Below are positions 1 to 64,000 of a stretch of DNA of 64,000 bases, one piece after another. The stretch is from Levilactobacillus lindianensis (GTDB taxonomy: Bacteria; Bacillota; Bacilli; Lactobacillales; Lactobacillaceae). A model generated the notes under the pieces. That model saw only the letters and a program-made list of their open reading frames with translations, was not told where the DNA came from and made no database searches. The stretch is from positions 1 to 64,000 of the forward strand of contig NZ_RHOD01000015.1 in NCBI RefSeq assembly GCF_003946095.1, given 5' to 3'. How positions within the stretch are numbered: the stretch's first letter is position 1; each line of letters opens with the position of its first letter. Made by a program: the position numbers and the translations under genes.

Positions 1-82
1 CATGCCGAACACGGAAGTTAAGCTTCAGCACGCTGATAGTAGTTGGGGGATCGCCCCCTGCGAGGATAGGACGTTGCCACGC
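1..82 (+). rRNA. rrf: 5S ribosomal RNA, 3' part
   Basis: The first 82 bases match the 3' two thirds of a bacterial 5S rRNA: the CCGAACACGGAAGTTAAG block, then the GATAGTAGTTGGGGGATCGC region and the closing GAGGATAGGACGTTGCC segment. The 5' end lies outside the window, so the upstream sequence should be the 23S gene of the same operon. A terminator and a tRNA follow directly. Confidence 0.95.
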
Positions 83-90
83 GAACGAAA

Positions 91-115
91 GAACCCTGTG
101 AGGGTTCTTTTTTTT
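91..115 (+). terminator. Terminator after 5S rRNA
   Basis: GAACCCT and AGGGTTC form a 7-bp stem with a GTG loop, followed by eight T. It would end the rRNA transcript, although the tRNA lies only about 80 bases further on. Confidence 0.8.
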
Positions 116-192
116 ATTGTCAAAAATCCGGAAAACAGGGATAATGGAAGGGTAATAAGTGATGCCATTGACATCACCGAATCGTTAAATAT

Positions 193-265
193 GCCGCTTT
201 AGCTCAGAAGGTAGAGCGTTTCCATGGTAAGGAAGAGGTCGTTGGTTCAAATCCAATAAGCGGCT
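193..265 (+). tRNA. tRNA-Thr (anticodon GGU)
   Basis: A full 73-base cloverleaf can be drawn: acceptor GCCGCTT/AAGCGGC, D arm GCTC/GAGC, anticodon stem TTTCC/GGAAG around the loop ATGGTAA (anticodon GGT in DNA), and T arm GTTGG/CCAAT with TTCAAAT. The discriminator base is T. CCA is not encoded. Confidence 0.93.
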
Positions 266-278
266 TACAGCATCGTTG

Positions 279-319
279 AGGTCCCTCATCGCAACTTGGT
301 TGCAGTGAGGGACCTTTTT
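279..319 (+). terminator. Terminator after tRNA-Thr
   Basis: AGGTCCCTCA pairs with TGAGGGACCT (one position imperfect), with an inner GCAAC/GTTGC stem, and is followed by five T. It closes the rRNA-tRNA transcription unit. Confidence 0.85.
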
Positions 320-463
320 CCATGGCTAACTGAAGACTCTGTCAAATCAGGAAAGACAGCGGTATACTCAATCTATATGGGAAATAACTTAGCGCATTAA
401 ACGAGGCCTGATGTGTCAATTGACACGTTGACCGAAAATCAAGGACCAGGGGAGCAATAAAAG

Positions 464-1378
464 ATGAGAATGATCACTAAGCTTTTGGCCACAGCTGTTT
501 TGACGCTGGGACTAACCAGTCTGTCGGTTCCAGCCAAAGCTGAAACGGGGAACATGACCCTCGTGTCGCAGGCCAAGGTCACCAAGTTTGGTCGCGTGAC
601 CGGGAACACTAAGGGCAACCTTTACAGTTTTAAAACGGACAGTCGGGGGGCGTTGACTATGAGCCCCACACATTATCTAAAGAATTATGGCAAGACTGCC
701 TGGATTGCTAGTAAAACGGCCTGGGTTCAGAAGGCTAATGGTAAACGTTATCGGTACGACTACGTCACTGAGACTAGAAATGTGCCTAACAAACGCCATG
801 CGGGATGGGTGCTTCATCAGGATTTGAAGACGCCCAGCAAGGTGAACTTGAATGCGCCTTACGTCAACCAAAATGCCGTTAAGGCTTGGATGGGATGTGA
901 ATCCGCGAGTTTATTGGAAGGTTTCCATTACAAGGGCGTTAAAAAGTCGACCGGTTTAGTGGCCTTCATGAAACACTTGCCACGAAGTAAAAATAACAAT
1001 CCAAACAATGGATTTGCTGGTAGCCCCTACAAGGTGACACCCGGGGTATTTCAATCCATTTTCCCGAAACCATTAGCTAAATGGGGGAACAAGTACACCT
1101 CAGTTAAAAATATTAGTGGTGCCAGTGTTGCGGCGTTGCGGAGCCAGATTCGGCAACACAATCCGGTGGTGGTTTACGTTACCCTACACTTTGCCAAGGC
1201 GCAGTATGATCACTATTTCTGGGAAACGGGTATCGATAATAGTCACGTGATGGTATTAGATGGCTATAAATCGGGATACTACCACGTCTCAGACCCGAAC
1301 CAGGGCAAGTACTGGGTTAGTGCTAAGAAGTTTAAACGGAGTTATAACTACAAGCATTTCGCGGTGGCGGTTCAGTAG
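464..1378 (+). CDS. Secreted C39-like (papain-fold) peptidase family protein
   Basis: 304 residues. An N-terminal signal peptide ends near PAKA-ET (residue 27). Residues about 30-120 form a repeat-like segment rich in Tyr, Lys and Gly, as seen in lactobacillar surface proteins. The C-terminal half (about 128-304) looks like a peptidase C39_2 domain. It has a candidate nucleophile Cys145 in WMGCESASL, a His261 in NSHVMVLDGY, and a downstream SDPNQG that can supply the third residue. The start is the first ATG, with GGGGAG upstream; a second ATG two codons later is possible. The gene stands alone between terminators. Substrate is unknown, and peptidase activity is inferred from the Cys/His pattern only. 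Confidence 0.75.
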   Translation: MRMITKLLATAVLTLGLTSLSVPAKAETGNMTLVSQAKVTKFGRVTGNTKGNLYSFKTDSRGALTMSPTHYLKNYGKTAWIASKTAWVQKANGKRYRYDYVTETRNVPNKRHAGWVLHQDLKTPSKVNLNAPYVNQNAVKAWMGCESASLLEGFHYKGVKKSTGLVAFMKHLPRSKNNNPNNGFAGSPYKVTPGVFQSIFPKPLAKWGNKYTSVKNISGASVAALRSQIRQHNPVVVYVTLHFAKAQYDHYFWETGIDNSHVMVLDGYKSGYYHVSDPNQGKYWVSAKKFKRSYNYKHFAVAVQ

Positions 1379-1422
1379 GAGCGAGGGCAACCGCTGTTGT
1401 TCATTAATGACACGACACGAAA

Positions 1423-1456
1423 GGAAGCACCGTCTGAAGACGAGGCTTCCTTTTTT
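1423..1456 (+). terminator. Terminator
   Basis: GGAAGC (1423-1428) pairs with GCTTCC (1445-1450), with an inner GTC/GAC pairing, followed by six T. It lies 45 bases after the C39-like gene. Confidence 0.8.
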
Positions 1457-1685
1457 GAATAGTCGCCTAAATTTGACTTGGGTTTCACGGTGAGACCTGC
1501 TAGCATAAGGATTGCTGATTGAAAGCGATCGGCAATGGTCGTTGATTAAGGACTAATTGACTAGGGACAGGAACGAAAACTCATGCCAGCTAATCCCACG
1601 ATTCGCAGATTTTGCGAACGACCTACTCGATCATGGGGAGTCGAGTGTTAGTGTGGGGCTGGTTGTCATGAAAGGAGTTGGGGAG

Positions 1686-1835
1686 ATGCATCTGTTGCCA
1701 ACGTCTATGTTGTGGCCTGACGCTGTCTTGGCCATTTTGGGCAGTGATGCCAATCAAACGGAACTCATCTGGTTAGGTGGGACCTTGATTGGGGCAATTG
1801 GCCTGAGCTGGGTACTGCGTCGTCGCGAACGTTAG
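1686..1835 (+). CDS. Small membrane peptide, 49 residues, unknown function
   Basis: The frame encodes 49 residues from an ATG that lies 8 bases after an AAAGGAG ribosome site; this start is better than frames opening further upstream. One hydrophobic segment (about residues 29-44) ends in the basic tail RRRER. The layout polar stretch, hydrophobic segment, Arg-rich tail resembles the end of a sortase substrate, but no LPxTG motif precedes it. It could be a stand-alone membrane peptide or the remnant of a surface-protein gene. The 300 bases upstream (1379-1685) contain one terminator and no other gene that I can support. Confidence 0.45.
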   Translation: MHLLPTSMLWPDAVLAILGSDANQTELIWLGGTLIGAIGLSWVLRRRER

Positions 1836-1854
1836 ACCGAGACGCATCTAAAGA

Positions 1855-1891
1855 AGAGGAGTTGACGATTGGTCGTCAACTCCTCTTTTTT
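1855..1891. terminator. Bidirectional terminator
   Basis: A 14-bp stem AGAGGAGTTGACGA/TCGTCAACTCCTCT with a four-base loop, T-rich on the right and A-rich on the left. It can serve both the small peptide gene and the convergent DUF421 gene. Confidence 0.85.
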
Positions 1892-1896
1892 AGTTG

Positions 1897-2535
1897 TTAG
1901 TGGCCATCATACCGCGTAATCTCAAATTGATGATTTTCGTATTTCGCCATGTAGACGTCGCGGACGTTGGCCACGCCGTGTTGTTTGAGTTGCTCTAGTA
2001 GCCAGTTCTCGTCGTGATTCATGAGTTCCAACACGTCTTGATCAATCTGTCCATCCACGATGATGGGATAGCGAATCGACCCGTCACCTTGACGCAGAAT
2101 AGTCAGGCTACCATTCTGTTCGACAATGGCCCGTTTGACCTCGTCGATCTGGTAGACACCAGCGGTTCGAAGTTTGAAGTCAATTTCCTTAGCCGAGAGG
2201 TTGGCCTTTAGGCAGTTGTGCACCAGTAGTTGGCCATCGCGAATCACCGTGATGGGGCCACCATCGATGAACTTGCCGACGGCCTGCACGTGAATCTTGA
2301 GGTAACGGGTGACTAGGATCAGCAGAGACCAGATCAGCAGGACAATAATAAATTGAAGCAGGGTGACTGCGGAGTTGTAGATAACCCCACCGACGATTCC
2401 CCCAAGGACGTAGTTTTGAACCTGGTCGATAGCCGAGGTGGGAGCCAGGTTCCCTTTGCCAGAGAAGTTAATCAATAGCGTCATAAAGATGAAACCAACA
2501 ACTAATTTTATAAAGACATCCGAATAAACAAACAT
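1897..2535 (-). CDS. DUF421 (YetF/YcaP-like) membrane protein
   Basis: 212 residues. Three hydrophobic segments fill the first 80 residues (about 8-25, 45-65 and 68-82). They are followed by a cytoplasmic alpha/beta domain with GGPITVIRDGQLL, the signature region of the DUF421/YetF family. Biochemical function is not established. Its start lies three bases after the stop of the DUF3290 gene, so the two form one operon; this pairing recurs in lactobacilli and suggests a joint membrane complex. Confidence 0.85.
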   Translation of the reverse strand: MFVYSDVFIKLVVGFIFMTLLINFSGKGNLAPTSAIDQVQNYVLGGIVGGVIYNSAVTLLQFIIVLLIWSLLILVTRYLKIHVQAVGKFIDGGPITVIRDGQLLVHNCLKANLSAKEIDFKLRTAGVYQIDEVKRAIVEQNGSLTILRQGDGSIRYPIIVDGQIDQDVLELMNHDENWLLEQLKQHGVANVRDVYMAKYENHQFEITRYDGH

Positions 2536-2538
2536 GGG

Positions 2539-2988
2539 TTACTCCTTTACCAACGTAATCTTGGGTTGTTTCAACGTAATCTTCTCCAGGACAAAGGCCG
2601 AGCCGTCACTGTTATAGTTCAGTCGATAATACCCATCTGGCGCCTTGACCAGGAGGTTGTCTCCGGTTGAGGTGGCGTTAATACTCAGACGAGATGGCTT
2701 GACCTTAAGGGTGGTTGCCACCTGTTGAACGGTTGCTGTGATCTGGCCGGTTTGTTGGCTTGCAGATCGAAGCGAGAGCAGACTGTTGATTTGAAAGCCC
2801 AGCACCAGCAATAATAAAGTTCCAGTGATAATACTCAAATCCTTATATTTCACGTTCCATTGGTTTCGTAGGTAGTGAACGAAGAGGCCAATAAAGATGA
2901 TGAGGAGCGCAATTAATAGGGCAATTCGGGCATACTGCCAAGTATTGTGATGGGTCGTGAGATAACCGTAAGTATAAAAAGTCATCAT
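2539..2988 (-). CDS. DUF3290 membrane protein, partner of DUF421 protein
   Basis: 149 residues, with two hydrophobic segments (about 17-38 and 46-66) and a soluble tail of about 80 residues. The pattern and the tight coupling to the DUF421 gene match the DUF3290 family. The start is the first of two ATG codons preceded by AAGGGGG on the minus strand; a frame opening 13 codons earlier lacks a ribosome site. First gene of a two-gene operon. Function unknown. Confidence 0.8.
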   Translation of the reverse strand: MMTFYTYGYLTTHHNTWQYARIALLIALLIIFIGLFVHYLRNQWNVKYKDLSIITGTLLLLVLGFQINSLLSLRSASQQTGQITATVQQVATTLKVKPSRLSINATSTGDNLLVKAPDGYYRLNYNSDGSAFVLEKITLKQPKITLVKE

Positions 2989-3136
2989 GTTCCCCCTTAA
3001 AATAATTCCTGCAATATATTTTATCACGAATAAGGGAGAATCGTTGCCAGAGAAAACTGATAGATTTCACATTATTTTCTAATCAAAAGCTCATTTTGCG
3101 GTATACTAATTAACAGATTAGAAAGAGGGGACCCCC

Positions 3137-4402
3137 ATGGAAATTACCAATCGTCAATCTGTCATTCAAATCTTTCGGGCGGCCAGTAGTGATATTCTTA
3201 GCACCCTGAGCGGGAACACTTTCAGCTTTTCCTTGGGGCTGATGCTGTTGCACCGGACGCACTCGGCCATTAGCTTTGGTCTGGGTGCCATTATTTATCC
3301 GTTAATCGGTCTCCTATTGGTAGTTCCTGTGGGAAATCTAGTGGATACCTACCATCATAAAAAGTTGATACTGACGAGCAAAGGTGTGGGGATTTTAGCT
3401 TTAGTCGTGTATGCCTTTTTGGTGCCTTACGTGCGGTTCCCGATGGTTTTGGCGATCGGCCTACTCATCGTGCAAGCCTGTTGCGACAAGGTGACAAATA
3501 CCACTTATACGGCGTCAATTCACGAGTTGGTTAACGACAAACATGTGAAGACCCTGGCGACCATTGAACAGGCGGCGACGGCGGCGATTCAACTGATTTC
3601 GCCAGTATTAGCAGCTGCACTGTATGCCTGGTTGGGGTTTGAAGGCACCGTTCGGATTCTGATTGGGGCGGAGATTCTGGTATGGTTGATTTCTGCCAGT
3701 ATGCATTTCTACCCCGTCGCTGTGAAGGTCGAAGAGACTCCAGAGGCCACGACCAATCAGTGGCGGAAGTTCCGGCTTGGGTTGGTCTATATCAAGGATC
3801 ATCTCGCCTTGCGGGCCTTGGTCGTCATGGGTGTCGTCTTGAACTTTTTATTTAGTGCCGTAGACGTGGGTCTGCCATATGCCGTGGTTCAGGAACGCCA
3901 TATGGGTAACGCTCGTCTGAGTCTGATTATGAGTAGCTTTGCCGCCGGATTGTTGGTAGGGAATCTTCTGCTAAGTGTCTTACCATCCTTTAAACGGGTG
4001 CTGTTAGTCATTCTACGCTTGTGTCTGGCGTTGGGAGCTGGAATCGGCCTTCTTGGCATTGTCTTCCTTAGCACCTTAAATGGGCAGCAACTCCTAATAG
4101 GTCTTTTGGTCTGGGGCTTTACTATTGGAACTGTTTTGGCTTTTATCAATACGCCGCTGTCGGTGTACCTTCAGATGACTGTCCCGACCGAACTACTCGG
4201 TCGGGTAGGCTCGACCTTTTCGACGCTACTTCAACTGGCTGTACCACTGGGAACACTCGTCTACGGCTTCTGTTTCCAACACCTCACGGCGGGCTGGGTT
4301 TACCTGATTACCGGAATTGGAATTCTTCTATATACCAGTTGGCAGCTAGTCGTGGACGGTCGAAATGGGAGCATCAGCAGTCAAAATTCTACGGAATCAT
4401 AA
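3137..4402 (+). CDS. MFS transporter
   Basis: 421 residues with about 12 hydrophobic segments, consistent with a major facilitator permease. The loop GNLVDTYHHKKLILTS between the second and third segments is the A-motif region, in a form with Asp but weakly conserved. A central soluble stretch of about 20 residues (EETPEATTNQWRKF) separates two six-segment halves. It resembles drug-efflux permeases of the MFS_3 type (one long chain, no extra domain), but the substrate cannot be told. It has its own GAGGGGA ribosome site, and a TATACT hexamer (3102-3107) lies 30 bases upstream as a likely -10 box. Confidence 0.8.
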   Translation: MEITNRQSVIQIFRAASSDILSTLSGNTFSFSLGLMLLHRTHSAISFGLGAIIYPLIGLLLVVPVGNLVDTYHHKKLILTSKGVGILALVVYAFLVPYVRFPMVLAIGLLIVQACCDKVTNTTYTASIHELVNDKHVKTLATIEQAATAAIQLISPVLAAALYAWLGFEGTVRILIGAEILVWLISASMHFYPVAVKVEETPEATTNQWRKFRLGLVYIKDHLALRALVVMGVVLNFLFSAVDVGLPYAVVQERHMGNARLSLIMSSFAAGLLVGNLLLSVLPSFKRVLLVILRLCLALGAGIGLLGIVFLSTLNGQQLLIGLLVWGFTIGTVLAFINTPLSVYLQMTVPTELLGRVGSTFSTLLQLAVPLGTLVYGFCFQHLTAGWVYLITGIGILLYTSWQLVVDGRNGSISSQNSTES

Positions 4403-4454
4403 CGCGTCGTGCTAAACTTAAACCGTTAGTTACAGGAAGGGAAGGTTTTTGCGG

Positions 4455-5789
4455 ATGCAAGAATTCGATATCGTCGTCATTGGTGGTGGTCCTGGCGGAC
4501 TAGCCGCAGCCTATGGGTTACATGCCAAGGGCATGAACGTCGCGGTGGTGGAAAAGGATCTCTGGGGAGGCACGTGTCCCAACCGGGGATGTGACCCCAA
4601 AAAGATTCTTATGGCCGCGGTTGAAACGCAGGCCCATAGTGAGGCCTTACAAGGTCATGGCCTGAGTGGTGTTCCCCAGATAGACTGGACGGCTCTGATG
4701 GCCGCTAAGCGGGCTTACACGGAGAAGATTCCGGGTGGCACTCACAGTGGTCTTAAGTCGGCAGGAATTGCGACCTTTCACGGGACGGCCAGCTTTAATG
4801 CGGACGGCACGCTGACGGTTGGCGAAGATCAACTGAATGCAGCCAACTGGATTGTCGCGACCGGGCAAGAACCACGGATTCCAGCGATTAAGGGCTCCGA
4901 ATGGTTGAATACCAGTAATGAATTTCTCGACCTCGATGCCTTACCAGCCGACATTACCCTGATGGGGGCCGGCTTTGTTGGGGTAGAAATGGCAGCTATT
5001 GCCAATGCGGCCGGTAGTCACGTTCACCTGATTCATCATAGCGATCGCCCGTTACGGGCCTTTGACGCGGACCTCGTTCACGATTTGATGGATCGTTTGG
5101 TAGCGGATGGCATTGATGTGCAGTTGGACACCGACATTACGGCAGTGGCCCCAGCCGATGATCAGTACCAGGTCACCACGGCGACTGGTGAGAGCTGGAC
5201 GACGGGGATGGTGCTGGCGACGGCTGGTCGGCGTCCTGTCATTGATGACCTTCATTTGGAACGGATTGATGTGGCTACCACTGCTCATGGAATCACGGTG
5301 AATGGTCAGCTCCAGTCGACCAATCCACACGTCTTTGCCTTGGGCGATGTCGTTGACCGGCCACAACCGAAGTTGACGCCGGTCGCTGGATTCGAGGGCC
5401 GCTACCTAGCACAGACACTGACTACCTGTGATGCGCCAGCGATTGTGTATCCAGTCATCCCATCCGTTGTTTATGGGAAGACACAGTTGGCGCAATTGGG
5501 GGTCAGTCCAGAAATGGCGGCGACCCAATCTGATCGTTATCAGGTCAAGGACTTGGACCTGACGCATTGGTACAGCTACCAGCGGATTCAGGACCCGCAT
5601 GCCCGGATTAAGGTCGTGGTTGACCGGACGTCCCTCAACATTGTCGGGGCTGCTGCCTTGAGCACCGAGGCGGAGCAGGTCATTAACTACCTTGACTTCG
5701 TGATTAAGAACCAGATGAGTTCGGCAGATATTAGCCAGACCATCGTGGCCTACCCAACGTTGGCTTCCGACTTGGGGTACTTTAATTAA
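4455..5789 (+). CDS. Glutathione-reductase-like FAD/NAD(P) disulfide oxidoreductase
   Basis: 444 residues. The N-terminal FAD Rossmann motif is GGGPGGLAAA, followed by the redox disulfide in GGTCPNRGCDPKK (CxxxxC). A second nucleotide fold sits at MGAGFVGVEMA, then the FAD-binding ALGDV motif near residue 295. The C-terminal dimerisation domain ends in VAYPTLASDLGYFN. In glutathione reductase and dihydrolipoamide dehydrogenase this tail normally carries a His-Glu pair (HPT..E). Here the positions read Tyr and Asp, so the catalytic base is missing or moved. ATG 4455 is preferred over a TTG two codons earlier, because AGGAAGGGAAGG lies nine bases before it. Physiological substrate unknown. Confidence 0.85.
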   Translation: MQEFDIVVIGGGPGGLAAAYGLHAKGMNVAVVEKDLWGGTCPNRGCDPKKILMAAVETQAHSEALQGHGLSGVPQIDWTALMAAKRAYTEKIPGGTHSGLKSAGIATFHGTASFNADGTLTVGEDQLNAANWIVATGQEPRIPAIKGSEWLNTSNEFLDLDALPADITLMGAGFVGVEMAAIANAAGSHVHLIHHSDRPLRAFDADLVHDLMDRLVADGIDVQLDTDITAVAPADDQYQVTTATGESWTTGMVLATAGRRPVIDDLHLERIDVATTAHGITVNGQLQSTNPHVFALGDVVDRPQPKLTPVAGFEGRYLAQTLTTCDAPAIVYPVIPSVVYGKTQLAQLGVSPEMAATQSDRYQVKDLDLTHWYSYQRIQDPHARIKVVVDRTSLNIVGAAALSTEAEQVINYLDFVIKNQMSSADISQTIVAYPTLASDLGYFN

Positions 5790-5818
5790 AACGTGAAAAT
5801 TTTAAATTTTGATAACGT

Positions 5819-5859
5819 AAAGCGTCAGTGTGCTTATTCAAACGCTGACGTTTTTGTTT
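5819..5859 (+). terminator. Terminator
   Basis: AAGCGTCAG pairs with CTGACGTTT (one G-T pair) around a 16-base loop and runs into a T-rich stretch, 30 bases after the oxidoreductase gene. Confidence 0.75.
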
Positions 5860-6134
5860 TGAATTTTAGGTGTATTAATCCATTGATGTTATCTTGGAAA
5901 GGCAAAGATGTAATTCTAGCACTTAGCTAATCTAGTTGATAATGCAATATGTATGGAAAGGCGGATCTGAGCTGGAGGCGGCCAATTTAAACCAGACCCA
6001 CCAGGTAGTTTCGTTTAAAGTCCGAACCAACCGGTTGAGGTTGCCAAGACCCGCCAATTTGTGGCCCCCGTGATACACTCATTGCGACGCAAGAGGTACG
6101 ACCTGCAGGGACCTGAGGAAAGGGTGGGAAGACC
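5860..6134. other. Intergenic gap with one copy of a dispersed terminal motif
   Basis: I see no gene here. At 5971-5990 the minus strand reads TAAATTGGCCGCCT, identical to the left end of the structured repeat at 45.3 kb. The rest of the gap is unremarkable and presumably holds the promoter of the next small gene. Confidence 0.5.
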
Positions 6135-6407
6135 ATGGATGCACAGCGACACTTTGTCTATTCGATTATGACCGCGATAGCGGCAGCGATTCTCGTTTTG
6201 GCTATTCGATTATGGGGCTACGGCGTCATTATTCGCGGTACAGACTTAAAGTTCTATCTGTCGATTGGCTTGGGTTTAGGACTCTTTGTCTTGTCGATCT
6301 ATGCAACCACCGCTTTAGAAAAGGTGGACACTAGTCTACGCGTCGACCTGATCTTTCTGTTAACTGGGGTGGTCGTGGGTGGTGCGATTCTGGCATTAGC
6401 TCTTTAA
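6135..6407 (+). CDS. Small three-segment membrane protein, unknown
   Basis: 90 residues with three hydrophobic segments (about 8-30, 42-60 and 70-90) and almost no soluble part. A GAGGAAAGGGTGGG ribosome region precedes the ATG. It converges on the 6466-6741 gene with a shared terminator. I do not recognise the family. Confidence 0.6.
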   Translation: MDAQRHFVYSIMTAIAAAILVLAIRLWGYGVIIRGTDLKFYLSIGLGLGLFVLSIYATTALEKVDTSLRVDLIFLLTGVVVGGAILALAL

Positions 6408-6420
6408 ATTTTGGCAATGT

Positions 6421-6455
6421 AAAAGGCGTACGGATCGAAAGCCCGTACGCCTTTT
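6421..6455. terminator. Bidirectional terminator
   Basis: A perfect 13-bp stem AAAAGGCGTACGG/CCGTACGCCTTTT with a nine-base loop. A and T runs at the two ends allow termination from both sides. Confidence 0.9.
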
Positions 6456-6465
6456 GTAACGTTTA

Positions 6466-6741
6466 TTAGAGTAAGACGTTGATGATGATGCCCGTGAATG
6501 CCAGCTGTAAGAATAAAGCTGAGATACCTTCGAATTCACGATAGAGCCGCTCACGTGCAAAGCCAGTGAGGGTAAAGGCATCAGAAATAATGAAGATTGC
6601 CAGAAGAATACTCCATAGTAGCCGGTTGGTTCCGTCGGGTAACCCCATTAAAAGAGCAACCGCAACAAGCAAGAATGCGTAGAAATCAACCATGCCCACC
6701 TTGAGAATATCGCTAAGCGTAGGCCGTAAGAGTTTTGACAA
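6466..6741 (-). CDS. Small membrane protein, paralogue of the 7039-7314 protein
   Basis: 91 residues from a TTG that lies eight bases after AAAAGGAAAG; the longer frame starting near 6810 has no ribosome site. The protein has three hydrophobic segments and aligns without gaps over its full length with the next gene. Shared features include the LxPTxxxxLKxGMxDFxxF start, TN.L.W, LY.xFE and FTGxxxNxLL at the end. Function unknown. Confidence 0.65.
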   Translation of the reverse strand: MSKLLRPTLSDILKVGMVDFYAFLLVAVALLMGLPDGTNRLLWSILLAIFIISDAFTLTGFARERLYREFEGISALFLQLAFTGIIINVLL

Positions 6742-6994
6742 TGTATCCACTTTCCTTTTCCATAAAAAATTTGGCAGTGAGCCCGAATTAACTCTCGATT
6801 TCCTTCTCAAATTAGTTCAGGATGGTTGTCCATAACTTAAAAGTTACGCACACGTAACAACCTATACTTATATGATAAGCCCAAACTGAAATGCCGTCAA
6901 ATGGGGACACTCGGCCATTTGAAAATAGGTAAAAACATTACCTATTGGGGCTAAAATCCGGTTCTGTGGGTCACAAATCGTCCCACAAGGTAAA

Positions 6995-7025
6995 TAAAAG
7001 GAGAACCGGTCACTAGAACCGGTCC
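6995..7025 (-). terminator. Probable terminator of the 7039-7314 gene
   Basis: Two ACCGGT palindromes (7005-7010 and 7018-7023) pair with each other across a seven-base loop. On the minus strand the stem is followed by CTCCTTTTATTT. Confidence 0.5.
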
Positions 7026-7038
7026 TCAGTCGTGGTGC

Positions 7039-7314
7039 CTAAAGTAAAAAGTTTAACAGCAAGCCAGTAAACACAACCTGCAAAATCAATACCGAAAAGA
7101 TTTCAAAATCATGGTAAAGTTTACCGCGCCAGAGGCCCAGCACGGTGAACAGACTGGATAGCGCGAATACGACGAATATGATACCCCAGATGAGATGATT
7201 GGTCTCATCTGATAGATTCAAAATTAAGGTCACCGCTCCAAATAGGAACACGAAGAAATCAAGCATTCCGATCTTCAAAACCCCACCGAACGTGGGTTGT
7301 AAAATTTTCGGCAT
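7039..7314 (-). CDS. Small membrane protein, paralogue of the 6466-6741 protein
   Basis: 91 residues, starting at the ATG of MPKILQPTF; an in-frame GTG four codons earlier touches the AGGGGAAGGG ribosome site and is less likely. Three hydrophobic segments. It is exactly as long as the 6466-6741 protein and collinear with it, so the two arose by tandem duplication. No enzymatic motif is visible. Confidence 0.65.
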   Translation of the reverse strand: MPKILQPTFGGVLKIGMLDFFVFLFGAVTLILNLSDETNHLIWGIIFVVFALSSLFTVLGLWRGKLYHDFEIFSVLILQVVFTGLLLNFLL

Positions 7315-7517
7315 CGCTGTCGCCACCCTTCCCCTGAATCAGCCGTTTACTCGAACGGCTATGATTTTAGTGTAGCCATTTTCAGGGGACGTCAATGGGG
7401 TGAATGGTTTTCGGCTATATTGATTTGACGACCAATGAATGTGAAGTTGTGTCTTTTGTCTCTCTGGGAAGTGGCGTATCATGGAACTTAAATTAGAATT
7501 TAGAGAGAGGGATTGGC

Positions 7518-8699
7518 ATGGCTTTTTTGGGAACGTTGTGTTTGATTTTGGTGTTAACCACGTTGGCGGGAAACTTTGCCAACCGCTTAGGGGTACCGGC
7601 TGTAATTGGGGAGCTTTTGATCGGTATCATCATTGGCCCGGCGCTACTCGACTGGGTGCAATTGAATAGTCTGGTTAATTTGTTTTCCGACATTGGGGTT
7701 GTCATTCTGATGTTTCTGGGAGGCCTCGAGAGTAATCTCCAGCTCCTGATGAAGTACCTGCGTCCGGCAATTATCGTGGCGACACTTGGGGTGATCCTGC
7801 CGATTACGGTGATGGGCCTTGCCTCATGGTGGTGGGGTTTCACCGGCCTGGAGTCACTCTTTATTGGCGTGATTTTTTCCGCCACTTCAGTTTCAATTTC
7901 CGTGGCCGTACTCAAGGAATACCACGCGCTGACCACGCGGGAGGGGGCTACGATTCTGGGGGCCGCCGTCGCCGATGACATCATGGGCGTGGTGTTGCTG
8001 TCCCTGATGATTAGCCTGTTGGCCAGTCAAGGAATTGAAGCCGCAGGGTCGCAACCAGCCTTGGCCATTGTCTTATTGGAACAGGTGGCCTTTTTCGGAG
8101 GCACCTACGCCCTGGTCAAATGGGTGGCGCCATATCTGATGCACCTGAGTGAACGGCTGGTCATGGCATCCAGTGTAACCATTATGTCAATGGTGATCTG
8201 TTTAGGTATGGCTTGGTTAGCGAACTTGGTCGGCTTGAGCGGGGCCATTGGGGCCTTCTTTGCCGGCATTGCCGTGGCCCACACCCCTTATCGGGCGGTC
8301 TTGGCCGACCATGTTGAACCGTTGGGGAACGCCATCTTCATTCCAGTTTTCTTCGTGAGTGTTGGGTTGAACATGACATTGGATCATGTTGGCGAGAAAG
8401 TCGGGATTATCCTGGGCCTTACCGTGTTGGCTTGCCTCACCAAGCTCGTTGGCTGTGGTCTCGGTGCGCGGCTCTGCCACTTCTCTTGGTCTAGCAGTTC
8501 GGTCATTGGCACCGGAATGATTGCTCGGGGTGAAATGGGGTTAATTACTGCCCAGATTGGACATCAAGCTGGATTGCTCGGAAATGCCAATTACTCCGTG
8601 ATGATTCTGGTCATCGTCTTGGCCACGGTTGTGGCACCACTCCTGTTGAAGCAGGCTCTGAAACGAACGCCACAAGGGGCCCCGGAACAGGCTGTGTGA
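7518..8699 (+). CDS. CPA2-family Na+(K+)/H+ antiporter (NapA-like)
   Basis: 393 residues, almost entirely hydrophobic, with about 12-13 membrane segments. The pattern GVPAVIGELLIGIIIGP near the N-terminus and the later AAVADDIMGVVLLS segment are hallmarks of the CPA2 exchanger fold. In NapA-type antiporters the paired Asp residues in that later segment carry the ions. There is no C-terminal regulatory TrkA-N domain, so it is of the short NapA/GerN kind rather than KefB. The ATG follows GAGAGAGGGA. Likely role: cation/proton exchange for pH or salt homeostasis. Confidence 0.88.
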   Translation: MAFLGTLCLILVLTTLAGNFANRLGVPAVIGELLIGIIIGPALLDWVQLNSLVNLFSDIGVVILMFLGGLESNLQLLMKYLRPAIIVATLGVILPITVMGLASWWWGFTGLESLFIGVIFSATSVSISVAVLKEYHALTTREGATILGAAVADDIMGVVLLSLMISLLASQGIEAAGSQPALAIVLLEQVAFFGGTYALVKWVAPYLMHLSERLVMASSVTIMSMVICLGMAWLANLVGLSGAIGAFFAGIAVAHTPYRAVLADHVEPLGNAIFIPVFFVSVGLNMTLDHVGEKVGIILGLTVLACLTKLVGCGLGARLCHFSWSSSSVIGTGMIARGEMGLITAQIGHQAGLLGNANYSVMILVIVLATVVAPLLLKQALKRTPQGAPEQAV

Positions 8700-9059
8700 G
8701 CTGGTAGAATAAGTTCGAAAATTCAAGGAAGCCGCCTCCGGCTGCCAGGGAGTTTTTCTTGCTCATGTTGGTAAGGGGAAACTCCAGCTGTCAGTTATGG
8801 TAGTACTAGTGGAATTTGAGTCTAATGTTTTGAATCGTTTGACGACAGTTTTCAAATATTAATTAGAAGGGGTGTCTGAGGCAAAAGTCTTAGGCACTTT
8901 TTGCGGTCCGATTATCTATGGCCGAAACGTGCGACAAAAGCAGTCAACTCCGCTTATCTCCGATAGACAAACAATCCAAGACCAGGAATATTCACCTATC
9001 GATGTTAATACGCATTGACTAACTGCCTTTTGTCACACTCTTTGTGATTAAAAGAGTTC
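8700..9059. other. Intergenic gap with dispersed motif
   Basis: No gene is supported. GCCGCCTCCGGCTGCC (8731-8746) is a copy of the terminal motif found at the ends of the structured repeats. The minus strand at 8797-8811 carries a form of GTACTnnACCATAAC, which also follows that motif at 41.76 kb and 45.5 kb. A terminator lies at 8872-8902. Confidence 0.5.
8872..8902 (+). terminator. Terminator
   Basis: GTGTCTGAG (8872-8880) pairs with CTTAGGCAC (8889-8897) with two G-T pairs, followed by five T. It lies 170 bases after the antiporter gene. Confidence 0.65.
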
Positions 9060-9088
9060 TTGCTTTTTAGGGGTCGCCCGTGTAAATT
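9060..9088 (+). promoter_or_regulatory. Possible promoter of the 9131-9592 gene
   Basis: TTGCTT (9060-9065) and TAAATT (9083-9088) are 17 bases apart, 42 bases before the start codon. The -10 box is weak. Confidence 0.4.
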
Positions 9089-9130
9089 GAAAGAGTACAT
9101 GAGCAGAACGGTTTAGGGGAGGAACAGCAC

Positions 9131-9592
9131 TTGAAAACATCGCGCTTTATGATTGGACTGGCTATCGTGGCATTCGGCATGGGGATGACCGACTACGCGA
9201 CCGCACAAGCGAACACGTGGCATCAGGGAACGCCGAAAGTTTTACGACGGACCTGGTTCCACAATGGCAAAGGGGATAACAAGGCGTATATCACTTACAC
9301 CAAGCATCGGAGTTCGGGGAACCTGTTTGGGTATGACAATGCGTCGCATAAATACTACCGGTTACCAGGCTATGGTCTAAAGAACCTGAAGTATCAGACA
9401 CTCGGCCATCATGTCTATCGGTTAACGGGTATTCAATATTCACCTAAGGGTAGCACGGTAGCTTTCGCGGGACAACGTATGACTTATAAGATTCGCGTTA
9501 CCGCTAAGCACCTGCACTTCTCGAAGGGGTATCACGACTACGGGCGGCATGCGTCATTTAGAACGACGAAGGCGCCCAAGGGTCTGTATTAA
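9131..9592 (+). CDS. Small secreted protein, unknown
   Basis: 153 residues starting at a TTG placed after GGGGAGGAAC. A signal peptide with a hydrophobic core (about residues 7-22) is followed by a likely cleavage site TAQA-NTW (residue 27). The mature protein is basic and rich in Tyr, His and Gly, and has no cysteine. It has the general look of small exported lactobacillar proteins that often carry Tyr-rich strands. I do not recognise a domain. It stands alone with its own promoter and terminator. Confidence 0.65.
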   Translation: MKTSRFMIGLAIVAFGMGMTDYATAQANTWHQGTPKVLRRTWFHNGKGDNKAYITYTKHRSSGNLFGYDNASHKYYRLPGYGLKNLKYQTLGHHVYRLTGIQYSPKGSTVAFAGQRMTYKIRVTAKHLHFSKGYHDYGRHASFRTTKAPKGLY

Positions 9593-9600
9593 CGAAAAAT

Positions 9601-9633
9601 AGGAGGTTGACCAACAAAGGTCAATCTCCTTTT
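9601..9633. terminator. Bidirectional terminator
   Basis: AGGAGGTTGACC pairs with GGTCAATCTCCT (one G-T pair) around a six-base loop, T-rich on the right and A-rich on the left. It serves both convergent genes. Confidence 0.85.
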
Positions 9634-9641
9634 AAATTTCA

Positions 9642-10004
9642 CTAATAACCGGTTCGACCGTAGATAATCCAGTCGACCCATTGATAAGGAATGATGCCCA
9701 GAAATCCCAACCAGACACAGAAACCGATGATGAAGATGACCCCATAGATTGAGAACAGGATGCGTTGCAGGCGAGTAAGTCCGCGCCACCCCACGCGATA
9801 GCAGTGAACTCCATAAGCAATAACGCCAATTAGGCCAACGAGGCCCCAAACGAGGACACCGAAGAGAACCAAAACATCTGGATGAAGAGGATCATTTTGG
9901 GCCATTAAAATGAATCCATTAATGATCACCGCTAGTGGTCCACCGATGGTGATACAAGCCGTGATAATGGCGATCCAAGGTCGCCATTTTGAAAAAGAGT
10001 GCAT
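9642..10004 (-). CDS. Four-segment membrane protein, unknown
   Basis: 120 residues with hydrophobic segments at about 10-34, 44-64 and 84-105 plus a shorter fourth. The ATG follows AGGGGAGATGAC on the minus strand. No motif is recognised. The gene lies downstream of helD, but a terminator separates them. Confidence 0.6.
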   Translation of the reverse strand: MHSFSKWRPWIAIITACITIGGPLAVIINGFILMAQNDPLHPDVLVLFGVLVWGLVGLIGVIAYGVHCYRVGWRGLTRLQRILFSIYGVIFIIGFCVWLGFLGIIPYQWVDWIIYGRTGY

Positions 10005-10063
10005 GAGATGTCATCTCCCCTAAGGGTAGTGTGCGCTTTTTAGTTTTGGGGGTCAATGGCAGA

Positions 10064-10118
10064 GTGTCCCAGAAGGTGGTTATCAGACTTAAACGGAGCC
10101 ACCTGCCTTCTGGGACAC
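10064..10118. repeat. Strong inverted repeat in the gap
   Basis: GTGTCCCAGAAGG (10064-10076) pairs perfectly with CCTTCTGGGACAC (10106-10118), and an inner TGG/CCA extends the stem past a small bulge. No T run follows, so it is not a classical terminator. It lies between two minus-strand genes. Confidence 0.6.
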
Positions 10119-10143
10119 GTTTCGGCAATATAAATTTGGCGTT

Positions 10144-10177
10144 AAAAAAGAGGAAGGCAACAATCGTCGTCTTCCTC
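10144..10177 (-). terminator. Terminator of helD
   Basis: On the minus strand GAGGAAG pairs with CTTCCTC around a 14-base loop and is followed by six T. Confidence 0.85.
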
Positions 10178-10187
10178 ATAACTCAAG

Positions 10188-12494
10188 TTAACTTTGAAAT
10201 TCATGTTCAATCGTCAAATCTGCCTGCGGAATTTTTCCCGAGGCAATCAGTGGCGAGACCGCACCGATGCTGAGCAGGGTCAGGTGATGCATGGCCCGAG
10301 TCGCAATCGTGTAGAGGGTCCCAGCCATTTGTTCATCCGGATAGTTCTCGGCGGAAACGTTGTAGGCAATGACGCTGTCGAATTCGAGCCCTTTAGCCAG
10401 GTAGACGGGCAGGACGACCAATCCCTTAGGCAACGAGAGGTCGTTGTCCGTCAGTAGGGTCAGGTCGAATTCGCGGTGGAGTTCCTGGTAGACATGGCGA
10501 GCTTCACCGGCACTCTTGGTTAGAATAGCCACGGTGCCATTGGTTGCCAACTCGGCTGTGACTTCATGCGATAAGGCTTTGAAGGCCGCTGCTTCGTCGT
10601 AGCGAATGACGACCCGCGGCAGATCTCCGGGCCGGTTGAAGGCCTCGATCTGATCGCCATCGGGGAGGAGTGCCTTGGCAAATGTCGTGATCGGATACGT
10701 CGACCGGTAAGAACGACGGAGCGTGATTAAGCGTGACCGTTTGACATTCAAAGCGGCATCCAACTTCTTTAAGATGCTTTCGGGCGACTCGACGGCCTTG
10801 AAGAGCGCCTGTTCACTGTCGCCTAGCAGGGTTAATTTGGCCCGTGGGAAGGCGTGTTGCAAATAGATGAGTTGTGCCATTGAATAGTCCTGCATCTCAT
10901 CGACGAACAGGTGTTGCATCCGGTGGTTTGCCCCGCCGCCAATCAGCAGATCACGGAGATAAAGGAGTGGCGCCGCGTCCGTCAACGCCAGCCGGTGAAA
11001 TTCAATATCGTGTTGGTAGGTGGTAATGACGGCCTGCCATTCTTCAGCCGTCACATTTTTAGGTAACGGACAGTGACTGAGAAAATCCGTGTACTGGCTG
11101 TAAACGTCTAGGAAGTAACCGTTATAAATGGCATCATCCACTTGACGTAGGCGCCGGCGAACAATTTCTCTGGCGATAAAGTCAATCTCATCGTCCAGCT
11201 GTTCGAATTGGCCGAGATGCTTGGCGCCTAACAGGTTGTGGTAGTCTTCATCACTGAGCTGATCGATTTCGTCGCGGACCCAGTCGGACTGAGCTTCCGT
11301 GGCGATGCGGTGTTTCAATCGCTTTTCCAAGGCATTCTTAGTGCGGAGAAATCGGTCGGCTGGCGCGGCGGCATCCGGCAGACGGTCATAGATGTCGCGG
11401 ATTTCTTCCTTACTGAAGAAGACCCGTCCATCAAAGCGAATGTCAGTGAAGCGCAGGGTTGCCGGCGAACTCTTCAAACAGTAGTCATGAATCGCGGTCA
11501 TCATGGCCGCACTCTCTTGAAATGCCCGCAGGTGACGGTTAATCGGTTGAGTCTGGTCATCCTCGTAGCGGCCAAATTGCGTTTGAACCGTCAGTCCTTG
11601 GAAGCGTTGGGTGAGAAACTCGGCCAGGGTGACCTGACGCATGTTGCGTTCCCCTAGGCTAGGAAGGACGTCACTGATGTAGTGACTGAACAGGCGGTTC
11701 GGAGAGAAGAGTACGATTTGATCGGCCTCAAGGTCCCGTCGACTGTGATAGAGCAGAAAGGCAATCCGTTGCAAGATGGCAGAGGTTTTACCGGAACCGG
11801 CCACCCCCTGGACCACCAAGAGATCACTGGTGGTGTCGCGAATAATGTCATTTTGTTCGCGTTGAATGGTGGCGACGATGTTCTGCATGGTGGCATCGTT
11901 TTGTTCACCCAGGGCGTGTTGGAGCATCTCGTCGCCAACGGTTTCGTTGGTGTCGAACATGTTCTCGATGTGGCCGTTTTGAATCAGAAATTGCCGTTTT
12001 TTCAGCAGATCGGTGTGTTGTTCACCGGCAGGGGTGTCATAGGCCACCTGACCGAGAACCCCGTTGTAGTAAATACTAGAGATGGGGGCCCGCCAATCAT
12101 AGACCAGAAAGTTCTGGTCGTCATCGACGAATGAAGCGGTGCCAATGTACAGTGATTCCGGCGTGGCTTCGTCGGGGTCTTGAATATCAATGCGGCCAAA
12201 GTAAGGCGACCGCTGGAGTTCTTTAAAGGTATCTAATTGGTCTTGAATGATGTTCTGGTTTTCGGTTAGTCGGGAGACCAGGGCCCGTTGTTGCTGCAGT
12301 TCGGCACTGGTTTCGATTCGGTCATCGACTTCAAACCAGTTAACCGACGTGTTTTCACTGTAATTCTTCAGCACATTGCGGAGCTCTTGGTGAGCAGCCG
12401 TATAGTCGGCTTCGGTCTTCTCGATGCGGGCGCCAATGCGGCCCGCAACGTGATCGACTCGCCGCTGTTCTTGTGCTTCCTCGCTGGTGGTCAA
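10188..12494 (-). CDS. helD: HelD-type UvrD/Rep-like ATPase (RNA polymerase recycling factor)
   Basis: 768 residues, close to B. subtilis HelD (about 774). A charged N-terminal segment (residues 1-95) is predicted to form the coiled-coil arm. The Walker A motif GVAGSGKT lies at residues 230-237. A superfamily 1 C-terminal half contains LFVDEMQDYS (Walker B) and TLLGDSEQALF. LRRSYRST and VLPVYLAKGLEFDSV near the end are motifs V-VI. In Gram-positives HelD binds RNA polymerase and uses ATP to release it from stalled complexes. The start is TTG, eight bases after AAAGGAGG. The gene is monocistronic on the minus strand. Confidence 0.88.
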   Translation of the reverse strand: MTTSEEAQEQRRVDHVAGRIGARIEKTEADYTAAHQELRNVLKNYSENTSVNWFEVDDRIETSAELQQQRALVSRLTENQNIIQDQLDTFKELQRSPYFGRIDIQDPDEATPESLYIGTASFVDDDQNFLVYDWRAPISSIYYNGVLGQVAYDTPAGEQHTDLLKKRQFLIQNGHIENMFDTNETVGDEMLQHALGEQNDATMQNIVATIQREQNDIIRDTTSDLLVVQGVAGSGKTSAILQRIAFLLYHSRRDLEADQIVLFSPNRLFSHYISDVLPSLGERNMRQVTLAEFLTQRFQGLTVQTQFGRYEDDQTQPINRHLRAFQESAAMMTAIHDYCLKSSPATLRFTDIRFDGRVFFSKEEIRDIYDRLPDAAAPADRFLRTKNALEKRLKHRIATEAQSDWVRDEIDQLSDEDYHNLLGAKHLGQFEQLDDEIDFIAREIVRRRLRQVDDAIYNGYFLDVYSQYTDFLSHCPLPKNVTAEEWQAVITTYQHDIEFHRLALTDAAPLLYLRDLLIGGGANHRMQHLFVDEMQDYSMAQLIYLQHAFPRAKLTLLGDSEQALFKAVESPESILKKLDAALNVKRSRLITLRRSYRSTYPITTFAKALLPDGDQIEAFNRPGDLPRVVIRYDEAAAFKALSHEVTAELATNGTVAILTKSAGEARHVYQELHREFDLTLLTDNDLSLPKGLVVLPVYLAKGLEFDSVIAYNVSAENYPDEQMAGTLYTIATRAMHHLTLLSIGAVSPLIASGKIPQADLTIEHEFQS

Positions 12495-12683
12495 AATGAC
12501 CGCCTCCTTTGACTAGGCTAAATTGCTTTACAAGTTTAGTCATTTTGAGGGGGAATGTCAATTAAAGCGAGTGGGTGAAGTCTAGGAACGACGGGCGTGG
12601 ACGCCAACTGCTAATATCAAAATCTTTGTGAGGGCACAACGGTTTACTTTCCCATGGAAAACCACTAAAATAAAGGAATAGAA

Positions 12684-12895
12684 ATCACGATAGGAGTAGC
12701 CCCATCGCAGAGAAAAACCGCTAGTGCTGAAACGGTTTTACGGGCGAATTGGATCGGGATTTAGTCATTTAACCGATAATTAATTATCGCGGGGTCCCCG
12801 TTAACGACGAAAGTGGTGGTCAATAGTGACCACAAGTTAGGTGGTACCGCGCAGTAAGCGTCCTATTGGAGTCCGACTCCAATGGGGCGCTTTTT
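12684..12895 (+). promoter_or_regulatory. T-box leader of trpS
   Basis: The conserved T-box core GGTGGTACCGCG lies at 12839-12850. It is preceded by the long stem I region and followed by the terminator GCGTCCTATTGGAG/CTCCAATGGGGCGC with five T (12858-12895). A TGG triplet in GCGAATTGGATCGGG is a plausible tryptophan specifier and matches the downstream gene. Uncharged tRNA-Trp would stabilise the antiterminator and allow trpS expression. Confidence 0.92.
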
Positions 12896-12913
12896 CAGAA
12901 AGGGAGAACATTA

Positions 12914-13933
12914 ATGGATAAAAAACACGTTATTTTAACTGGTGACCGACCAACTGGTAAATTACATATTGGACATTACGTGGGGTCATTGCGTAATCGA
13001 GTTGCCCTGCAGAACACCGGTGACTATGAGACCTACATCATGATTGCGGACATGCAGGCGTTGACTGACAACGCGCGTGACCCAGAGAAGATTCGTCACA
13101 GTCTCTTACAAGTGGCGTTGGACTATTTGGCTGTCGGCATTGACCCAACCAAGTCCACCATCTTGGTGCAATCACAGATCCCAGCCTTAAACGAATTGAC
13201 CATGGCCTACCTGAACTTGGTCACGGTTTCTCGTTTGAACCGGAACCCAACCGTTAAGAATGAAATCAAACAGAAGGCCTTTGGCGAAAGCGTGCCTGCC
13301 GGATTCTTTATCTATCCAGTGAGCCAAGCGGCCGATATCACCGCCTTCAAGGCCGACACCGTGCCCGTTGGTGAGGATCAAGAACCCATGCTGGAACAAA
13401 CCCGTGAGATCGTACGGAGCTTCAACAACGTTTACGGTGAAGACATTCTGGTTGAACCAGAAGGCTACTTCCCACCAAAGGGTCAGGGGCGGATTCCCGG
13501 CCTAGATGGCAATGCCAAGATGAGCAAGTCCTTAGATAACGCCATCTACTTAGGTGACAGCGCCGATGACATTCAGAAAAAAGTCATGTCGATGTATACC
13601 GATCCAGAACACATTCACATTGAAGACCCAGGTCATATCGAGGGCAACACGGTCTTCACCTACCTGGACATCTTCGCCCAGGACAAGGAACACGTCGCCG
13701 ATCTGAAGGCCCAGTACCAACATGGTGGCCTCGGTGATGTGAAAATCAAGCGCTACTTAAACGAAGTTCTCCAAGCCGAATTGAAGCCTATCCGTGAACG
13801 GCGGGAACATTTCGCGGCTAACGAAGATGCGGTTTACGACATCTTGAAGCAGGGGAGCGAACGCGCTAATCAGGTGGCCGCACAGACCTTACACGAAGTT
13901 CGGCATGCCATTGGGATTGATTACTTCGGTTAG
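12914..13933 (+). CDS. trpS: Tryptophan--tRNA ligase
   Basis: 339 residues. It carries the class I signature HIGH (residues 18-21, [10 protein letters not shown]) and the KMSKS loop near residue 202 ([10 protein letters not shown]). Length and motifs fit bacterial TrpS. The enzyme charges tRNA-Trp using ATP. The chosen ATG follows AAAGGGAGAAC; an earlier in-frame ATG lies inside the T-box terminator and is excluded. It is the first gene of an apparent operon with ppx and mvaA, which follow at gaps of 20 and 11 bases. Confidence 0.97.
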
Positions 13934-13953
13934 ACTGAAACGGAGGAACGACC

Positions 13954-14874
13954 ATGCAAAATTTAGCCATTGTTGATTTGGGATCGAATTCAGTTCGCAT
14001 GGCGGTAAATGAACTTCACGAGGACGGCACTTACCGCGAGGTAAACCGCGTCAAAGCTGATAGCCGGCTCTCAGAAGGCATGGGCCCCGAAAAAATTCTA
14101 CAACCCAACGCCATGGATCGGACGATCCGGGCGCTTCGGTCATTTCGGCCCTACTATGAACAATTGCCCAATCTGATCGTGCGGGGAATTGCCACGGCTG
14201 CCGTGCGCCAGGCCCGTAATCGTAAGGATTTTCTCGATCGCGTGGCCGAAGCGACAGACATTCAACTCGAAGTGTTGTCTGGTGATCAGGAGGCCTACTA
14301 TGACTATTTAGGTGCGGTTAACCGGCTCAAGGTCAAGGATTGCCTGTTGCTAGACACCGGTGGCGCCAGCTGCGAATTGGTTCACGTGAAGGACGGCCGC
14401 GATGCCAATCTGATCAGTGTGCCCTTCGGCGCGGTCAATCTGTCCGAACAATTTCGGTTGGATGATCGGGTGACGGCGGTGGACCTCTTCTCCGCGCAAG
14501 TCTTCCTGCGGGAACGACTGCGAGATATCTGGTGGCTAAATGACGCCAAACATCTACCACTCGTCTTGTTAGGCGGGGCCAACCGGACGTTGGCGAGAAT
14601 GAATCGGCAACAGCAGAAGATTCTGCACGTGGAGAACATTCACGGCTACCGGCTCACGACCGATCAGGTCTTAAAAACCTTTGAACGGTTGTTACGCGGC
14701 TCCCTCGTCGATCGAAAACGGATCTCTGGTTTGGAACCGGACCGGGCAGATATCATTATCGGGGGGATGCTTCCGCTGGTGACGCTCTTACAAATGTTAG
14801 ATTCCGATCGCGTCGTCTTCTCCGAAAGCGGTGTGCGCGAAGGGATTATTTCCGAGTACCTTAGTCAACGATAG
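13954..14874 (+). CDS. ppx: Ppx/GppA-family exopolyphosphatase
   Basis: 306 residues with the ASKHA-fold phosphate motifs of the Ppx/GppA family: IVDLGSNSVRM at the N-terminus and LLLDTGGASCELV near residue 133. The protein corresponds to the short catalytic form without the C-terminal HD-like extension, as is usual for the small Gram-positive Ppx. It would hydrolyse terminal phosphates of polyphosphate, or pppGpp; the two activities cannot be separated from sequence. An AGGAGG-like site precedes the ATG. It lies between trpS and mvaA with short gaps. Confidence 0.85.
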   Translation: MQNLAIVDLGSNSVRMAVNELHEDGTYREVNRVKADSRLSEGMGPEKILQPNAMDRTIRALRSFRPYYEQLPNLIVRGIATAAVRQARNRKDFLDRVAEATDIQLEVLSGDQEAYYDYLGAVNRLKVKDCLLLDTGGASCELVHVKDGRDANLISVPFGAVNLSEQFRLDDRVTAVDLFSAQVFLRERLRDIWWLNDAKHLPLVLLGGANRTLARMNRQQQKILHVENIHGYRLTTDQVLKTFERLLRGSLVDRKRISGLEPDRADIIIGGMLPLVTLLQMLDSDRVVFSESGVREGIISEYLSQR

Positions 14875-14885
14875 GAGGTCAGTGG

Positions 14886-16157
14886 ATGACACAACTGCCA
14901 TTTTATCGGTTACCTTATGGAGCCCGACGTGATCGTCTGGCCCAACTGGCTCATCTGACGGTGGCCCAGCTGGCCACGATTGCGGCGCGCCGTCAGAGCG
15001 GTGACGACCAGTTGATTGAAAATTATCTAATGACCTACGGCTTGCCAGAAGGCGTGGCCGTCAACCTCAGGGTCGATGGCCGCGAGGTTGTCGTCCCCAT
15101 GGTGACGGAGGAACCTTCGGTGATCGCCGCTGCCAGCAATGGTGGTCGCCTCTTGAACAGCCGCGAGGGCATCGTGACCACGGTGGACCGGCGCGAAGTG
15201 ATGGGACAGATTGTCTTCAATCATGTTGCCGACAGCACGGGGCTGGAGGCCTGGCTGAATGCCAATAGTCAAACCATTTTGGACGTGGCCAATGCCGCTC
15301 ATCCGTCGCTGGTGACGAAACACGGTGGCGGGGCACGAAGCATTCGGGTTCGCCGTTTGCCACCACACTGGGTGTCTCTCGACGTTTTTATCGACGTTGG
15401 GGAAGCCATGGGGGCCAACCTGGTTAACACGCTCTGTGAGACCGTAGCCAACTACATCAAGGCTCACTTGAAAGTTGACGTCTTAATGAGTATCCTGAGT
15501 AACTACGCCACGCACAGTCTCGTTACGGCGAGAGTGGCCGTCCCGGTGACCCAATTAGCCACTAAAACGGTCGATGGCGCCACGGTTGCCGAGAAAATCT
15601 GTGAGGCTAGTGACTATGCACAGATCGATCCTTACCGGGCCGTGACTCATAATAAAGGGATTATGAATGGTATCGATGCCGTGGTGATTGCCACGGGAAA
15701 CGATTGGCGCGCCGTCGAAAGTGGCGCGCACGCCTTTGCGAGTCAGAGTGGTCAGTACCGCGGTTTAAGTCGTTGGTGGCTAGGTGAACAGGGCACCGAA
15801 CTTCACGGGGAGCTGACGGTTCCCTTGGCACTGGGTGTCGTGGGTGGGGCGACGCGGGTCTTCCCGCTAGTCGTCATCAATCAGCAGCTGGCAGGGCAAC
15901 CCACGGCGTCCGAACTCATGGGCATCGTGGCGGCGGTGGGCTTAGCCCAGAACGTCGCGGCGCTCCGGGCATTAGTGACCGAGGGTATTCAACGCGGCCA
16001 CATGCACCTGCAGTTGAAGTCTCTCGCCCTCTCGGTGGGGGCCACTCCGGCCGAGCTACCCGCAGTGGTCGCACAGCTGCAAGCTATTACACAGCCAACA
16101 ATGGCGCAAGCCCAGGCGGCCCTAACCGCCGTTCGACAAGAAAATCTAAGAAAATAG
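14886..16157 (+). CDS. mvaA: Hydroxymethylglutaryl-CoA reductase (class II)
   Basis: 423 residues, the size of class II (degradative-type) HMG-CoA reductases, which serve the mevalonate route in lactic acid bacteria. It has the catalytic Glu in TEEPSVIAAASNGG (about residues 74-87). The Lys/Asp active-site segment NKGIMNGIDAVVIATGNDWR lies near residues 256-275. A GHMHLQLKSLAL-type helix precedes the C-terminal flap. It converts HMG-CoA to mevalonate for isoprenoid synthesis. A perfect AGGAGG lies before the ATG, and the gene is coupled to ppx by an 11-base gap. Confidence 0.95.
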   Translation: MTQLPFYRLPYGARRDRLAQLAHLTVAQLATIAARRQSGDDQLIENYLMTYGLPEGVAVNLRVDGREVVVPMVTEEPSVIAAASNGGRLLNSREGIVTTVDRREVMGQIVFNHVADSTGLEAWLNANSQTILDVANAAHPSLVTKHGGGARSIRVRRLPPHWVSLDVFIDVGEAMGANLVNTLCETVANYIKAHLKVDVLMSILSNYATHSLVTARVAVPVTQLATKTVDGATVAEKICEASDYAQIDPYRAVTHNKGIMNGIDAVVIATGNDWRAVESGAHAFASQSGQYRGLSRWWLGEQGTELHGELTVPLALGVVGGATRVFPLVVINQQLAGQPTASELMGIVAAVGLAQNVAALRALVTEGIQRGHMHLQLKSLALSVGATPAELPAVVAQLQAITQPTMAQAQAALTAVRQENLRK

Positions 16158-16173
16158 GTGACAAATACACATT

Positions 16174-17139
16174 ATGAAAGCAGAAAATGTGAAGTTAAAC
16201 GAGGCCGTTCAAAGCCTCTTGGATCAAGTCAATGCCCTGTACCCAGGGAAGGTTGAGGTTCAGTTCATCGGTAGCCTGCAGTCGGGTTACGTGCGTCACG
16301 ATCAGGCCCAACAGATGCAAATGGGCAAGGATATTGCCATTCAAGTGGCCGATCTGACAGCACCGAACTACACGGCGTCCCACGAACTCGTTCATTTGTT
16401 AATGATCTTGTCCGGTTTTCCTCAAGTCTTCTTCTCACTGACAACAGGACAACCCAAGCTAGATGAACAGCTGATGATTATGGGCACCGAACTCTACGAT
16501 ATTGTGAGTCATGTGGTCGTCGTTAAAGAACAACAGAAGCATGGGTTAATTACCCCTGAGATTAAGGACCTCTACCTGAAAGGGGTTCAGGCCACGATCA
16601 AGCCAGAACCAACGCCACTTGATGACGAGATGACGTTGCGGGCGCTGACGTTGTTAGATGCGTTGGTCTTCTTCGGACCAGATGATGATGCCGTTATGAC
16701 CCAATTTGCTAAGGACTATCCGATTAGTCTGAAAGCTGCCAAGAGTCTGTATGCCGTGATTATGGCTAAGCCAGTTGACTCGCCATTTACCTTCCGGCGC
16801 AACGTGGTTAAGCTATTCAAGGCCTTCGACGAACAACTCGAAGCCTGGCATTTACCAGCCCTACACAATACCGAATTTACCACGCTGACCAGTGTGCTCT
16901 CCAAACGGCAACTGGGCCTATCCGTCAAGCAAATCTTCGAACTCTATCACTCGGATATGCACGAGAAGACTACCCAACGGCGAGGCTACGTCGGCTTTAA
17001 CCGGTCTGACGAGCAGAATGCCTTTGTGTTACCTTCGCCAGCACCGAAGGAAGACACACCAGATTACTTTACGCGAATTTACAGCATGACAGTAGAAGAT
17101 CTCTTCAAGGAATTGAAGATGCCTTATATTTTACGTTAG
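16174..17139 (+). CDS. HExxH-containing protein (IpaB/EvcA-named lactobacillar family)
   Basis: 321 residues, soluble, no signal peptide. ASHELVHLLM at residues 68-77 gives a zincin-like HExxH pattern, and a Glu-rich helix follows (TGQPKLDEQLMIMGTELYD) that could supply a third ligand. From memory, lactobacillar proteins of this type next to mvaA are often labelled IpaB/EvcA family; that label is uninformative about function. Metalloprotease activity is an inference from one motif. The ribosome site (AGGTGAC) is weak, and the gene follows mvaA by 16 bases. Confidence 0.7.
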   Translation: MKAENVKLNEAVQSLLDQVNALYPGKVEVQFIGSLQSGYVRHDQAQQMQMGKDIAIQVADLTAPNYTASHELVHLLMILSGFPQVFFSLTTGQPKLDEQLMIMGTELYDIVSHVVVVKEQQKHGLITPEIKDLYLKGVQATIKPEPTPLDDEMTLRALTLLDALVFFGPDDDAVMTQFAKDYPISLKAAKSLYAVIMAKPVDSPFTFRRNVVKLFKAFDEQLEAWHLPALHNTEFTTLTSVLSKRQLGLSVKQIFELYHSDMHEKTTQRRGYVGFNRSDEQNAFVLPSPAPKEDTPDYFTRIYSMTVEDLFKELKMPYILR

Positions 17140-17162
17140 TCGTTTAAGAAAGGATGATGGGG

Positions 17163-17861
17163 ATGGAAGCGCGCTTACAAGCAGCCTTTGATCACGCTCA
17201 GCACATTGTGTTCTTAACCGGAGCAGGGGTCTCGACACCGTCGGGAATCCCGGACTACCGATCCAAGAATGGGTTGTATACCGGGCATCGCAATGCGGAA
17301 TATTATCTGAGTCACACCTGTTTAGTTCAGGAACCAGAAGTTTTTTATGATTACGTCAAACAGAACCTGTACTATCCAGATGCGCAACCCAATGTCATTC
17401 ATACTAAACAAGCCGCGCTGACCCAGCAGGATCGCGCGACGGTTATCACGCAAAACATCGATAATCTTTACCGGGTGGCGGACACGAAGCACCTGGTAGA
17501 ATTTCATGGCAATCTGTACAACGTCTACTGCCAAATCTGTGGAGAACACGTGGATTGGCACGATTACCTGAAGTCACCTTATCACGAGGCCGATGGCGGT
17601 TGGTTACGGCCGGACGTCGTGCTCTACGATGAGGGCCTCAACCAGTTGAACGTTCAGCTGGCAGTGGGCGCCATGCAACAGGCAGATCTGGTGGTGATCG
17701 TGGGGACTTCCATGCGGGTTTATCCGTTTGCGGGGCTACTGGATTATCGCAACAGCCAGGCCAATGTCGTGGTGGTCAATCAGGAATAATTAAATCTCGG
17801 TTTTGACTATGATATGGTCCAAGCCGATGCAACTGAGTTCTTCAGTGAGCTCAAGGTCTAG
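17163..17861 (+). pseudogene. Sir2-family NAD-dependent deacylase, interrupted by an in-frame TAA
   Basis: The frame encodes a sirtuin: GAGVSTPSGIPDYRSKNGLY (NAD site, residues 20-39), TQNIDNLY (about 97-103), catalytic His115 in VEFHGNLY, and one Cys pair C123/C126 (CQIC). The second zinc Cys pair is not visible; the region reads YHEADGGWLRPD. Translation stops at TAA 17787-17789 after 208 residues. The same frame then continues for 23 sense codons (LNLGFDYDMVQADATEFFSE...) to TAG 17859-17861, the usual C-terminal strand and helix of this family. One base change (for example AAA to TAA) explains it. The start ATG 17163 follows AAGAAAGGA. The truncated product may be inactive or unstable. Confidence 0.8.
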
Positions 17862-17872
17862 AGGGTGAAATT

Positions 17873-18199
17873 ATGAGCCATCAAGAAGTTATCATCCAAC
17901 TGAGGCGACTCGTGAGGCGTCTCCGCTGGCTAAACTTTCTACAGTTGATTCCGGACACCTTGCTGATTTACAGTATTATTCAGCTGGTCTTTGGTGGGCA
18001 ACTGGTGACCCTGCTCACGGTAACTTTTGCGCGCCGACAGGCTGCACTGGTAGCCGTGTTGTTTGCCCTGATTGATCTCAGCGTGACCGGGATTCGGTAT
18101 AATGATCGCCTAGCCGGTAAGCGGCTAATCAGTCAACTGAGTGGGCGATTGACGACCCCGGAAGCTGAGCTGATCAAGCAATTTGAACGTTTTAAGTAA
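17873..18199 (+). CDS. Small membrane protein, unknown
   Basis: 108 residues. A strongly basic N-terminus (RRLVRRLRW) leads into one or two hydrophobic segments (about 19-45 and 52-70), then a polar amphipathic tail. GAGGGTGAAA precedes the ATG. It lies 11 bases after the final codon of the interrupted sirtuin frame and 11 bases before the DUF72 gene, so it belongs to the same operon. No family recognised. Confidence 0.6.
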   Translation: MSHQEVIIQLRRLVRRLRWLNFLQLIPDTLLIYSIIQLVFGGQLVTLLTVTFARRQAALVAVLFALIDLSVTGIRYNDRLAGKRLISQLSGRLTTPEAELIKQFERFK

Positions 18200-18210
18200 G
18201 AGGTGACGAG

Positions 18211-19059
18211 ATGATTTCGATTGGGTTAACGACGTGGAAGGAGCATCCCGCGCTGATTGGTGGGGAGGATCGTCCCGTAACGCTCAGTGAGTACGCTGGA
18301 AACTTTCCCTTGGTTGAGTTGGATACGCCGTTCTACGGGATTCCTCGAGAATCGACTGTGGTCAACTGGCAAGCCGCAGTTCCGGAGGGCTTTCAGTACA
18401 TCTTGAAGGCCAATCAGATCATGACCCAACATGACCAGCGGGCCACACCGGCTACCACGGCCGAACGGGTCACGGCGTTTGATGACTTTAAGCAAGCGGT
18501 GACGCCACTGGTGGCCCATCAACAACTCCAAACGGTGCTCTTTCAATTTCCGCCGTACTTTAATCGGACGACGGCTAACATTCAGTACCTCCGTGACGTG
18601 CGGGTCCAAATGGAACAGTTGCCGGTGGCGGTGGAGTTCCGTAGTCCCAGCTGGTTTGAGACACCGGGGATGACTAAGGATGTCACCGACTACTTACAAT
18701 CATTGCGACTGACCAACGTCATCACCGACGAACCGCATAACTTGAACAATGGGATTCCGTTGGTAACGGCGGTGACCACGCCCGAGTTGGCGGTGGTTCG
18801 CTTGCATGGCCGTAACAAAGAGGGCTGGTTCAATCAGGGTGCCAACTGACGCAAGACCCGAACCCTCTATCGGTACAGTGAGGAAGAACTTCAGGAGATT
18901 GCCACACTGGTGAAGCGAGTGGCGACGCAGGCGCAGAACGTCTGTGTGATCTTCAACAACAACTCCGGCAAGGATGCGGCTCCGAATGCCCAGCGGCTGC
19001 AGGAGATTCTAGGCCTGCATTGGGATAATCTGGCCCCACAACAGCTGGACCTATTCTAG
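18211..19059 (+). pseudogene. DUF72 (YecE-like) protein gene, interrupted by an in-frame TGA
   Basis: The frame opens with the DUF72 signature MISIGLTTWKEHP and runs through VEFRSPSW and VRLHGRN. It hits TGA at 18847-18849, where the family has NWRK. The same frame then continues without a break for 69 codons (RKTRTLYRYSEEEL... VCVIFNNNSGKDAAPNA... QQLDLF) to TAG 19057-19059. The full frame would give 282 residues, the family norm. TGG (Trp) to TGA is the simplest change. The missing part includes the conserved FNNN segment, so the product is probably non-functional. Function of DUF72 proteins is unknown; a TIM-barrel fold is established. Confidence 0.85.
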
Positions 19060-19115
19060 GTGGCTTAGAAACGGACACTAAAAGCGATTGACCTTCAGTT
19101 AAATTTAGACCTTAA

Positions 19116-19150
19116 AAACCCCGGTAAGCGCTATGGCTGAACCGGGGTTT
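19116..19150 (+). terminator. Terminator-like hairpin before metG
   Basis: AAACCCCGGT pairs perfectly with ACCGGGGTTT around a 15-base loop. The T run is short (TTTA), so termination may be partial. Confidence 0.6.
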
Positions 19151-19151
19151 A

Positions 19152-19160
19152 TGCTATACT
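19152..19160 (+). promoter_or_regulatory. Extended -10 promoter element of metG
   Basis: TGCTATACT matches an extended -10 box (TGnTATAAT type). No good -35 box is seen, as is common with extended -10 promoters. About 74 bases of leader would precede metG. Confidence 0.5.
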
Positions 19161-19215
19161 TAATTAGAATTTACACTAAAATTTAACCCCAAAATTACGG
19201 ACTAATTTAGAGTGA

Positions 19216-21267
<2,052 letters not shown>

Positions 21268-21284
21268 ATCTGTAAAAAGTCATG

Positions 21285-21336
21285 GAAAACGTGGGCGGGG
21301 GGTCGATGAGACGCCGACCCACGTTTTCAATTTTTA
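21285..21336 (+). terminator. Terminator after metG
   Basis: GAAAACGTGGG pairs with CCCACGTTTTC (11 bp), with a further inner GGCG-type pairing, followed by AATTTTT. Confidence 0.8.
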
Positions 21337-21370
21337 ACGTTAACCGTGTCACACACTTAGGAGGATCATG

Positions 21371-22150
21371 ATGAAAATCTTTGATTCACATACCCATTTG
21401 AACAGTGAAGAATTCATTCAGGAGGTCCCACGCTACCTGAAGCAGGCGGCAGATCTGGGCGTGGTCAAGATGACCAATATTGGCTCTAATACCCAGCTAA
21501 ACGCCGATGCGATCAGGTTGGCGCACCAGTACCCCCAGCTGTATGCGGCGGTGGGGTGGCATCCCGAGGATTCTAAGAATTACGATGCGGCCAAAGAAAA
21601 GCTCTTAGAGGAGCAGTTGACCGATGACCGCGTTGTGGCACTCGGGGAGATCGGCCTGGATTATCACTGGGACACGTCACCCCAGGATATGCAACGCAAG
21701 GTCTTTGCGCGGCAGATTGCGATCGCTAAGGAAATTGGCAAGCCGATCGTGGTCCACAACCGTGATGCCTTTGAAGATACTTACCGTATCATTAAGGAAG
21801 CCGACATCCGTGACATCGGAGGCGTCATGCACAGTTTCAATGGTGATCCCGAATGGCTCAAGAAGTTCTTGGATTTGGGGATGCACATCTCTTACTCCGG
21901 GGTGGCCAGCTTTAAGAATGCCCACGAGGTTCATGACGCCGTGCGGGCGACGCCACTCGACGTGATGATGGTCGAGACGGATGCGCCGTATTTGACGCCG
22001 GAACCCCATCGTGGTGAACAGAACGAACCCGGCTTTACCCGTTATACGGTGGAAGCTGTGGCCAAGGAACGTGAGACGACGCCGGAAGAGATTGCGGCAG
22101 CCACTTACCACAACGCAGAGGAGTTTTATCACATTAATGAAAAAGATTAA
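21371..22150 (+). CDS. tatD: TatD-family metal-dependent deoxyribonuclease
   Basis: 259 residues, TIM-barrel amidohydrolase-like. Metal-ligand motifs are visible in order: DSHTHLN (start), ALGEIGLDYHWD (about 92-103), VVHNRDA (about 129), MHSFNGD (about 154) and VETDAPYLTP (about 203). TatD proteins act as 3'-5' DNA exonucleases in repair. The second of two adjacent ATGs is chosen because it has better spacing from AGGAGG. The last 14 bases overlap the rnmV start, so the two genes are translationally coupled. Confidence 0.93.
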   Translation: MKIFDSHTHLNSEEFIQEVPRYLKQAADLGVVKMTNIGSNTQLNADAIRLAHQYPQLYAAVGWHPEDSKNYDAAKEKLLEEQLTDDRVVALGEIGLDYHWDTSPQDMQRKVFARQIAIAKEIGKPIVVHNRDAFEDTYRIIKEADIRDIGGVMHSFNGDPEWLKKFLDLGMHISYSGVASFKNAHEVHDAVRATPLDVMMVETDAPYLTPEPHRGEQNEPGFTRYTVEAVAKERETTPEEIAAATYHNAEEFYHINEKD

Positions 22151-22709
22151 AGAAGTCCTAGTCGTCGAAGGCAAGGACGATACGAAACAAATTAACCGGG
22201 CAGTCAACGCAGATACCATTGAAACTCGGGGGTCCGCGATTGACGAGGATACCCTAGCACTGATTGCCAAGCTCGCCGACCAACGCGGGGTCATCATCTT
22301 TACCGATCCCGATTTTTCCGGTGAAAAGATTCGAAAGATTGTGGCCGAAGCCGTGCCTAACGCCAAGCACGCCTTCCTCCCGAAGGCTGCTGGGCGGCCG
22401 GATAAAGCTGGGGGCTCACTGGGCGTGGAACATGCTAGTCCAGAGGCTATTCGCACAGCACTAGATCATGTTTACACAGAAACCGACGCCGCACCGACCC
22501 TCATCACCCATGAGGATTTGATGGCCGCCGGGCTTATTGGCGGTGCCGGCGCTAAAGCCCGCAGAGAACAACTGGGGGAGCTCCTCCAGATTGGTTACGT
22601 TAATGGCAAGCAACTTGAAAAACGGCTCCGGATGTTTAGCATCCAACCCGCAGACTTTGCGGCCGCCGTCAAACAGATTCGAGAAAGGGAGAACGCCCAT
22701 GAACAATAG
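22137..22709 (+). CDS. rnmV: Ribonuclease M5
   Basis: 190 residues with an N-terminal TOPRIM domain: VVEGKDDTKQI (catalytic Glu) and FTDPDFSGEKIRK (DxD). The end carries the family's RNA-binding region (GGAGAKARREQLGELLQIGYVNGKQ). RNase M5 matures 5S rRNA in Firmicutes; the 5S gene itself lies at the start of this window. The start ATG is inside the end of tatD, and the end overlaps the ksgA start by 11 bases. Confidence 0.95.
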   Translation: MKKIKEVLVVEGKDDTKQINRAVNADTIETRGSAIDEDTLALIAKLADQRGVIIFTDPDFSGEKIRKIVAEAVPNAKHAFLPKAAGRPDKAGGSLGVEHASPEAIRTALDHVYTETDAAPTLITHEDLMAAGLIGGAGAKARREQLGELLQIGYVNGKQLEKRLRMFSIQPADFAAAVKQIRERENAHEQ

Positions 22710-23589
22710 TGCCCCAGAGATTGGATCACCAGCTAGAACAAAAGCCATCCTGACCCGTTACCGGTTAGTGGCTAAGAAGAGTCTGGGTCAGAATTTCTTG
22801 TCCGATCTGAATATTTTGCGTAACATTGTCAATGTCGCCGAGGTCACGGAAGACGATAACGTCATTGAAATTGGTCCCGGGATTGGGGCTTTGACCGAAC
22901 AGATTGCCAAGCGCGCACGTCGGATCGTGGCCTTCGAAATTGATGACAACCTCTTACCCGTCTTGGACGAAACATTGGCGGATTACGATAACATCAAGAT
23001 CATCAATCAAGATATCTTGAAGGCTAACTTGGCTGAGGTCATTCACAACGAGTTTGAACCAGGCCATCCCGTTAAACTGGTGGCTAATCTTCCGTATTAC
23101 ATCACGACACCGATCTTGATGGGGGTCCTCCAGAGTGGGGTGGCCTTCGATGAGATCGTGGTGATGATGCAAAAGGAAGTTGCTGATCGCCTGGTAGCCG
23201 AACCTGGAAACAAGGCCTACGGGTCACTGTCTGTGGTGATGCAGTATAAGGCGCACGTTGCCGTGGCCTTCGATGTGCCCCGGACGGCCTTCATCCCGCA
23301 ACCCAACGTGGATTCCGCAATTATTCGGTTGACGCCAAGGGAGCCACTCCCGGTTAAACCGTACGAAGAAGAAGCCTTATTCAAGTTCGTTAAGGGCTGC
23401 TTTATTCACCGGCGGAAGACGTTGTGGAACAATTTACAAGGCCTCTTTGGCAAGCAACCTGAGGTCCGTGAACGTTTGGCAACCGTTCTGGAAACGGTTG
23501 GCATCTCTCGGCAACTACGGCCAGAACGGCTAACCCTGATAAACTTTATCGAATTAACCAACGCTTTTCACAATGAAGGACTTATGTAA
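22699..23589 (+). CDS. ksgA: 16S rRNA A1518/A1519 dimethyltransferase
   Basis: 296 residues. SAM-binding motifs: KKSLGQNFL at the N-terminus, VIEIGPGIGALTEQ (motif I), and the adenine-site motif NLPYYITTPI (N-L-P-Y) near residue 130. KsgA dimethylates two adjacent adenosines near the 3' end of 16S rRNA. The start is fixed by GAAAGGGAGAA and by overlap with rnmV. tatD-rnmV-ksgA form one unit, the same order as in B. subtilis. Confidence 0.97.
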   Translation: MNNSAPEIGSPARTKAILTRYRLVAKKSLGQNFLSDLNILRNIVNVAEVTEDDNVIEIGPGIGALTEQIAKRARRIVAFEIDDNLLPVLDETLADYDNIKIINQDILKANLAEVIHNEFEPGHPVKLVANLPYYITTPILMGVLQSGVAFDEIVVMMQKEVADRLVAEPGNKAYGSLSVVMQYKAHVAVAFDVPRTAFIPQPNVDSAIIRLTPREPLPVKPYEEEALFKFVKGCFIHRRKTLWNNLQGLFGKQPEVRERLATVLETVGISRQLRPERLTLINFIELTNAFHNEGLM

Positions 23590-23609
23590 CCCTTTTCAAT
23601 TGTGGATTC

Positions 23610-23667
23610 TTGCGGTTTAAAGTACGTTGTGGTATAATTTGCAATTTCTGTGAAACCATGCTATAAT
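23610..23667 (+). promoter_or_regulatory. Tandem promoters of veg
   Basis: Two near-consensus promoters overlap end to end: TTGCGG (23610) with 17 bases to TATAAT (23633-23638), and TTGCAA (23639) with 17 bases to TATAAT (23662-23667), the second with an extended TGC. In B. subtilis veg is known for a very strong promoter, and the arrangement here fits that. Confidence 0.8.
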
Positions 23668-23688
23668 TGTTTCACAGAGGTGAAGGGC

Positions 23689-23925
23689 ATGCCAACAAGT
23701 TTAGCGAACATTAAGAACAAACTGGACGATCGCATTGGCGACAAGTTAATGGTGATTGCTCAGGCTGGGCGTAAGAAGACGACAGAACGGCATGGCATTC
23801 TTCGGGAAACCTATCCGGCTGTTTTCGTTGTGGATTTAGACCAGAATGAAAATTCGTTCAAGCGGGTTTCGTACAGCTATACCGATATTTTAACCAAAAA
23901 CATCGAAGTCGATTTCGATGAATAA
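23689..23925 (+). CDS. veg: Veg family protein
   Basis: 78 residues, a small SH3-like soluble protein. It begins MPTSLANIKNKLDDRIG and contains the basic segment AGRKKTTERHGILRETYPAVFVV typical of the family. In B. subtilis Veg stimulates biofilm matrix genes; the molecular role is not settled. GAGGTGAAGG precedes the ATG. Position between ksgA and ispE is conserved in Firmicutes. Confidence 0.93.
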   Translation: MPTSLANIKNKLDDRIGDKLMVIAQAGRKKTTERHGILRETYPAVFVVDLDQNENSFKRVSYSYTDILTKNIEVDFDE

Positions 23926-24034
23926 ATAATTGGGCCGGTCAGGCCTTTTTATTTTGCCTAAAACCATAGTATAATGGGCTTAATTATATTCACGAGAACG
24001 GTAGACTCGGTCTATCTGGAATTAAGGTGAGCTC

Positions 24035-24889
24035 ATGCAACTGATTGAAAAGGCGCCTGCCAAGATTAACCTCGGGCTTGATACGCCCTATCATCATCAG
24101 GATGGAGCGGAAGAGTGGAACATGGTCATGACTTCCGTGGACTTGGCGGACTACGTAGAGATTCAAACGCTAACCAAGCACAAACGAATTCGGGTGGCCT
24201 CGGACAGTGGCTTCCTTCCTAACGATCAGCGGAACCTGGCGTACCAGGCCGCACACTTACTACAGACTCGCTTTCACGTCGATGAGGGGGTCAATATTCG
24301 TATTAAGAAAAACATCCCCGTGGCGGCCGGTCTTGGGGGTGGCTCTTCGGATGCTGCCGCCGTTTTACGCGGCTTGAATCAACTCTGGGATCTCGGACTT
24401 TCCTGGCAAGAGCTGGCTAAGTTAGGTCTCGAAATCGATTCCGATGTACCGTACTGTGTTTACGGTCGCACAGCCCACGTTCGCGGGCGGGGCGAGCGGA
24501 TTACCCCGCTCTCAAAGTTGCCAGCGGCATGGGTCGTTTTGGCCAAACCTAAGGTGAGTGTGTCGACCCCCAGCATTCTCCAACAGATCCGGTATGATGC
24601 TTTGGAACATCCAGACATTGAGGGCCTCTTGCGGGGAATTCGCGATCAGGACATTGACGCCATGTGTGCCGTAATGGGCAACGTCTTGGAACCTCTGACG
24701 GCGCATCGCTATCCTGAAATCACACAGCTCAAGCAACAAATGATGAAATTCGGCGCCGACGTGGCTCAGATGAGTGGGACTGGTCCCACCGTTTTTGGCC
24801 TCTGTAGTAAGCAATCACGGGCGCAGCGCGTCTTCAACGGCATGAAGGGCTTCTGTCGGGAAGTCTATTTAGTCCGGCCGTTACCATAA
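24035..24889 (+). CDS. ispE: 4-(cytidine 5'-diphospho)-2-C-methyl-D-erythritol kinase homologue
   Basis: 284 residues, GHMP kinase fold: KAPAKINLGLD at the start, the ATP loop PVAAGLGGGSSDAAAVLRG near residues 91-109, and MSGTGPTVFGL near 246. IspE phosphorylates CDP-methylerythritol in the MEP isoprenoid pathway. This genome also has mvaA of the mevalonate route, so the gene is probably an orphan kept for another reason, as in other lactobacilli. A TATAAT box at 23970-23975 can drive it. AAGGTGAG precedes the ATG. Confidence 0.93.
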   Translation: MQLIEKAPAKINLGLDTPYHHQDGAEEWNMVMTSVDLADYVEIQTLTKHKRIRVASDSGFLPNDQRNLAYQAAHLLQTRFHVDEGVNIRIKKNIPVAAGLGGGSSDAAAVLRGLNQLWDLGLSWQELAKLGLEIDSDVPYCVYGRTAHVRGRGERITPLSKLPAAWVVLAKPKVSVSTPSILQQIRYDALEHPDIEGLLRGIRDQDIDAMCAVMGNVLEPLTAHRYPEITQLKQQMMKFGADVAQMSGTGPTVFGLCSKQSRAQRVFNGMKGFCREVYLVRPLP

Positions 24890-24904
24890 GGGGGTAAGTG
24901 GTTA

Positions 24905-25486
24905 ATGAGCAGAGCGGAAACCATTTTCAACGCGATTCAGGCAGACCCACAGAATGCTGAATTGACCCAGCAGGGCCTATTGCCACTGTATCACGTGGAA
25001 CCTAATGCGACGATTCTTCTAGTGAGTCAGGCGCCCAGTCGACAGGCCCAGGCGTCGATGACGTTTTGGGACGATGCCAGCGGAAATCGGTTGCGGAGTT
25101 GGATGGGTGTCACGGAGGATGAGTTCTACCATTCCGGTAAAATTGCCGTGTTGCCCTTGGATTTCTATTATCCGGGTAAGCACGCGCACGGTGGGGATCT
25201 CCCACCGCGTAAGGGCTTTGCTGAAAAGTGGCATGGCCCGTTATTGGAACTGATGCCCAAAATTCAGTTAACACTACTGATTGGGCAATATGCGCAGAAG
25301 GCCTATCTGCCGCAGCGGCAGAAGAACCTGACGACAACGGTAGCGGCTTTTAGGGACTACTTGCCGGAATATTTTCCATTGGTTCATCCGTCGCCGCTCA
25401 ACTATGGGTGGCTACATCAGCATCCGTGGTTTGAGACGGATGTAGTACCAGAGCTACAACAACGGGTAGCAACTTTGATTCATTAA
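24905..25486 (+). CDS. Uracil-DNA glycosylase family protein
   Basis: 193 residues. ILLVSQAPSRQAQ (about 37-49) takes the place of the catalytic water-binding motif of the UDG superfamily, and HPSPLNYGW near residue 160 corresponds to the conserved HPSPL minor-groove loop. The family includes small single-domain proteins annotated as UDG-like, whose base specificity is not proven. GGGGGTAAG lies before the ATG, 15 bases after ispE, so the two are co-transcribed. Confidence 0.8.
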   Translation: MSRAETIFNAIQADPQNAELTQQGLLPLYHVEPNATILLVSQAPSRQAQASMTFWDDASGNRLRSWMGVTEDEFYHSGKIAVLPLDFYYPGKHAHGGDLPPRKGFAEKWHGPLLELMPKIQLTLLIGQYAQKAYLPQRQKNLTTTVAAFRDYLPEYFPLVHPSPLNYGWLHQHPWFETDVVPELQQRVATLIH

Positions 25487-25498
25487 AATAGATTTGAC

Positions 25499-25528
25499 CA
25501 ACTCGGGAGACGATTCTCGAGTTTTTTT
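25499..25528 (+). terminator. Terminator after the UDG-like gene
   Basis: AACTCG pairs with CGAGTT, with an inner GA/TC pair, and seven T follow. Confidence 0.8.
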
Positions 25529-25625
25529 GTTCCCAAAATCTAACAGTAAATAGTGGCAACGGTCCGTCTTTTTGGGTACAGTGGAGGTAACAAATTCGAC
25601 GAGAGTCAGGAATGGGGCAGGCAGT

Positions 25626-26564
25626 ATGGCAAAGAGTTGGCAGAAGTGGCTGGGGGCGACGGCAATTGCCGCAGCAGTCGGTACAGTTGGGGTTCTCGGT
25701 GGCGCCGCTGTGGTCTACCAGGCCGCAACGAAATCATTTAGCCGCAACCGACGTAAGACAAAGCAACGAGCGATCGCCGAAAATACCGCGGCGGATAACG
25801 CCTGGTATCTGCGGCATAATCCTGTGGAATGGACCCAGACCAGCTTGGATGGCCTAATTTTACGAGCGAGTTGCATCGAAGCCACACAACCCACCAAACG
25901 GATCGCCATCCTAGCTCACGGCTTGGGTCACGCCCGCGAACAGATGATTCCCTGGGCCAAGACCTTCCATGACTGGGGGTATACGGTTTTGATGCCCGAT
26001 GCCCGGGCTCATGGGGATAGTGAGGGTCACACGATTGGTTACGGTTGGCCGGACCGTTTCGACTATAACGGTTGGATTAATCAGGTCATCGCAACCTATG
26101 GGGCGGATTGTGAAATTGTGCTGCTCGGGATTTCCATGGGGGCCGCCACGGTTCTGGCGACGGCCGGTGAAGACGTGCCACACAATGTGAAGGCCGTCGT
26201 CGCTGATTCTGGCTATGCCTCTGTATTGGCGGAGGCCCGCTACCGCGTTCGACATAAATACCACCTGCCAGTGTACCCAATCCTGCCAATTGCCGATCAG
26301 TATTCGCGTTTAGCCGAAGGATACCGGCTTTCGGACGGAAATATCGCCCAACAGTTACGGAAAACGCACTTACCTATTCTGTTTATTCAGGGTGCTAATG
26401 ACGAAACGGTACCTGCGGAAAACCTGGATGTTTTGTACCGGGCAGCGGCTGGCCCTAAGGAAAAGTATCGGGATAATGAGGCCGGCCACATTGCCACCCG
26501 TGCCAAAGACCCGGCCAAGTATGATAGCTTGGTCAAAACGTTCCTGGAAAAGTATGTGGATTAG
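25626..26564 (+). CDS. Membrane-anchored alpha/beta hydrolase
   Basis: 312 residues. A single N-terminal hydrophobic segment (about 9-32) is followed by a basic stretch (SRNRRKTKQR), so the catalytic domain is anchored. The triad is clear: Ser in LLGISMGAA (about 179), Asp in IQGANDETVP (about 260) and His in NEAGHIAT. Oxyanion region: ILAHGLGH. It resembles extended-lid hydrolases close to the BAAT/S9-like group; substrate unknown. The start at MAKSWQKW is the most likely; an upstream in-frame ATG 18 codons earlier exists. Confidence 0.85.
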   Translation: MAKSWQKWLGATAIAAAVGTVGVLGGAAVVYQAATKSFSRNRRKTKQRAIAENTAADNAWYLRHNPVEWTQTSLDGLILRASCIEATQPTKRIAILAHGLGHAREQMIPWAKTFHDWGYTVLMPDARAHGDSEGHTIGYGWPDRFDYNGWINQVIATYGADCEIVLLGISMGAATVLATAGEDVPHNVKAVVADSGYASVLAEARYRVRHKYHLPVYPILPIADQYSRLAEGYRLSDGNIAQQLRKTHLPILFIQGANDETVPAENLDVLYRAAAGPKEKYRDNEAGHIATRAKDPAKYDSLVKTFLEKYVD

Positions 26565-26578
26565 GCATTAAGGAAAAG

Positions 26579-26611
26579 ATCCCACCGATTGAAGGTCTTG
26601 ATCGGTGGGAT
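26579..26611 (+). terminator. Probable terminator
   Basis: A perfect 11-bp stem ATCCCACCGAT/ATCGGTGGGAT with an 11-base loop, 15 bases after the hydrolase gene. The T run is poor (TGTTC). Confidence 0.6.
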
Positions 26612-26627
26612 TGTTCGTGTGTGGATT

Positions 26628-26877
26628 GGTCGCCTGCGGCTAGGAAATAATTTTCAATGACGATGGTCGAGCTCTATCGATAATCAGGGTTACTTTTTCG
26701 AGGTTGCCGAATGAGGCAATTGACCTTATATATTTGTATTGTTTCAACTTTTAATGGCTGTAAGTCATCACGAGCAAATTTCGTTTCAGAATCGACGGAC
26801 GTCCCCGGCTAAGGCGTTTTCAAAAAATATCGTTTGTTATTTATTCATGATCGTCAGCCGGGTGGCCGCAGGCGACC
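26628..26877. repeat. 250-bp segment bounded by perfect 13-bp inverted repeats
   Basis: GGTCGCCTGCGGC (26628-26640) and GCCGCAGGCGACC (26865-26877) are exact reverse complements. The segment between them is AT-rich and has no gene. The ends share GCCTGCGGCTAGG with the ends of the structured repeats at 33-48 kb. A miniature mobile element is possible; I see no clear target-site duplication. Confidence 0.6.
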
Positions 26878-26934
26878 CATGACAGTGATCCATTTCGAAC
26901 AATTAAGGTAACATTAGGAAAGTCTTAAACCCGG

Positions 26935-26962
26935 TTGACAAGCTTACATTTTCTGGTAAGAT
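26935..26962 (+). promoter_or_regulatory. Promoter of the zinc ABC transporter operon
   Basis: A perfect -35 TTGACA (26935-26940), 16 bases, then TAAGAT (26957-26962) with an extended TGG before it. Confidence 0.75.
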
Positions 26963-26965
26963 ATT

Positions 26966-26986
26966 AAACGGTAATCATTACCATTT
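26966..26986. promoter_or_regulatory. Zur-like operator
   Basis: The palindrome GGTAATCATTACC (26970-26982), with AAA/TTT extension on both sides, lies just after the -10 box. It resembles the B. subtilis Zur box (TCGTAATnATTACGA), so zinc-dependent repression of the downstream operon is likely. Which Fur-family protein binds it cannot be told here. Confidence 0.75.
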
Positions 26987-27008
26987 ACATATACGTGAGA
27001 GAAAAGAG

Positions 27009-27944
27009 ATGACGAGTTTGCGACGCAGGGAACGACAATTTAGTGGGTTCGGGATCATTGTCCTACTGGCCCTAATCTTAGTAGGGGCCACCCTGAGTGG
27101 CTGCTCAGCTGGCCCAACGGCCCAAAACAAGCGTCATAAGATTCAAGTCGTGGCGACGTTGGGTTTCTACGGTGAGGCCGCTAAGGCGATCTTGGGCAAC
27201 CAGGGTCAGGTAACGACGGTGATCAATAGTCCCAGTATTGACGCCGAGAGTTATGAGCCGGACGTGAAGACGGCTAAGGCGGTCGCTAAGGCCGATGTCG
27301 TCATTGAGAATGGCCTAGGTTACGATAGTTGGATGGACCGGGTTGTAGCGGCTAATAACGACGCTCAGACCAAGTCTCTGTCGATTGGTCACCTGATGGG
27401 AAAGAAAATGGGGGATAATCCCCACGTATGGACCGATCCAACGACGATGGTGAAGGTTACGCAACATTTGGTCACCCAGTTCAGTAAGTTGGATCCCCAG
27501 CACGCCACCGCTTATCGTCGACGTGGGCGAACTTACGAGGCCCAGCTAGGAGAATTGCCGAAATTAGCCGCTACCATTGCCAAGCGTAGCCGTAATCAGC
27601 GAGTGGCCGTCAGCGAACCCGTCTTCGATTTGGCCTTGAGTGCCATGGGCTATCGCGTTAGCGACGCGCATTTTGCCCAGGCGATCGAGGAAGATAGCGA
27701 CCCGACACCGGCCGATATCACCCAGCTTCAAGATCAGATCAAGCACCACCGTATTGCTTTTTTTGTCGAAAATACGCAAAACACCAGTAAGAATGTAACC
27801 GCAATGGTTCAGCTCGCCCGGAAATATCACATTCCGGTAGTCAAGGTGACTGAGACCATGCCAACACATCAGAGCTATAGAACCTGGATGCTCAAGCAGT
27901 ATCGCCAGGTACAACGTATACAGGAACAGGAGGGTCACGCATGA
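27009..27944 (+). CDS. Zinc/manganese ABC transporter substrate-binding lipoprotein
   Basis: 311 residues. Lipoprotein signal with lipobox LSGC (Cys32). The mature part is a cluster A-I metal-binding protein: VVATLGFYGE, then SIDAESYEPDVKTAKAVAKADVVIENGLGYDSWM, DNPHVWTDP (metal His), and the C-terminal HIPVVKVTETMP. In most ZnuA/AdcA proteins the second block reads DPHxYEP with a metal His; here it is DAESYEP, Glu instead of His. There is no His-rich loop. The Zur-like operator upstream argues for zinc. The stop overlaps the ATPase start (ATGA). Confidence 0.88.
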   Translation: MTSLRRRERQFSGFGIIVLLALILVGATLSGCSAGPTAQNKRHKIQVVATLGFYGEAAKAILGNQGQVTTVINSPSIDAESYEPDVKTAKAVAKADVVIENGLGYDSWMDRVVAANNDAQTKSLSIGHLMGKKMGDNPHVWTDPTTMVKVTQHLVTQFSKLDPQHATAYRRRGRTYEAQLGELPKLAATIAKRSRNQRVAVSEPVFDLALSAMGYRVSDAHFAQAIEEDSDPTPADITQLQDQIKHHRIAFFVENTQNTSKNVTAMVQLARKYHIPVVKVTETMPTHQSYRTWMLKQYRQVQRIQEQEGHA

Positions 27945-28639
27945 CTGCAGCACCTATTTTAAAATTAGAACATCTTGGCGTGACGTTCCCGAACAATCCC
28001 GTCTTCAGTGACCTAAATCTGACAATTCGTCAGGGTGAGGTCTGGAGCATCATCGGGAAGAACGGGGTGGGGAAGACCACCTTGATGCGGACGCTCCTAC
28101 ATCAGTTGCGGCCAACGCAAGGTAAGGTGACCTATCTGCCTAGTGTTAATGACGTGCGGATCGGCTACGTCCCTCAATTTCGGAATATCGATGCCGATTA
28201 CCCACTGACCATTCGGGATTTTGTCGGCCTTAACCTCACTGGCTGGAAATTACCGTGGTTGTCAGCCAAGGAACGGGCCAAGGTTCAACGAATCTTGGAA
28301 CAAACCGGTTTGACGCAACTAGCGAACCGCCCCATCGGTCAGGCATCCGGCGGGGAAAAGCAGAAGGCTTACCTGGCCCAAGCTTTAGTCGAGGCGCCCA
28401 ACCTCTTAATTTTGGACGAGTCGACGGCTAGTTTGGACCCCGTGACCAAGACGGAGTTGTTGGATCTCGTGACCGAGTTGAATCAACGGTTGAACCTGAC
28501 CGTGCTCTTTGTCACCCACGACATCCCCATGGCGCAGAAGTACACGCACCAGTATCTCATGATGACCCCCGGTAAGATTGAACAGGGGCCAATTGCACAG
28601 TTGACGGACGACAAGGTTTGGGAGGGCGAAAATGTTTAG
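27941..28639 (+). CDS. Zinc-type ABC transporter ATP-binding protein
   Basis: 232 residues: Walker A GKNGVGKTTL (about 37-46), signature QASGGEKQKAYLAQAL, Walker B NLLILDEST with catalytic Glu, and the switch His in LFVTHDIPMA. It couples ATP hydrolysis to metal uptake by the membrane partner encoded next. Four-base overlap with the lipoprotein gene and eight-base overlap with the permease gene show a single coupled operon. Confidence 0.92.
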   Translation: MTAAPILKLEHLGVTFPNNPVFSDLNLTIRQGEVWSIIGKNGVGKTTLMRTLLHQLRPTQGKVTYLPSVNDVRIGYVPQFRNIDADYPLTIRDFVGLNLTGWKLPWLSAKERAKVQRILEQTGLTQLANRPIGQASGGEKQKAYLAQALVEAPNLLILDESTASLDPVTKTELLDLVTELNQRLNLTVLFVTHDIPMAQKYTHQYLMMTPGKIEQGPIAQLTDDKVWEGENV

Positions 28640-29429
28640 TTATGAATTTATGCGCAACGCCTTCGCGGCCGGCACGATTATTGCCGTGATCTGTGGGATC
28701 ATGGGGGTCTTCGTGATTGCCCGAAACATGTCTTTTTTGACGCATACGTTATCTGAAATTGGGTTCTCCGGGGCGGCCTTCGGGGTCTTCGCCGGTTGGG
28801 CACCACTCAATGGGATGTTGCTCTTTACCGTTGTGAGCTCGGTCATTGTCGGTCAGCTCTCGGCGCGATCGGAACGGCGAGAAGCGGCTACGAGTGCTAT
28901 CTCAGCGCTCTTTATTGGGATGGGAATTCTCTTCTTATCTCTGGCGAATAAGAACGCCAGCTATGCCACCAGCATTCTCTTCGGGAGTGTCATCGGGATT
29001 AGTGCCAGTGATGTGCGCCAGATGCTTTGGCTGTCACTCGTGGTGCTGATTGTGGTCTTTGTCTTGTATCGGTTCCTGAAGTTCGATTCATTCGACCATA
29101 CCGGGGCGCGGGTCAAGGGGCTGTGGACCAATGCTCTATCGATCACATTCTTAGTCCTAGTGGCATTGAGCGTGAGTGTCGCGGCTCAAATCGTGGGGTC
29201 CCTGTTGATTTTTATTCTCTTAACCTTACCAGCGGCGACGGCGAAGTACTTCGCCCACACGGTAGGGGGGATGATGGTGTTAGCCATCGCGCTAGCCCTA
29301 ATCGGGGTATGGAGTGGATTGACACTGAGCTACATGACCAACTACCCGGTTTCCTTCTTCATTGCGGCCATCGAGGCCATCTTCTACTTTGTCGCGTTGG
29401 GCTGGCAACGGCTCCAGACGGCGGAGTGA
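28632..29429 (+). CDS. Zinc-type ABC transporter permease
   Basis: 265 residues with about eight hydrophobic segments, ABC-3 family. ITFLVLVALSVSVAAQIVGSLLIFILLTLPAATA near residues 172-205 corresponds to the conserved core helices and the ATPase-contact region. Third gene of the operon; a strong terminator follows. Confidence 0.92.
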   Translation: MFSYEFMRNAFAAGTIIAVICGIMGVFVIARNMSFLTHTLSEIGFSGAAFGVFAGWAPLNGMLLFTVVSSVIVGQLSARSERREAATSAISALFIGMGILFLSLANKNASYATSILFGSVIGISASDVRQMLWLSLVVLIVVFVLYRFLKFDSFDHTGARVKGLWTNALSITFLVLVALSVSVAAQIVGSLLIFILLTLPAATAKYFAHTVGGMMVLAIALALIGVWSGLTLSYMTNYPVSFFIAAIEAIFYFVALGWQRLQTAE

Positions 29430-29464
29430 GGATACGGTTTAACGAAGTGAACATGAAAAGATCG

Positions 29465-29495
29465 GTGGCTCACCCTTGTGGTGGGTCACTTTTTT
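29465..29495 (+). terminator. Terminator of the zinc transporter operon
   Basis: GTGGCTCACC pairs with GGTGGGTCAC (two G-T pairs) and six T follow. Confidence 0.85.
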
Positions 29496-29617
29496 AGTTA
29501 ATCGTTAATCACCTGTATTGAATCGTGAAAGGCAAAAAGTGACGTGAAAACATCCCAAAAGCCTTGCATTCTTTAAAATTTGGACCTTTTTCCTAATTCT
29601 CACCGAAATGTAACGAA

Positions 29618-29641
29618 AAACCCGAACATTTATGCTAAAAT
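29618..29641 (+). promoter_or_regulatory. PurBox-like operator and -10 element of purR
   Basis: AAACCCGAACATT (29618-29630) differs at one position from the lactococcal PurBox AWWWCCGAACWWT. It is followed at once by an extended -10 box TGCTAAAAT (29633-29641). PurR may thus control its own gene. A related ACCGAAATGT lies 18 bases upstream. Confidence 0.6.
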
Positions 29642-29683
29642 TGGCGGTACAATTAATACTAAATAATAGTTGAGGTGAAGAGG

Positions 29684-30523
29684 TTGAAAGTCAGAAGAAG
29701 TGACCGTTTGGTCGATATGACCCGGTATTTATTAGAACGTCCGCATCAATTGGTGTCCTTGACCTTTTTTGCAGAGCGATTTGGGTCGGCCAAGTCTTCT
29801 ATCAGTGAAGATCTGACGATCTTGAAACGCGCCTTTCAGATGCGGGGAACTGGGCTGCTGGAGACCGTTCCTGGCGCTGCTGGTGGTGCACGGTTTATTC
29901 CGTACATTTTAAAAGAAGAAGCCGAACAATTCGTATCCGAAATGATTACGGAACTGTCCGAAGCCGATCGTTACCTGCCAGGTGGCTACGTCTACATGTC
30001 CGACATCCTCGGTCGGCCGGCTGCTTTGCGGCAAATTGGCCGCATCTTGGCGACGCAGTACCTGAATCAGTCGGTTGATGTCGTGGTTACGGTGGCAACC
30101 AAGGGAATTCCTTTGGCCCAGAGTGTTGCGAGCTATCTGAATGTACCCTTTGTCATTGTGCGGCATGATTCTCAAATCACTGAAGGCTCCACGGTTAGCG
30201 TGAACTACGTCTCCGGTTCGACGAAACGTATCGAACGGATGGCCTTGTCCAAGCGTAGCGTGAAGCCCGGTTCCAAGGTCCTGTTAGTCGATGACTACAT
30301 GAAGGGCGGCGGCACCGTGGGTGGTTTGCGTTCATTAGTCGATGAGTTTGATTCACAACTCGCCGGAGTAGCTGTCTTTGCGGAAGGCGACTTCGAGGGA
30401 CAACGGACGGTGACGAAGTACACGTCACTCTTAAAGATTCACACGAAGGACGAACAGATCCGGGTGACACCAGGAAACTATTTGACTCAAATTTTTGGTG
30501 CCGAAAATAATCAATTAAACTAG
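29684..30523 (+). CDS. purR: Purine operon regulator PurR
   Basis: 279 residues. An N-terminal winged-helix domain ([18 protein letters not shown].. [13 protein letters not shown]) is fused to a phosphoribosyltransferase-like domain with the PRPP motif [13 protein letters not shown] (about 205). In Gram-positives PurR senses PRPP. The start is the TTG at MKVRRSDRL, which matches the B. subtilis protein; a GTG three codons earlier overlaps the ribosome site GAGGTGAAGAGG. It stands 12 bases before glmU. Confidence 0.95.
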
Positions 30524-30534
30524 GAGATATCGGA

Positions 30535-31914
30535 ATGAACACGAGAAATACGATTATCCTCGCGGCTGGTAAGGGCACGCGGATGAAGTCAAAGTTATAC
30601 AAGGTCTTACATCAGGTTTGCGGCAAAGCCATGGTGGACCACGTTCTCACACAGGTAGAGAAGACCCAGATGGATCAAATCGTGACGGTCGTGGGCTATG
30701 GCGCCGATGACGTCAAGGCCACGTTAGGTGACCGGACGGCATACGCGCTCCAGGCCAAACAAATGGGAACGGGTCATGCCGTCTTACAGGCCGAACCACT
30801 CTTAAAGGATGAAGCTGGCACCACACTCATCGTGAGCGGCGACACGCCATTATTTACTGCCCAAACGTTCGAAGACCTCTTTGCCTACCATGAAGCCAAG
30901 CACGCGGCCGCAACAGTCTTAACTTCCGTTGCCCCGGACCCAACCGGTTATGGTCGGATTGTGCGGAACAACATTGGTATCGTGGAAAAGATCGTGGAAC
31001 AAAAGGATGCCAGTTCTGAGGAACAGGAAATCCATGAAATTAACACGGGTGTTTACGTGTTCGACAACCAGAAATTATTTGCGGCCTTACACCAAACGTC
31101 CAACGATAACGCTCAGGGGGAATACTACCTGACCGACGTCATCGAAATCTTGAAGCAACAGGGTGACATTGTGGCGGCTTACCAAATGGCTGACTTCGAT
31201 GAATCCATGGGGGTTAACGACCGGGTTGCCTTGGCCAACGCCACGAAGATCATGCGTAACCGGATTAACCGGCAACACATGCGTGATGGGGTTACATTGA
31301 TCGACCCCGACACGACGTACATTGATGCCGGTGTCAAGATTGGTTCCGACACCATCATCGAGGGCGGCGTGGTCTTGAAGGGGTCCACCGTCATTGGTGA
31401 GGATTGCTACATTGGGGCCCACTCCGAAATCCGGAATTCCACGTTAGCCGATCACGTCACCGTAACCTCTTCTCTGTTGGAAGACTCCACGATGGCCAGC
31501 GGCAGTGACATTGGTCCCAACAGTCATTTACGCCCAGAATCACACATCGGGCCTAAGGTTCACCTAGGGAACTTTGTCGAGGTTAAGAAGGCTACGATCG
31601 GTGAAGGAACCAAGGTTGGGCACCTGACTTACGTCGGGAATGCCAAGCTGGGTAAGCACATCAATATTGGCTGTGGGGTCATCTTCGTGAACTACGACGG
31701 CCAACACAAGCACGAGACGGTTGTCGGGGATGATGCCTTCATCGGGTCAAATGCCAACTTGATCGCGCCATTGAATGTGGCCGATCACAGTTTCGTGGCC
31801 GCCGGATCAACGATTACGGACGACCTCAAGCAATACGATATGGCCATCGCACGTCAACGTCAGACTAACAAGCCTAATTATTACCAGAAACTCCCGTATC
31901 GCGGTGAAGATTAG
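30535..31914 (+). CDS. glmU: Bifunctional UDP-GlcNAc pyrophosphorylase / GlcN-1-P acetyltransferase
   Basis: 459 residues. The N-terminal uridylyltransferase domain begins [20 protein letters not shown] and contains QLGTGHAV-type MGTGHAV and SGDTPL. The C-terminal half is a left-handed beta helix with repeated hexapeptides ([44 protein letters not shown]). It makes UDP-GlcNAc, the direct substrate of MurA encoded at 49.6 kb. Order purR-glmU-prs matches other Firmicutes. Confidence 0.97.
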
Positions 31915-31997
31915 AGCGAGGGTCTTGTGTTTCACGACGCGATAGCATAAAATTATTATAGTAAATTCTGGCAGGTTAGTTGCTATTGGAGGAAATT

Positions 31998-32978
31998 ATG
32001 GCTACGCAATATTTTGACCCTAAACTAAAGATTTTTGCGTTGAACTCTAACAAGCCGTTAGCGGAAAAGATCGCTAGCGAGGTTGGTGTTGAATTAGGGA
32101 AAACTTCGGTGGATCGGTTTAGTGACGGTGAAATTCGGATTAATATCGAGCAAAGTGTCCGTGGTTGTCACGTCTACGTGATTCAATCCACGTCGGCACC
32201 AGTCAACGATAATTTGATGGAATTATTGATTATGATTGATGCTTTACGACGCGCCAGTGCGGCCACTATCAACGTGGTCATTCCGTATTACGGGTACGCA
32301 CGACAGGACAGAAAGGCTCGGTCTCGCGAACCAATTACGGCCAAATTAGTGGCCAATATGCTACAAACGGCTGGTGTCACACGTGTTCTGGCACTCGACT
32401 TGCATGCAGCTCAGATTCAAGGATTCTTCGACGTTCCAGTGGACCACTTGATGGGTGCGCCACTGTTAGCCGATTACTTCCTAACGAATGGGTTAGACAA
32501 GGACGCCGTCGTAGTCTCACCAGACCATGGTGGGGTAACGCGTGCCCGGGCATTGGCCGAATTCTTGAAGGCCCCCATTGCTATTATCGACAAGCGGCGG
32601 CCTAGAGCCAATGTTGCCGAGATTATGAACATTATCGGGGACGTCAAGGGTAAGCGATGCATCATGATTGATGATATGATTGATACCGCCGGAACCATCA
32701 CGTTGGGCTCTCGTGCCTTGATGGAAGCCGGTGCTACCGAAGTCTACGCAAGCTGTACCCACCCAGTTCTCTCGGGTCCAGCCATTGAGCGAATCGAAAA
32801 GTCCCCAATTAAGAAATTAGTGGTGACGGACTCCATTCAATTAACGGCAGACAAGCAAATTGACAAGATTCAACAAATATCCGTCGGTCCCCTGATTGGT
32901 CAAGCTATCAAGCGGATTAACGAAAACCGGCCAGTTAGCCCATTGTTCAAGAACCGTTTCCGGTCCGCCGAACAATAA
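31998..32978 (+). CDS. prs: Ribose-phosphate pyrophosphokinase
   Basis: 326 residues. Conserved segments: [32 protein letters not shown] (ATP/flexible loop), [12 protein letters not shown], and the PRPP-binding [12 protein letters not shown] (about 220-231). It makes PRPP for nucleotide synthesis, the effector sensed by PurR two genes upstream. TTGGAGGAAATT precedes the chosen ATG; an in-frame start six codons earlier lacks a site. Confidence 0.97.
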
Positions 32979-32987
32979 ACAAACTGA

Positions 32988-33027
32988 AAAAACTTGAGTC
33001 GTGGTGCACACGGCTCAAGTTTTTTTG
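32988..33027 (+). terminator. Terminator after prs
   Basis: AACTTGAG pairs with CTCAAGTT, with an inner CGTG/CACG stem, followed by seven T. Confidence 0.9.
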
Positions 33028-33072
33028 CTAAAATAGGTTAAACTAACTACACGTGGCGGGGATCTTTTGTTT

Positions 33073-33255
33073 TGCCTGCGGTGGACAGAGCCGATACCCT
33101 ATGGGGAACGGTCGAAGCCAAAGAGCGGTCTTCAATCTCGTCCTCAAGCCTCACCAAGAGCGTGAGTCTCGAGGGCGCCCCGTGCTGTAAGGCCGGAGAG
33201 TCACCGACCTAACAGCACCGACACAGGGTATCGGCCCTGTCCACCTCCGGCTAAG
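33073..33255 (+). repeat. Structured intergenic element, copy A
   Basis: A 183-bp imperfect palindrome. Outer stem: 33080-33100 pairs with 33225-33245 (21 positions, one mismatch). Inside are hairpin P2a (GAAGCC...GGTCTTC, about 33113-33133), hairpin P2b (CTCAAGCCTCAC...GTGAGTCTCGAG, about 33143-33173), and hairpin P3 (GTGCTGTAAGG...CCTAACAGCAC, 33182-33217). It is about 80% alike in its core to copy C2 on the other strand. No reading frame is supported. It fills the gap between the prs terminator and the next gene. Confidence 0.75.
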
Positions 33256-33350
33256 ATCGACGGACCGGTTGAAGGAGTTTAAACTTGATTTCTGGCTGCC
33301 GGAGGTTAGGAAAGCACGTGTAAATTTGAAATTTGAAGGGAGCAACTGCC

Positions 33351-33710
33351 ATGACAAGTTGGCAGCGATGGACCACGGGGACGTTAGCCGTGGGACTGAT
33401 TGTTGCGTTAGCAATGCGCATTTTGGCACAACCGTTAATGGTTATTGGCAATTTACTTTTCATGGTGGGACTGGCACTGCTGGTCTTGGGGATGATTGGG
33501 ATCTTGGCCAAGGGCCATTTGTTTACCGGGTGGCGTCGGCGACGACGTAAAGGGGACCCGGTAACCAAAGAGGAACGCGAGAAAAAAATTGACGTCCGCC
33601 ACGTGGCGACGGTGAAGAATTCACCGATCGTGGTGAATGGTTTTGCCCGTTATGGGTTGGTTTCTGGTGGGGTCTACGTCGTTATCGGGATTATTTTAAC
33701 ACTGCTATAA
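33351..33710 (+). CDS. DUF3899 membrane protein
   Basis: 119 residues: two hydrophobic segments near the N-terminus (about 10-28 and 33-53), a basic loop GWRRRRRKGD, a polar linker, and a third segment at the C-terminus. The pattern matches the DUF3899 family. The ATG is set by AAGGGAG eight bases upstream. Co-directional with the methyltransferase gene 25 bases downstream. Function unknown. Confidence 0.7.
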   Translation: MTSWQRWTTGTLAVGLIVALAMRILAQPLMVIGNLLFMVGLALLVLGMIGILAKGHLFTGWRRRRRKGDPVTKEEREKKIDVRHVATVKNSPIVVNGFARYGLVSGGVYVVIGIILTLL

Positions 33711-33735
33711 AATTCACTTAGGGGAGCGAATTAAA

Positions 33736-34473
33736 ATGAAAAAAGTGACGTCTGGTATTGATGCGCCCGTAGTTCCAATCGTTTATTCGGTTGCGGCGCT
33801 TTTTTTCTTCAGTAGTTTTTTCTGGGAACGAAGTGCGACGGGGCGATTTTGGGATATCGTGGTTGGCCTGATTTTCGTGATCGGAACTGGAATTTTCCTA
33901 CACACCTCATTACGGGGAAAGAAAATTATCTGGGAACGGTTATTGACTCAGACGCCGATTGACCCGAACGCACAAATCTTAGATTTGGGTTGTGGTCATG
34001 GCGCTGTGTTGGGCCGCGTAGCCCAGGAGTTGTCGGGAACCGGTCATGCCGTGGGCGTCGATCTCTGGCGGTCGCGGGACCAATCACAGAATTCCCAACA
34101 GGCAGCCATGGCGAATATGGCAGCTTTGGGGGTTGCCGATCGCGTCACCTTGGTTACGGCGGATATGGTAGATTTGCCGTATGATCATAACCGTTTTGAT
34201 GTCGTGACCACCAGCTTTGCGGTGCATAACATCAAGCCTCAAGCCAAGCGTGATCAGGCGTTAGAAGAAGCCGTCCGGGTCTTAAAACCGGGTGGCGAAC
34301 TGCTGATCGTGGATACGGAGCATCACCGAAGAGGCTACCAAAACTTTTTAGAGACTGCTGGTTGTCGAGTCTTGGTGTCCAAGTCGGCTGGGTTTGACGG
34401 TTGGTGGACCGGACCTTGGCAAGGGAGTTACGTGATTCGAGCGGTTAAGGGGAAAAACGCGACGATCAAATAA
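33736..34473 (+). CDS. Membrane-associated class I SAM-dependent methyltransferase
   Basis: 245 residues. Two N-terminal hydrophobic segments (about 13-30 and 38-56) precede a methyltransferase domain with motif I ILDLGCGHGAVLG (about 80-92), VTADMVDLP and a motif near FDVVTTSFAVHNI, then RVLKPGGELLIVDTEH. The two-segment anchor plus UbiE-like domain is common in lactobacilli. Substrate unknown. GGGGAGCG precedes the ATG. Confidence 0.85.
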   Translation: MKKVTSGIDAPVVPIVYSVAALFFFSSFFWERSATGRFWDIVVGLIFVIGTGIFLHTSLRGKKIIWERLLTQTPIDPNAQILDLGCGHGAVLGRVAQELSGTGHAVGVDLWRSRDQSQNSQQAAMANMAALGVADRVTLVTADMVDLPYDHNRFDVVTTSFAVHNIKPQAKRDQALEEAVRVLKPGGELLIVDTEHHRRGYQNFLETAGCRVLVSKSAGFDGWWTGPWQGSYVIRAVKGKNATIK

Positions 34474-34492
34474 ATTGTGACCTTAATAAAAC

Positions 34493-34531
34493 AGACGACT
34501 CGCTACCAGAGAAACCGGTAGTGAGTCGTCT
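34493..34531. terminator. Bidirectional terminator
   Basis: A perfect 15-bp stem AGACGACTCGCTACC/GGTAGTGAGTCGTCT (one G-T pair) with a nine-base loop, T-rich on both strands, between convergent genes. Confidence 0.85.
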
Positions 34532-34594
34532 ATTTGTTTAAGTTAAGTGTCTTAAATTTGAGCCTACGGAGGACAGAAATTCAAAACGTTGCGT

Positions 34595-35404
34595 CTAGTC
34601 TAAGACGTACTTATGAATGGCGGCGGCGACACCGTCTTCAACATTACTGAGTGTCATGACTTGAGCCGCTTCTTTAACTTCGTCAATAGCATTGCCCATG
34701 GCAACTCCGAGACCGGCGTATTCGATCATGGTCAGATCGTTTCCTTGGTCGCCGATGGCCATGACTTCGTCGGCACTAAAGCCTAATTTAGTGGCGAGTT
34801 CCCCTAAAGTGTTCCCTTTGCTGGCTTGTTTGTTCATGATTTCAACAAAGAATGGCGTACTTTGAACGACATAGAACCGGTCTCTAAACTCTTGGGGAAT
34901 CTCGGCATTGACGCGGTCGATAATGTCCTTGTGATCGACAAACATGGCCTTAGAGATCGTCAGGTCACGGCTGATTTCGCCAACAGCACGGTAACGAATG
35001 AGCATCTTCACGAGCATACTTTCGGCAATCGTGTAGGCTGAGATGTTCTTGTTGGGCGTGTAGATGTAGTCAGGCGTTTCGATTTGAAAGTGTACCTGGA
35101 GCTTCCGGGCGAGGGCTTCCAAGTCGATGAAGTCGTTGTAACTGAGGGAATGGTTGGTCATCATTTTTCCAGAAACGGTCTGGGAGACCGACCCGTTGTA
35201 AGTGATGGCGTATTGGTCGTCACCACTCAGTTCCAAGGCATCGAGGTAAGGTTGTACCCCGGTCAGTGGTCGACCGGTACATAGAACGACCTTGATGCCC
35301 TTGGCCGTAGCGGCTTGAACCGCGGCGATGGTGGCCGGGGCCAATTCATTCTTTTCGTTGAGTAAGGTGCCGTCAATATCAATTGCAATCATTTTAATTG
35401 TCAT
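34595..35404 (-). CDS. Cof-type HAD-IIB phosphatase (first of tandem pair)
   Basis: 269 residues. HAD motif [13 protein letters not shown] at the N-terminus, motif [13 protein letters not shown], and motif [24 protein letters not shown]. Cof-type sugar-phosphate or flavin-phosphate phosphatases share this layout. Start at MTIKMIAID, which matches the neighbour; a TTG four codons earlier is too close to AAGGAG. It is the downstream twin of the next gene and has the same length. Confidence 0.88.
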
Positions 35405-35431
35405 GTTTTTCGTCAATTCTCCTTCATGTCG

Positions 35432-36241
35432 TTAGGGTAGGGCGTAGCGTTGGATTGCGGTGGCCACGCCATCGGCGGTGTTGGGGGTCGTCACCGTATC
35501 GGCGACGGCCTTCACAGCTTCATTGGCGTTTCCCATGGCCACTCCGAGGCCGGCATAGGTCAGCATCGGGAGATCGTTGTTTTGATCGCCGATCGCCATG
35601 ACTTCGGCGGCGGTGAGCCCCAGGGTCGTGGCGAGCTCGGCCAGCGTGTTGCCCTTGCTGACGTTTTTGCTGAGGACTTCAATAAAGTAAGGCATGGTGC
35701 GAACCACGTAGAACCGATCGTAAATTTCACGGGGTAATTGGTCTTCGACCTTATCGAGAACGGGGGCGTTGTCGATGAAGATTGCCGTGGGCATCAAAAG
35801 ATCGCGGGGCATGTCCGACGCCGCCCGGTAGCGGAGGGGGAGATGGACGAAGTGACTCTCGGTGACCGTGTGCGGGCTGATGTCTTGATCGGCGGTGTAG
35901 ATGTGGTCGGGGGTGAGGACTTGAAAGTGTACCTGAAACTTCCGGGCGAGGGCTTCCAAGTCAACGTAATCGTCATAGGTGAGTGAATGCTTCGTCAGTA
36001 CCTTCCCGGAGACGGTTTCCGCCAATGATCCGTTGTAGGTGATGACGTATTGGTCGTCGCCACTCAGGCCCAGAGCTTCTAAGTAAGGTGTGACGCCGGT
36101 GAGGGGACGACCGGTACAGAGAACCACCTTGATGCCACGATCACGGGCTGCTTGAATCGCCTGGATAGTACCGGAGGTCAGTTCATCATTTTCATTGAGA
36201 AGGGTGCCGTCGATATCTACGGCAATGAGTTTAATGGTCAT
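35432..36241 (-). CDS. Cof-type HAD-IIB phosphatase (second of tandem pair)
   Basis: 269 residues, collinear with the 34595-35404 protein from end to end (for example [24 protein letters not shown] in both). HAD motifs DIDGTLLNE and [22 protein letters not shown]. The two genes are tandem duplicates that have diverged most in the cap domain (middle third), which sets substrate choice in this family. The start overlaps the end of the HD-domain gene by 11 bases, so all three are one operon. Confidence 0.88.
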   Translation of the reverse strand: MTIKLIAVDIDGTLLNENDELTSGTIQAIQAARDRGIKVVLCTGRPLTGVTPYLEALGLSGDDQYVITYNGSLAETVSGKVLTKHSLTYDDYVDLEALARKFQVHFQVLTPDHIYTADQDISPHTVTESHFVHLPLRYRAASDMPRDLLMPTAIFIDNAPVLDKVEDQLPREIYDRFYVVRTMPYFIEVLSKNVSKGNTLAELATTLGLTAAEVMAIGDQNNDLPMLTYAGLGVAMGNANEAVKAVADTVTTPNTADGVATAIQRYALP

Positions 36242-37610
36242 GGTGATCAGTCTCCTTCGGCTGAATCAACTGGTTGTTTTGAATATACTGCTTGAAGTCA
36301 TCGTAAATGGGCTGGAATAGCTCGGGATCGTGACTATCCGGGCTGAGCATTTCCTTAGGAAAGAAGAAGCGTTGGTCACCGGAGAACTTTCCGCGAATGG
36401 CGTTGACCAAATCGGAAACTGTCGAGAGTTCTCGCAGGCTACCATCCGGTTCTTGAAGTTCAATCTGCGTTAGGGGATGTGTGACGCGAGGGTCATAGGC
36501 ATCATCATAAGGCAAATCGTAACTGTTATCGGTGGCCGTGTAGTAGTCGATGTTGAACCCAGCGGAGGCGATGAGGTCGCGAAGATGTGGGATCAAGTCT
36601 TGCGTCTTTGCGGAGAAGATCGCGCTCTTCAGAGGCTTCCGATCGAGGAAGCGGTGGGCCAAGTCGGCCAGAATCTCGTCATCGGAGTCGCGCCAATGAA
36701 TGAAGTAGGTGGTAAGGACGCCATCGTCGAGGTTCAAGTAGTCCTTGAGATCAAATTCGTGGTTGAAGAAGGGCAATAGGAGATGGGGCACGAAGCTCTC
36801 ATCCTCGTTCCCGTTTTGGTAGAGCTCATTGGCTCTAGCCAGCAAGTGATCCAAAATGACTTCCATGGCCCGAGAAACCGGGTGGAAATAGACCTGTTGA
36901 TACATTTGGAAGCGACTGATGATGTAGTCTTCGACGGCGTGCATGCCGTTCATGGCAAAGGCAATGCCGTCCTTATAAGGACGCATCACTCGCAGAATTC
37001 GGGTAATATCAAAGGTTCCGTATTCGGTTCCCGTGAAGTAGGCGTCTCGTAGGAGGTAATCCATGCGGTCGGCATCAATTTGACTGGAGATCATCTGAAC
37101 CACTTGGGGGTTCGGGTGCGTCTTCTGGATGACGCTCGCCACTTCGGCCGGGAAGGTTGGGCTGACGCGCCGCAGCACTTGATTAACCTCGGTGGTTGGT
37201 GACGTCAGGATCTCAGCGGTAATGGCCTCGTGATCCGTGTGAAAGATGTGTTCAAAGGCGTGAGAGTAGGGACCGTGACCAATGTCGTGTAGCAGAGCGG
37301 CACATAAGGCCGTCAGTCGATACCGGTCATCCCAACCGCCATCACCTGGAATTTCCATGGGATAGTTACGTTGGAAGTTATCACAGATTTGGCGGGTGAC
37401 CTCGTAGACCCCCAGTGAGTGGGTGAAACGCGAGTGTTCGGCACCGTGGAAGATGAGTGAAGCCGTTCCAAGTTGCTTGATGCGCCGGAGCCGTTGAAAT
37501 TCACGGGTGTTGATTAGGTCTAAAATAACTTGATGTTGAACGTAAATATAGTTGTGAACCGGGTCGCGAAAGACTTTTTCTCGGGGTAGCCGAGCAGTTG
37601 CGTAACTCAC
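36231..37610 (-). CDS. HD-domain phosphohydrolase (YwfO-like)
   Basis: 459 residues. Metal ligands of the HD superfamily: His59/His64 in EHSRFTHSLGVYE and HD at residues 108-109 in LLHDIGHGPYSHAFEH, with a later Asp in SSQIDADRMDYLLRDA. The length and these blocks match the dGTPase-like YwfO group, which hydrolyses nucleoside triphosphates in Gram-positives. First gene of the operon, before the two HAD phosphatases. Confidence 0.88.
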   Translation of the reverse strand: MSYATARLPREKVFRDPVHNYIYVQHQVILDLINTREFQRLRRIKQLGTASLIFHGAEHSRFTHSLGVYEVTRQICDNFQRNYPMEIPGDGGWDDRYRLTALCAALLHDIGHGPYSHAFEHIFHTDHEAITAEILTSPTTEVNQVLRRVSPTFPAEVASVIQKTHPNPQVVQMISSQIDADRMDYLLRDAYFTGTEYGTFDITRILRVMRPYKDGIAFAMNGMHAVEDYIISRFQMYQQVYFHPVSRAMEVILDHLLARANELYQNGNEDESFVPHLLLPFFNHEFDLKDYLNLDDGVLTTYFIHWRDSDDEILADLAHRFLDRKPLKSAIFSAKTQDLIPHLRDLIASAGFNIDYYTATDNSYDLPYDDAYDPRVTHPLTQIELQEPDGSLRELSTVSDLVNAIRGKFSGDQRFFFPKEMLSPDSHDPELFQPIYDDFKQYIQNNQLIQPKETDHHDH

Positions 37611-37638
37611 AGTGATTCCTCCTTCTTAATTTGAACAT

Positions 37639-38460
37639 TTAAATAGGTTGGCGGCGTGCCATCAGGGCGGTTTCGTGGGCTAGCCGGTCCTGAAACCAGG
37701 GGGTTGCCATGGCCGCGGTTAATTTGCCTTGGCCGATGTCGAGACCCGCCGAGGTGCAAGCCGCGAGGATCCGTTGCCGGGCGTCTGCTACGGTGAGCGG
37801 GCGATCCAAGAGATTCGCCACGGTGGTCATGACCGCAGGATCGACGTCGGGAAAGTTCCAATCGTTGGGGTGATCTCCTAAACCCGCGCGGTAAAAGTCG
37901 CGAACCAGGCTGCCGCGCGTGAGCTGATCACCGGTGACGCTGAGGTAAAGCATGGTGACCATCGCGTGTGGACTGCGGCGTTGCGAAATACCGGCAATCT
38001 TACGGTTGTTGACACTGAGATCGTAGTCGCCTGGACAATAGGACCGGGTGATCTCATGGTGAGCCAGGTCGAGCTCCGGCCAGGTCGCCGCCATCAAGTC
38101 CAACATCTGGTCGTAAGCCGCCGCCACGCTAATGGCGGGGGTCGTCAGGGGTTGAAACAAGGACACGTTCAGAATGCCACCGTCGGCTACGACGGCCAAT
38201 CCGCCAGAATTTCGGAGAACATGGTCGTAGCCGTAGCCGTGAACGGCACTGACAGCGTCTGTAAGGTGTGGTAGCCGCTTATCCTTAATCCCCATGATGA
38301 CGGTTGGTGGCATGGTCCAGAAGTGCAATACGGGCTGTTTAAGCCGGGGGATTAGATCCAGCAGGGCATTGGTGTACCCAAAGGCTTGATTCTTCTGCTC
38401 GGCCGCAATGGCGGTCGTCAGCGTCTGAATCCGGTCAGTGGCTAAATTAAGTGGTGCCAA
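37639..38460 (-). CDS. LipL-like octanoyl/lipoyl transferase
   Basis: 273 residues of the biotin/lipoate ligase fold. RNSGGLAVVADGGILNVSL (about 83-101) is the core substrate loop. Cys142 in SYCPGDYDLS and the Lys in NNRKIAGISQRR match the octanoyl-[GcvH] transferase LipL of B. subtilis, where the equivalent Cys is the acyl carrier. It would move octanoyl or lipoyl groups between lipoyl domains. The start is TTG, seven bases after AAAGGGGG. The stop is 28 bases from the HD-domain start. Confidence 0.8.
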   Translation of the reverse strand: MAPLNLATDRIQTLTTAIAAEQKNQAFGYTNALLDLIPRLKQPVLHFWTMPPTVIMGIKDKRLPHLTDAVSAVHGYGYDHVLRNSGGLAVVADGGILNVSLFQPLTTPAISVAAAYDQMLDLMAATWPELDLAHHEITRSYCPGDYDLSVNNRKIAGISQRRSPHAMVTMLYLSVTGDQLTRGSLVRDFYRAGLGDHPNDWNFPDVDPAVMTTVANLLDRPLTVADARQRILAACTSAGLDIGQGKLTAAMATPWFQDRLAHETALMARRQPI

Positions 38461-38809
38461 GAGACGTCCCCCTTTCAGTCGTTTAGATGCAATGTTTTCA
38501 TTATACTAGAAAACTTAGACCCCGTCATGGTTGGGGGTGTAGTGGCTGTTTGAGTGAGCCGGATCACTTAGATTTGATTTCGATGTGTACGTATGACGTT
38601 CGGTAGTTGTTGTGAATGATAAGATCCATTGGCAAATAATATTAGTTTGATGATTACAGGAGACATTTAAAATTATCTTGACTGCTGGATCTTAGCCGGA
38701 GGTGGGTAGGGATTCTCAAAGAACTTGGTCTTAAAGTATTAAAGAATAGGTTTTCCAAGAAAAATGAACTATAATTAACGCAGACAATTCACGGAAAGGG
38801 AGTGTGCAG
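38461..38809. other. Divergent intergenic region
   Basis: 349 bases between the LipL-like gene (minus) and the DUF1934 gene (plus). No gene is seen. A TATAAT at 38770-38775 is a likely -10 box for the plus strand. The minus strand at 38692-38706 reads CCACCTCCGGCTAAG, identical to the right end of repeat copy A, a solitary end without the body of the element. Confidence 0.55.
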
Positions 38810-39250
38810 ATGGATCAGTTATCAACGGGGGTGCCCGTGATGATTCACTTGGAAACGCATATTAAACAGGATGGAGACGTTTCCGACTACCGCTTAGATG
38901 TGGAAGGTCAGCTCGTTCAGATGGGCTTAAACCTCTATCTTCGCTACCTGGAACCCGATCAAGAGACGGGAAAGGAAACGCCCGTGACGATGAAGTTCAC
39001 GCCAGAAGGTGAGGTCCACCTGACGCGAAACGCGGAGGCTGAACTGCGGTTACACTTCATCAGTGGCAAACGGGTCACGGCGCGCTACAAGACGCCTTAT
39101 GGGATCATGCCAATCGAGACCGTGACGCCATACCTGGAGACCAGTTTTCAGGAGCGACCATTCAGCGGAAACGTCAAGATTGACTACCTGCTCTATGCTG
39201 GTGAAGAATTAGTCGGGAACTACAAGATTCGATTGCAATTTACGGCATAA
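38810..39250 (+). CDS. DUF1934 (YwiB-like) protein
   Basis: 146 residues, a compact all-beta protein with alternating strands (HLETHIKQDG.. VTMKFTPEGEVHLTR.. KVKIDYLLYAGEELVGNYKI-type ending), matching DUF1934, a calycin-like fold. It commonly lies directly before rpoE in lactobacilli. GGGAG is eight bases before ATG 38810; an earlier GTG two codons upstream is less well spaced. Function unknown. Confidence 0.85.
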   Translation: MDQLSTGVPVMIHLETHIKQDGDVSDYRLDVEGQLVQMGLNLYLRYLEPDQETGKETPVTMKFTPEGEVHLTRNAEAELRLHFISGKRVTARYKTPYGIMPIETVTPYLETSFQERPFSGNVKIDYLLYAGEELVGNYKIRLQFTA

Positions 39251-39294
39251 ACGAGTATCATATTTCGTAGACTGTGGAAAGGACGTGCACCAGT

Positions 39295-39945
39295 TTGGAA
39301 TTAAAAGTCTTTGAGGGCCAGAATAAAAAGGAATTATCAATGATCGAAGTTGCTCACGCCATTTTGTCTCAACACGGTGACGTGATGGCATTTGCCGACT
39401 TAGCAAACGCCGTGCAAGCCTATTTGGGCGACAGTGACGCAGAAGTTCGTAACCGGCTGTCCCAATTCTATACGGATTTAAATGTCGATGGTAGTTTCAT
39501 TTCTCTGGGTGATAACCTCTGGGGACTGCGAACTTGGTATCCGTTTGAATCCATCGATGAAGCGACGGTTCACGCTGAGGAAGATGAAGATCAACCTAAG
39601 CGTAAGAAGCGTAAGAAGGTTAACGCCTTCCTCGCTGATACGACCGATGACGACGACGTAATCGATTACGATGACGATGATCCAGAAGATGACGACACTT
39701 CGTACGCCAGTGATGACGACGATGATGACGATTCAACCGGCTCAACGCCTGACCTGGGCAAGTTACAGACCGGCCTAGGCATCGATGACGATGACGAAGA
39801 AGATGCTTCGGAAGACATCCCAGATGGTATCGAAGACCAGCTTTCTCAGATGGAAGCCCCGGACGACGATGACACCGACAATCTCGACTTCTCTGATGAC
39901 GATGATGAAGACGACGATGACGAAGAAGACAGCGATCAAAAGTAA
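39295..39945 (+). CDS. rpoE: RNA polymerase delta subunit
   Basis: 216 residues. The N-terminal HARE-HTH domain (ELSMIEVAHAILSQHGDVMAFADLANAV, about residues 11-85) is followed by a Lys-rich joint (PKRKKRKK) and a C-terminal half made almost wholly of Asp and Glu, as typical for delta. Delta increases RNA polymerase recycling and responsiveness to initiating NTP concentration. The TTG start lies 11 bases after AAAGGA and gives the expected MELKVFEGQ beginning. The pyrG promoter follows at once. Confidence 0.93.
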   Translation: MELKVFEGQNKKELSMIEVAHAILSQHGDVMAFADLANAVQAYLGDSDAEVRNRLSQFYTDLNVDGSFISLGDNLWGLRTWYPFESIDEATVHAEEDEDQPKRKKRKKVNAFLADTTDDDDVIDYDDDDPEDDDTSYASDDDDDDDSTGSTPDLGKLQTGLGIDDDDEEDASEDIPDGIEDQLSQMEAPDDDDTDNLDFSDDDDEDDDDEEDSDQK

Positions 39946-39960
39946 ATTGAAAATGTTTGC

Positions 39961-39989
39961 TTGACCTACAGTCGAAAAACAGTTAGTAT
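39961..39989 (+). promoter_or_regulatory. pyrG promoter
   Basis: TTGACC (39961-39966), 17 bases, TAGTAT (39984-39989), then seven bases to a GGGC start site at 39997. Confidence 0.85.
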
Positions 39990-39996
39990 GTTTTTT

Positions 39997-40073
39997 GGGC
40001 TCCTTGCTACTTGTAGTGAGGACAACTGAACGGTGAAGTAGCTCCCTATTCCGAATGAATAGGGAGTTTTTTT
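39997..40073 (+). promoter_or_regulatory. CTP-sensing pyrG leader (reiterative-transcription attenuator)
   Basis: The predicted transcript begins GGGCTCC. A terminator sits 45 bases later: CTCCCTATT (40042-40050) with AATAGGGAG (40058-40066) and seven T. In B. subtilis and L. lactis low CTP causes slippage that adds extra G at the GGGC start; these G pair with the CUCCC arm and block termination. All three parts (GGGC at +1, pyrimidine-rich 5' arm GCTCCC, terminator) are present here, so the same control is likely. Confidence 0.85.
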
Positions 40074-40077
40074 ATAG

Positions 40078-41721
<1,644 letters not shown>

Positions 41722-41802
41722 TTTTCTAAGGTCGTTTAAGTTGGCCGCCTGCGGCAAGGACTGTACTTTACCATAACTAAAGATAACTGAATTGAAATAC
41801 TG

Positions 41803-41851
41803 AACGGGTAAGCATCCCTGGCTGAGGCCAAGTGGTGCTTACCCGTTTTAT
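41803..41851 (+). terminator. Terminator after pyrG
   Basis: AACGGGTAAGCA pairs perfectly with TGCTTACCCGTT around a 21-base loop, followed by TTTATATT. Between it and pyrG, 41741-41755 holds TTGGCCGCCTGCGGC, a solitary terminal motif of the structured repeats. Confidence 0.8.
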
Positions 41852-41995
41852 ATTGTCGAGTGATAAGCAGCCTAATTAGTTAATTGGTGTGTCTGAGTTG
41901 TAGCTCGAGATCGCTAGGATTCAAATATGCTGGAGGCAGATCTCAATCTGACTTAACTGTGTTGGTATCGATAGTTGTTGCCATAATGTTACTAT

Positions 41996-42182
41996 CTAAG
42001 CCGTGAGGCCGGCAGATCGGGGCTCAGGCGCATCGTTCTCCTTAGTCGGCGAGTGGTTTTCTCGTCGGCTTAGGAGAAAACCAAGCTTGAAGACTCGGGA
42101 TTTTCGAGGCTTCAAGTTGTGTTCGCACCGTTCCAGCCCCGAACTGCCGGCCGGTAAGGCGAGTCGTACCACAACAGTTGCC
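41996..42182 (-). repeat. Structured intergenic element, copy D
   Basis: Outer stem 42007-42024 with 42135-42152 (18 positions, one mismatch). Hairpin 42036-42053/42061-42078 and hairpin CTTGAAGACTCG/CGAGGCTTCAAG (about 42087-42116) lie inside. It is about 85% identical to copy E at 45.7 kb, and most stem differences are paired changes. Read on the minus strand it carries the same TTGAAGCCTCG...CGAGTCTTCAA hairpin and TAAG...CTAA hairpin as copies A, B and C2. Confidence 0.75.
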
Positions 42183-42291
42183 TAGTAGTGGACTAATGTA
42201 GCAAAGCAATCCTAGTGTTAATTCAAATTTGAAGGCAAATTAAAACGCCTGTCAGCACTCCCAAACAGGAATGGCGACAGGCATTAATCTT

Positions 42292-42729
42292 CTATTTTGC
42301 TGGAACGTTGGGATCGTCGATGATGTTGGTTACCGCGGCTTGGATCGCGGGGATCAACGGGCTATTGGCATCGATGCCCGTTTGGTCGAAGCGGGCTTGC
42401 CACCAGCTACGACGAATATCTTGAACCTGGGCCACAATGTCTTGGCCGGCCGGGGTGAGACTGAGGAGCTGCGTCTTGCCACTCCCGGCAGTTTTGGTTA
42501 GGTAGCCGAGGGCTTGAATCTTGTTGACTTCGCGGGTGGTGAGGCCCTTGTCAATGACTAGAGTCTTGGCAACTTGACTTTGGTTGATGGCCGGGTGCTC
42601 GTGAACTGTCAGTAGGACGCAGGCGGCCGTTGGATTCAGCCCCAAGTCCTTAAATATCGGGCTGGTGTCCTTGTAGTATTTACGGTGTAGGATAGAAATA
42701 TCTTGAGCCAGATAACCTAAATCGATCAT
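42292..42729 (-). CDS. MarR-family transcriptional regulator
   Basis: 145 residues with a winged helix: LNPTAACVLLTVHEHPAINQSQVAKTLVIDKGLTTREVNKIQALGYLTKTAG (about 31-82). It is divergent from alsS and shares a 120-base control region holding two palindromes, so it is the likely regulator of alsS-alsD and of itself. AAAGGAG precedes the ATG. The ligand is unknown. Confidence 0.88.
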   Translation of the reverse strand: MIDLGYLAQDISILHRKYYKDTSPIFKDLGLNPTAACVLLTVHEHPAINQSQVAKTLVIDKGLTTREVNKIQALGYLTKTAGSGKTQLLSLTPAGQDIVAQVQDIRRSWWQARFDQTGIDANSPLIPAIQAAVTNIIDDPNVPAK

Positions 42730-42763
42730 GGCGCACTCCTTTCTGTTGTGAAAAAGGTTCTAT

Positions 42764-42815
42764 GTTGACAAAACAACTTAAGGCTATTATGATGATTCTA
42801 AGTTGACTTGTCAAC
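42764..42815. promoter_or_regulatory. Overlapping divergent promoters and two MarR-type operators
   Basis: Plus strand: TTGACA (42765-42770), 17 bases, TATGAT (42788-42793) for alsS. Minus strand: TTGACA (42809-42814), 17 bases, CATAAT (42786-42791) for the regulator. The two -10 boxes overlap. Palindromes GTTGACTTGTCAAC (42802-42815) and GTTGACAAAACAAC (42764-42777) cover the -35 boxes, one at each end, so bound regulator would silence both genes. Confidence 0.75.
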
Positions 42816-42852
42816 ACAATTAAACTAAAAAATGAAAACGGGGGACCCACCG

Positions 42853-44535
42853 ATGACAAAAACCAAGACTGGCGCACAAGCGTTAATTCAAAGCATGATT
42901 AATCAGGGGATCAAGTACGTGTTCGGTATTCCGGGCGCGAAGGTTGACCAACTTTTCGAAGGGCTGGAGTACAGCAAGGACCCACGAGCACCAAAGGTCA
43001 TTGTGACCCGGCACGAACAGAATGCCGCGTTGATTGCGTCCGGGATTGGTCGGATTACTGGGGAACCTGGCGTAGTTGCAACCACTTCTGGTCCTGGGGT
43101 TTCCAACTTAACGACGAGTCTAATTACGGCGACCGCAGAAGGCGATCCCGTCATTGCTTTGGGGGGACAGGTTCCCCAAGATGACATTGGCCGCTTGACT
43201 CACCAGAGTATTCCCAGCAAGGAACTCCTGAGCTCGGCCACTAAGTCTAGTGTCGAAGTTCAGAACGCCAACAGTCTCTCTGAAGCCTTTGCTAACGCCT
43301 ACCAAACGTCGCGGGCACCTAAGGCGGGGGCGACATTCATCTCCTTACCACAAAACGTGTTAAACGGTCAGGTCGACCGACCAGAAATTAAGACCGTGCC
43401 AACCATTGACCAAGGGGTGGCCGATCCCGCCACGATCAGTGCGCTGGTCGATAAGATGACACACGCCAAGCTACCGGTGATTCTGGCCGGCATGCGGGCC
43501 TCAGCCAGTGACGTGACGACCGCGATTCGTGAGTTGTTAGGCCACGCTGATATTCCCGTCGTTGAAACGTTCCAGGGAGCCGGTGTCGTATCCCGTAACC
43601 TAGTTCGCAACTACTTTGGTCGAGTGGGTCTTTTCCGTAATCAAATCGGTGATAACCTCTTAAAGGAAAGTGACTTGGTGATCACGGTGGGTTACGATCC
43701 CGTGGAATACGAAGCGCGGATCTGGAACGCCGACCGGACTGGTGAAGTGGTCAGTCTCGACAGTGTGGCGCCAGAAATCACCACCGATTATCAACCAGAA
43801 TTAGTGATTCACGCCGACATTGCCAAAACCCTACACGCATTGGGCCAGGCCTTGCCAAGCGACTGGGCCTTATCCAATGAGGTTCAGACAGAATTGACGG
43901 ATTTAGGGGACAAATTGGCGGCTCAAGCAGAGGCCCCAACCCCTGACGATGACCATGGGATTCATCCATTGGCCATCATCCAAGCTTTACAGGATCAAGT
44001 GAATGATGAGACGACCGTGACGGTGGATGTTGGAAGTTTCTATATTTGGATGGCGCGTTACTTCCGGAGTTACCAACCTCGGCACCTGTTGTTCAGTAAC
44101 GGGATGCAGACGTTGGGCGTTGCCTTTCCATGGGCGATTGCGGCCGCACTCGAACGACCTGGTCAACCGATCGTTTCGGTTGCTGGTGACGGTGGCTTCC
44201 TGTTCTCCAGCCAAGAACTCGAGACCGCTGTCCGGTTGAATTTGCCAATCGTGCAGATTATTTGGACCGATGGCTACTACGACATGGTGCGTTTCCAAGA
44301 AATTGCGAAATACGGTCACGATGCCGCGGTTAGTTTTGGCCCCGTGGATTACGTGAAGTATGCCGAAAGCTTTGGCGCTACTGGCTTACGCGTGGACCAC
44401 GCCGCCGATCTGGCAAGCACTCTGAGTGAAGCCTTTACGACAGCCGCCAACGGGCCAGTCGTGGTGGAAATTCCCGTGGATTACCGCGATAATTTACAAT
44501 TAAAGTCCTTATTACTCGAAGATGTCTTAAGCTAA
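42853..44535 (+). CDS. alsS: Acetolactate synthase, catabolic type
   Basis: 560 residues, ThDP-dependent. N-terminal GIKYVFGIPGAKVDQLFEGL and the ThDP Glu in TRHEQNAALIASG; C-terminal ThDP/Mg motif GDGGFLFSSQELETAVRLNLPIVQIIW. The fused short form without a regulatory subunit, together with alsD downstream, identifies the AlsS enzyme of the acetoin pathway (two pyruvate to acetolactate). GGGGGA precedes the chosen ATG; an earlier ATG lacks a site. Confidence 0.95.
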   Translation: MTKTKTGAQALIQSMINQGIKYVFGIPGAKVDQLFEGLEYSKDPRAPKVIVTRHEQNAALIASGIGRITGEPGVVATTSGPGVSNLTTSLITATAEGDPVIALGGQVPQDDIGRLTHQSIPSKELLSSATKSSVEVQNANSLSEAFANAYQTSRAPKAGATFISLPQNVLNGQVDRPEIKTVPTIDQGVADPATISALVDKMTHAKLPVILAGMRASASDVTTAIRELLGHADIPVVETFQGAGVVSRNLVRNYFGRVGLFRNQIGDNLLKESDLVITVGYDPVEYEARIWNADRTGEVVSLDSVAPEITTDYQPELVIHADIAKTLHALGQALPSDWALSNEVQTELTDLGDKLAAQAEAPTPDDDHGIHPLAIIQALQDQVNDETTVTVDVGSFYIWMARYFRSYQPRHLLFSNGMQTLGVAFPWAIAAALERPGQPIVSVAGDGGFLFSSQELETAVRLNLPIVQIIWTDGYYDMVRFQEIAKYGHDAAVSFGPVDYVKYAESFGATGLRVDHAADLASTLSEAFTTAANGPVVVEIPVDYRDNLQLKSLLLEDVLS

Positions 44536-44550
44536 AAGGAAGTTATGACG

Positions 44551-45261
44551 ATGAAGACAACAACCTTATATCAACACGGAACGCTGGCCTTGTTAGTGCC
44601 AGGATTATTGACGGGAACCCTACCAATGCGGACCTTATTGGCCCACGGGGATACCGGAATTGGGACGGGTGAGGGCCTGGATGGTGAGCTGATTATCTTA
44701 GACGGCAACCCATATCAGGTTAACAGTGAGGGGAAAGTAACCGTGGTCGGTGACGACTTCACGTTGCCATTTGCCAACAGCCACTTCGCCGACTATCGGC
44801 CATTACTTACGATGGAAAATGCCACCCGTGAAGAACTTCATGACCAAGTGTTAGGCCTGACGCACGGCGCCAACACCTTCTTCTCAATTAGGGTCACGGG
44901 GACCTTTACAGATGTGAAGACCCGGGCGGTAGCCAAGTCCAGTCGGCCATTCAAGTCTCTGGCAGAGACAGCTGAAAATCAGAGTATCTTCACTCGTGAC
45001 ACCGTGGAAGGGACCTTGTTGGGATACTACTCTCCACAGATCTTTGACGGGGTCGCGGTCGGGGGTTATCACGACCACTTTCTGGATGACGCCCACAGCT
45101 TTGGTGGTCATCTCCTGGGCTTTGGTCGCGTGACTGGTGAGGTTCAGGTTCAGATTTTCAATACCTTGGAACAACATCTCCCCGTTGCCGATACCGATTA
45201 CCAGCAACATGATTTCTCACAAGATGACATCATGGGCGATCTGCATCAGGCCGAGGGTTAA
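44551..45261 (+). CDS. alsD: Acetolactate decarboxylase
   Basis: 236 residues. Zinc ligands in the segment VAVGGYHDHFLDDAHSFGGHLLGF and the N-terminal LYQHGTLALLVPGLLTGTLP match bacterial AlsD/BudA. It turns acetolactate into acetoin. Two ATGs are possible; the second is nine bases from AAGGA, the first only three. It is 15 bases after alsS, so it is the second gene of the operon. Confidence 0.93.
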   Translation: MKTTTLYQHGTLALLVPGLLTGTLPMRTLLAHGDTGIGTGEGLDGELIILDGNPYQVNSEGKVTVVGDDFTLPFANSHFADYRPLLTMENATREELHDQVLGLTHGANTFFSIRVTGTFTDVKTRAVAKSSRPFKSLAETAENQSIFTRDTVEGTLLGYYSPQIFDGVAVGGYHDHFLDDAHSFGGHLLGFGRVTGEVQVQIFNTLEQHLPVADTDYQQHDFSQDDIMGDLHQAEG

Positions 45262-45285
45262 ACAAAACGAATTGAACTCAAAACT

Positions 45286-45314
45286 CGTAATCCTAAATGG
45301 GTTGCGATTTTTTT
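45286..45314 (+). terminator. Terminator after alsD
   Basis: CGTAATCC (45286-45293) pairs with GGGTTGCG (45299-45306), with wobble pairs, followed by a T run. Confidence 0.6.
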
Positions 45315-45325
45315 TATGTTCTAAA

Positions 45326-45494
45326 TTGGCCGCCTGCTGTGGGGACGCTTCAGCCTGAAACCCGGGCTTCTCGCTCGATTTGAAGCCCCGCCAGAGGCGC
45401 GGGTCTTCAAAGTCGCCCGTGGTGTAAGGCCGAGAAGGGCACTCGGTCTAACGCCACCGCCACGGCCGGCTCATCCCTGGCCTCCTCCGGCTAG
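45326..45494 (+). repeat. Structured intergenic element, copy B
   Basis: It begins TTGGCCGCCTGC and ends CCTCCTCCGGCTAGG. P2b is strong: TTTGAAG at 45379-45385 pairs with CTTCAAA at 45405-45411, followed inward by the constant C-T mismatch and a CCC/GGG stem. P3: GTGGTGTAAGGCCGAG with CTCGGTCTAACGCCAC (45419-45457). The outer stem is weaker than in copy A. It lies directly downstream of the alsD terminator. Confidence 0.7.
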
Positions 45495-45710
45495 GTTAGT
45501 ACTTGACCATAACGAAGTTGGCCTTTCTATATCCACCTTGTGGTGACGTTCAAAATATAGTTGTCCGGCTGATTCGAACACCTCAGCATCTGTTTTTTTT
45601 GGATGCACCGTCAGTCGAAAAAGGAAAAGTGTTTTGATTGGACAGGTTAACGACACTGTTTCTTACTAATTTCAATGGTGTCGACAAGAGTTGACTTGGT
45701 GTTTCCACCT

Positions 45711-45897
45711 AAGCCGTGAGGCCGACAGATAGGGGCTCAGGCGCGTCGTTCTCCTTAGTCAGTGAGTGAACTTCTCACTGGCTTAGGAGAAAACCAAGCT
45801 TGGAGACTCGTGGGTTTCGAGGCTTCAAGTTGTGTTCGCACCGTTCCAGCCCCTATCTGTCGGCCGGTAAGGCGTCCAGTACCACCACGGTTGCCGA
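45711..45897 (-). repeat. Structured intergenic element, copy E
   Basis: Near-twin of copy D. The outer stem GGCCGACAGATAGGGGCT (45722-45739) pairs perfectly with 45850-45867. Hairpin 45751-45768/45776-45793 and the CTTGGAGACTCG/CGAGGCTTCAAG hairpin follow. Compared with copy D, an outer-stem C-G to A-T change and several others keep pairing. It lies 64 bases from the end of the ABC transporter gene. Confidence 0.75.
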
Positions 45898-45960
45898 TCC
45901 CCAAAATAAAAGGCCCGCCAACTCGAAAGTTAGTGGACCAATGTGGTTATTTAAAAATAC

Positions 45961-48291
45961 TTATTCAGAACGTAAAGCCGTAGCGGCGTCCTTCTTCGCA
46001 GCCATCCGTGCTGGGATGTGGCCACCCAACATGGTCAGAACCGTACTGATGATAATCAGGACAATCCCGTGGACTGGGTTGAGGTGGGCGACATTGCTCA
46101 GGTCGGTAATGTTCTGTAGAACGACGTTGATTGGGAACGTCAGGAGCCAAGCAATGACGACCCCTAAGACCCCGGAACCAACCCCAAGAATAAACGTTTC
46201 GGCATCAAAGACACGGGTGATATCTTTCTTCCGTGCCCCTAAGGCCTTCAGAATCCCGATTTCCTTTGTCCGTTCGAGCACTGAGGTGTAGGTAATGATG
46301 GCAATCATAATCATACTGGTTACCAGTGAAATACCAGCAAAGGCAACGAGGACGTAGGTAATCGCGTCCATCAGACCACCGGTCAGGTCGGATACGGTAC
46401 CGGCCATATCGGTGTAGATGACCTTGTCAGACTTGGACTTCCCCTTGTTGTATTTATCGAGGTAAGAGAGAACCTTGTCCTTATTCTTAAAGGTATTCGG
46501 GTAGATTAAGATGCTGGCAGGTGTGGTTGATCCACCCAGGTAGCTGACCAGAGACTTCTTCGTGGTGCTGTCGACACTTTGGCCGGTCCTCACGTTGTCA
46601 TTGGCCTTCTTCTGAGCCTTCACAATTTGAGAGCCCTTGTTCTTCTGGATGATGTCTTGGGTGAGCTTGTCACTGTAGGCAACTCCGGAAGCCAACACAT
46701 TTTCGGAAGATTTGGACTTCACTTTCACGATCCCGGCAACCTTCAGCGAGGTGTTATTGCTGTTGTTGTACAGGGAGTTCGTGGCTTTGTTAGGGATGTA
46801 ATTTCCGGTGGGAAGACTCTGGTAGTAGTCGTTGTTGTTGACTACTTTAATGGTTGTTCCGACAATTTTGTTGTAGCTAAACTTTTGATTGGCCTTCACC
46901 GAATACCCTAAGTTTTTCAGGGCATTGATGTTGGTTGATCCATCGCGATCGACGATTAAGATGACATCCGTGGCCTTCTTGGGGTAGCTTCCGGAAACCA
47001 GCTTATAGTGTTTCTTTAGGAAGTTCAAACCACCATCGTTGGCACTAGGATAAACGGAACCGCCGACCCCCGTTGAAGCGGCCATGGCTGCTTGCATAGC
47101 ACTGGAGTCATTGTTGCTGTCGGCATTGGAGAAGGAGACCGTCTTGGTCTTGCCATCGACTTGCCGCAGTAAGTTCATTCCAGTGGAGTAGGTGTAGGTG
47201 ACGTTCTTGCTTAATTTTGGATCGAGTTTTTTAACGTAGTTTAAGTAATCCTTGGTAAGCTTGTTGGTATGAGTTGCCTTGTCTTGGTCACTGACCTTGG
47301 CCGTGACTTGCTTGGCGTTGCTCGACTTGACCTTGTCATTACTGTTTTGAGCGCCCGTGGTGCTCGTGGCAGTCTGTGAAATAGTGACAGGGAACTGCGC
47401 CAGTGTGTTGGCTTGGGTCTTATTGATTTGCGTTTGGAAACCGTTGGACAACGCTAAGACCACGGCGATCCCAATGATCCCGATACTGGAAGCGAAGGCC
47501 GTTAACGCAGTCCGACCTTTCTTGGTCCGGATGTTGTTAAATGACAGCTTCAGAGCCGTCCAGAAGGTCATTTTGGTCTTCTTTAATTTGAACTGTTCGG
47601 CATCGGCATGATCGTCGTAAGGGTTCGAGTCGTGCTGAATCTTTCCATCGGCAAACTCGATGATCCGGTCCGCGTACTGGTGAGCCAAGTCGGGGTTATG
47701 GGTGACCATGATGACCAGGCGTTCTGCGGAAAGTTCTTTGATCAGCTGCATGATTTCATCGCTGGTCTCGGTATCGAGGGCCCCGGTGGGTTCGTCACAC
47801 AGGAGAATTTTGGGTTCGTTGGCAATGGCCCGTGCAATGGCAACCCGCTGGAGTTGTCCGCCGGAAAGTTGGTTGGGCTTCTTGTTAATGTGGGGCGTCA
47901 GGCCAACCCGGTCGAGGGCCTTTAAGGCTTTCTGCTTTTTCTCAGCGTTGGGGACACCACTCAGTGTCATCCCCATTTCCACGTTATCAAGGATGCTTAA
48001 ATGACCAATGATGTTGTAACTTTGGAAAATGAAACCGACGGAGTTGTTACGATAGGCATCCCAGTCGGAAGCAGAGAAGTCCTTGGTGGATTTCCCTTCA
48101 ATGGCGAGATCACCGGAGTCGTAGATGTCCAGGCCACCGATACCATTTAACATGGTGGTCTTCCCGGAACCACTGGGTCCGAGAATCGCGACGAACTCTT
48201 GAGAACGGAAGGCGACGGAGACGTCGTCGAGAGCTTTGGTGACGGAATCCCCCACGTAGTAATACTTTTTAATATGTTTGAGTTCCAGCAT
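45961..48291 (-). CDS. MacB-like ABC transporter, fused ATPase and FtsX permease
   Basis: 776 residues. The N-terminal ATPase has Walker [10 protein letters not shown] (about 38-46), signature [14 protein letters not shown], Walker [11 protein letters not shown] and HisLoop MVTHNPDLA. One hydrophobic segment follows (about 262-285). Then comes a long extracellular domain of about 350 residues, rich in Asn, Ser and Lys, and three more segments typical of FtsX/MacB permeases ([45 protein letters not shown] is the conserved inner turn). Such proteins export peptides or sense cell-envelope stress. The start at [11 protein letters not shown] follows AAAGGATT. The divergent TetR gene may control it. 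Confidence 0.88.
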
Positions 48292-48361
48292 TCGAAATAA
48301 TCCTTTCATTATTTGACTAGTGTTGGTGTTACAGGGCTTTTTCTGGTAAAATTGTCATTAC

Positions 48362-48408
48362 TGCAACACTGTGTCTTATATCATAAAAATTGTACTGCCA
48401 GTTGGCAA
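48362..48408 (-). promoter_or_regulatory. Promoter and possible operator of the ABC transporter gene
   Basis: On the minus strand TTGCCA (48403-48408), 17 bases, TATGAT (48380-48385). The start region carries TGTTGCA (minus strand), a half site that is repeated at 48438-48463. Confidence 0.55.
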
Positions 48409-48437
48409 CCGCCAATGTCGACAGAACTGTTGTGAAT

Positions 48438-48463
48438 GCAACACATTTCAACAGGGTGTTGCA
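48438..48463. promoter_or_regulatory. Inverted repeat, candidate TetR operator
   Basis: TGCAACAC (48438-48445) and GTGTTGCA (48456-48463) are perfect reverse complements 10 bases apart, upstream of the -35 box of the ABC gene. A third TGCAACAC lies at 48362-48369. The divergent TetR-family gene is the natural candidate to bind. Confidence 0.5.
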
Positions 48464-48564
48464 AGCATGGCGGTCGCCTGGCTAACTGTCGGCTATTACT
48501 TTACCAGACCCGCCACCTAACGGCACGTAATCTCACCTGAAAGTTTTCGTGATCGCTGGTGATG

Positions 48565-48670
48565 GCTCGGGTCTCCATCCTGTGGGGCACGGCCGAAGCC
48601 CAAAGGCGGTCTTCGAACTCGTTTTGAACCCCCAAGACGGTGGTCTTCAAAGCGTCCGGTGCTGTGGTTG
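48565..48670 (+). repeat. Structured intergenic element, copy C1 (truncated)
   Basis: CCATCCTGTGGGGC (48576-48589), then P2a GAAGCCCAAAGGCGGTCTTC and P2b TTGAACCCCC...GGTCTTCAA, as in copies A and C2. It breaks off after GTGCTGTGG, before the P3 hairpin can close. Confidence 0.65.
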
Positions 48671-48739
48671 GGTTGGTTATGGGAATTTTAGAATATACGT
48701 GTCGTCAGGGAAGACGTTCCGATAAGTTAGCCGTGGGTG

Positions 48740-48910
48740 ATTAGGGCAGAATCCTGTGTCGGTGGTGTTAGCCCGGTGTCCTTCCGGGGTTACAGCACGG
48801 GACGTCTGCAAGACCCACGGTTTGGGTGGGGCTTGGAGGCGAGGTTGAAGACCGCTTTTTGGCTTCGACCGGGCCCCACAGGATGGCGTCCCTGACCACC
48901 CGCGGCGGCA
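48740..48910 (-). repeat. Structured intergenic element, copy C2
   Basis: On the minus strand it follows copy A closely: CCATCCTGTGGGGC, CGAAGCC...GCGGTCTTCAA, CAAGCCCCAC...GTGGGTCTTG, GTGCTGTAAC...CTAACACCAC, then CACAGGAT closing the outer stem with ATCCTGTG. With C1 it makes a long inverted pair around 48660-48740 (48576-48589 and 48874-48887 are exact complements). It ends 25 bases before the TetR start codon. Confidence 0.7.
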
Positions 48911-48936
48911 GACTTGATAGGTTAGGAGTGTGAAGG

Positions 48937-49473
48937 ATGGTTGGCGTTAAGAATAATCGACGCGCACAGTATACCCAGCGCGTCATTCAGGAAACCGTAC
49001 TGTCGTTGTTGGAGAATCAGCCGATCACGGCTATCTCCGTCACGACAGTCTGTGAGCTGGCAGATGTGAATCGTACGACCTTTTATCGCTACTACACGGA
49101 CGTTTACGACTGTGTGGCTAGTATCGAGAAGGCCTTTGTGGCGTCCTTACAGCCATTTCAAGAATCGACCCCTAGCAAGGCTCTCGAACACCTGTTGACC
49201 GCCTTCTACCGAGATAAGAAGCTCAGTAACCTAGTCTTTGTCGAAGGGAAGACGAAAGTCCTGGCGCGAATGCAGGAACTGATGGATCAGACCGGGCCCC
49301 GACCACCGGAAATTACGGCTTATCAGGGAGCTTATATTGGAGCCGGTATTCAGAGTGTGTTGAAGGTTTGGGTGAAGGGCGGCATGGTCGAGTCGCCCCA
49401 TGAAATGACGCAAATTATTATCGACACTATTCTGGCGCGCAACCTGGATAACCTGCGTACGACCCCCCTATAA
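48937..49473 (+). CDS. TetR-family regulator
   Basis: 178 residues. The N-terminal HTH reads RRAQYTQRVIQETVLSLLENQPITAISVTTVCELADVNRTTFYRYYTDVYD (about 8-58), the TetR signature. The ligand domain has no recognisable match. It is divergent from the MacB-like exporter, which it probably represses. The start follows AGGAG by eight bases. The gene comes right after repeat copy C2. Confidence 0.85.
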   Translation: MVGVKNNRRAQYTQRVIQETVLSLLENQPITAISVTTVCELADVNRTTFYRYYTDVYDCVASIEKAFVASLQPFQESTPSKALEHLLTAFYRDKKLSNLVFVEGKTKVLARMQELMDQTGPRPPEITAYQGAYIGAGIQSVLKVWVKGGMVESPHEMTQIIIDTILARNLDNLRTTPL

Positions 49474-49601
49474 GGGAAGCAAATATTACATTTTACCTGA
49501 AATACCGTGAAACAGTTGTCTTTTACCGCTGATTTATTTATCATGGTATCTGACTGTATGGAATTATAATGGAAGTTAGAATAAGTGAGGATCGCTTCAA
49601 A

Positions 49602-50891
49602 ATGAAAAAAATGATAATTCATGGCGGCCGACGTCTCTCCGGAGAAGTAACGATCGGCGGCGCTAAAAATAGTACCGTAGCTTTAATTCCGGCAGCAATT
49701 CTCGCTGATACACCGGTTCGTTTTGATATGGTGCCGGATATTCTGGATGTTCACAACTTAATGTTAATTTTGAAATCAATGAACGTGCACTCCACTTTCG
49801 AGGATGGCGTGCTGACCATCGACCCAACTGAAATCGTCGAAGCACCACTACCAAGTAAGGCTATCAAGAGCTTGCGTGCATCTTATTATTTTATGGGGTC
49901 CTTGTTGGGGCGGTTCCAACGGGCCACGCTGAGTTTTCCTGGTGGTGACAACATTGGCCCACGGCCGATTGACCAGCATATCAAGGCCTTCGAAGCCTTA
50001 GGTGCCAATGTTGAAGAAGAGGACGGAACCGTGCGGATAACGACTGGACCAACCGGTTTACACGGGGCTACAATCTTCCTCGACATGGTTTCCGTTGGGG
50101 CCACGATCAATTCCATCTTGGCAGCCGTGAAGGCCGTTGGGACGACGGTGATTGAGAATGCCGCTAAGGAACCAGAAATCATCGATATCGCAACCTTCTT
50201 GAACAACATGGGCGCCCATGTCCGGGGGGCGGGTACCGACGTCATCCGGATCGAAGGGGTCCCAACGTTGCGGGCAATGAATACCCACACAATTATCCCC
50301 GACCGGATTGAAGCCGGGACTTACTTGTCAATGGCTGCGGCTGTTGGGGATGGGATCACGATTAAGAACGTGATTCCAGAACACTTGGAGGCCTTTACCG
50401 CTAAGATGATTGAAATGGGTGTGCCGTTAGAGATTAGTGAAGATAGTATCTACGTGCCACACACCGATAATTTAAAGCCAATTAAGATTAAAACCATGCC
50501 ATTCCCAGGTTTTGCCACGGATCTTCAACAGCCCTTAACACCGCTGTTGTTCCGGGCTTCCGGGAGCAGCGTGGTGATCGATACGATCTATCCTAAACGC
50601 ATCAAGCACATCTCTGAATTACGGAAGATGGGCGCTAGCATCCGCTCGGAGGACGACACCATTGTGGTCGATCCTTCCACAGATCTGATCGGTAGCGAGG
50701 TTCAGGCTGGGGAAATCCGGGCCGGGGCAGCGTTAGTGATTGCCGGCTTGATGGCCGATGGGGACACCGTGATCACCCATGCTGATAACATTTTACGGGG
50801 CTATGACCGGATTGCCGGGAAGCTCACGGCGTTAAATGCAGATGTCGAGATTGTTGGCGACGCCAGTTTGGTGGAAAACGGCCAAGATTAG
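49602..50891 (+). CDS. murA: UDP-GlcNAc 1-carboxyvinyltransferase (MurA), Asp active-site variant
   Basis: 429 residues, EPSP synthase fold. [13 protein letters not shown] (Lys22/Asn23) and the C-terminal [15 protein letters not shown] and [13 protein letters not shown] are family marks. The active-site loop reads [15 protein letters not shown]: Asp116 (codon 49947-49949) stands where E. coli MurA has Cys115, the residue alkylated by fosfomycin. Asp at this position is known to keep activity and give resistance. It catalyses the first step of peptidoglycan synthesis, using UDP-GlcNAc made by GlmU. The ATG follows GTGAGGA; a TATAAT lies at 49565-49570. Position beside rpmE2 suggests the MurA2/MurZ lineage. 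Confidence 0.95.
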
Positions 50892-50894
50892 TCA

Positions 50895-50923
50895 TTGATG
50901 AGTATCGAAATTCATGGTATAAT
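50895..50923 (+). promoter_or_regulatory. rpmE2 promoter
   Basis: TTGATG (50895-50900), 17 bases, TATAAT (50918-50923) with an extended TGG. The leader is about 62 bases. Confidence 0.8.
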
Positions 50924-50991
50924 TCAACGGTTGACGATTAAATCAATCTCTGGTTCAGTCAATGGGCCAGGGCAAAGGAGCGAAATACATT

Positions 50992-51243
50992 ATGAAGCAA
51001 GGAATTCATCCAGATTACCATGAAGTTGTCTTCCAAGACTCAAGTACTGGTTTCAAGTTCTTGTCTGGTTCGACTGCAACTTCTGACGAAACGGTTGAAT
51101 GGGAAGATGGTAACACTTACCCATTGATCCGTGTCGAAATTTCTTCAGATTCACACCCATTCTACACTGGTAAGCAAAAGTTTACTCAGGCCGATGGTGC
51201 CGTGGACCGTTTCAACAAGAAGTATGGTTTATCAAACGACTAA
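50992..51243 (+). CDS. rpmE2: Ribosomal protein bL31, type B
   Basis: 83 residues: [28 protein letters not shown]... [14 protein letters not shown]. Zinc-binding Cys residues of the C+ form are absent, which defines the type B (Zn-independent) paralogue. AAAGGAG precedes the ATG. Confidence 0.96.
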
Positions 51244-51263
51244 TTATAAAAAATATGATTTGT

Positions 51264-51294
51264 CGCCGGTGGCTTGATTGTCGCCGGTTTTTTT
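51264..51294 (+). terminator. Terminator after rpmE2
   Basis: CCGGTGGC pairs with GTCGCCGG (with wobble pairs), followed by seven T. The rest of the gap to 51566 shows no supported gene. Confidence 0.75.
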
Positions 51295-51566
51295 GTACCG
51301 TTTTTTAGGTGATTGGTGCACTTGCGATAATGGCACCACGTTCCGTGAGACGACGTCAAGTGGCCTAGCTCCGCATTCTTAGAGCGTTTAGGTCGTCTCA
51401 AAAGATGATAAAAGTCGTTTAGATTGTACACAATCAGGTACTTATGAAGGGCTTTCACGACGATAAATATCAAAATACAATAGTAAAATAAATGGAGTAG
51501 ATTGTTGATATGACAGTCTTTGTACTCGACTATTGAAATCTTTATTCCCCACAAAGATTTAGGCCG

Positions 51567-51595
51567 TTGATTGTTTCTCACAATTTGGCTATACT
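51567..51595 (+). promoter_or_regulatory. Promoter of the LRR surface protein gene
   Basis: TTGATT (51567-51572), 17 bases, TATACT (51590-51595), giving a leader of about 80 bases. Confidence 0.7.
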
Positions 51596-51683
51596 GGACA
51601 GTAAGAGGACATTTTTAAAGAGAATGACAGGTATCTGTCCGCTGTTAGGTTGTTATTTGGTCATTGTTTGAGGAGAGGGATCA

Positions 51684-54600
51684 ATGATGAAAAACTTTGA
51701 GCGTAAAACACACTATAAGATGTACAAGTCACATAAAGGCTGGCTAGTTGCGGGTGTTACCGTGGCAAGTCTGGCAGTTGGGGTGATTGCTGGACCGCAG
51801 GCAACTCAGACCGCCAAAGCGGCCGACGATACGCCAGGAACGGAATCCGTTGACCCCAATAAAACAACTGGTGAACATTCCGAGGTTCCTTTGAAGAAGA
51901 CTAGCACACCACAAGCTCCGGTAGCAGAGAAGTCTCAGGAACCAGAGACACCAGCACCCGATAATGAGAAGACTGCTCCTAAAACGCCAGATTCTTCTGA
52001 TAAAGTTGAGGAACAGCCCGCGACTGGTGTTCCAACACCCGAAGCAGAGAGCTTAGATGAAGCTCCTGAACAGACTCATACTGCCCCTAAGACTAACGTG
52101 CAGACGGGGATCGTCGTTAAAGATCCAACTGCTTTGACTGATCCGGTGACGGGACAACCAGCCTTCAACGTTAGCAAGACTGATCACCTGCAATATACAT
52201 ATGACCATTCCGAAGCCAATGGGCTTAACTCGGATCTCCGGGTCAAGGATGGTTACAGTCCAACTTATCAGGCGCCGACTGGTTACGGTTATTGGTTGGG
52301 AGAAACCTATGCGAATAACATTGCGCAGGATGCTAAAGGGATGGATGTCAATTCGCCTCTTCGGTTTTCTGATGGGACTCACCCGTTGTACATTGATGAG
52401 TGGATGCCAGACAATGCCTTACAGAACTTTTTGTGGTTGAGTAACTTTTCGAAGACGTACGCGACAATTGCTGATTTCCGTGCCAACTTCACCAAGGCAG
52501 ACTTAGCCACCGTTACGAACATTACGGCGGACGAGAGCTTAATGTCCAGCAATTACGACCACAAGACGCCAACCGTCTACTATAAGGCGATGATGGCCAT
52601 GTACACGTTGGAAGGTATGCAGAATGCGACGAATCTGCAAGTACTGGATCTTTATCCAGATGTCTTGCTGAACCAAGCCACTTTTGGAACGGCCGTTAAA
52701 AACGGAAATCTTTGGGATATTCGGGCACTTAGTGGGCTCACAAAATTAAAGAAAGTGGCCTTGACAGCATTTTCAATTAACGATATCTCAGCCCTCGGGA
52801 ATAAGGATACGCTGACTTCTGTCGACCTGCCTTATAACCAAATCACTGATATTTCACCGCTGGCAACAGATAAGAATGTTGATATTAAGAACGTGGGACT
52901 CGCCTATCAACACGTGCTGTTAGCGCCAATCACGGTTAGCTCGCAGTTAGCCAAGGGTGAAGCTGTTACGGTAGATGGGCTACTGACGTATACGACGCCA
53001 TCGTTTATCATTAAAGACTTGACGTCGAGCAACCTGCCAATTAAAGGATTTGATAATCCTGACAAGGAAACGTACCCATCCTTGTATCCATCAAGCGCAG
53101 ATACTGGTAATGTAAACGACAATACGTTGTCCTGGTACAACCTGCAGAAGGATAGTACCAACACAGACTATGGGAGTTTATCGACAATCTGGTCTGATCC
53201 CAACAGTTCCTTCGCGGGATACATCATTCAGCCTTATGATTTAGCCGAAAATGTTAGTGATATTAATGTAAACATTCAACTTCTCCAAGCCGATGGGCAA
53301 CAGCTCACGTTGGCTCCCTCAACGTTGATCTCTGGTGAGGTTGGTTCTGAACTTAACGTTGGCGCCAACCCAACTGTGATCAGCTTCTTTAATCAGCAGA
53401 TTGCCAAGGGTTATACGTTCTCTAACTTGATTCTGGATGGAACGGGTCTTTATTCTGATTATCTAGCTGGGAACGGGAAGGCAAATCGGCAACCAAGTTT
53501 TACGACAACTTTGACGAAAGATTCCAAGAACTGGACGTTGCTATTCTACAAGGATGTCATGCCTTGGAATCTCTCAGTCATTTACGCGGTTCAGAACGCT
53601 GATGGGACCGTGACACAGCTGACCAATGCTGATGGGACACCAATGACCGACAGTCATAATGGAACATCAGATGAACAATTGACCTTGAGCAGTTACCAAA
53701 AGGATTTGCCCGATTATGTTTACACTGGTGCTCAGACTAGTGTAGATGGGAAGTCATGGACAGATGTTAGTCAGGATACGACTGTGCCTTTCGCTGGACC
53801 TAAGCAGACCCTGTTGATGGTCTATAAGAAAGCTGCACACGCCACTGTCACGGTGAAGGATGCCACGACTGGTAAGACTATTCAGGTCTTAGACGATCAG
53901 TCCAATCCAGAATTAAAGGGTGCTTTGGGCACCACGAGTACCTTCGATTCAGCAACGGTGATTAATCCTGCGCTTGCCAAGGGGTACACCTTGGTCAGTG
54001 ACACCACGAAGAACGCCGATGGTACCAGTGCCATTACATTTACTGATGCTCCTACGGCTAATCTCGATTACACGATTACCTTGGCTCATGCTTTCAAGAC
54101 GGCTACCAAGGTGATTCACGAGCAGATTAATTATCAAAATGCCCAACAACAATCCGTGGCAGATCCGGTTTCCAAGGCGATTTCTTTCGCAACGGTGACC
54201 GATCAAGTGACCAATGAAGCCTTAACTTACTGGAAGGCGGATGCGACGGCTGACCCAGAGTTGAGTACGACGGGGCAACCAACTGATAGCAGTTGGGTTA
54301 CCTACAAAGATGGTGATACGGTGGCATTTGACGCTGTTGCTGATCCGGTTGTTTCGGGGATGCACGTCACGGCGACGACAGATGTTGCTAATGATCTGAC
54401 ACAGACGACGGCACAGTCAGTAACGCCTGAAAGTACGGATTTGGCAGTTGTTGTGACCTATGCCCCTAATGCGACAACCGGAGGCAACGGTGATAATGGT
54501 GGCGGCACGGTGACACCACCAGCAAAGCCAGATAAGCCATCGACAGGTGGCAATGGGGCACAAGTGACGCCAGGTAAGAAGCCGAGCAAGCCTGTAAAAC

Positions 54601-54815
54601 CAAGTACTAATGGTCAAAAACCAGCCAAAGTATCTGACGTGGTTGCTGGTGGTGAGGGTGCTCAGGTTCAGAACTTGGCGACAGCTTCCAAGCAAGTACG
54701 GCGTACTGAATTACCACAGACCAGTGAAAAGTCTGCGCATGGCTTCGTTGCGCTGGGTTTAATGTTATTGAGTCTATTAGCTAGCCTATTTGGTTGGCGG
54801 AAACGGGACTTTTAA
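51684..54815 (+). CDS. LPQTS-anchored LRR/mucin-binding-like surface protein
   Basis: 1043 residues. The long signal peptide (about 1-47) has the KxYKxxKxW-type basic start (HYKMYKSHKGW) and ends near TAKA-ADD. A Pro/Thr/Glu-rich spacer follows (about 48-150). Leucine-rich repeats lie near 305-405 (LQVLDLYPDVLL, LTKLKKVALTAFSINDISAL, LTSVDLPYNQITDISPL). Repeated beta domains include a MucBP-like unit near 715-800 and a mucin-binding B2-like unit near 800-925. A Gly/Lys/Pro-rich wall-spanning linker ends in LPQTSEKSAHGF (about 1010), a hydrophobic segment and GWRKRDF. LPQTSE fits the LPQTxE sortase motif described for L. plantarum. A sortase gene lies 237 bases downstream. Likely adhesin; ligand unknown. 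Confidence 0.88.
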   Translation: MMKNFERKTHYKMYKSHKGWLVAGVTVASLAVGVIAGPQATQTAKAADDTPGTESVDPNKTTGEHSEVPLKKTSTPQAPVAEKSQEPETPAPDNEKTAPKTPDSSDKVEEQPATGVPTPEAESLDEAPEQTHTAPKTNVQTGIVVKDPTALTDPVTGQPAFNVSKTDHLQYTYDHSEANGLNSDLRVKDGYSPTYQAPTGYGYWLGETYANNIAQDAKGMDVNSPLRFSDGTHPLYIDEWMPDNALQNFLWLSNFSKTYATIADFRANFTKADLATVTNITADESLMSSNYDHKTPTVYYKAMMAMYTLEGMQNATNLQVLDLYPDVLLNQATFGTAVKNGNLWDIRALSGLTKLKKVALTAFSINDISALGNKDTLTSVDLPYNQITDISPLATDKNVDIKNVGLAYQHVLLAPITVSSQLAKGEAVTVDGLLTYTTPSFIIKDLTSSNLPIKGFDNPDKETYPSLYPSSADTGNVNDNTLSWYNLQKDSTNTDYGSLSTIWSDPNSSFAGYIIQPYDLAENVSDINVNIQLLQADGQQLTLAPSTLISGEVGSELNVGANPTVISFFNQQIAKGYTFSNLILDGTGLYSDYLAGNGKANRQPSFTTTLTKDSKNWTLLFYKDVMPWNLSVIYAVQNADGTVTQLTNADGTPMTDSHNGTSDEQLTLSSYQKDLPDYVYTGAQTSVDGKSWTDVSQDTTVPFAGPKQTLLMVYKKAAHATVTVKDATTGKTIQVLDDQSNPELKGALGTTSTFDSATVINPALAKGYTLVSDTTKNADGTSAITFTDAPTANLDYTITLAHAFKTATKVIHEQINYQNAQQQSVADPVSKAISFATVTDQVTNEALTYWKADATADPELSTTGQPTDSSWVTYKDGDTVAFDAVADPVVSGMHVTATTDVANDLTQTTAQSVTPESTDLAVVVTYAPNATTGGNGDNGGGTVTPPAKPDKPSTGGNGAQVTPGKKPSKPVKPSTNGQKPAKVSDVVAGGEGAQVQNLATASKQVRRTELPQTSEKSAHGFVALGLMLLSLLASLFGWRKRDF

Positions 54816-54858
54816 CCAGCAATAAAGTTAGAAGTCGCCATTAAGAGATGAATTTTTG

Positions 54859-54913
54859 AAGGCATGACTGCCAGGTTGTCAGAAAAGATGACTAGCTAGC
54901 AGTCACGCCTTTT
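54859..54913 (+). terminator. Terminator after the LRR surface protein gene
   Basis: AAGGCATGACTGC pairs with GCAGTCACGCCTT (one mismatch) and runs into TTTTCTATT. The loop is long (27 bases) and itself partly paired. Confidence 0.7.
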
Positions 54914-54981
54914 CTATTAGAAGTGTTGCCCAGAGTTGGCATTATTGAGTAATCATCCTTTGTTGAGAAGTCTGTTTTACT

Positions 54982-55009
54982 TTGTTTTTGTCAGCATTTG
55001 GGGTAGAAT
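54982..55009 (+). promoter_or_regulatory. Possible sortase promoter
   Basis: TTGTTT (54982-54987), 16 bases, TAGAAT (55004-55009). Confidence 0.5.
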
Positions 55010-55051
55010 TCGATAACGAAGACTACGAGTTTGGGGAATGGAGTAATCACT

Positions 55052-55768
55052 ATGGCAGAGAAAAAGCAGCAGCAACCGAATAAGCATCGCTGGCGCTGGT
55101 TCTGGACGACGCTTTTTATCATCTTAATTATCATTTCACTCGGCTTAATCTTTAACGAGCAGATTAAAAACTGGTTGATTTCTTCCTATCAACCGCAAAT
55201 TACTAAGAAGTCGGTAAAGAAGAACGAGGGTAAGAAGGCCTCTTACGATTTCAGTAAGGTGAAGTCTTTGGACTTCTCGACAGTCGCTAATGCCCGTTGG
55301 AACACCGCCAACATTCATGTGGTTGGGGAGATTCTGATGCCCCAGTCTAAGATTCACTTGCCAATCGCTAAGGGGGTCAGCAATGAGGTCTTGGCGCTGA
55401 CTGCCGGGACGATGCGGGCCGATCAGAAGATGGGTGAGGGAAATTATCCGTTAGCGGGACACCACATGACCTCACAGACGATCCTCTTTAGTCCACTTTA
55501 CTGGAAAACGCGGGTTGGTCAGACCATCTACCTGACAAATGCCAAGAAGGTCTTCGTCTATAAGGTTAGTGTTCGGAAGTTCATTCCAGCTACCGATGTT
55601 CAGGTGGTCGATCAGACGCAGCAGAAGTTGGTCACGTTGATCACCTGCGATGCTACGGGCGCAAACCGGTTGATGATTCGTGGTAAATACGTGAAGCAGA
55701 TGGCGTACAAGGATGCACCAGTTTCGGTTCAAAAGGGCTTCCATAGTGGGTTCAATAATAAAAATTAA
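55052..55768 (+). CDS. Class A sortase
   Basis: 238 residues. A basic N-terminus leads into a single anchor segment (about 17-34). The sortase beta barrel carries the triad: His137 in YPLAGHHM, Cys199 in LITCDATG, and Arg in ANRLMIRGK (206 or 210). TLITC and LAGH are the class A forms. It cleaves LPxT motifs and links proteins to peptidoglycan. Substrates in the window are the LPQTS proteins on either side. The start follows GGGGAATGGAG. Located between its two likely substrate genes, which suggests a dedicated rather than general role, but other sortases may exist elsewhere. Confidence 0.93.
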   Translation: MAEKKQQQPNKHRWRWFWTTLFIILIIISLGLIFNEQIKNWLISSYQPQITKKSVKKNEGKKASYDFSKVKSLDFSTVANARWNTANIHVVGEILMPQSKIHLPIAKGVSNEVLALTAGTMRADQKMGEGNYPLAGHHMTSQTILFSPLYWKTRVGQTIYLTNAKKVFVYKVSVRKFIPATDVQVVDQTQQKLVTLITCDATGANRLMIRGKYVKQMAYKDAPVSVQKGFHSGFNNKN

Positions 55769-55776
55769 GTCGTTCC

Positions 55777-55818
55777 AAGCACTTTTTACAAAAAAATTGT
55801 AAAAAGTGCTTTTTTTTT
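55777..55818 (+). terminator. Terminator after sortase
   Basis: A perfect 15-bp stem AAGCACTTTTTACAA/TTGTAAAAAGTGCTT with a five-base loop and a run of T. From here to 56147 I see no gene; the stretch is AT-rich. Confidence 0.92.
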
Positions 55819-56147
55819 CGAAAAGTGAGATTGTGAAAGTTCAGTAAAACTGTTTATCTCTGTTCTGATGGGAAACGTAGGTTTCACAAGGGTTTGAGTG
55901 CCGGATCTGTTTCACCGCATGATGGGTTTGTGTAAGAAATCACGGTGTAAACGATTGCTGTGATAGCGGCTTCATGAGAACTTACTCATGATTGGTTCCT
56001 AAATATAGAAAGTGTTATGTTCGTAATGACAGCCTACAAATGCTGATGTGACGGGATTTTTATGTCTTATCCGTCTACACTATAAACGGAAGTACAGACT
56101 ATGTAACGGTTTCCAAGTAAACATTCTTCCCCACACATCGTTAATTG

Positions 56148-56176
56148 TGGACAGAGCAGAAAAATCATGCTAAGAT
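56148..56176 (+). promoter_or_regulatory. Promoter of the WxL operon
   Basis: TGGACA (56148-56153), 17 bases, TAAGAT (56171-56176), with an extended TGC before the -10 box. About 90 bases of leader. Confidence 0.7.
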
Positions 56177-56267
56177 ACTACCTGTAATCAGCTGATATGA
56201 ACTTTTTATTTGAACAAGCTTCATGTAGGTGTTCTGTTGTGATTGGCTTTAGGTTTGCGAGAACAGG

Positions 56268-56672
56268 ATGTGTGGATGGACAGTGACGCAATTCCGAAAA
56301 ATGAGATTGCTGGTACTGAGCCTACTCATCATCGGTTGGGTTTTCCCAACAGCTGATCGGGCATCAACCCAGACCGGTGACGTTCAACAGTCGAATTATT
56401 CAGTAACGTTAACCCCGCCGAGTTCTGGTGGGGAGGGGGACTTGATTACAACACCAGGTCTTTCCCATAACAACTCCGGCGGTGCCGGGGCGACCGTTAC
56501 TCAGACTGCAGACGGCTCAAGTCAACCAGTTTCAACCAACCATGGCCTTACCGGGCTTTTGCCTCAGACTTCTGAGATAACCCTTGGTTTAGGCGTGATG
56601 GCGGGAATTATCTTAATGTTGTTGGTTTGGATAGGCTTTATCAAAACTAGGATGAAAAAACAAAATAACTAA
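56268..56672 (+). CDS. Small LPQTS-anchored surface protein of the WxL operon
   Basis: 134 residues from the first ATG. GTG 56283 and ATG 56301 are equally possible starts, and no site is decisive. A signal peptide (about 12-32 of the longest form) is followed by about 65 mostly polar residues, then LPQTSEITLGLG, a hydrophobic segment and the tail KTRMKKQNN. Small LPxTG proteins recur at the head of WxL operons and are thought to help anchor the complex. It is 20 bases from the next gene. Confidence 0.75.
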   Translation: MCGWTVTQFRKMRLLVLSLLIIGWVFPTADRASTQTGDVQQSNYSVTLTPPSSGGEGDLITTPGLSHNNSGGAGATVTQTADGSSQPVSTNHGLTGLLPQTSEITLGLGVMAGIILMLLVWIGFIKTRMKKQNN

Positions 56673-56692
56673 AGTTGAGGGAGAAATTTATT

Positions 56693-57340
56693 ATGACTAA
56701 GAAGACTTTACAATTACTTGCTACTGCTGCTATCGTTGCTGGATTTGGTTTCACAGCTGTTACGGCTAACGCCGATACAACGCCGGCTACTGATTCACAC
56801 GATACTGTCGCTCAGGTTAACTTGACTCCTGGTGACCCATCGACCGGTGCCGGTGGTATCCAATTACTTTCCGCTCCTGATGTTTCTTTCAGTGGTAAGC
56901 TCGATGGGAATACGCAAACATTTACTGATGGTATTTTTACCACGAACGCTAACTCAGTAAACAAGGACGCTGCGGCAGGTACTGTTACAGTTAATGACCC
57001 AGGGACTGCTTCTGGTTGGAACGTTCAAGTTGCTTCTAGTGCTTTCGTGGGTAGTGATGAAAAAACGCCGTTAAACGCCAGTGAAATGACTTTCGGTGCA
57101 CCAGCCGTTACGCCTCTGGACAGTACTAACAAGGGTACCGTTGATGCCGGTAGCGCTTTGACTTTCGCTTCTGCAGGTCAAACGAACCAATTGGTCTTCA
57201 AGGCTGCAACTGGTCAAGGTGTCGGAACTTGGATGGCTAACTATGCTGCTAAGGACGCTTCCTTCAAGGTTGCTGCTGGTAACAAGGCTGACACGTACAC
57301 TTCAAAGCTAACTTGGACGTTGACTAACACGCCAGCCTAA
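56693..57340 (+). CDS. WxL-domain surface protein
   Basis: 215 residues. Signal peptide to about VTANA-DTT (residue 27). The WxL domain covers nearly all of the mature chain: first motif WNV in ASGWNVQVA (about 110) and distal LTWTLTNTP at the end (WTL). WxL domains bind peptidoglycan without covalent linkage. GAGGGAGAAA precedes the ATG. The next gene starts 43 bases later. Confidence 0.9.
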   Translation: MTKKTLQLLATAAIVAGFGFTAVTANADTTPATDSHDTVAQVNLTPGDPSTGAGGIQLLSAPDVSFSGKLDGNTQTFTDGIFTTNANSVNKDAAAGTVTVNDPGTASGWNVQVASSAFVGSDEKTPLNASEMTFGAPAVTPLDSTNKGTVDAGSALTFASAGQTNQLVFKAATGQGVGTWMANYAAKDASFKVAAGNKADTYTSKLTWTLTNTPA

Positions 57341-57383
57341 GTCGTCGATGACCCGTTGCTTTTAAGCAAAGGAGGGCTGTGTG

Positions 57384-58091
57384 GTGGCTAAGACGTTTGC
57401 TTCAGTCGTGGCTGCCTTAGTGCTTGGTCCAAGCCTCGCATTGGCGTCGCCACAGGAAGTTGCATTAGCAGCTGATCCGTCCAAGACAACGGCGTCAACC
57501 AGTCTGACACCTGGGGATACTGACACCAGTGTTAAACCTGTTGATCCGGATAACCCCGGTGGTAACTTCACCGGTGATCCCGAGGATCCTGAAAATCCGG
57601 GGACTGGGTCCACTGGTCCGCTAACCTTGGATTATGTCTCGAACATCAAGTTCAGGCAGGATGCTGGTTTAAACGGGCAGCTCATTACCGCAACAGCGGT
57701 TAATACCAAGGCATTCGTTCAGATTAGTGATCGACGGTACAATGGACATGGGTGGAAGCTTTACGTTACACCAAGTCCTTTGACTGGTCAAAAGGACCAA
57801 TCGGTCATTTCTGCGGCTTCGGTTACTCTCGGGCAATCGAAGTTCACTCCGCGCTACGCCGACACAGTGAGTGGTAAACCAAGTGTGACGGTCGGTGGTG
57901 ACCAAGAGTTGCCATTAGGTATTCCGGCACTGGTTGCGCGGGCGAAAAAGGATACGGGTCTTGGCACCTGGATCATGCGACTGAACTATCAACCAAAATT
58001 ATTAACGCGTTTGTTTGTTAACGCGGCCCAAGTGACGAAACAGCAACCGTACGCTGGTGAGCTCACTTGGCAGTTAACCGATACGCCATAA
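57384..58091 (+). CDS. WxL-domain surface protein
   Basis: 235 residues. Signal peptide to about LALA-SPQ. A low-complexity Asp/Pro/Gly segment (about 55-80) precedes the WxL domain: WKL in GHGWKLYV and WQL in ELTWQLTDTP. Two adjacent GTG codons can start it; the second has better spacing from AAAGGAGG. It is co-transcribed with the previous WxL gene; a strong hairpin then separates it from the DUF916 gene. Confidence 0.88.
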   Translation: MAKTFASVVAALVLGPSLALASPQEVALAADPSKTTASTSLTPGDTDTSVKPVDPDNPGGNFTGDPEDPENPGTGSTGPLTLDYVSNIKFRQDAGLNGQLITATAVNTKAFVQISDRRYNGHGWKLYVTPSPLTGQKDQSVISAASVTLGQSKFTPRYADTVSGKPSVTVGGDQELPLGIPALVARAKKDTGLGTWIMRLNYQPKLLTRLFVNAAQVTKQQPYAGELTWQLTDTP

Positions 58092-58101
58092 AACGAATCT
58101 T

Positions 58102-58137
58102 AAAGAAAGCGGTGGCGACAGCCACCGCTTTCTTTGT
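58102..58137 (+). terminator. Terminator or attenuator within the WxL locus
   Basis: A perfect 15-bp stem AAAGAAAGCGGTGGC/GCCACCGCTTTCTTT with a four-base loop. The next gene starts 45 bases later, so read-through or a promoter inside this hairpin region must supply it. Confidence 0.8.
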
Positions 58138-58181
58138 TACAATGAACCTATTAACAATTGAATATGGAGGCCGAAATAATC

Positions 58182-59216
58182 ATGAAAAAGTGGTTACGGT
58201 TATTAGTAGCAGTTGGGACCTTGTTCCTCACAGCCGGTGGCTTATCACAAGTTGCTCATGCTGAAAGTGTGGGATACACGGTGAGTGCGATCTTGCCTAA
58301 GAATCAAGACGACAAGAAGGTCACCTACTTTGCTTTACGGGTAAAGCCCAACCAGAAGCAAAAATTAGGGGTTGTCATCAGTAACACGGGGAAGAAGACC
58401 AAAGAATACCAGATTGGTGCCAATCAGGCGATTACCAATCCTAACGGGGTTGTGGATTACAGCCAACAGAATCCCAAAAGGGATAGTACGTTAAAGGTTG
58501 GGATCAAGGATATCTTCGGGGACAAGACCCAGAAGGTTTCTGTACCTGCCAAGGGCAAGAAGACCGTTTACGTTACCTATAAGATGCCTGCTAAGAAGAT
58601 TAACGGGATGATTCTAGGTGGGATCAACGTTAAGCAGTTGACCGCGAACGATAATTCTAATTCGAAGAAGGGTGTTAGCATTAAGAATGCCTTTGCTTAT
58701 GTGATTGGCGTTCGTTTGCGTGAAGACAGTGTCGACGTGGCACCGGACATGTTAATGAACACGGTCAAGGTCGGGCAATTCAACAAGTACAATCAAGTGG
58801 AAGCTAACCTCCAAAACCCACGTCCAGGTCTGATGAACCAGCTTCGGGTGCGGACTAAGGTTACCAAGGAAGGGAGCACCAAGGCCGTCTTGAGTAATGA
58901 AAAGTCCAACCTGGCCATGGCGCCAAACAGTAACTTCGACTATGCGATTCCATTTGGTGACACGCAGATGAAGGCTGGGACTTATACCTTAACGCTGGAT
59001 GCGTATGCCAAGGGTGGCTATCACTGGCACTTCGTGAAGAACTTTAAGCTGACACAGAAGCGAATCGGTCAACTTCAAAATAAGTACAATGCGCCCCAAA
59101 AGAAGAGTTACTTCTGGTGGTTCGTTGCTGGTGGTCTACTCATTCTGATTCTGGTTGCGATTATTATCTACTTGCTGTGGAAAAACCGTCGTAAAGATGA
59201 TGAAGACAAGAAGTAA
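58182..59216 (+). CDS. DUF916/DUF3324 WxL-interacting protein
   Basis: 344 residues. Signal peptide to about AHA-ESV (residue 27). An N-terminal Ig-like DUF916 domain (about 30-150, GYTVSAILPKNQDDKKVTYFALRVKP) is followed by a DUF3324 domain (about 165-300), then a membrane segment (about 312-335, WWFVAGGLLILILVAIIIYLLWKN) and a charged cytoplasmic tail. Such proteins bind WxL domains and peptidoglycan and are the membrane partner in WxL complexes. GGAGG precedes the ATG. It ends the operon before a strong terminator. Confidence 0.92.
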   Translation: MKKWLRLLVAVGTLFLTAGGLSQVAHAESVGYTVSAILPKNQDDKKVTYFALRVKPNQKQKLGVVISNTGKKTKEYQIGANQAITNPNGVVDYSQQNPKRDSTLKVGIKDIFGDKTQKVSVPAKGKKTVYVTYKMPAKKINGMILGGINVKQLTANDNSNSKKGVSIKNAFAYVIGVRLREDSVDVAPDMLMNTVKVGQFNKYNQVEANLQNPRPGLMNQLRVRTKVTKEGSTKAVLSNEKSNLAMAPNSNFDYAIPFGDTQMKAGTYTLTLDAYAKGGYHWHFVKNFKLTQKRIGQLQNKYNAPQKKSYFWWFVAGGLLILILVAIIIYLLWKNRRKDDEDKK

Positions 59217-59232
59217 GCTAAATTAGATAAAA

Positions 59233-59266
59233 AGAGACGTCGATCTTAATGATCGACGTCTTTTTT
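59233..59266 (+). terminator. Terminator
   Basis: AGACGTCGATC pairs perfectly with GATCGACGTCT around a five-base loop, followed by six T. Confidence 0.92.
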
Positions 59267-59587
59267 ATCAGCAATCGTTATAAAACGGGGATTACCGCAA
59301 GGACACTGCAACTGATGACTTACTTACAAATGAAACTAATTGTCGGTATTTCTGTCAGTTTGGCGGGTTGTAAAACAATTGGAAATAAGTTTCAAAGTTA
59401 ATAAAAATGCATAAAATATAAAATTATACATTTTAAAATTAGGCTCCGATTGGATGGGATCGATTTCATTGTGAGATTAATTGAGTTACTAGGATTTGGA
59501 CAGAATCGCCAAAGTGGATAGTCGTCAAATTATGCATTTTTGACTCAAGTAAAACGTTCAACTTTCCCGGCGGATCAAACATAAAGG

Positions 59588-59616
59588 TTGAGTTTTGGGG
59601 CTGAACAGCCTATAAT
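59588..59616 (+). promoter_or_regulatory. Promoter of the lectin-WxL gene
   Basis: TTGAGT (59588-59593), 17 bases, TATAAT (59611-59616). The start codon is 255 bases further, so the leader is long. The AT-rich gap holds three TGCATAAA/TTTATGCA-like sites (59408, 59531 and 59773) and no gene. Confidence 0.65.
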
Positions 59617-59871
59617 TACATTAATTAATAGCAAAAGTAGTCAACGGGTGTTCACGTTCTATCAATTGATGCCCAATGTTGTCAGTAATGCAGTTTCAAC
59701 CGGTTGCACAGCCTGAATTTTTTGTTTTACGGAGATTATTCAGTTAATTAACAGTACAACTTAGCTTGACTGTATGCATAAAAGTTACAAATGAAGCGAA
59801 CTAACATTAAAAAACAACTCAACGATGACTAGTAGTTGACCATTTTTTTGATGGTTGAGGGAGAGATAAAC

Positions 59872-62220
59872 GTGAAGATTAAAGCAATTTTACTAGGGAT
59901 TTTGACTTTAACTGCTGGGGCAGTGATCGGTGGCCAGACATTGACGGCACAAGCCGCAATGACGACCGACCAGATTTTACAAACTGCGCCTAAGGGAATC
60001 ACGATTGATAACTATTTCAGTACTGGGAACATCCCAGGCAATATTGCGAAGGTTGGAGATACCGATTTTGGTAAGAACCAAGCCGTTGTGCTGACCACTA
60101 AACAAAACCAGGTTGGGGCAATTTGGACGAGTGATGACGCTCGGATGAATTTGAATGAAGATGAAACAGCCTCAATGTGGATGTACTTCGGTGACGGCCG
60201 GGGGACTTCTGGTGGTGATGGAATGGCTTTTGTTATGCAGAATGATCCTGCCGGTGTCAATGCCATCGCCAAAAAAGCTGACGGAACGCCGAATGCTGGC
60301 CAGACGTTAGGGGTTTGGGGGTCTGATTCTCGAACAAATCTCAAGAACAATACAGCTACTAATGACAATGATTTGGACACTAATGCAGTAGCCAAGCTGG
60401 CTATTCAAGATAGTTGGGCTTTGGAATTTGATACCTACCTTAACAAGAATACCAAATTGAACAATAATACTGACGCATTAGCAGTATTGAAGGCTGGAAA
60501 CGTTTCGGCATTTGATCAGACAGAAACCGGGAATCATATTGCGTCAAGTTTCCCAGGAAAATCTGGAAGCTACAATAAAGTTGTCGGTGCGACCGATCCA
60601 GAGCAGGTTCAGACAGGCACCGGTATTTTTGGTCTTCCTCTCTATACGACGGTTAATTACAATTATTCATATCTGACCTTGAATCATGAAGGCGTTTTGC
60701 GTGATTCAAGTTTTACGTTCTTAAACGGCGGGACTTGGCGTCACATGACACTAAAGTGGGATAGTTCAAAGGATGAGATGACCTATGTTTATAACGATCG
60801 ACCACCAGTTAGCGGTGAGGAAACGGCCTCAACTGGGAGTTATAAGACGTATACGAGTGATCCAATCCATATCAATCCAGCTGACTTAAAGGTGGGCTCG
60901 GACGGAAAGGTTCGTTGGGGGTTCACGGGGTCAACTGGGAGTAGCTGGGAACCGAACATGGTCGTCTTTGACCAGGTTCCTGGACTGGTTAATGCCAAGG
61001 CAGCGGCAACTCTGACCGATACATCACAGTCGGACAAAATTATTGATGAGGCTACGGATACCGTAAATAGCGGTGACCGGATGTCGCTGAATTACAACTT
61101 GAAGTATACGAGTGGTCGTGAATCTTGGAAGGACATCGTCGCCAAGCTGAACTTGCCTTCTAATATCGCTTTCAAGAGTGCCAAGGTTAAGTACGCTAAT
61201 GGAGATACTGACACCATCAGTGGCTTAGATACGAGTAATACGACCGGACAAACTTTAAGCAAGTCACTTGAAAACCTGAATACTGAAAAAGATGGTGACA
61301 CGGATCCTAATGCTTCCGTGGATATCACTTTGGCAGGGGTAGCAGTAGCTGGAGACAACGATCAGACGACGGTTAAGCAAACGGATAGTTCGTTTGATGG
61401 CTCCAATGCCTTGACGAGTGCTTCTCTGAGTGGTTTCGTTATTAACAAAGTCGATGGGGCCATGACAATGGCGCTCACGGGAGATAACATTGCGGCTGAT
61501 GGCCTGACTGGAAGCCAGACGTTGACCGAAGCCAAGGACGTCAAGATCACCGGTAAGATTAGTTATCTGACGGGAACGCCAGCAACCAACAATAACATCA
61601 CGTTACACCCGCAAATGAATGGCATTAGTTTACCACCAACCACGCTGAGCAACGACGATCCAGCGGGTGAATTCACTTACACGATTCCTGCTAACAGTAT
61701 CATCTCCGGGTTGGCTAATGGAAATCAATTTGTGATGTATGCCACTGATAATAATGGGGTTAACTCGGCGAATGATGTTGGCTATACGATTACGCTCAAG
61801 GATGGGTCTTTGGACTTGTTAGCTAACCCTAAAGCCACGTTTAACGTGGACCATCCAAAGGATCTGACGGGTTCTGCGATGACCTACGCTGCCGACAGTA
61901 GTTGGGGTGTTCAAGTTAGCGATACTCGGGGTACTGGTAGCAAATGGGCGTTGACCGCACAGGCTGATCCAATCGTTAGTCGGTTACGTGGAACGTTAGA
62001 TGGTGACCTAGTCTACGTGGACGGTAATGGCAAACAACAAAGTCTGACACAAGGCTCGGCTGTGATTGATACACAGACAACGGACGCTGACAATGATCAG
62101 GTCAACGTGACTGGTGATTGGAACAGCAATAAAGGGATCGTGTTGAAGACCAACGCTGGGGCCGTTTGGGGACCTTATTCGACCGTCGTTCATTGGACGT
62201 TGAGTGATGCTCCAAAATGA
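59872..62220 (+). CDS. L-type lectin and WxL domain surface protein
   Basis: 782 residues from a GTG after GAGGGAGAG. Signal peptide to about AQA-AMT. Residues about 35-370 form an L-type lectin domain: GDGMAFVMQNDP, WALEFDTYLN and WRHMTLKWDSS. Then come two or more Ig-like repeats. The C-terminal WxL domain has WAL in GSKWALTA (about 690) and VHWTLSDAPK at the end. Lectin-WxL proteins bind glycans on surfaces or host cells. It has its own promoter, separate from the WxL operon upstream. Confidence 0.88.
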   Translation: MKIKAILLGILTLTAGAVIGGQTLTAQAAMTTDQILQTAPKGITIDNYFSTGNIPGNIAKVGDTDFGKNQAVVLTTKQNQVGAIWTSDDARMNLNEDETASMWMYFGDGRGTSGGDGMAFVMQNDPAGVNAIAKKADGTPNAGQTLGVWGSDSRTNLKNNTATNDNDLDTNAVAKLAIQDSWALEFDTYLNKNTKLNNNTDALAVLKAGNVSAFDQTETGNHIASSFPGKSGSYNKVVGATDPEQVQTGTGIFGLPLYTTVNYNYSYLTLNHEGVLRDSSFTFLNGGTWRHMTLKWDSSKDEMTYVYNDRPPVSGEETASTGSYKTYTSDPIHINPADLKVGSDGKVRWGFTGSTGSSWEPNMVVFDQVPGLVNAKAAATLTDTSQSDKIIDEATDTVNSGDRMSLNYNLKYTSGRESWKDIVAKLNLPSNIAFKSAKVKYANGDTDTISGLDTSNTTGQTLSKSLENLNTEKDGDTDPNASVDITLAGVAVAGDNDQTTVKQTDSSFDGSNALTSASLSGFVINKVDGAMTMALTGDNIAADGLTGSQTLTEAKDVKITGKISYLTGTPATNNNITLHPQMNGISLPPTTLSNDDPAGEFTYTIPANSIISGLANGNQFVMYATDNNGVNSANDVGYTITLKDGSLDLLANPKATFNVDHPKDLTGSAMTYAADSSWGVQVSDTRGTGSKWALTAQADPIVSRLRGTLDGDLVYVDGNGKQQSLTQGSAVIDTQTTDADNDQVNVTGDWNSNKGIVLKTNAGAVWGPYSTVVHWTLSDAPK

Positions 62221-62253
62221 TTTCAACCAAATTAAAATGAATAGAAGTATGTT

Positions 62254-62284
62254 AAAAGCCAGCCTGTGAGGGCTGGCTTTTTTG
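62254..62284 (+). terminator. Terminator
   Basis: AAAGCCAGCC pairs perfectly with GGCTGGCTTT around a six-base loop, followed by T. It lies 34 bases after the lectin-WxL gene. Confidence 0.9.
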
Positions 62285-62321
62285 TTGTTGGTTTTTTTGA
62301 AGGTTGAGAATTGGGGCGTGA

Positions 62322-62750
62322 CTATTTACAAGCGTGACCTTTTTTACCTTTATCGTGCCCTAAGGGTCTACCCGCGCGGCTACCACGATTGTTTTTAGAT
62401 GATGCCTGGAGATCGAGTAGCTGAAGAATTGCATCGATTGCCTTGTCGCGAGACTCTCGGTCCATCTGCCGGAGGCGAGTCAGTAGCTTGCGTTCCTGAA
62501 CAGTTTCGATGTCCGCGTTAGAAGGCGTAATTGGTGGTTTACCAATGAACTCCGCAATCGTGATATTGAGTGAATGGGCGATATTAGCTAGAACCTCAAA
62601 ACTAATATTTTGGTCCTGTGTTCGTTCGATTTTTGAAATATAGTTCACGGACAGATTACTTTGTTCGGCCAGTTCCTCTTGTGTCATGCCAAGTTGTTTC
62701 CGTCGCGATCGAATCCGCTCGCCTAATGGGCCGTATTCTGATGTGTTCAT
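62322..62750 (-). CDS. XRE-family helix-turn-helix regulator
   Basis: 142 residues. The HTH covers residues about 10-66 (IRSRRKQLGMTQEELAEQSNLSVNYISKIERTQDQNISFEVLANIAHSLNI). A C-terminal helical stretch and a basic tail follow. The start is the ATG after AGAGGACC on the minus strand. It is convergent with the lectin-WxL gene and could control neighbouring surface genes, but nothing in the sequence shows its target. Confidence 0.82.
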   Translation of the reverse strand: MNTSEYGPLGERIRSRRKQLGMTQEELAEQSNLSVNYISKIERTQDQNISFEVLANIAHSLNITIAEFIGKPPITPSNADIETVQERKLLTRLRQMDRESRDKAIDAILQLLDLQASSKNNRGSRAGRPLGHDKGKKGHACK

Positions 62751-62810
62751 TTTGTGGTCCTCTTCCTTCTTAGTGCTTCTAATGGTGACTTTATCGGATA
62801 TTAAGAGCAA

Positions 62811-63104
62811 AAATAAGTTATTATTGAAACACTTTCAAACATGTAATATAGTGGTAGTTGGGGGTTCCGGGAGTTTTATAAAGTATAGGGTGAGGTTTGT
62901 TGGTTTTTTCACTACTAGCTTTTGGACATTCACAGGAATTGAAACGGCATAGGTGAAGAGGGATGAAGAGTTGCTTAGCCTGGAGTCCGAGTTGGTCCCA
63001 ATTTTCGAAAATGCCTAGCAGTTTTTACATCAAAGGTTCAGTGCCTGGGTAGGGACCTAATTCGATTGATATTCAAAAATCTAGTGTGAAAAGAGTCGAT
63101 AGTC
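62811..63104. other. Intergenic region
   Basis: No supported gene. AT-rich, with no clear repeat. It may hold divergent promoters for the XRE gene and for the small membrane protein at 63105. Confidence 0.4.
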
Positions 63105-63269
63105 ATGGTGAGTATTGACATTATTGGAAACTTTCTTTTGTCGATATTATTAGGATATTTTGCTTACAGTTCTTATCAAAGAAGCGGGGTAAGCACATTC
63201 ACAGTTGTTAGTGCTGTTATCGCTATTCTCATGTTTTTACAGACGCTTAGCTTCTTTAGTTATTTATAG
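63105..63269 (+). CDS. Small membrane protein, 54 residues
   Basis: The frame from ATG 63105 to TAG 63269 encodes MVSIDIIGNFLLSILLG, a short polar turn (SSYQRSGVS) and a second hydrophobic segment ending SFFSYL. The two-segment hairpin and the clean stop suggest a real gene, although the ribosome site (GAAAAGAG) is weak and 10-15 bases away. No family recognised. Confidence 0.45.
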   Translation: MVSIDIIGNFLLSILLGYFAYSSYQRSGVSTFTVVSAVIAILMFLQTLSFFSYL

Positions 63270-63473
63270 TTAGCTACAAATTTAAGAAATAACAGACCGT
63301 CTATGTTGTGAGATAAAAATGATTAGCAACCTGGCCGGAGGGTTAAATAGGCTTGTATATCGGATTTTGAAAGAGAAGGACTATCTGAAGTGTGGAATAG
63401 ATAGTCATGGCATTTGATTTGATAATTTTTTCCGTTGAGGAATTGTATCTGCATACAAAGGAGTAATAACAGC

Positions 63474-63881
63474 ATGAAAATTAGAACACTTATCTTAACT
63501 GTTTTGGCTTCAACTGCGCTTGGGGGTTCAGTTACTAGTAGCACGAATGTGCCAACTGCCCAAGCTAAGAAGTTGACATTATCACGTATTTACAAGCACT
63601 ACAACCGCGAATATAAGGTAAAAGTTAGAAAGACTAGACATGTGGCGGTCGTTAAGTATTTCAAGAACGGTGGCGGAGAATACGTAGCAGGGCATGTGAC
63701 CTTACATAGAGGTGAAGTTGTCCGAACTTGGTATAGAGGTGCTGGTGGTGTTAATTGGCAAGTGACTGGTGGCAAGCATGGTAAGTACAATAGCGGCAGC
63801 AAAATGTATTCTGCAAACTGGACTAACTCCAATCAGTTTAAGATTCTTCACACTTACTCAGCATCTCATGCCAAGTTTTAA
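63474..63881 (+). CDS. Small secreted basic protein, unknown
   Basis: 135 residues. AAAGGAG precedes the ATG. A signal peptide ends near TAQA-KKL (residue 31). The mature part is Lys- and Tyr-rich with a Gly-rich middle (KYFKNGGGEYVAGHV) and a Trp-containing turn (WYRGAGGVNWQV). It resembles in general style the secreted protein at 9.1 kb, though not clearly in sequence. Function unknown. Confidence 0.65.
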   Translation: MKIRTLILTVLASTALGGSVTSSTNVPTAQAKKLTLSRIYKHYNREYKVKVRKTRHVAVVKYFKNGGGEYVAGHVTLHRGEVVRTWYRGAGGVNWQVTGGKHGKYNSGSKMYSANWTNSNQFKILHTYSASHAKF

Positions 63882-64000
63882 ATAGATTTTAGCGATTAAT
63901 TTAAGAATGACGGATTATCAAATCAAGTGTATTGAATACCTATGAAGTATTTTTGCCAATCATTATTATTGGCAAATTACAAGTTTAATCCGAACAAGCC
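63882..64000. other. Downstream region with a hairpin
   Basis: TTGCCAAT (63953-63960) and ATTGGCAA (63968-63975) form an 8-bp stem without a T run, so a weak or partial terminator. The window ends here. Confidence 0.4.

Follow-up and report, generated by a model that had tools for sequence, protein, structure and literature searches.

Within 16 kb of a 64,000-nucleotide window, a single stretch of Levilactobacillus lindianensis DNA, lie six intergenic elements that had been predicted from the letters alone to share one plan and to be under selection for a fold. The question raised by this locus is what such a fold serves, the candidates originally named being a small RNA or leader, or a DNA recognised by a protein or transposase. 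All six copies (A, B, C1, C2, D and E) were found at their predicted places (Table 1). They belong to an intergenic DNA repeat of about 170 letters with a branched fold, of which there are dozens of copies per genome in Levilactobacillus and related lactic acid bacteria, and which seems to form a family of small mobile DNA that has not been described before. In aligned copies the arms measure 151–181 bp and carry two or three side hairpins each. In an alignment of copy B with its L. paucivorans orthologue, 29 gap positions fall within the element. Three stubs, and probably a fourth, are additional to the six copies.

Table 1. Copies, hairpins, stubs and spacer of the repeat family in the 64-kb window (positions counted from the first letter of the window).
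Feature	Positions	Strand	Basis or remark
Probable solo stub, form as in the stub at 41743	26628–26646	+	sequence in window
Copy A, type A: outer stem, two P2 hairpins, P3	33074–33251	+	sequence, folding, genome search
P2a hairpin of copy A	33114–33133	+	
P2b hairpin of copy A, C facing T mismatch	33145–33171	+	mismatch columns invariant in alignment
P3 hairpin of copy A	33182–33218	+	
Stub, inverted partner of A	33291–33310	-	by eye; full-length partner at orthologous place in L. paucivorans
Stub of another copy	34562–34576	-	by eye; full-length at orthologous place in L. paucivorans
Stub, left partner of D	41743–41761	+	in L. paucivorans the copy is A'-type and full-length, its assembled sequence including 10 N
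Copy D, type D: one P2, P3	42000–42161	-	sequence, folding, genome search
P3 hairpin of copy D	42036–42078	-	
P2 hairpin of copy D	42086–42117	-	
Copy B, type A', left half of pair B/E, 5' arm shortened	45328–45491	+	
Spacer of pair B/E	45492–45712	.	single place in this genome (45495–45705 searched)
Copy E, type D, right half of pair B/E	45713–45874	-	
Copy C1, truncated, left half of pair C1/C2	48559–48665	+	
Copy C2, type A, right half of pair C1/C2	48730–48906	-	

The shared plan was recovered, with two P2 hairpins and a P3 hairpin in A and C2 and one P2 and a P3 in D and E. Folding energies, calculated for every copy except C1 and compared with 200 dinucleotide shuffles, gave z values of −5.6 (A), −7.2 (D), −3.6 (B), −6.6 (E) and −3.7 (C2); one of the 200 shuffles folded as stably as B and none as stably as A, D, E or C2. 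The unpaired C described as facing an unpaired T in P2 is indeed fixed: in an alignment of 18 A and A' copies, every one has C76 and T94 (numbered on the first row). In P3 most copies show A.A and C.A mismatches by eye. Paired changes were counted against shuffled alignments in two sets of copies from the L. lindianensis genome. Both sides had changed in 16 of 42 pairs in alignment A3 (13 copies; 6.3 in the shuffled versions) and in 15 of 37 pairs in alignment A4 (9 copies; 9.2 in the shuffled versions), values reached by 0 of 500 shuffles in either case. One of five measures, further pair types, showed no excess in A4 (24 versus 23.1 shuffled; 219 of 500). Sliding the partner by 1–3 columns lowered the share of paired cells from 96.7 and 97.9% to 31–53% (A3, A4), in a comparison that favours the actual structures, these being RNAalifold consensus folds from the same alignments. 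The compensatory changes around the mismatch thus exceed both the shuffled and the slid controls, and this covariation supports the selection for a fold that had been suspected.

By BLAST, 20 places in the L. lindianensis genome were found with copy A and 12 with copy D. Covariance models of the bottom-strand cores were built from 13 A copies (R1) and 9 D copies (R2) and searched against the genome and other Lactobacillaceae, the check put forward with the original prediction, and further copies were returned. The genome holds at least 67 places for R1 and at least 64 for R2, counts that are lower bounds because R1 scored the best 150 of 743 first-look candidates and R2 the best 150 of 236. 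Merging gave at least 73 copies (66 of the 67 R1 rows and 21 of the 64 R2 rows, the other R2 rows overlapping R1 rows by eye), and nhmmer located 78 copies in 1.08 of the 2.33 Mb. With strict filters, R1 (A-type) matched 34 of 201 Lactobacillaceae genomes in 10 of 40 genera, and R2 (D-type) 52 of 201 in 11 of 40. When a sample of the order was searched with R1 at 1e-6, 5 of 295 genomes matched, all of them Lactobacillaceae. The A' pattern recovered at least 113 stretches from genome contigs; 79 of the 80 listed were Levilactobacillus and the remaining one came from a MAG named uncultured Lactobacillus. L. paucivorans is rich in copies (69 R1 matches in 355 kb), and among the matches listed subtype abundance is strongly unlike between species.

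None of the copies matched an Rfam family at gathering score; a sub-threshold hit to mir-5615 over copy E (23.8 bits versus 82, E 3) was taken as chance. No description of this family was seen in the titles and abstract openings of the literature matches listed, which agrees, as does the Rfam result, with the earlier remark that this is not a named family. Nothing was found in plasmids (blastn of A and D), phages (blastn of A) or viral contigs (A' pattern), in sets that may omit records near the L. lindianensis genome, and on these searches an origin from a phage or plasmid was set aside.

The original prediction treated the six copies as solitary. It did not include the pairing rule by which most of them form one half of an inverted pair. 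In the window B is paired with E and C1 with C2, and stubs stand as partners beside A and D. Throughout the L. lindianensis genome, 22 of 23 neighbours within 600 bp face inward with their top strands, one pair is in tandem and none faces outward. The same was observed among 308 copies found by nhmmer in 109 stretches (1.48 Mb), where 94 of 103 close neighbours face inward, 8 are in tandem and 1 faces outward; this set was gathered partly by the A' pattern and counts some records twice, comprising overlapping L. paucivorans records and blocks common to two genomes. In 90 of the inward pairs the gap exceeds 30 bp; a small number of the 94 overlap or almost abut. Inward facing persists in tandem and divergent gene contexts, so gene orientation was rejected as the cause of pairing.

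Subtypes are not combined entirely at random. For 63 pairs outside the L. lindianensis genome, assigned to five main subtypes and compared with 5000 label permutations, A with X occurred 8 times (1.0 expected; 0 of 5000) and A' with D 13 times (7.4 expected; 4 of 5000). No other combination among these subtypes was above chance, including A' with A' (21 versus 19.9 expected) and D' with D' (1 versus 0.2 expected; 1048 of 5000). The sequence between the arms belongs largely to the individual pair. Across 90 spacers the median length is 202 bp and the GC content 41%, with lengths ranging mostly up to about 400 bp; when they were compared with each other, matches occurred at orthologous-looking sites, between L. 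lindianensis and L. paucivorans or presumably between species, with the exception of 51 nt shared at 78% by two spacers of L. humaensis and of 25-nt matches adjoining an arm. Two spacers searched against whole genomes returned their own place, or one L. humaensis place at 77%, plus a conserved arm-adjacent end. With spacers mostly unique and their matches at orthologous-looking sites, the idea that the doublet is a composite element carrying mobile DNA inside was rejected.

Which strand folds was judged from stem pairs common to the consensus folds of both strands. On the top strand A.C exceeds G.T in all five subtypes (G.T versus A.C: 113 v 163, 28 v 74, 11 v 23, 8 v 38 and 8 v 27), and A.C is ahead in 92 pair columns, G.T in 34, with 144 ties. 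Counted per sequence, subtype A' shows a weak lead (60 v 47, 35 ties). Smaller copy sets had given no lead in two small subtypes, and larger sets were then used; the p-value of the test is a guide only, as the copies share ancestry. Since top-strand A.C is bottom-strand G.U or G.T, the bottom strand is more likely to be the folded, selected form, and the bias fits RNA and single-stranded DNA alike.

This bottom-strand G.U excess would also be expected if the doublets were paired small-RNA genes, with divergent promoters in the spacer and the arms transcribed outward on the bottom strand into structured RNA. Inward top strands are divergent bottom strands, and such genes would explain the fixed pairing; moreover, in A' (n = 92) a weak motif, about 22–27 nt in length, immediately precedes the 5' end of the bottom strand, with nothing further out; the outer consensus of type A, which had an n of 1, was left aside. 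However, no promoter block was seen in the spacers beyond this motif, copies at one site are unlike between species, and they are often lost, which makes paired small-RNA genes improbable in our view. Of the two candidates named at the outset, a small RNA or leader fits less well, for all that the bottom strand looks folded. A mobile or recognised DNA of the BOX or REP/BIME kind fits better, because the copies are numerous and dispersed, have mostly unrelated flanks, are present or absent at orthologous sites and form inverted doublets.

A recognised DNA could also be kept for the benefit of the host, the pairs acting as insulators, terminators or nucleoid-protein sites. With simple ORF calling, 37 of 84 pairs were found between convergent genes, compared with 200 of 1128 adjacent ORF pairs, and several pairs adjoin terminator-like sequences by eye. 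Yet 47 of the 84 lie in tandem or divergent contexts, sister species are without copies at the same site, and any insertion that avoids promoters would give an equal convergent enrichment. Such punctuation therefore seems quite improbable.

Mobile elements would be expected to come and go, and the sites do turn over. In blocks more than 99% alike between L. lindianensis and L. paucivorans, copies are kept at all 11 mapped sites; at other L. paucivorans sites the copy is missing from L. lindianensis in 18 of 36 distinct cases (40 rows, 20 of them without a copy, before four duplicate rows were taken out manually). Among the copy-less L. lindianensis sites read by eye, at least five contain a stub or inner deletion, so that many of the differences are losses rather than gains. 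One orthologous site was followed through 13 relatives fetched of 35 searched: eight are without a copy by either model, and in the other five copies are present whose scores differ between the models. In one of the latter (G468) an A' copy is nested, by eye, in the remnant of a D-like copy. The corresponding site of L. lindianensis seems to retain the remains of a copy and not to have been empty all along. This site, empty in eight of 13 relatives and with differing copies in five, is the best evidence for mobility. The aldC-ABC interval is about 96 bp long and free of copies in one genome (G053), and the copies of others are variously placed about the native terminator, by eye.

Sequence exchange among resident copies has to be separated from this. 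The two L. paucivorans copies that are most alike among those with unrelated flanks share 98.9% identity, both sites are occupied in L. lindianensis as well, and each copy is 93% identical to its orthologue; this indicates conversion, the overwriting of resident copies, and the pair was rejected as proof of transposition. In L. lindianensis, two copies are 98.7% alike. Homogenisation of copies between sites is supported but not proven. That the family consists of old repeats, no longer mobile and spreading only by gene conversion among resident copies, we regard as very improbable: of 21 L. paucivorans copies compared, 11 are closer to a paralogue than to their L. lindianensis orthologue (a share biased upward, as the best of many paralogues was taken), and identity between copy A and its orthologue is 71% within flanks of 93% identity, but different types occupy, by species, a site that is empty elsewhere, with one copy nested, and subtype abundance differs greatly among species in the matches listed.

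A mobilising enzyme was also sought. Y1_Tnp (PF01797) is present in 7 of 18 Lactobacillaceae genomes searched and absent from 11, including copy-rich L. paucivorans, and a Y1/RAYT enzyme was therefore rejected as consistent partner. In the part of the genomes read by eye, no transposase-like ORFs were seen between facing copies 400–3500 bp apart. As to the ends, the imperfect GCC...GGC outer stem of the arms provides terminal inverted repeats, a feature of MITEs; direct repeats occur at single sites and are inconsistent across copies. In one genome (G015) a longer inverted repeat flanks the element by eye.

Among known systems the nearest design is the REPIN. In Pseudomonas fluorescens, REPINs are inverted doublets of palindromic extragenic repeats with a spacer, with hairpins predicted in ssDNA or mRNA and singlets held to be the remains of doublets; 93% of 430 doublets, apparently the inverted share, are reported (PMC3116915). 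The lactobacillar family likewise has palindromes in inverted doublets around a spacer (22 of 23 and 94 of 103 neighbours) and singles that are probably remains. REPs, in contrast, are short palindromes of 20–40 bp with one end tagged GTAG or CGTC (PMC3733652) and are linked to RAYT (Y1) transposases. The arms described here have 150–180 nt with several hairpins, the two arms of a pair are often of different subtypes, most spacers extend up to about 400 bp, and a Y1 gene does not consistently accompany the repeat. As two defining features, the short palindrome and the consistent Y1 transposase gene, are missing, the family is not filed as REPIN.

Other repeats share single traits with it. BIMEs are made of short REPs, with no multi-hairpin arm, and BOX is modular (boxA-boxB-boxC). 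Palindromic repeats in alternating orientation are common to our family and to the BIMEs of enterobacteria, where they are regularly spaced (PMC2817692). BOX, RUP and SPRITE are likewise structured and intergenic; in Streptococcus pneumoniae, a low-GC Gram-positive, these repeats cluster and have inserted into each other (PMC10969869, PMC2267715), as the lactobacillar copies are bunched and nested; the cited passages mention no strict inverted pairing for them, and it is by these descriptions that they are set apart. Prokaryotic MITEs are small, non-coding and hairpin-forming, with terminal inverted repeats (PMC10969869). All of this applies here, whereas the branched fold with recurrent mismatches does not correspond to a MITE, and neither a parent insertion sequence nor a target duplication has been established. 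Lac-1 of L. johnsonii, a stem-loop family listed as 231, 34(6), class G (PMC2267715), is likened by description only, as a repeated structured family in a lactobacillus. Integron attC was considered solely for its strand-specific fold. These sites consist of a single folded strand with extrahelical bases and a conserved cleavage triplet.

Taken together, we consider it probable that the copies are non-autonomous mobile intergenic elements whose imperfect-palindrome arms of about 150–180 bp form inverted, inward-facing doublets. Each arm has two or three side hairpins and recurrent mismatches; two arms, with some subtype combinations preferred, face inward around a short spacer with a sequence of its own. 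The folded bottom strand, as single-stranded DNA or RNA, may well be what a trans-acting enzyme recognises, and selection on mobility, not a benefit to the host, would thereby keep the shape. The doublet would be the working unit, and singles would mostly be decayed doublets. Among the observations that count against mobility are the mostly unique spacers, which a simple two-ended transposon does not predict, and the lack of a consistently present mobilising enzyme in the Y1_Tnp search of 18 genomes and among the facing-copy ORFs read by eye. The unique spacers might be accommodated by a novel type of transposition in Lactobacillaceae, a bolder proposal that we hold tentatively and think rather doubtful: a host-encoded enzyme other than Y1/RAYT would recognise the branched, mismatch-marked single-strand fold (DNA or RNA) at two inverted, subtype-matched arms and carry or capture the DNA between them.

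If the copies are indeed mobile elements of this kind, one unrecorded structured family would account for much of the repetitive DNA between genes in several genera of Lactobacillaceae, and REPIN-like doublets would exist without RAYT. The family would be of use in cleaning predictions of RNAs and leaders made for food bacteria, and it would offer a natural set for seeking the mobilising enzyme and for studying the loss of long palindromes in Gram-positive bacteria.

A 47 kb block of the contig (L034-L036), within which numerous repeat copies lie and over much of which repeat pairs recur at 3-4 kb intervals, shows 97.7% identity to L. paucivorans. Because most of the other mapped blocks are only 86-95% identical, although two smaller ones reach 97-99%, this block was probably exchanged recently.

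Coordinates of the features (G000:C1, contig of the genome holding the window)
Feature	Position	Strand	Score (bits)
Block close to L. paucivorans	G000:C1:31009-78253		
Facing pair	G000:C1:34542-36757		
Tandem D' copies	G000:C1:84315-84597		
Adjacent genes	window 34595-36241	minus	
Acidic-codon repeats	window 39658-39941		
ORF containing these	window 39274-39945		
T-box leader match	window 12674-12868		80.4 (gathering score 93)
L31-Firmicutes ribosomal protein leader (weak match)	window 50948-50980		28.9 (against 33.3)
93-aa ORF	window 50962		

Two adjacent genes in the window are likely a tandem duplication, since each cross-matches the L. paucivorans orthologue of the other at ~67-69% DNA identity. 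Elsewhere, acidic-codon repeats were seen close to the 3' end of an ORF. The T-box leader match fell below its gathering score, and the weak L31-Firmicutes match stands directly ahead of the 93-aa ORF.

Two repeat copies of the D' subtype are arranged in tandem, and no other close neighbours on one strand turned up in this genome; in L. yonginensis (stretch L274) a row of three copies, two of them weak, was observed. One facing pair, its copies ~1.9 kb apart with their top strands inward, encloses a 480-aa gene which, judged by eye, looks like an aldehyde dehydrogenase, and in flanking this gene the pair resembles a composite element.
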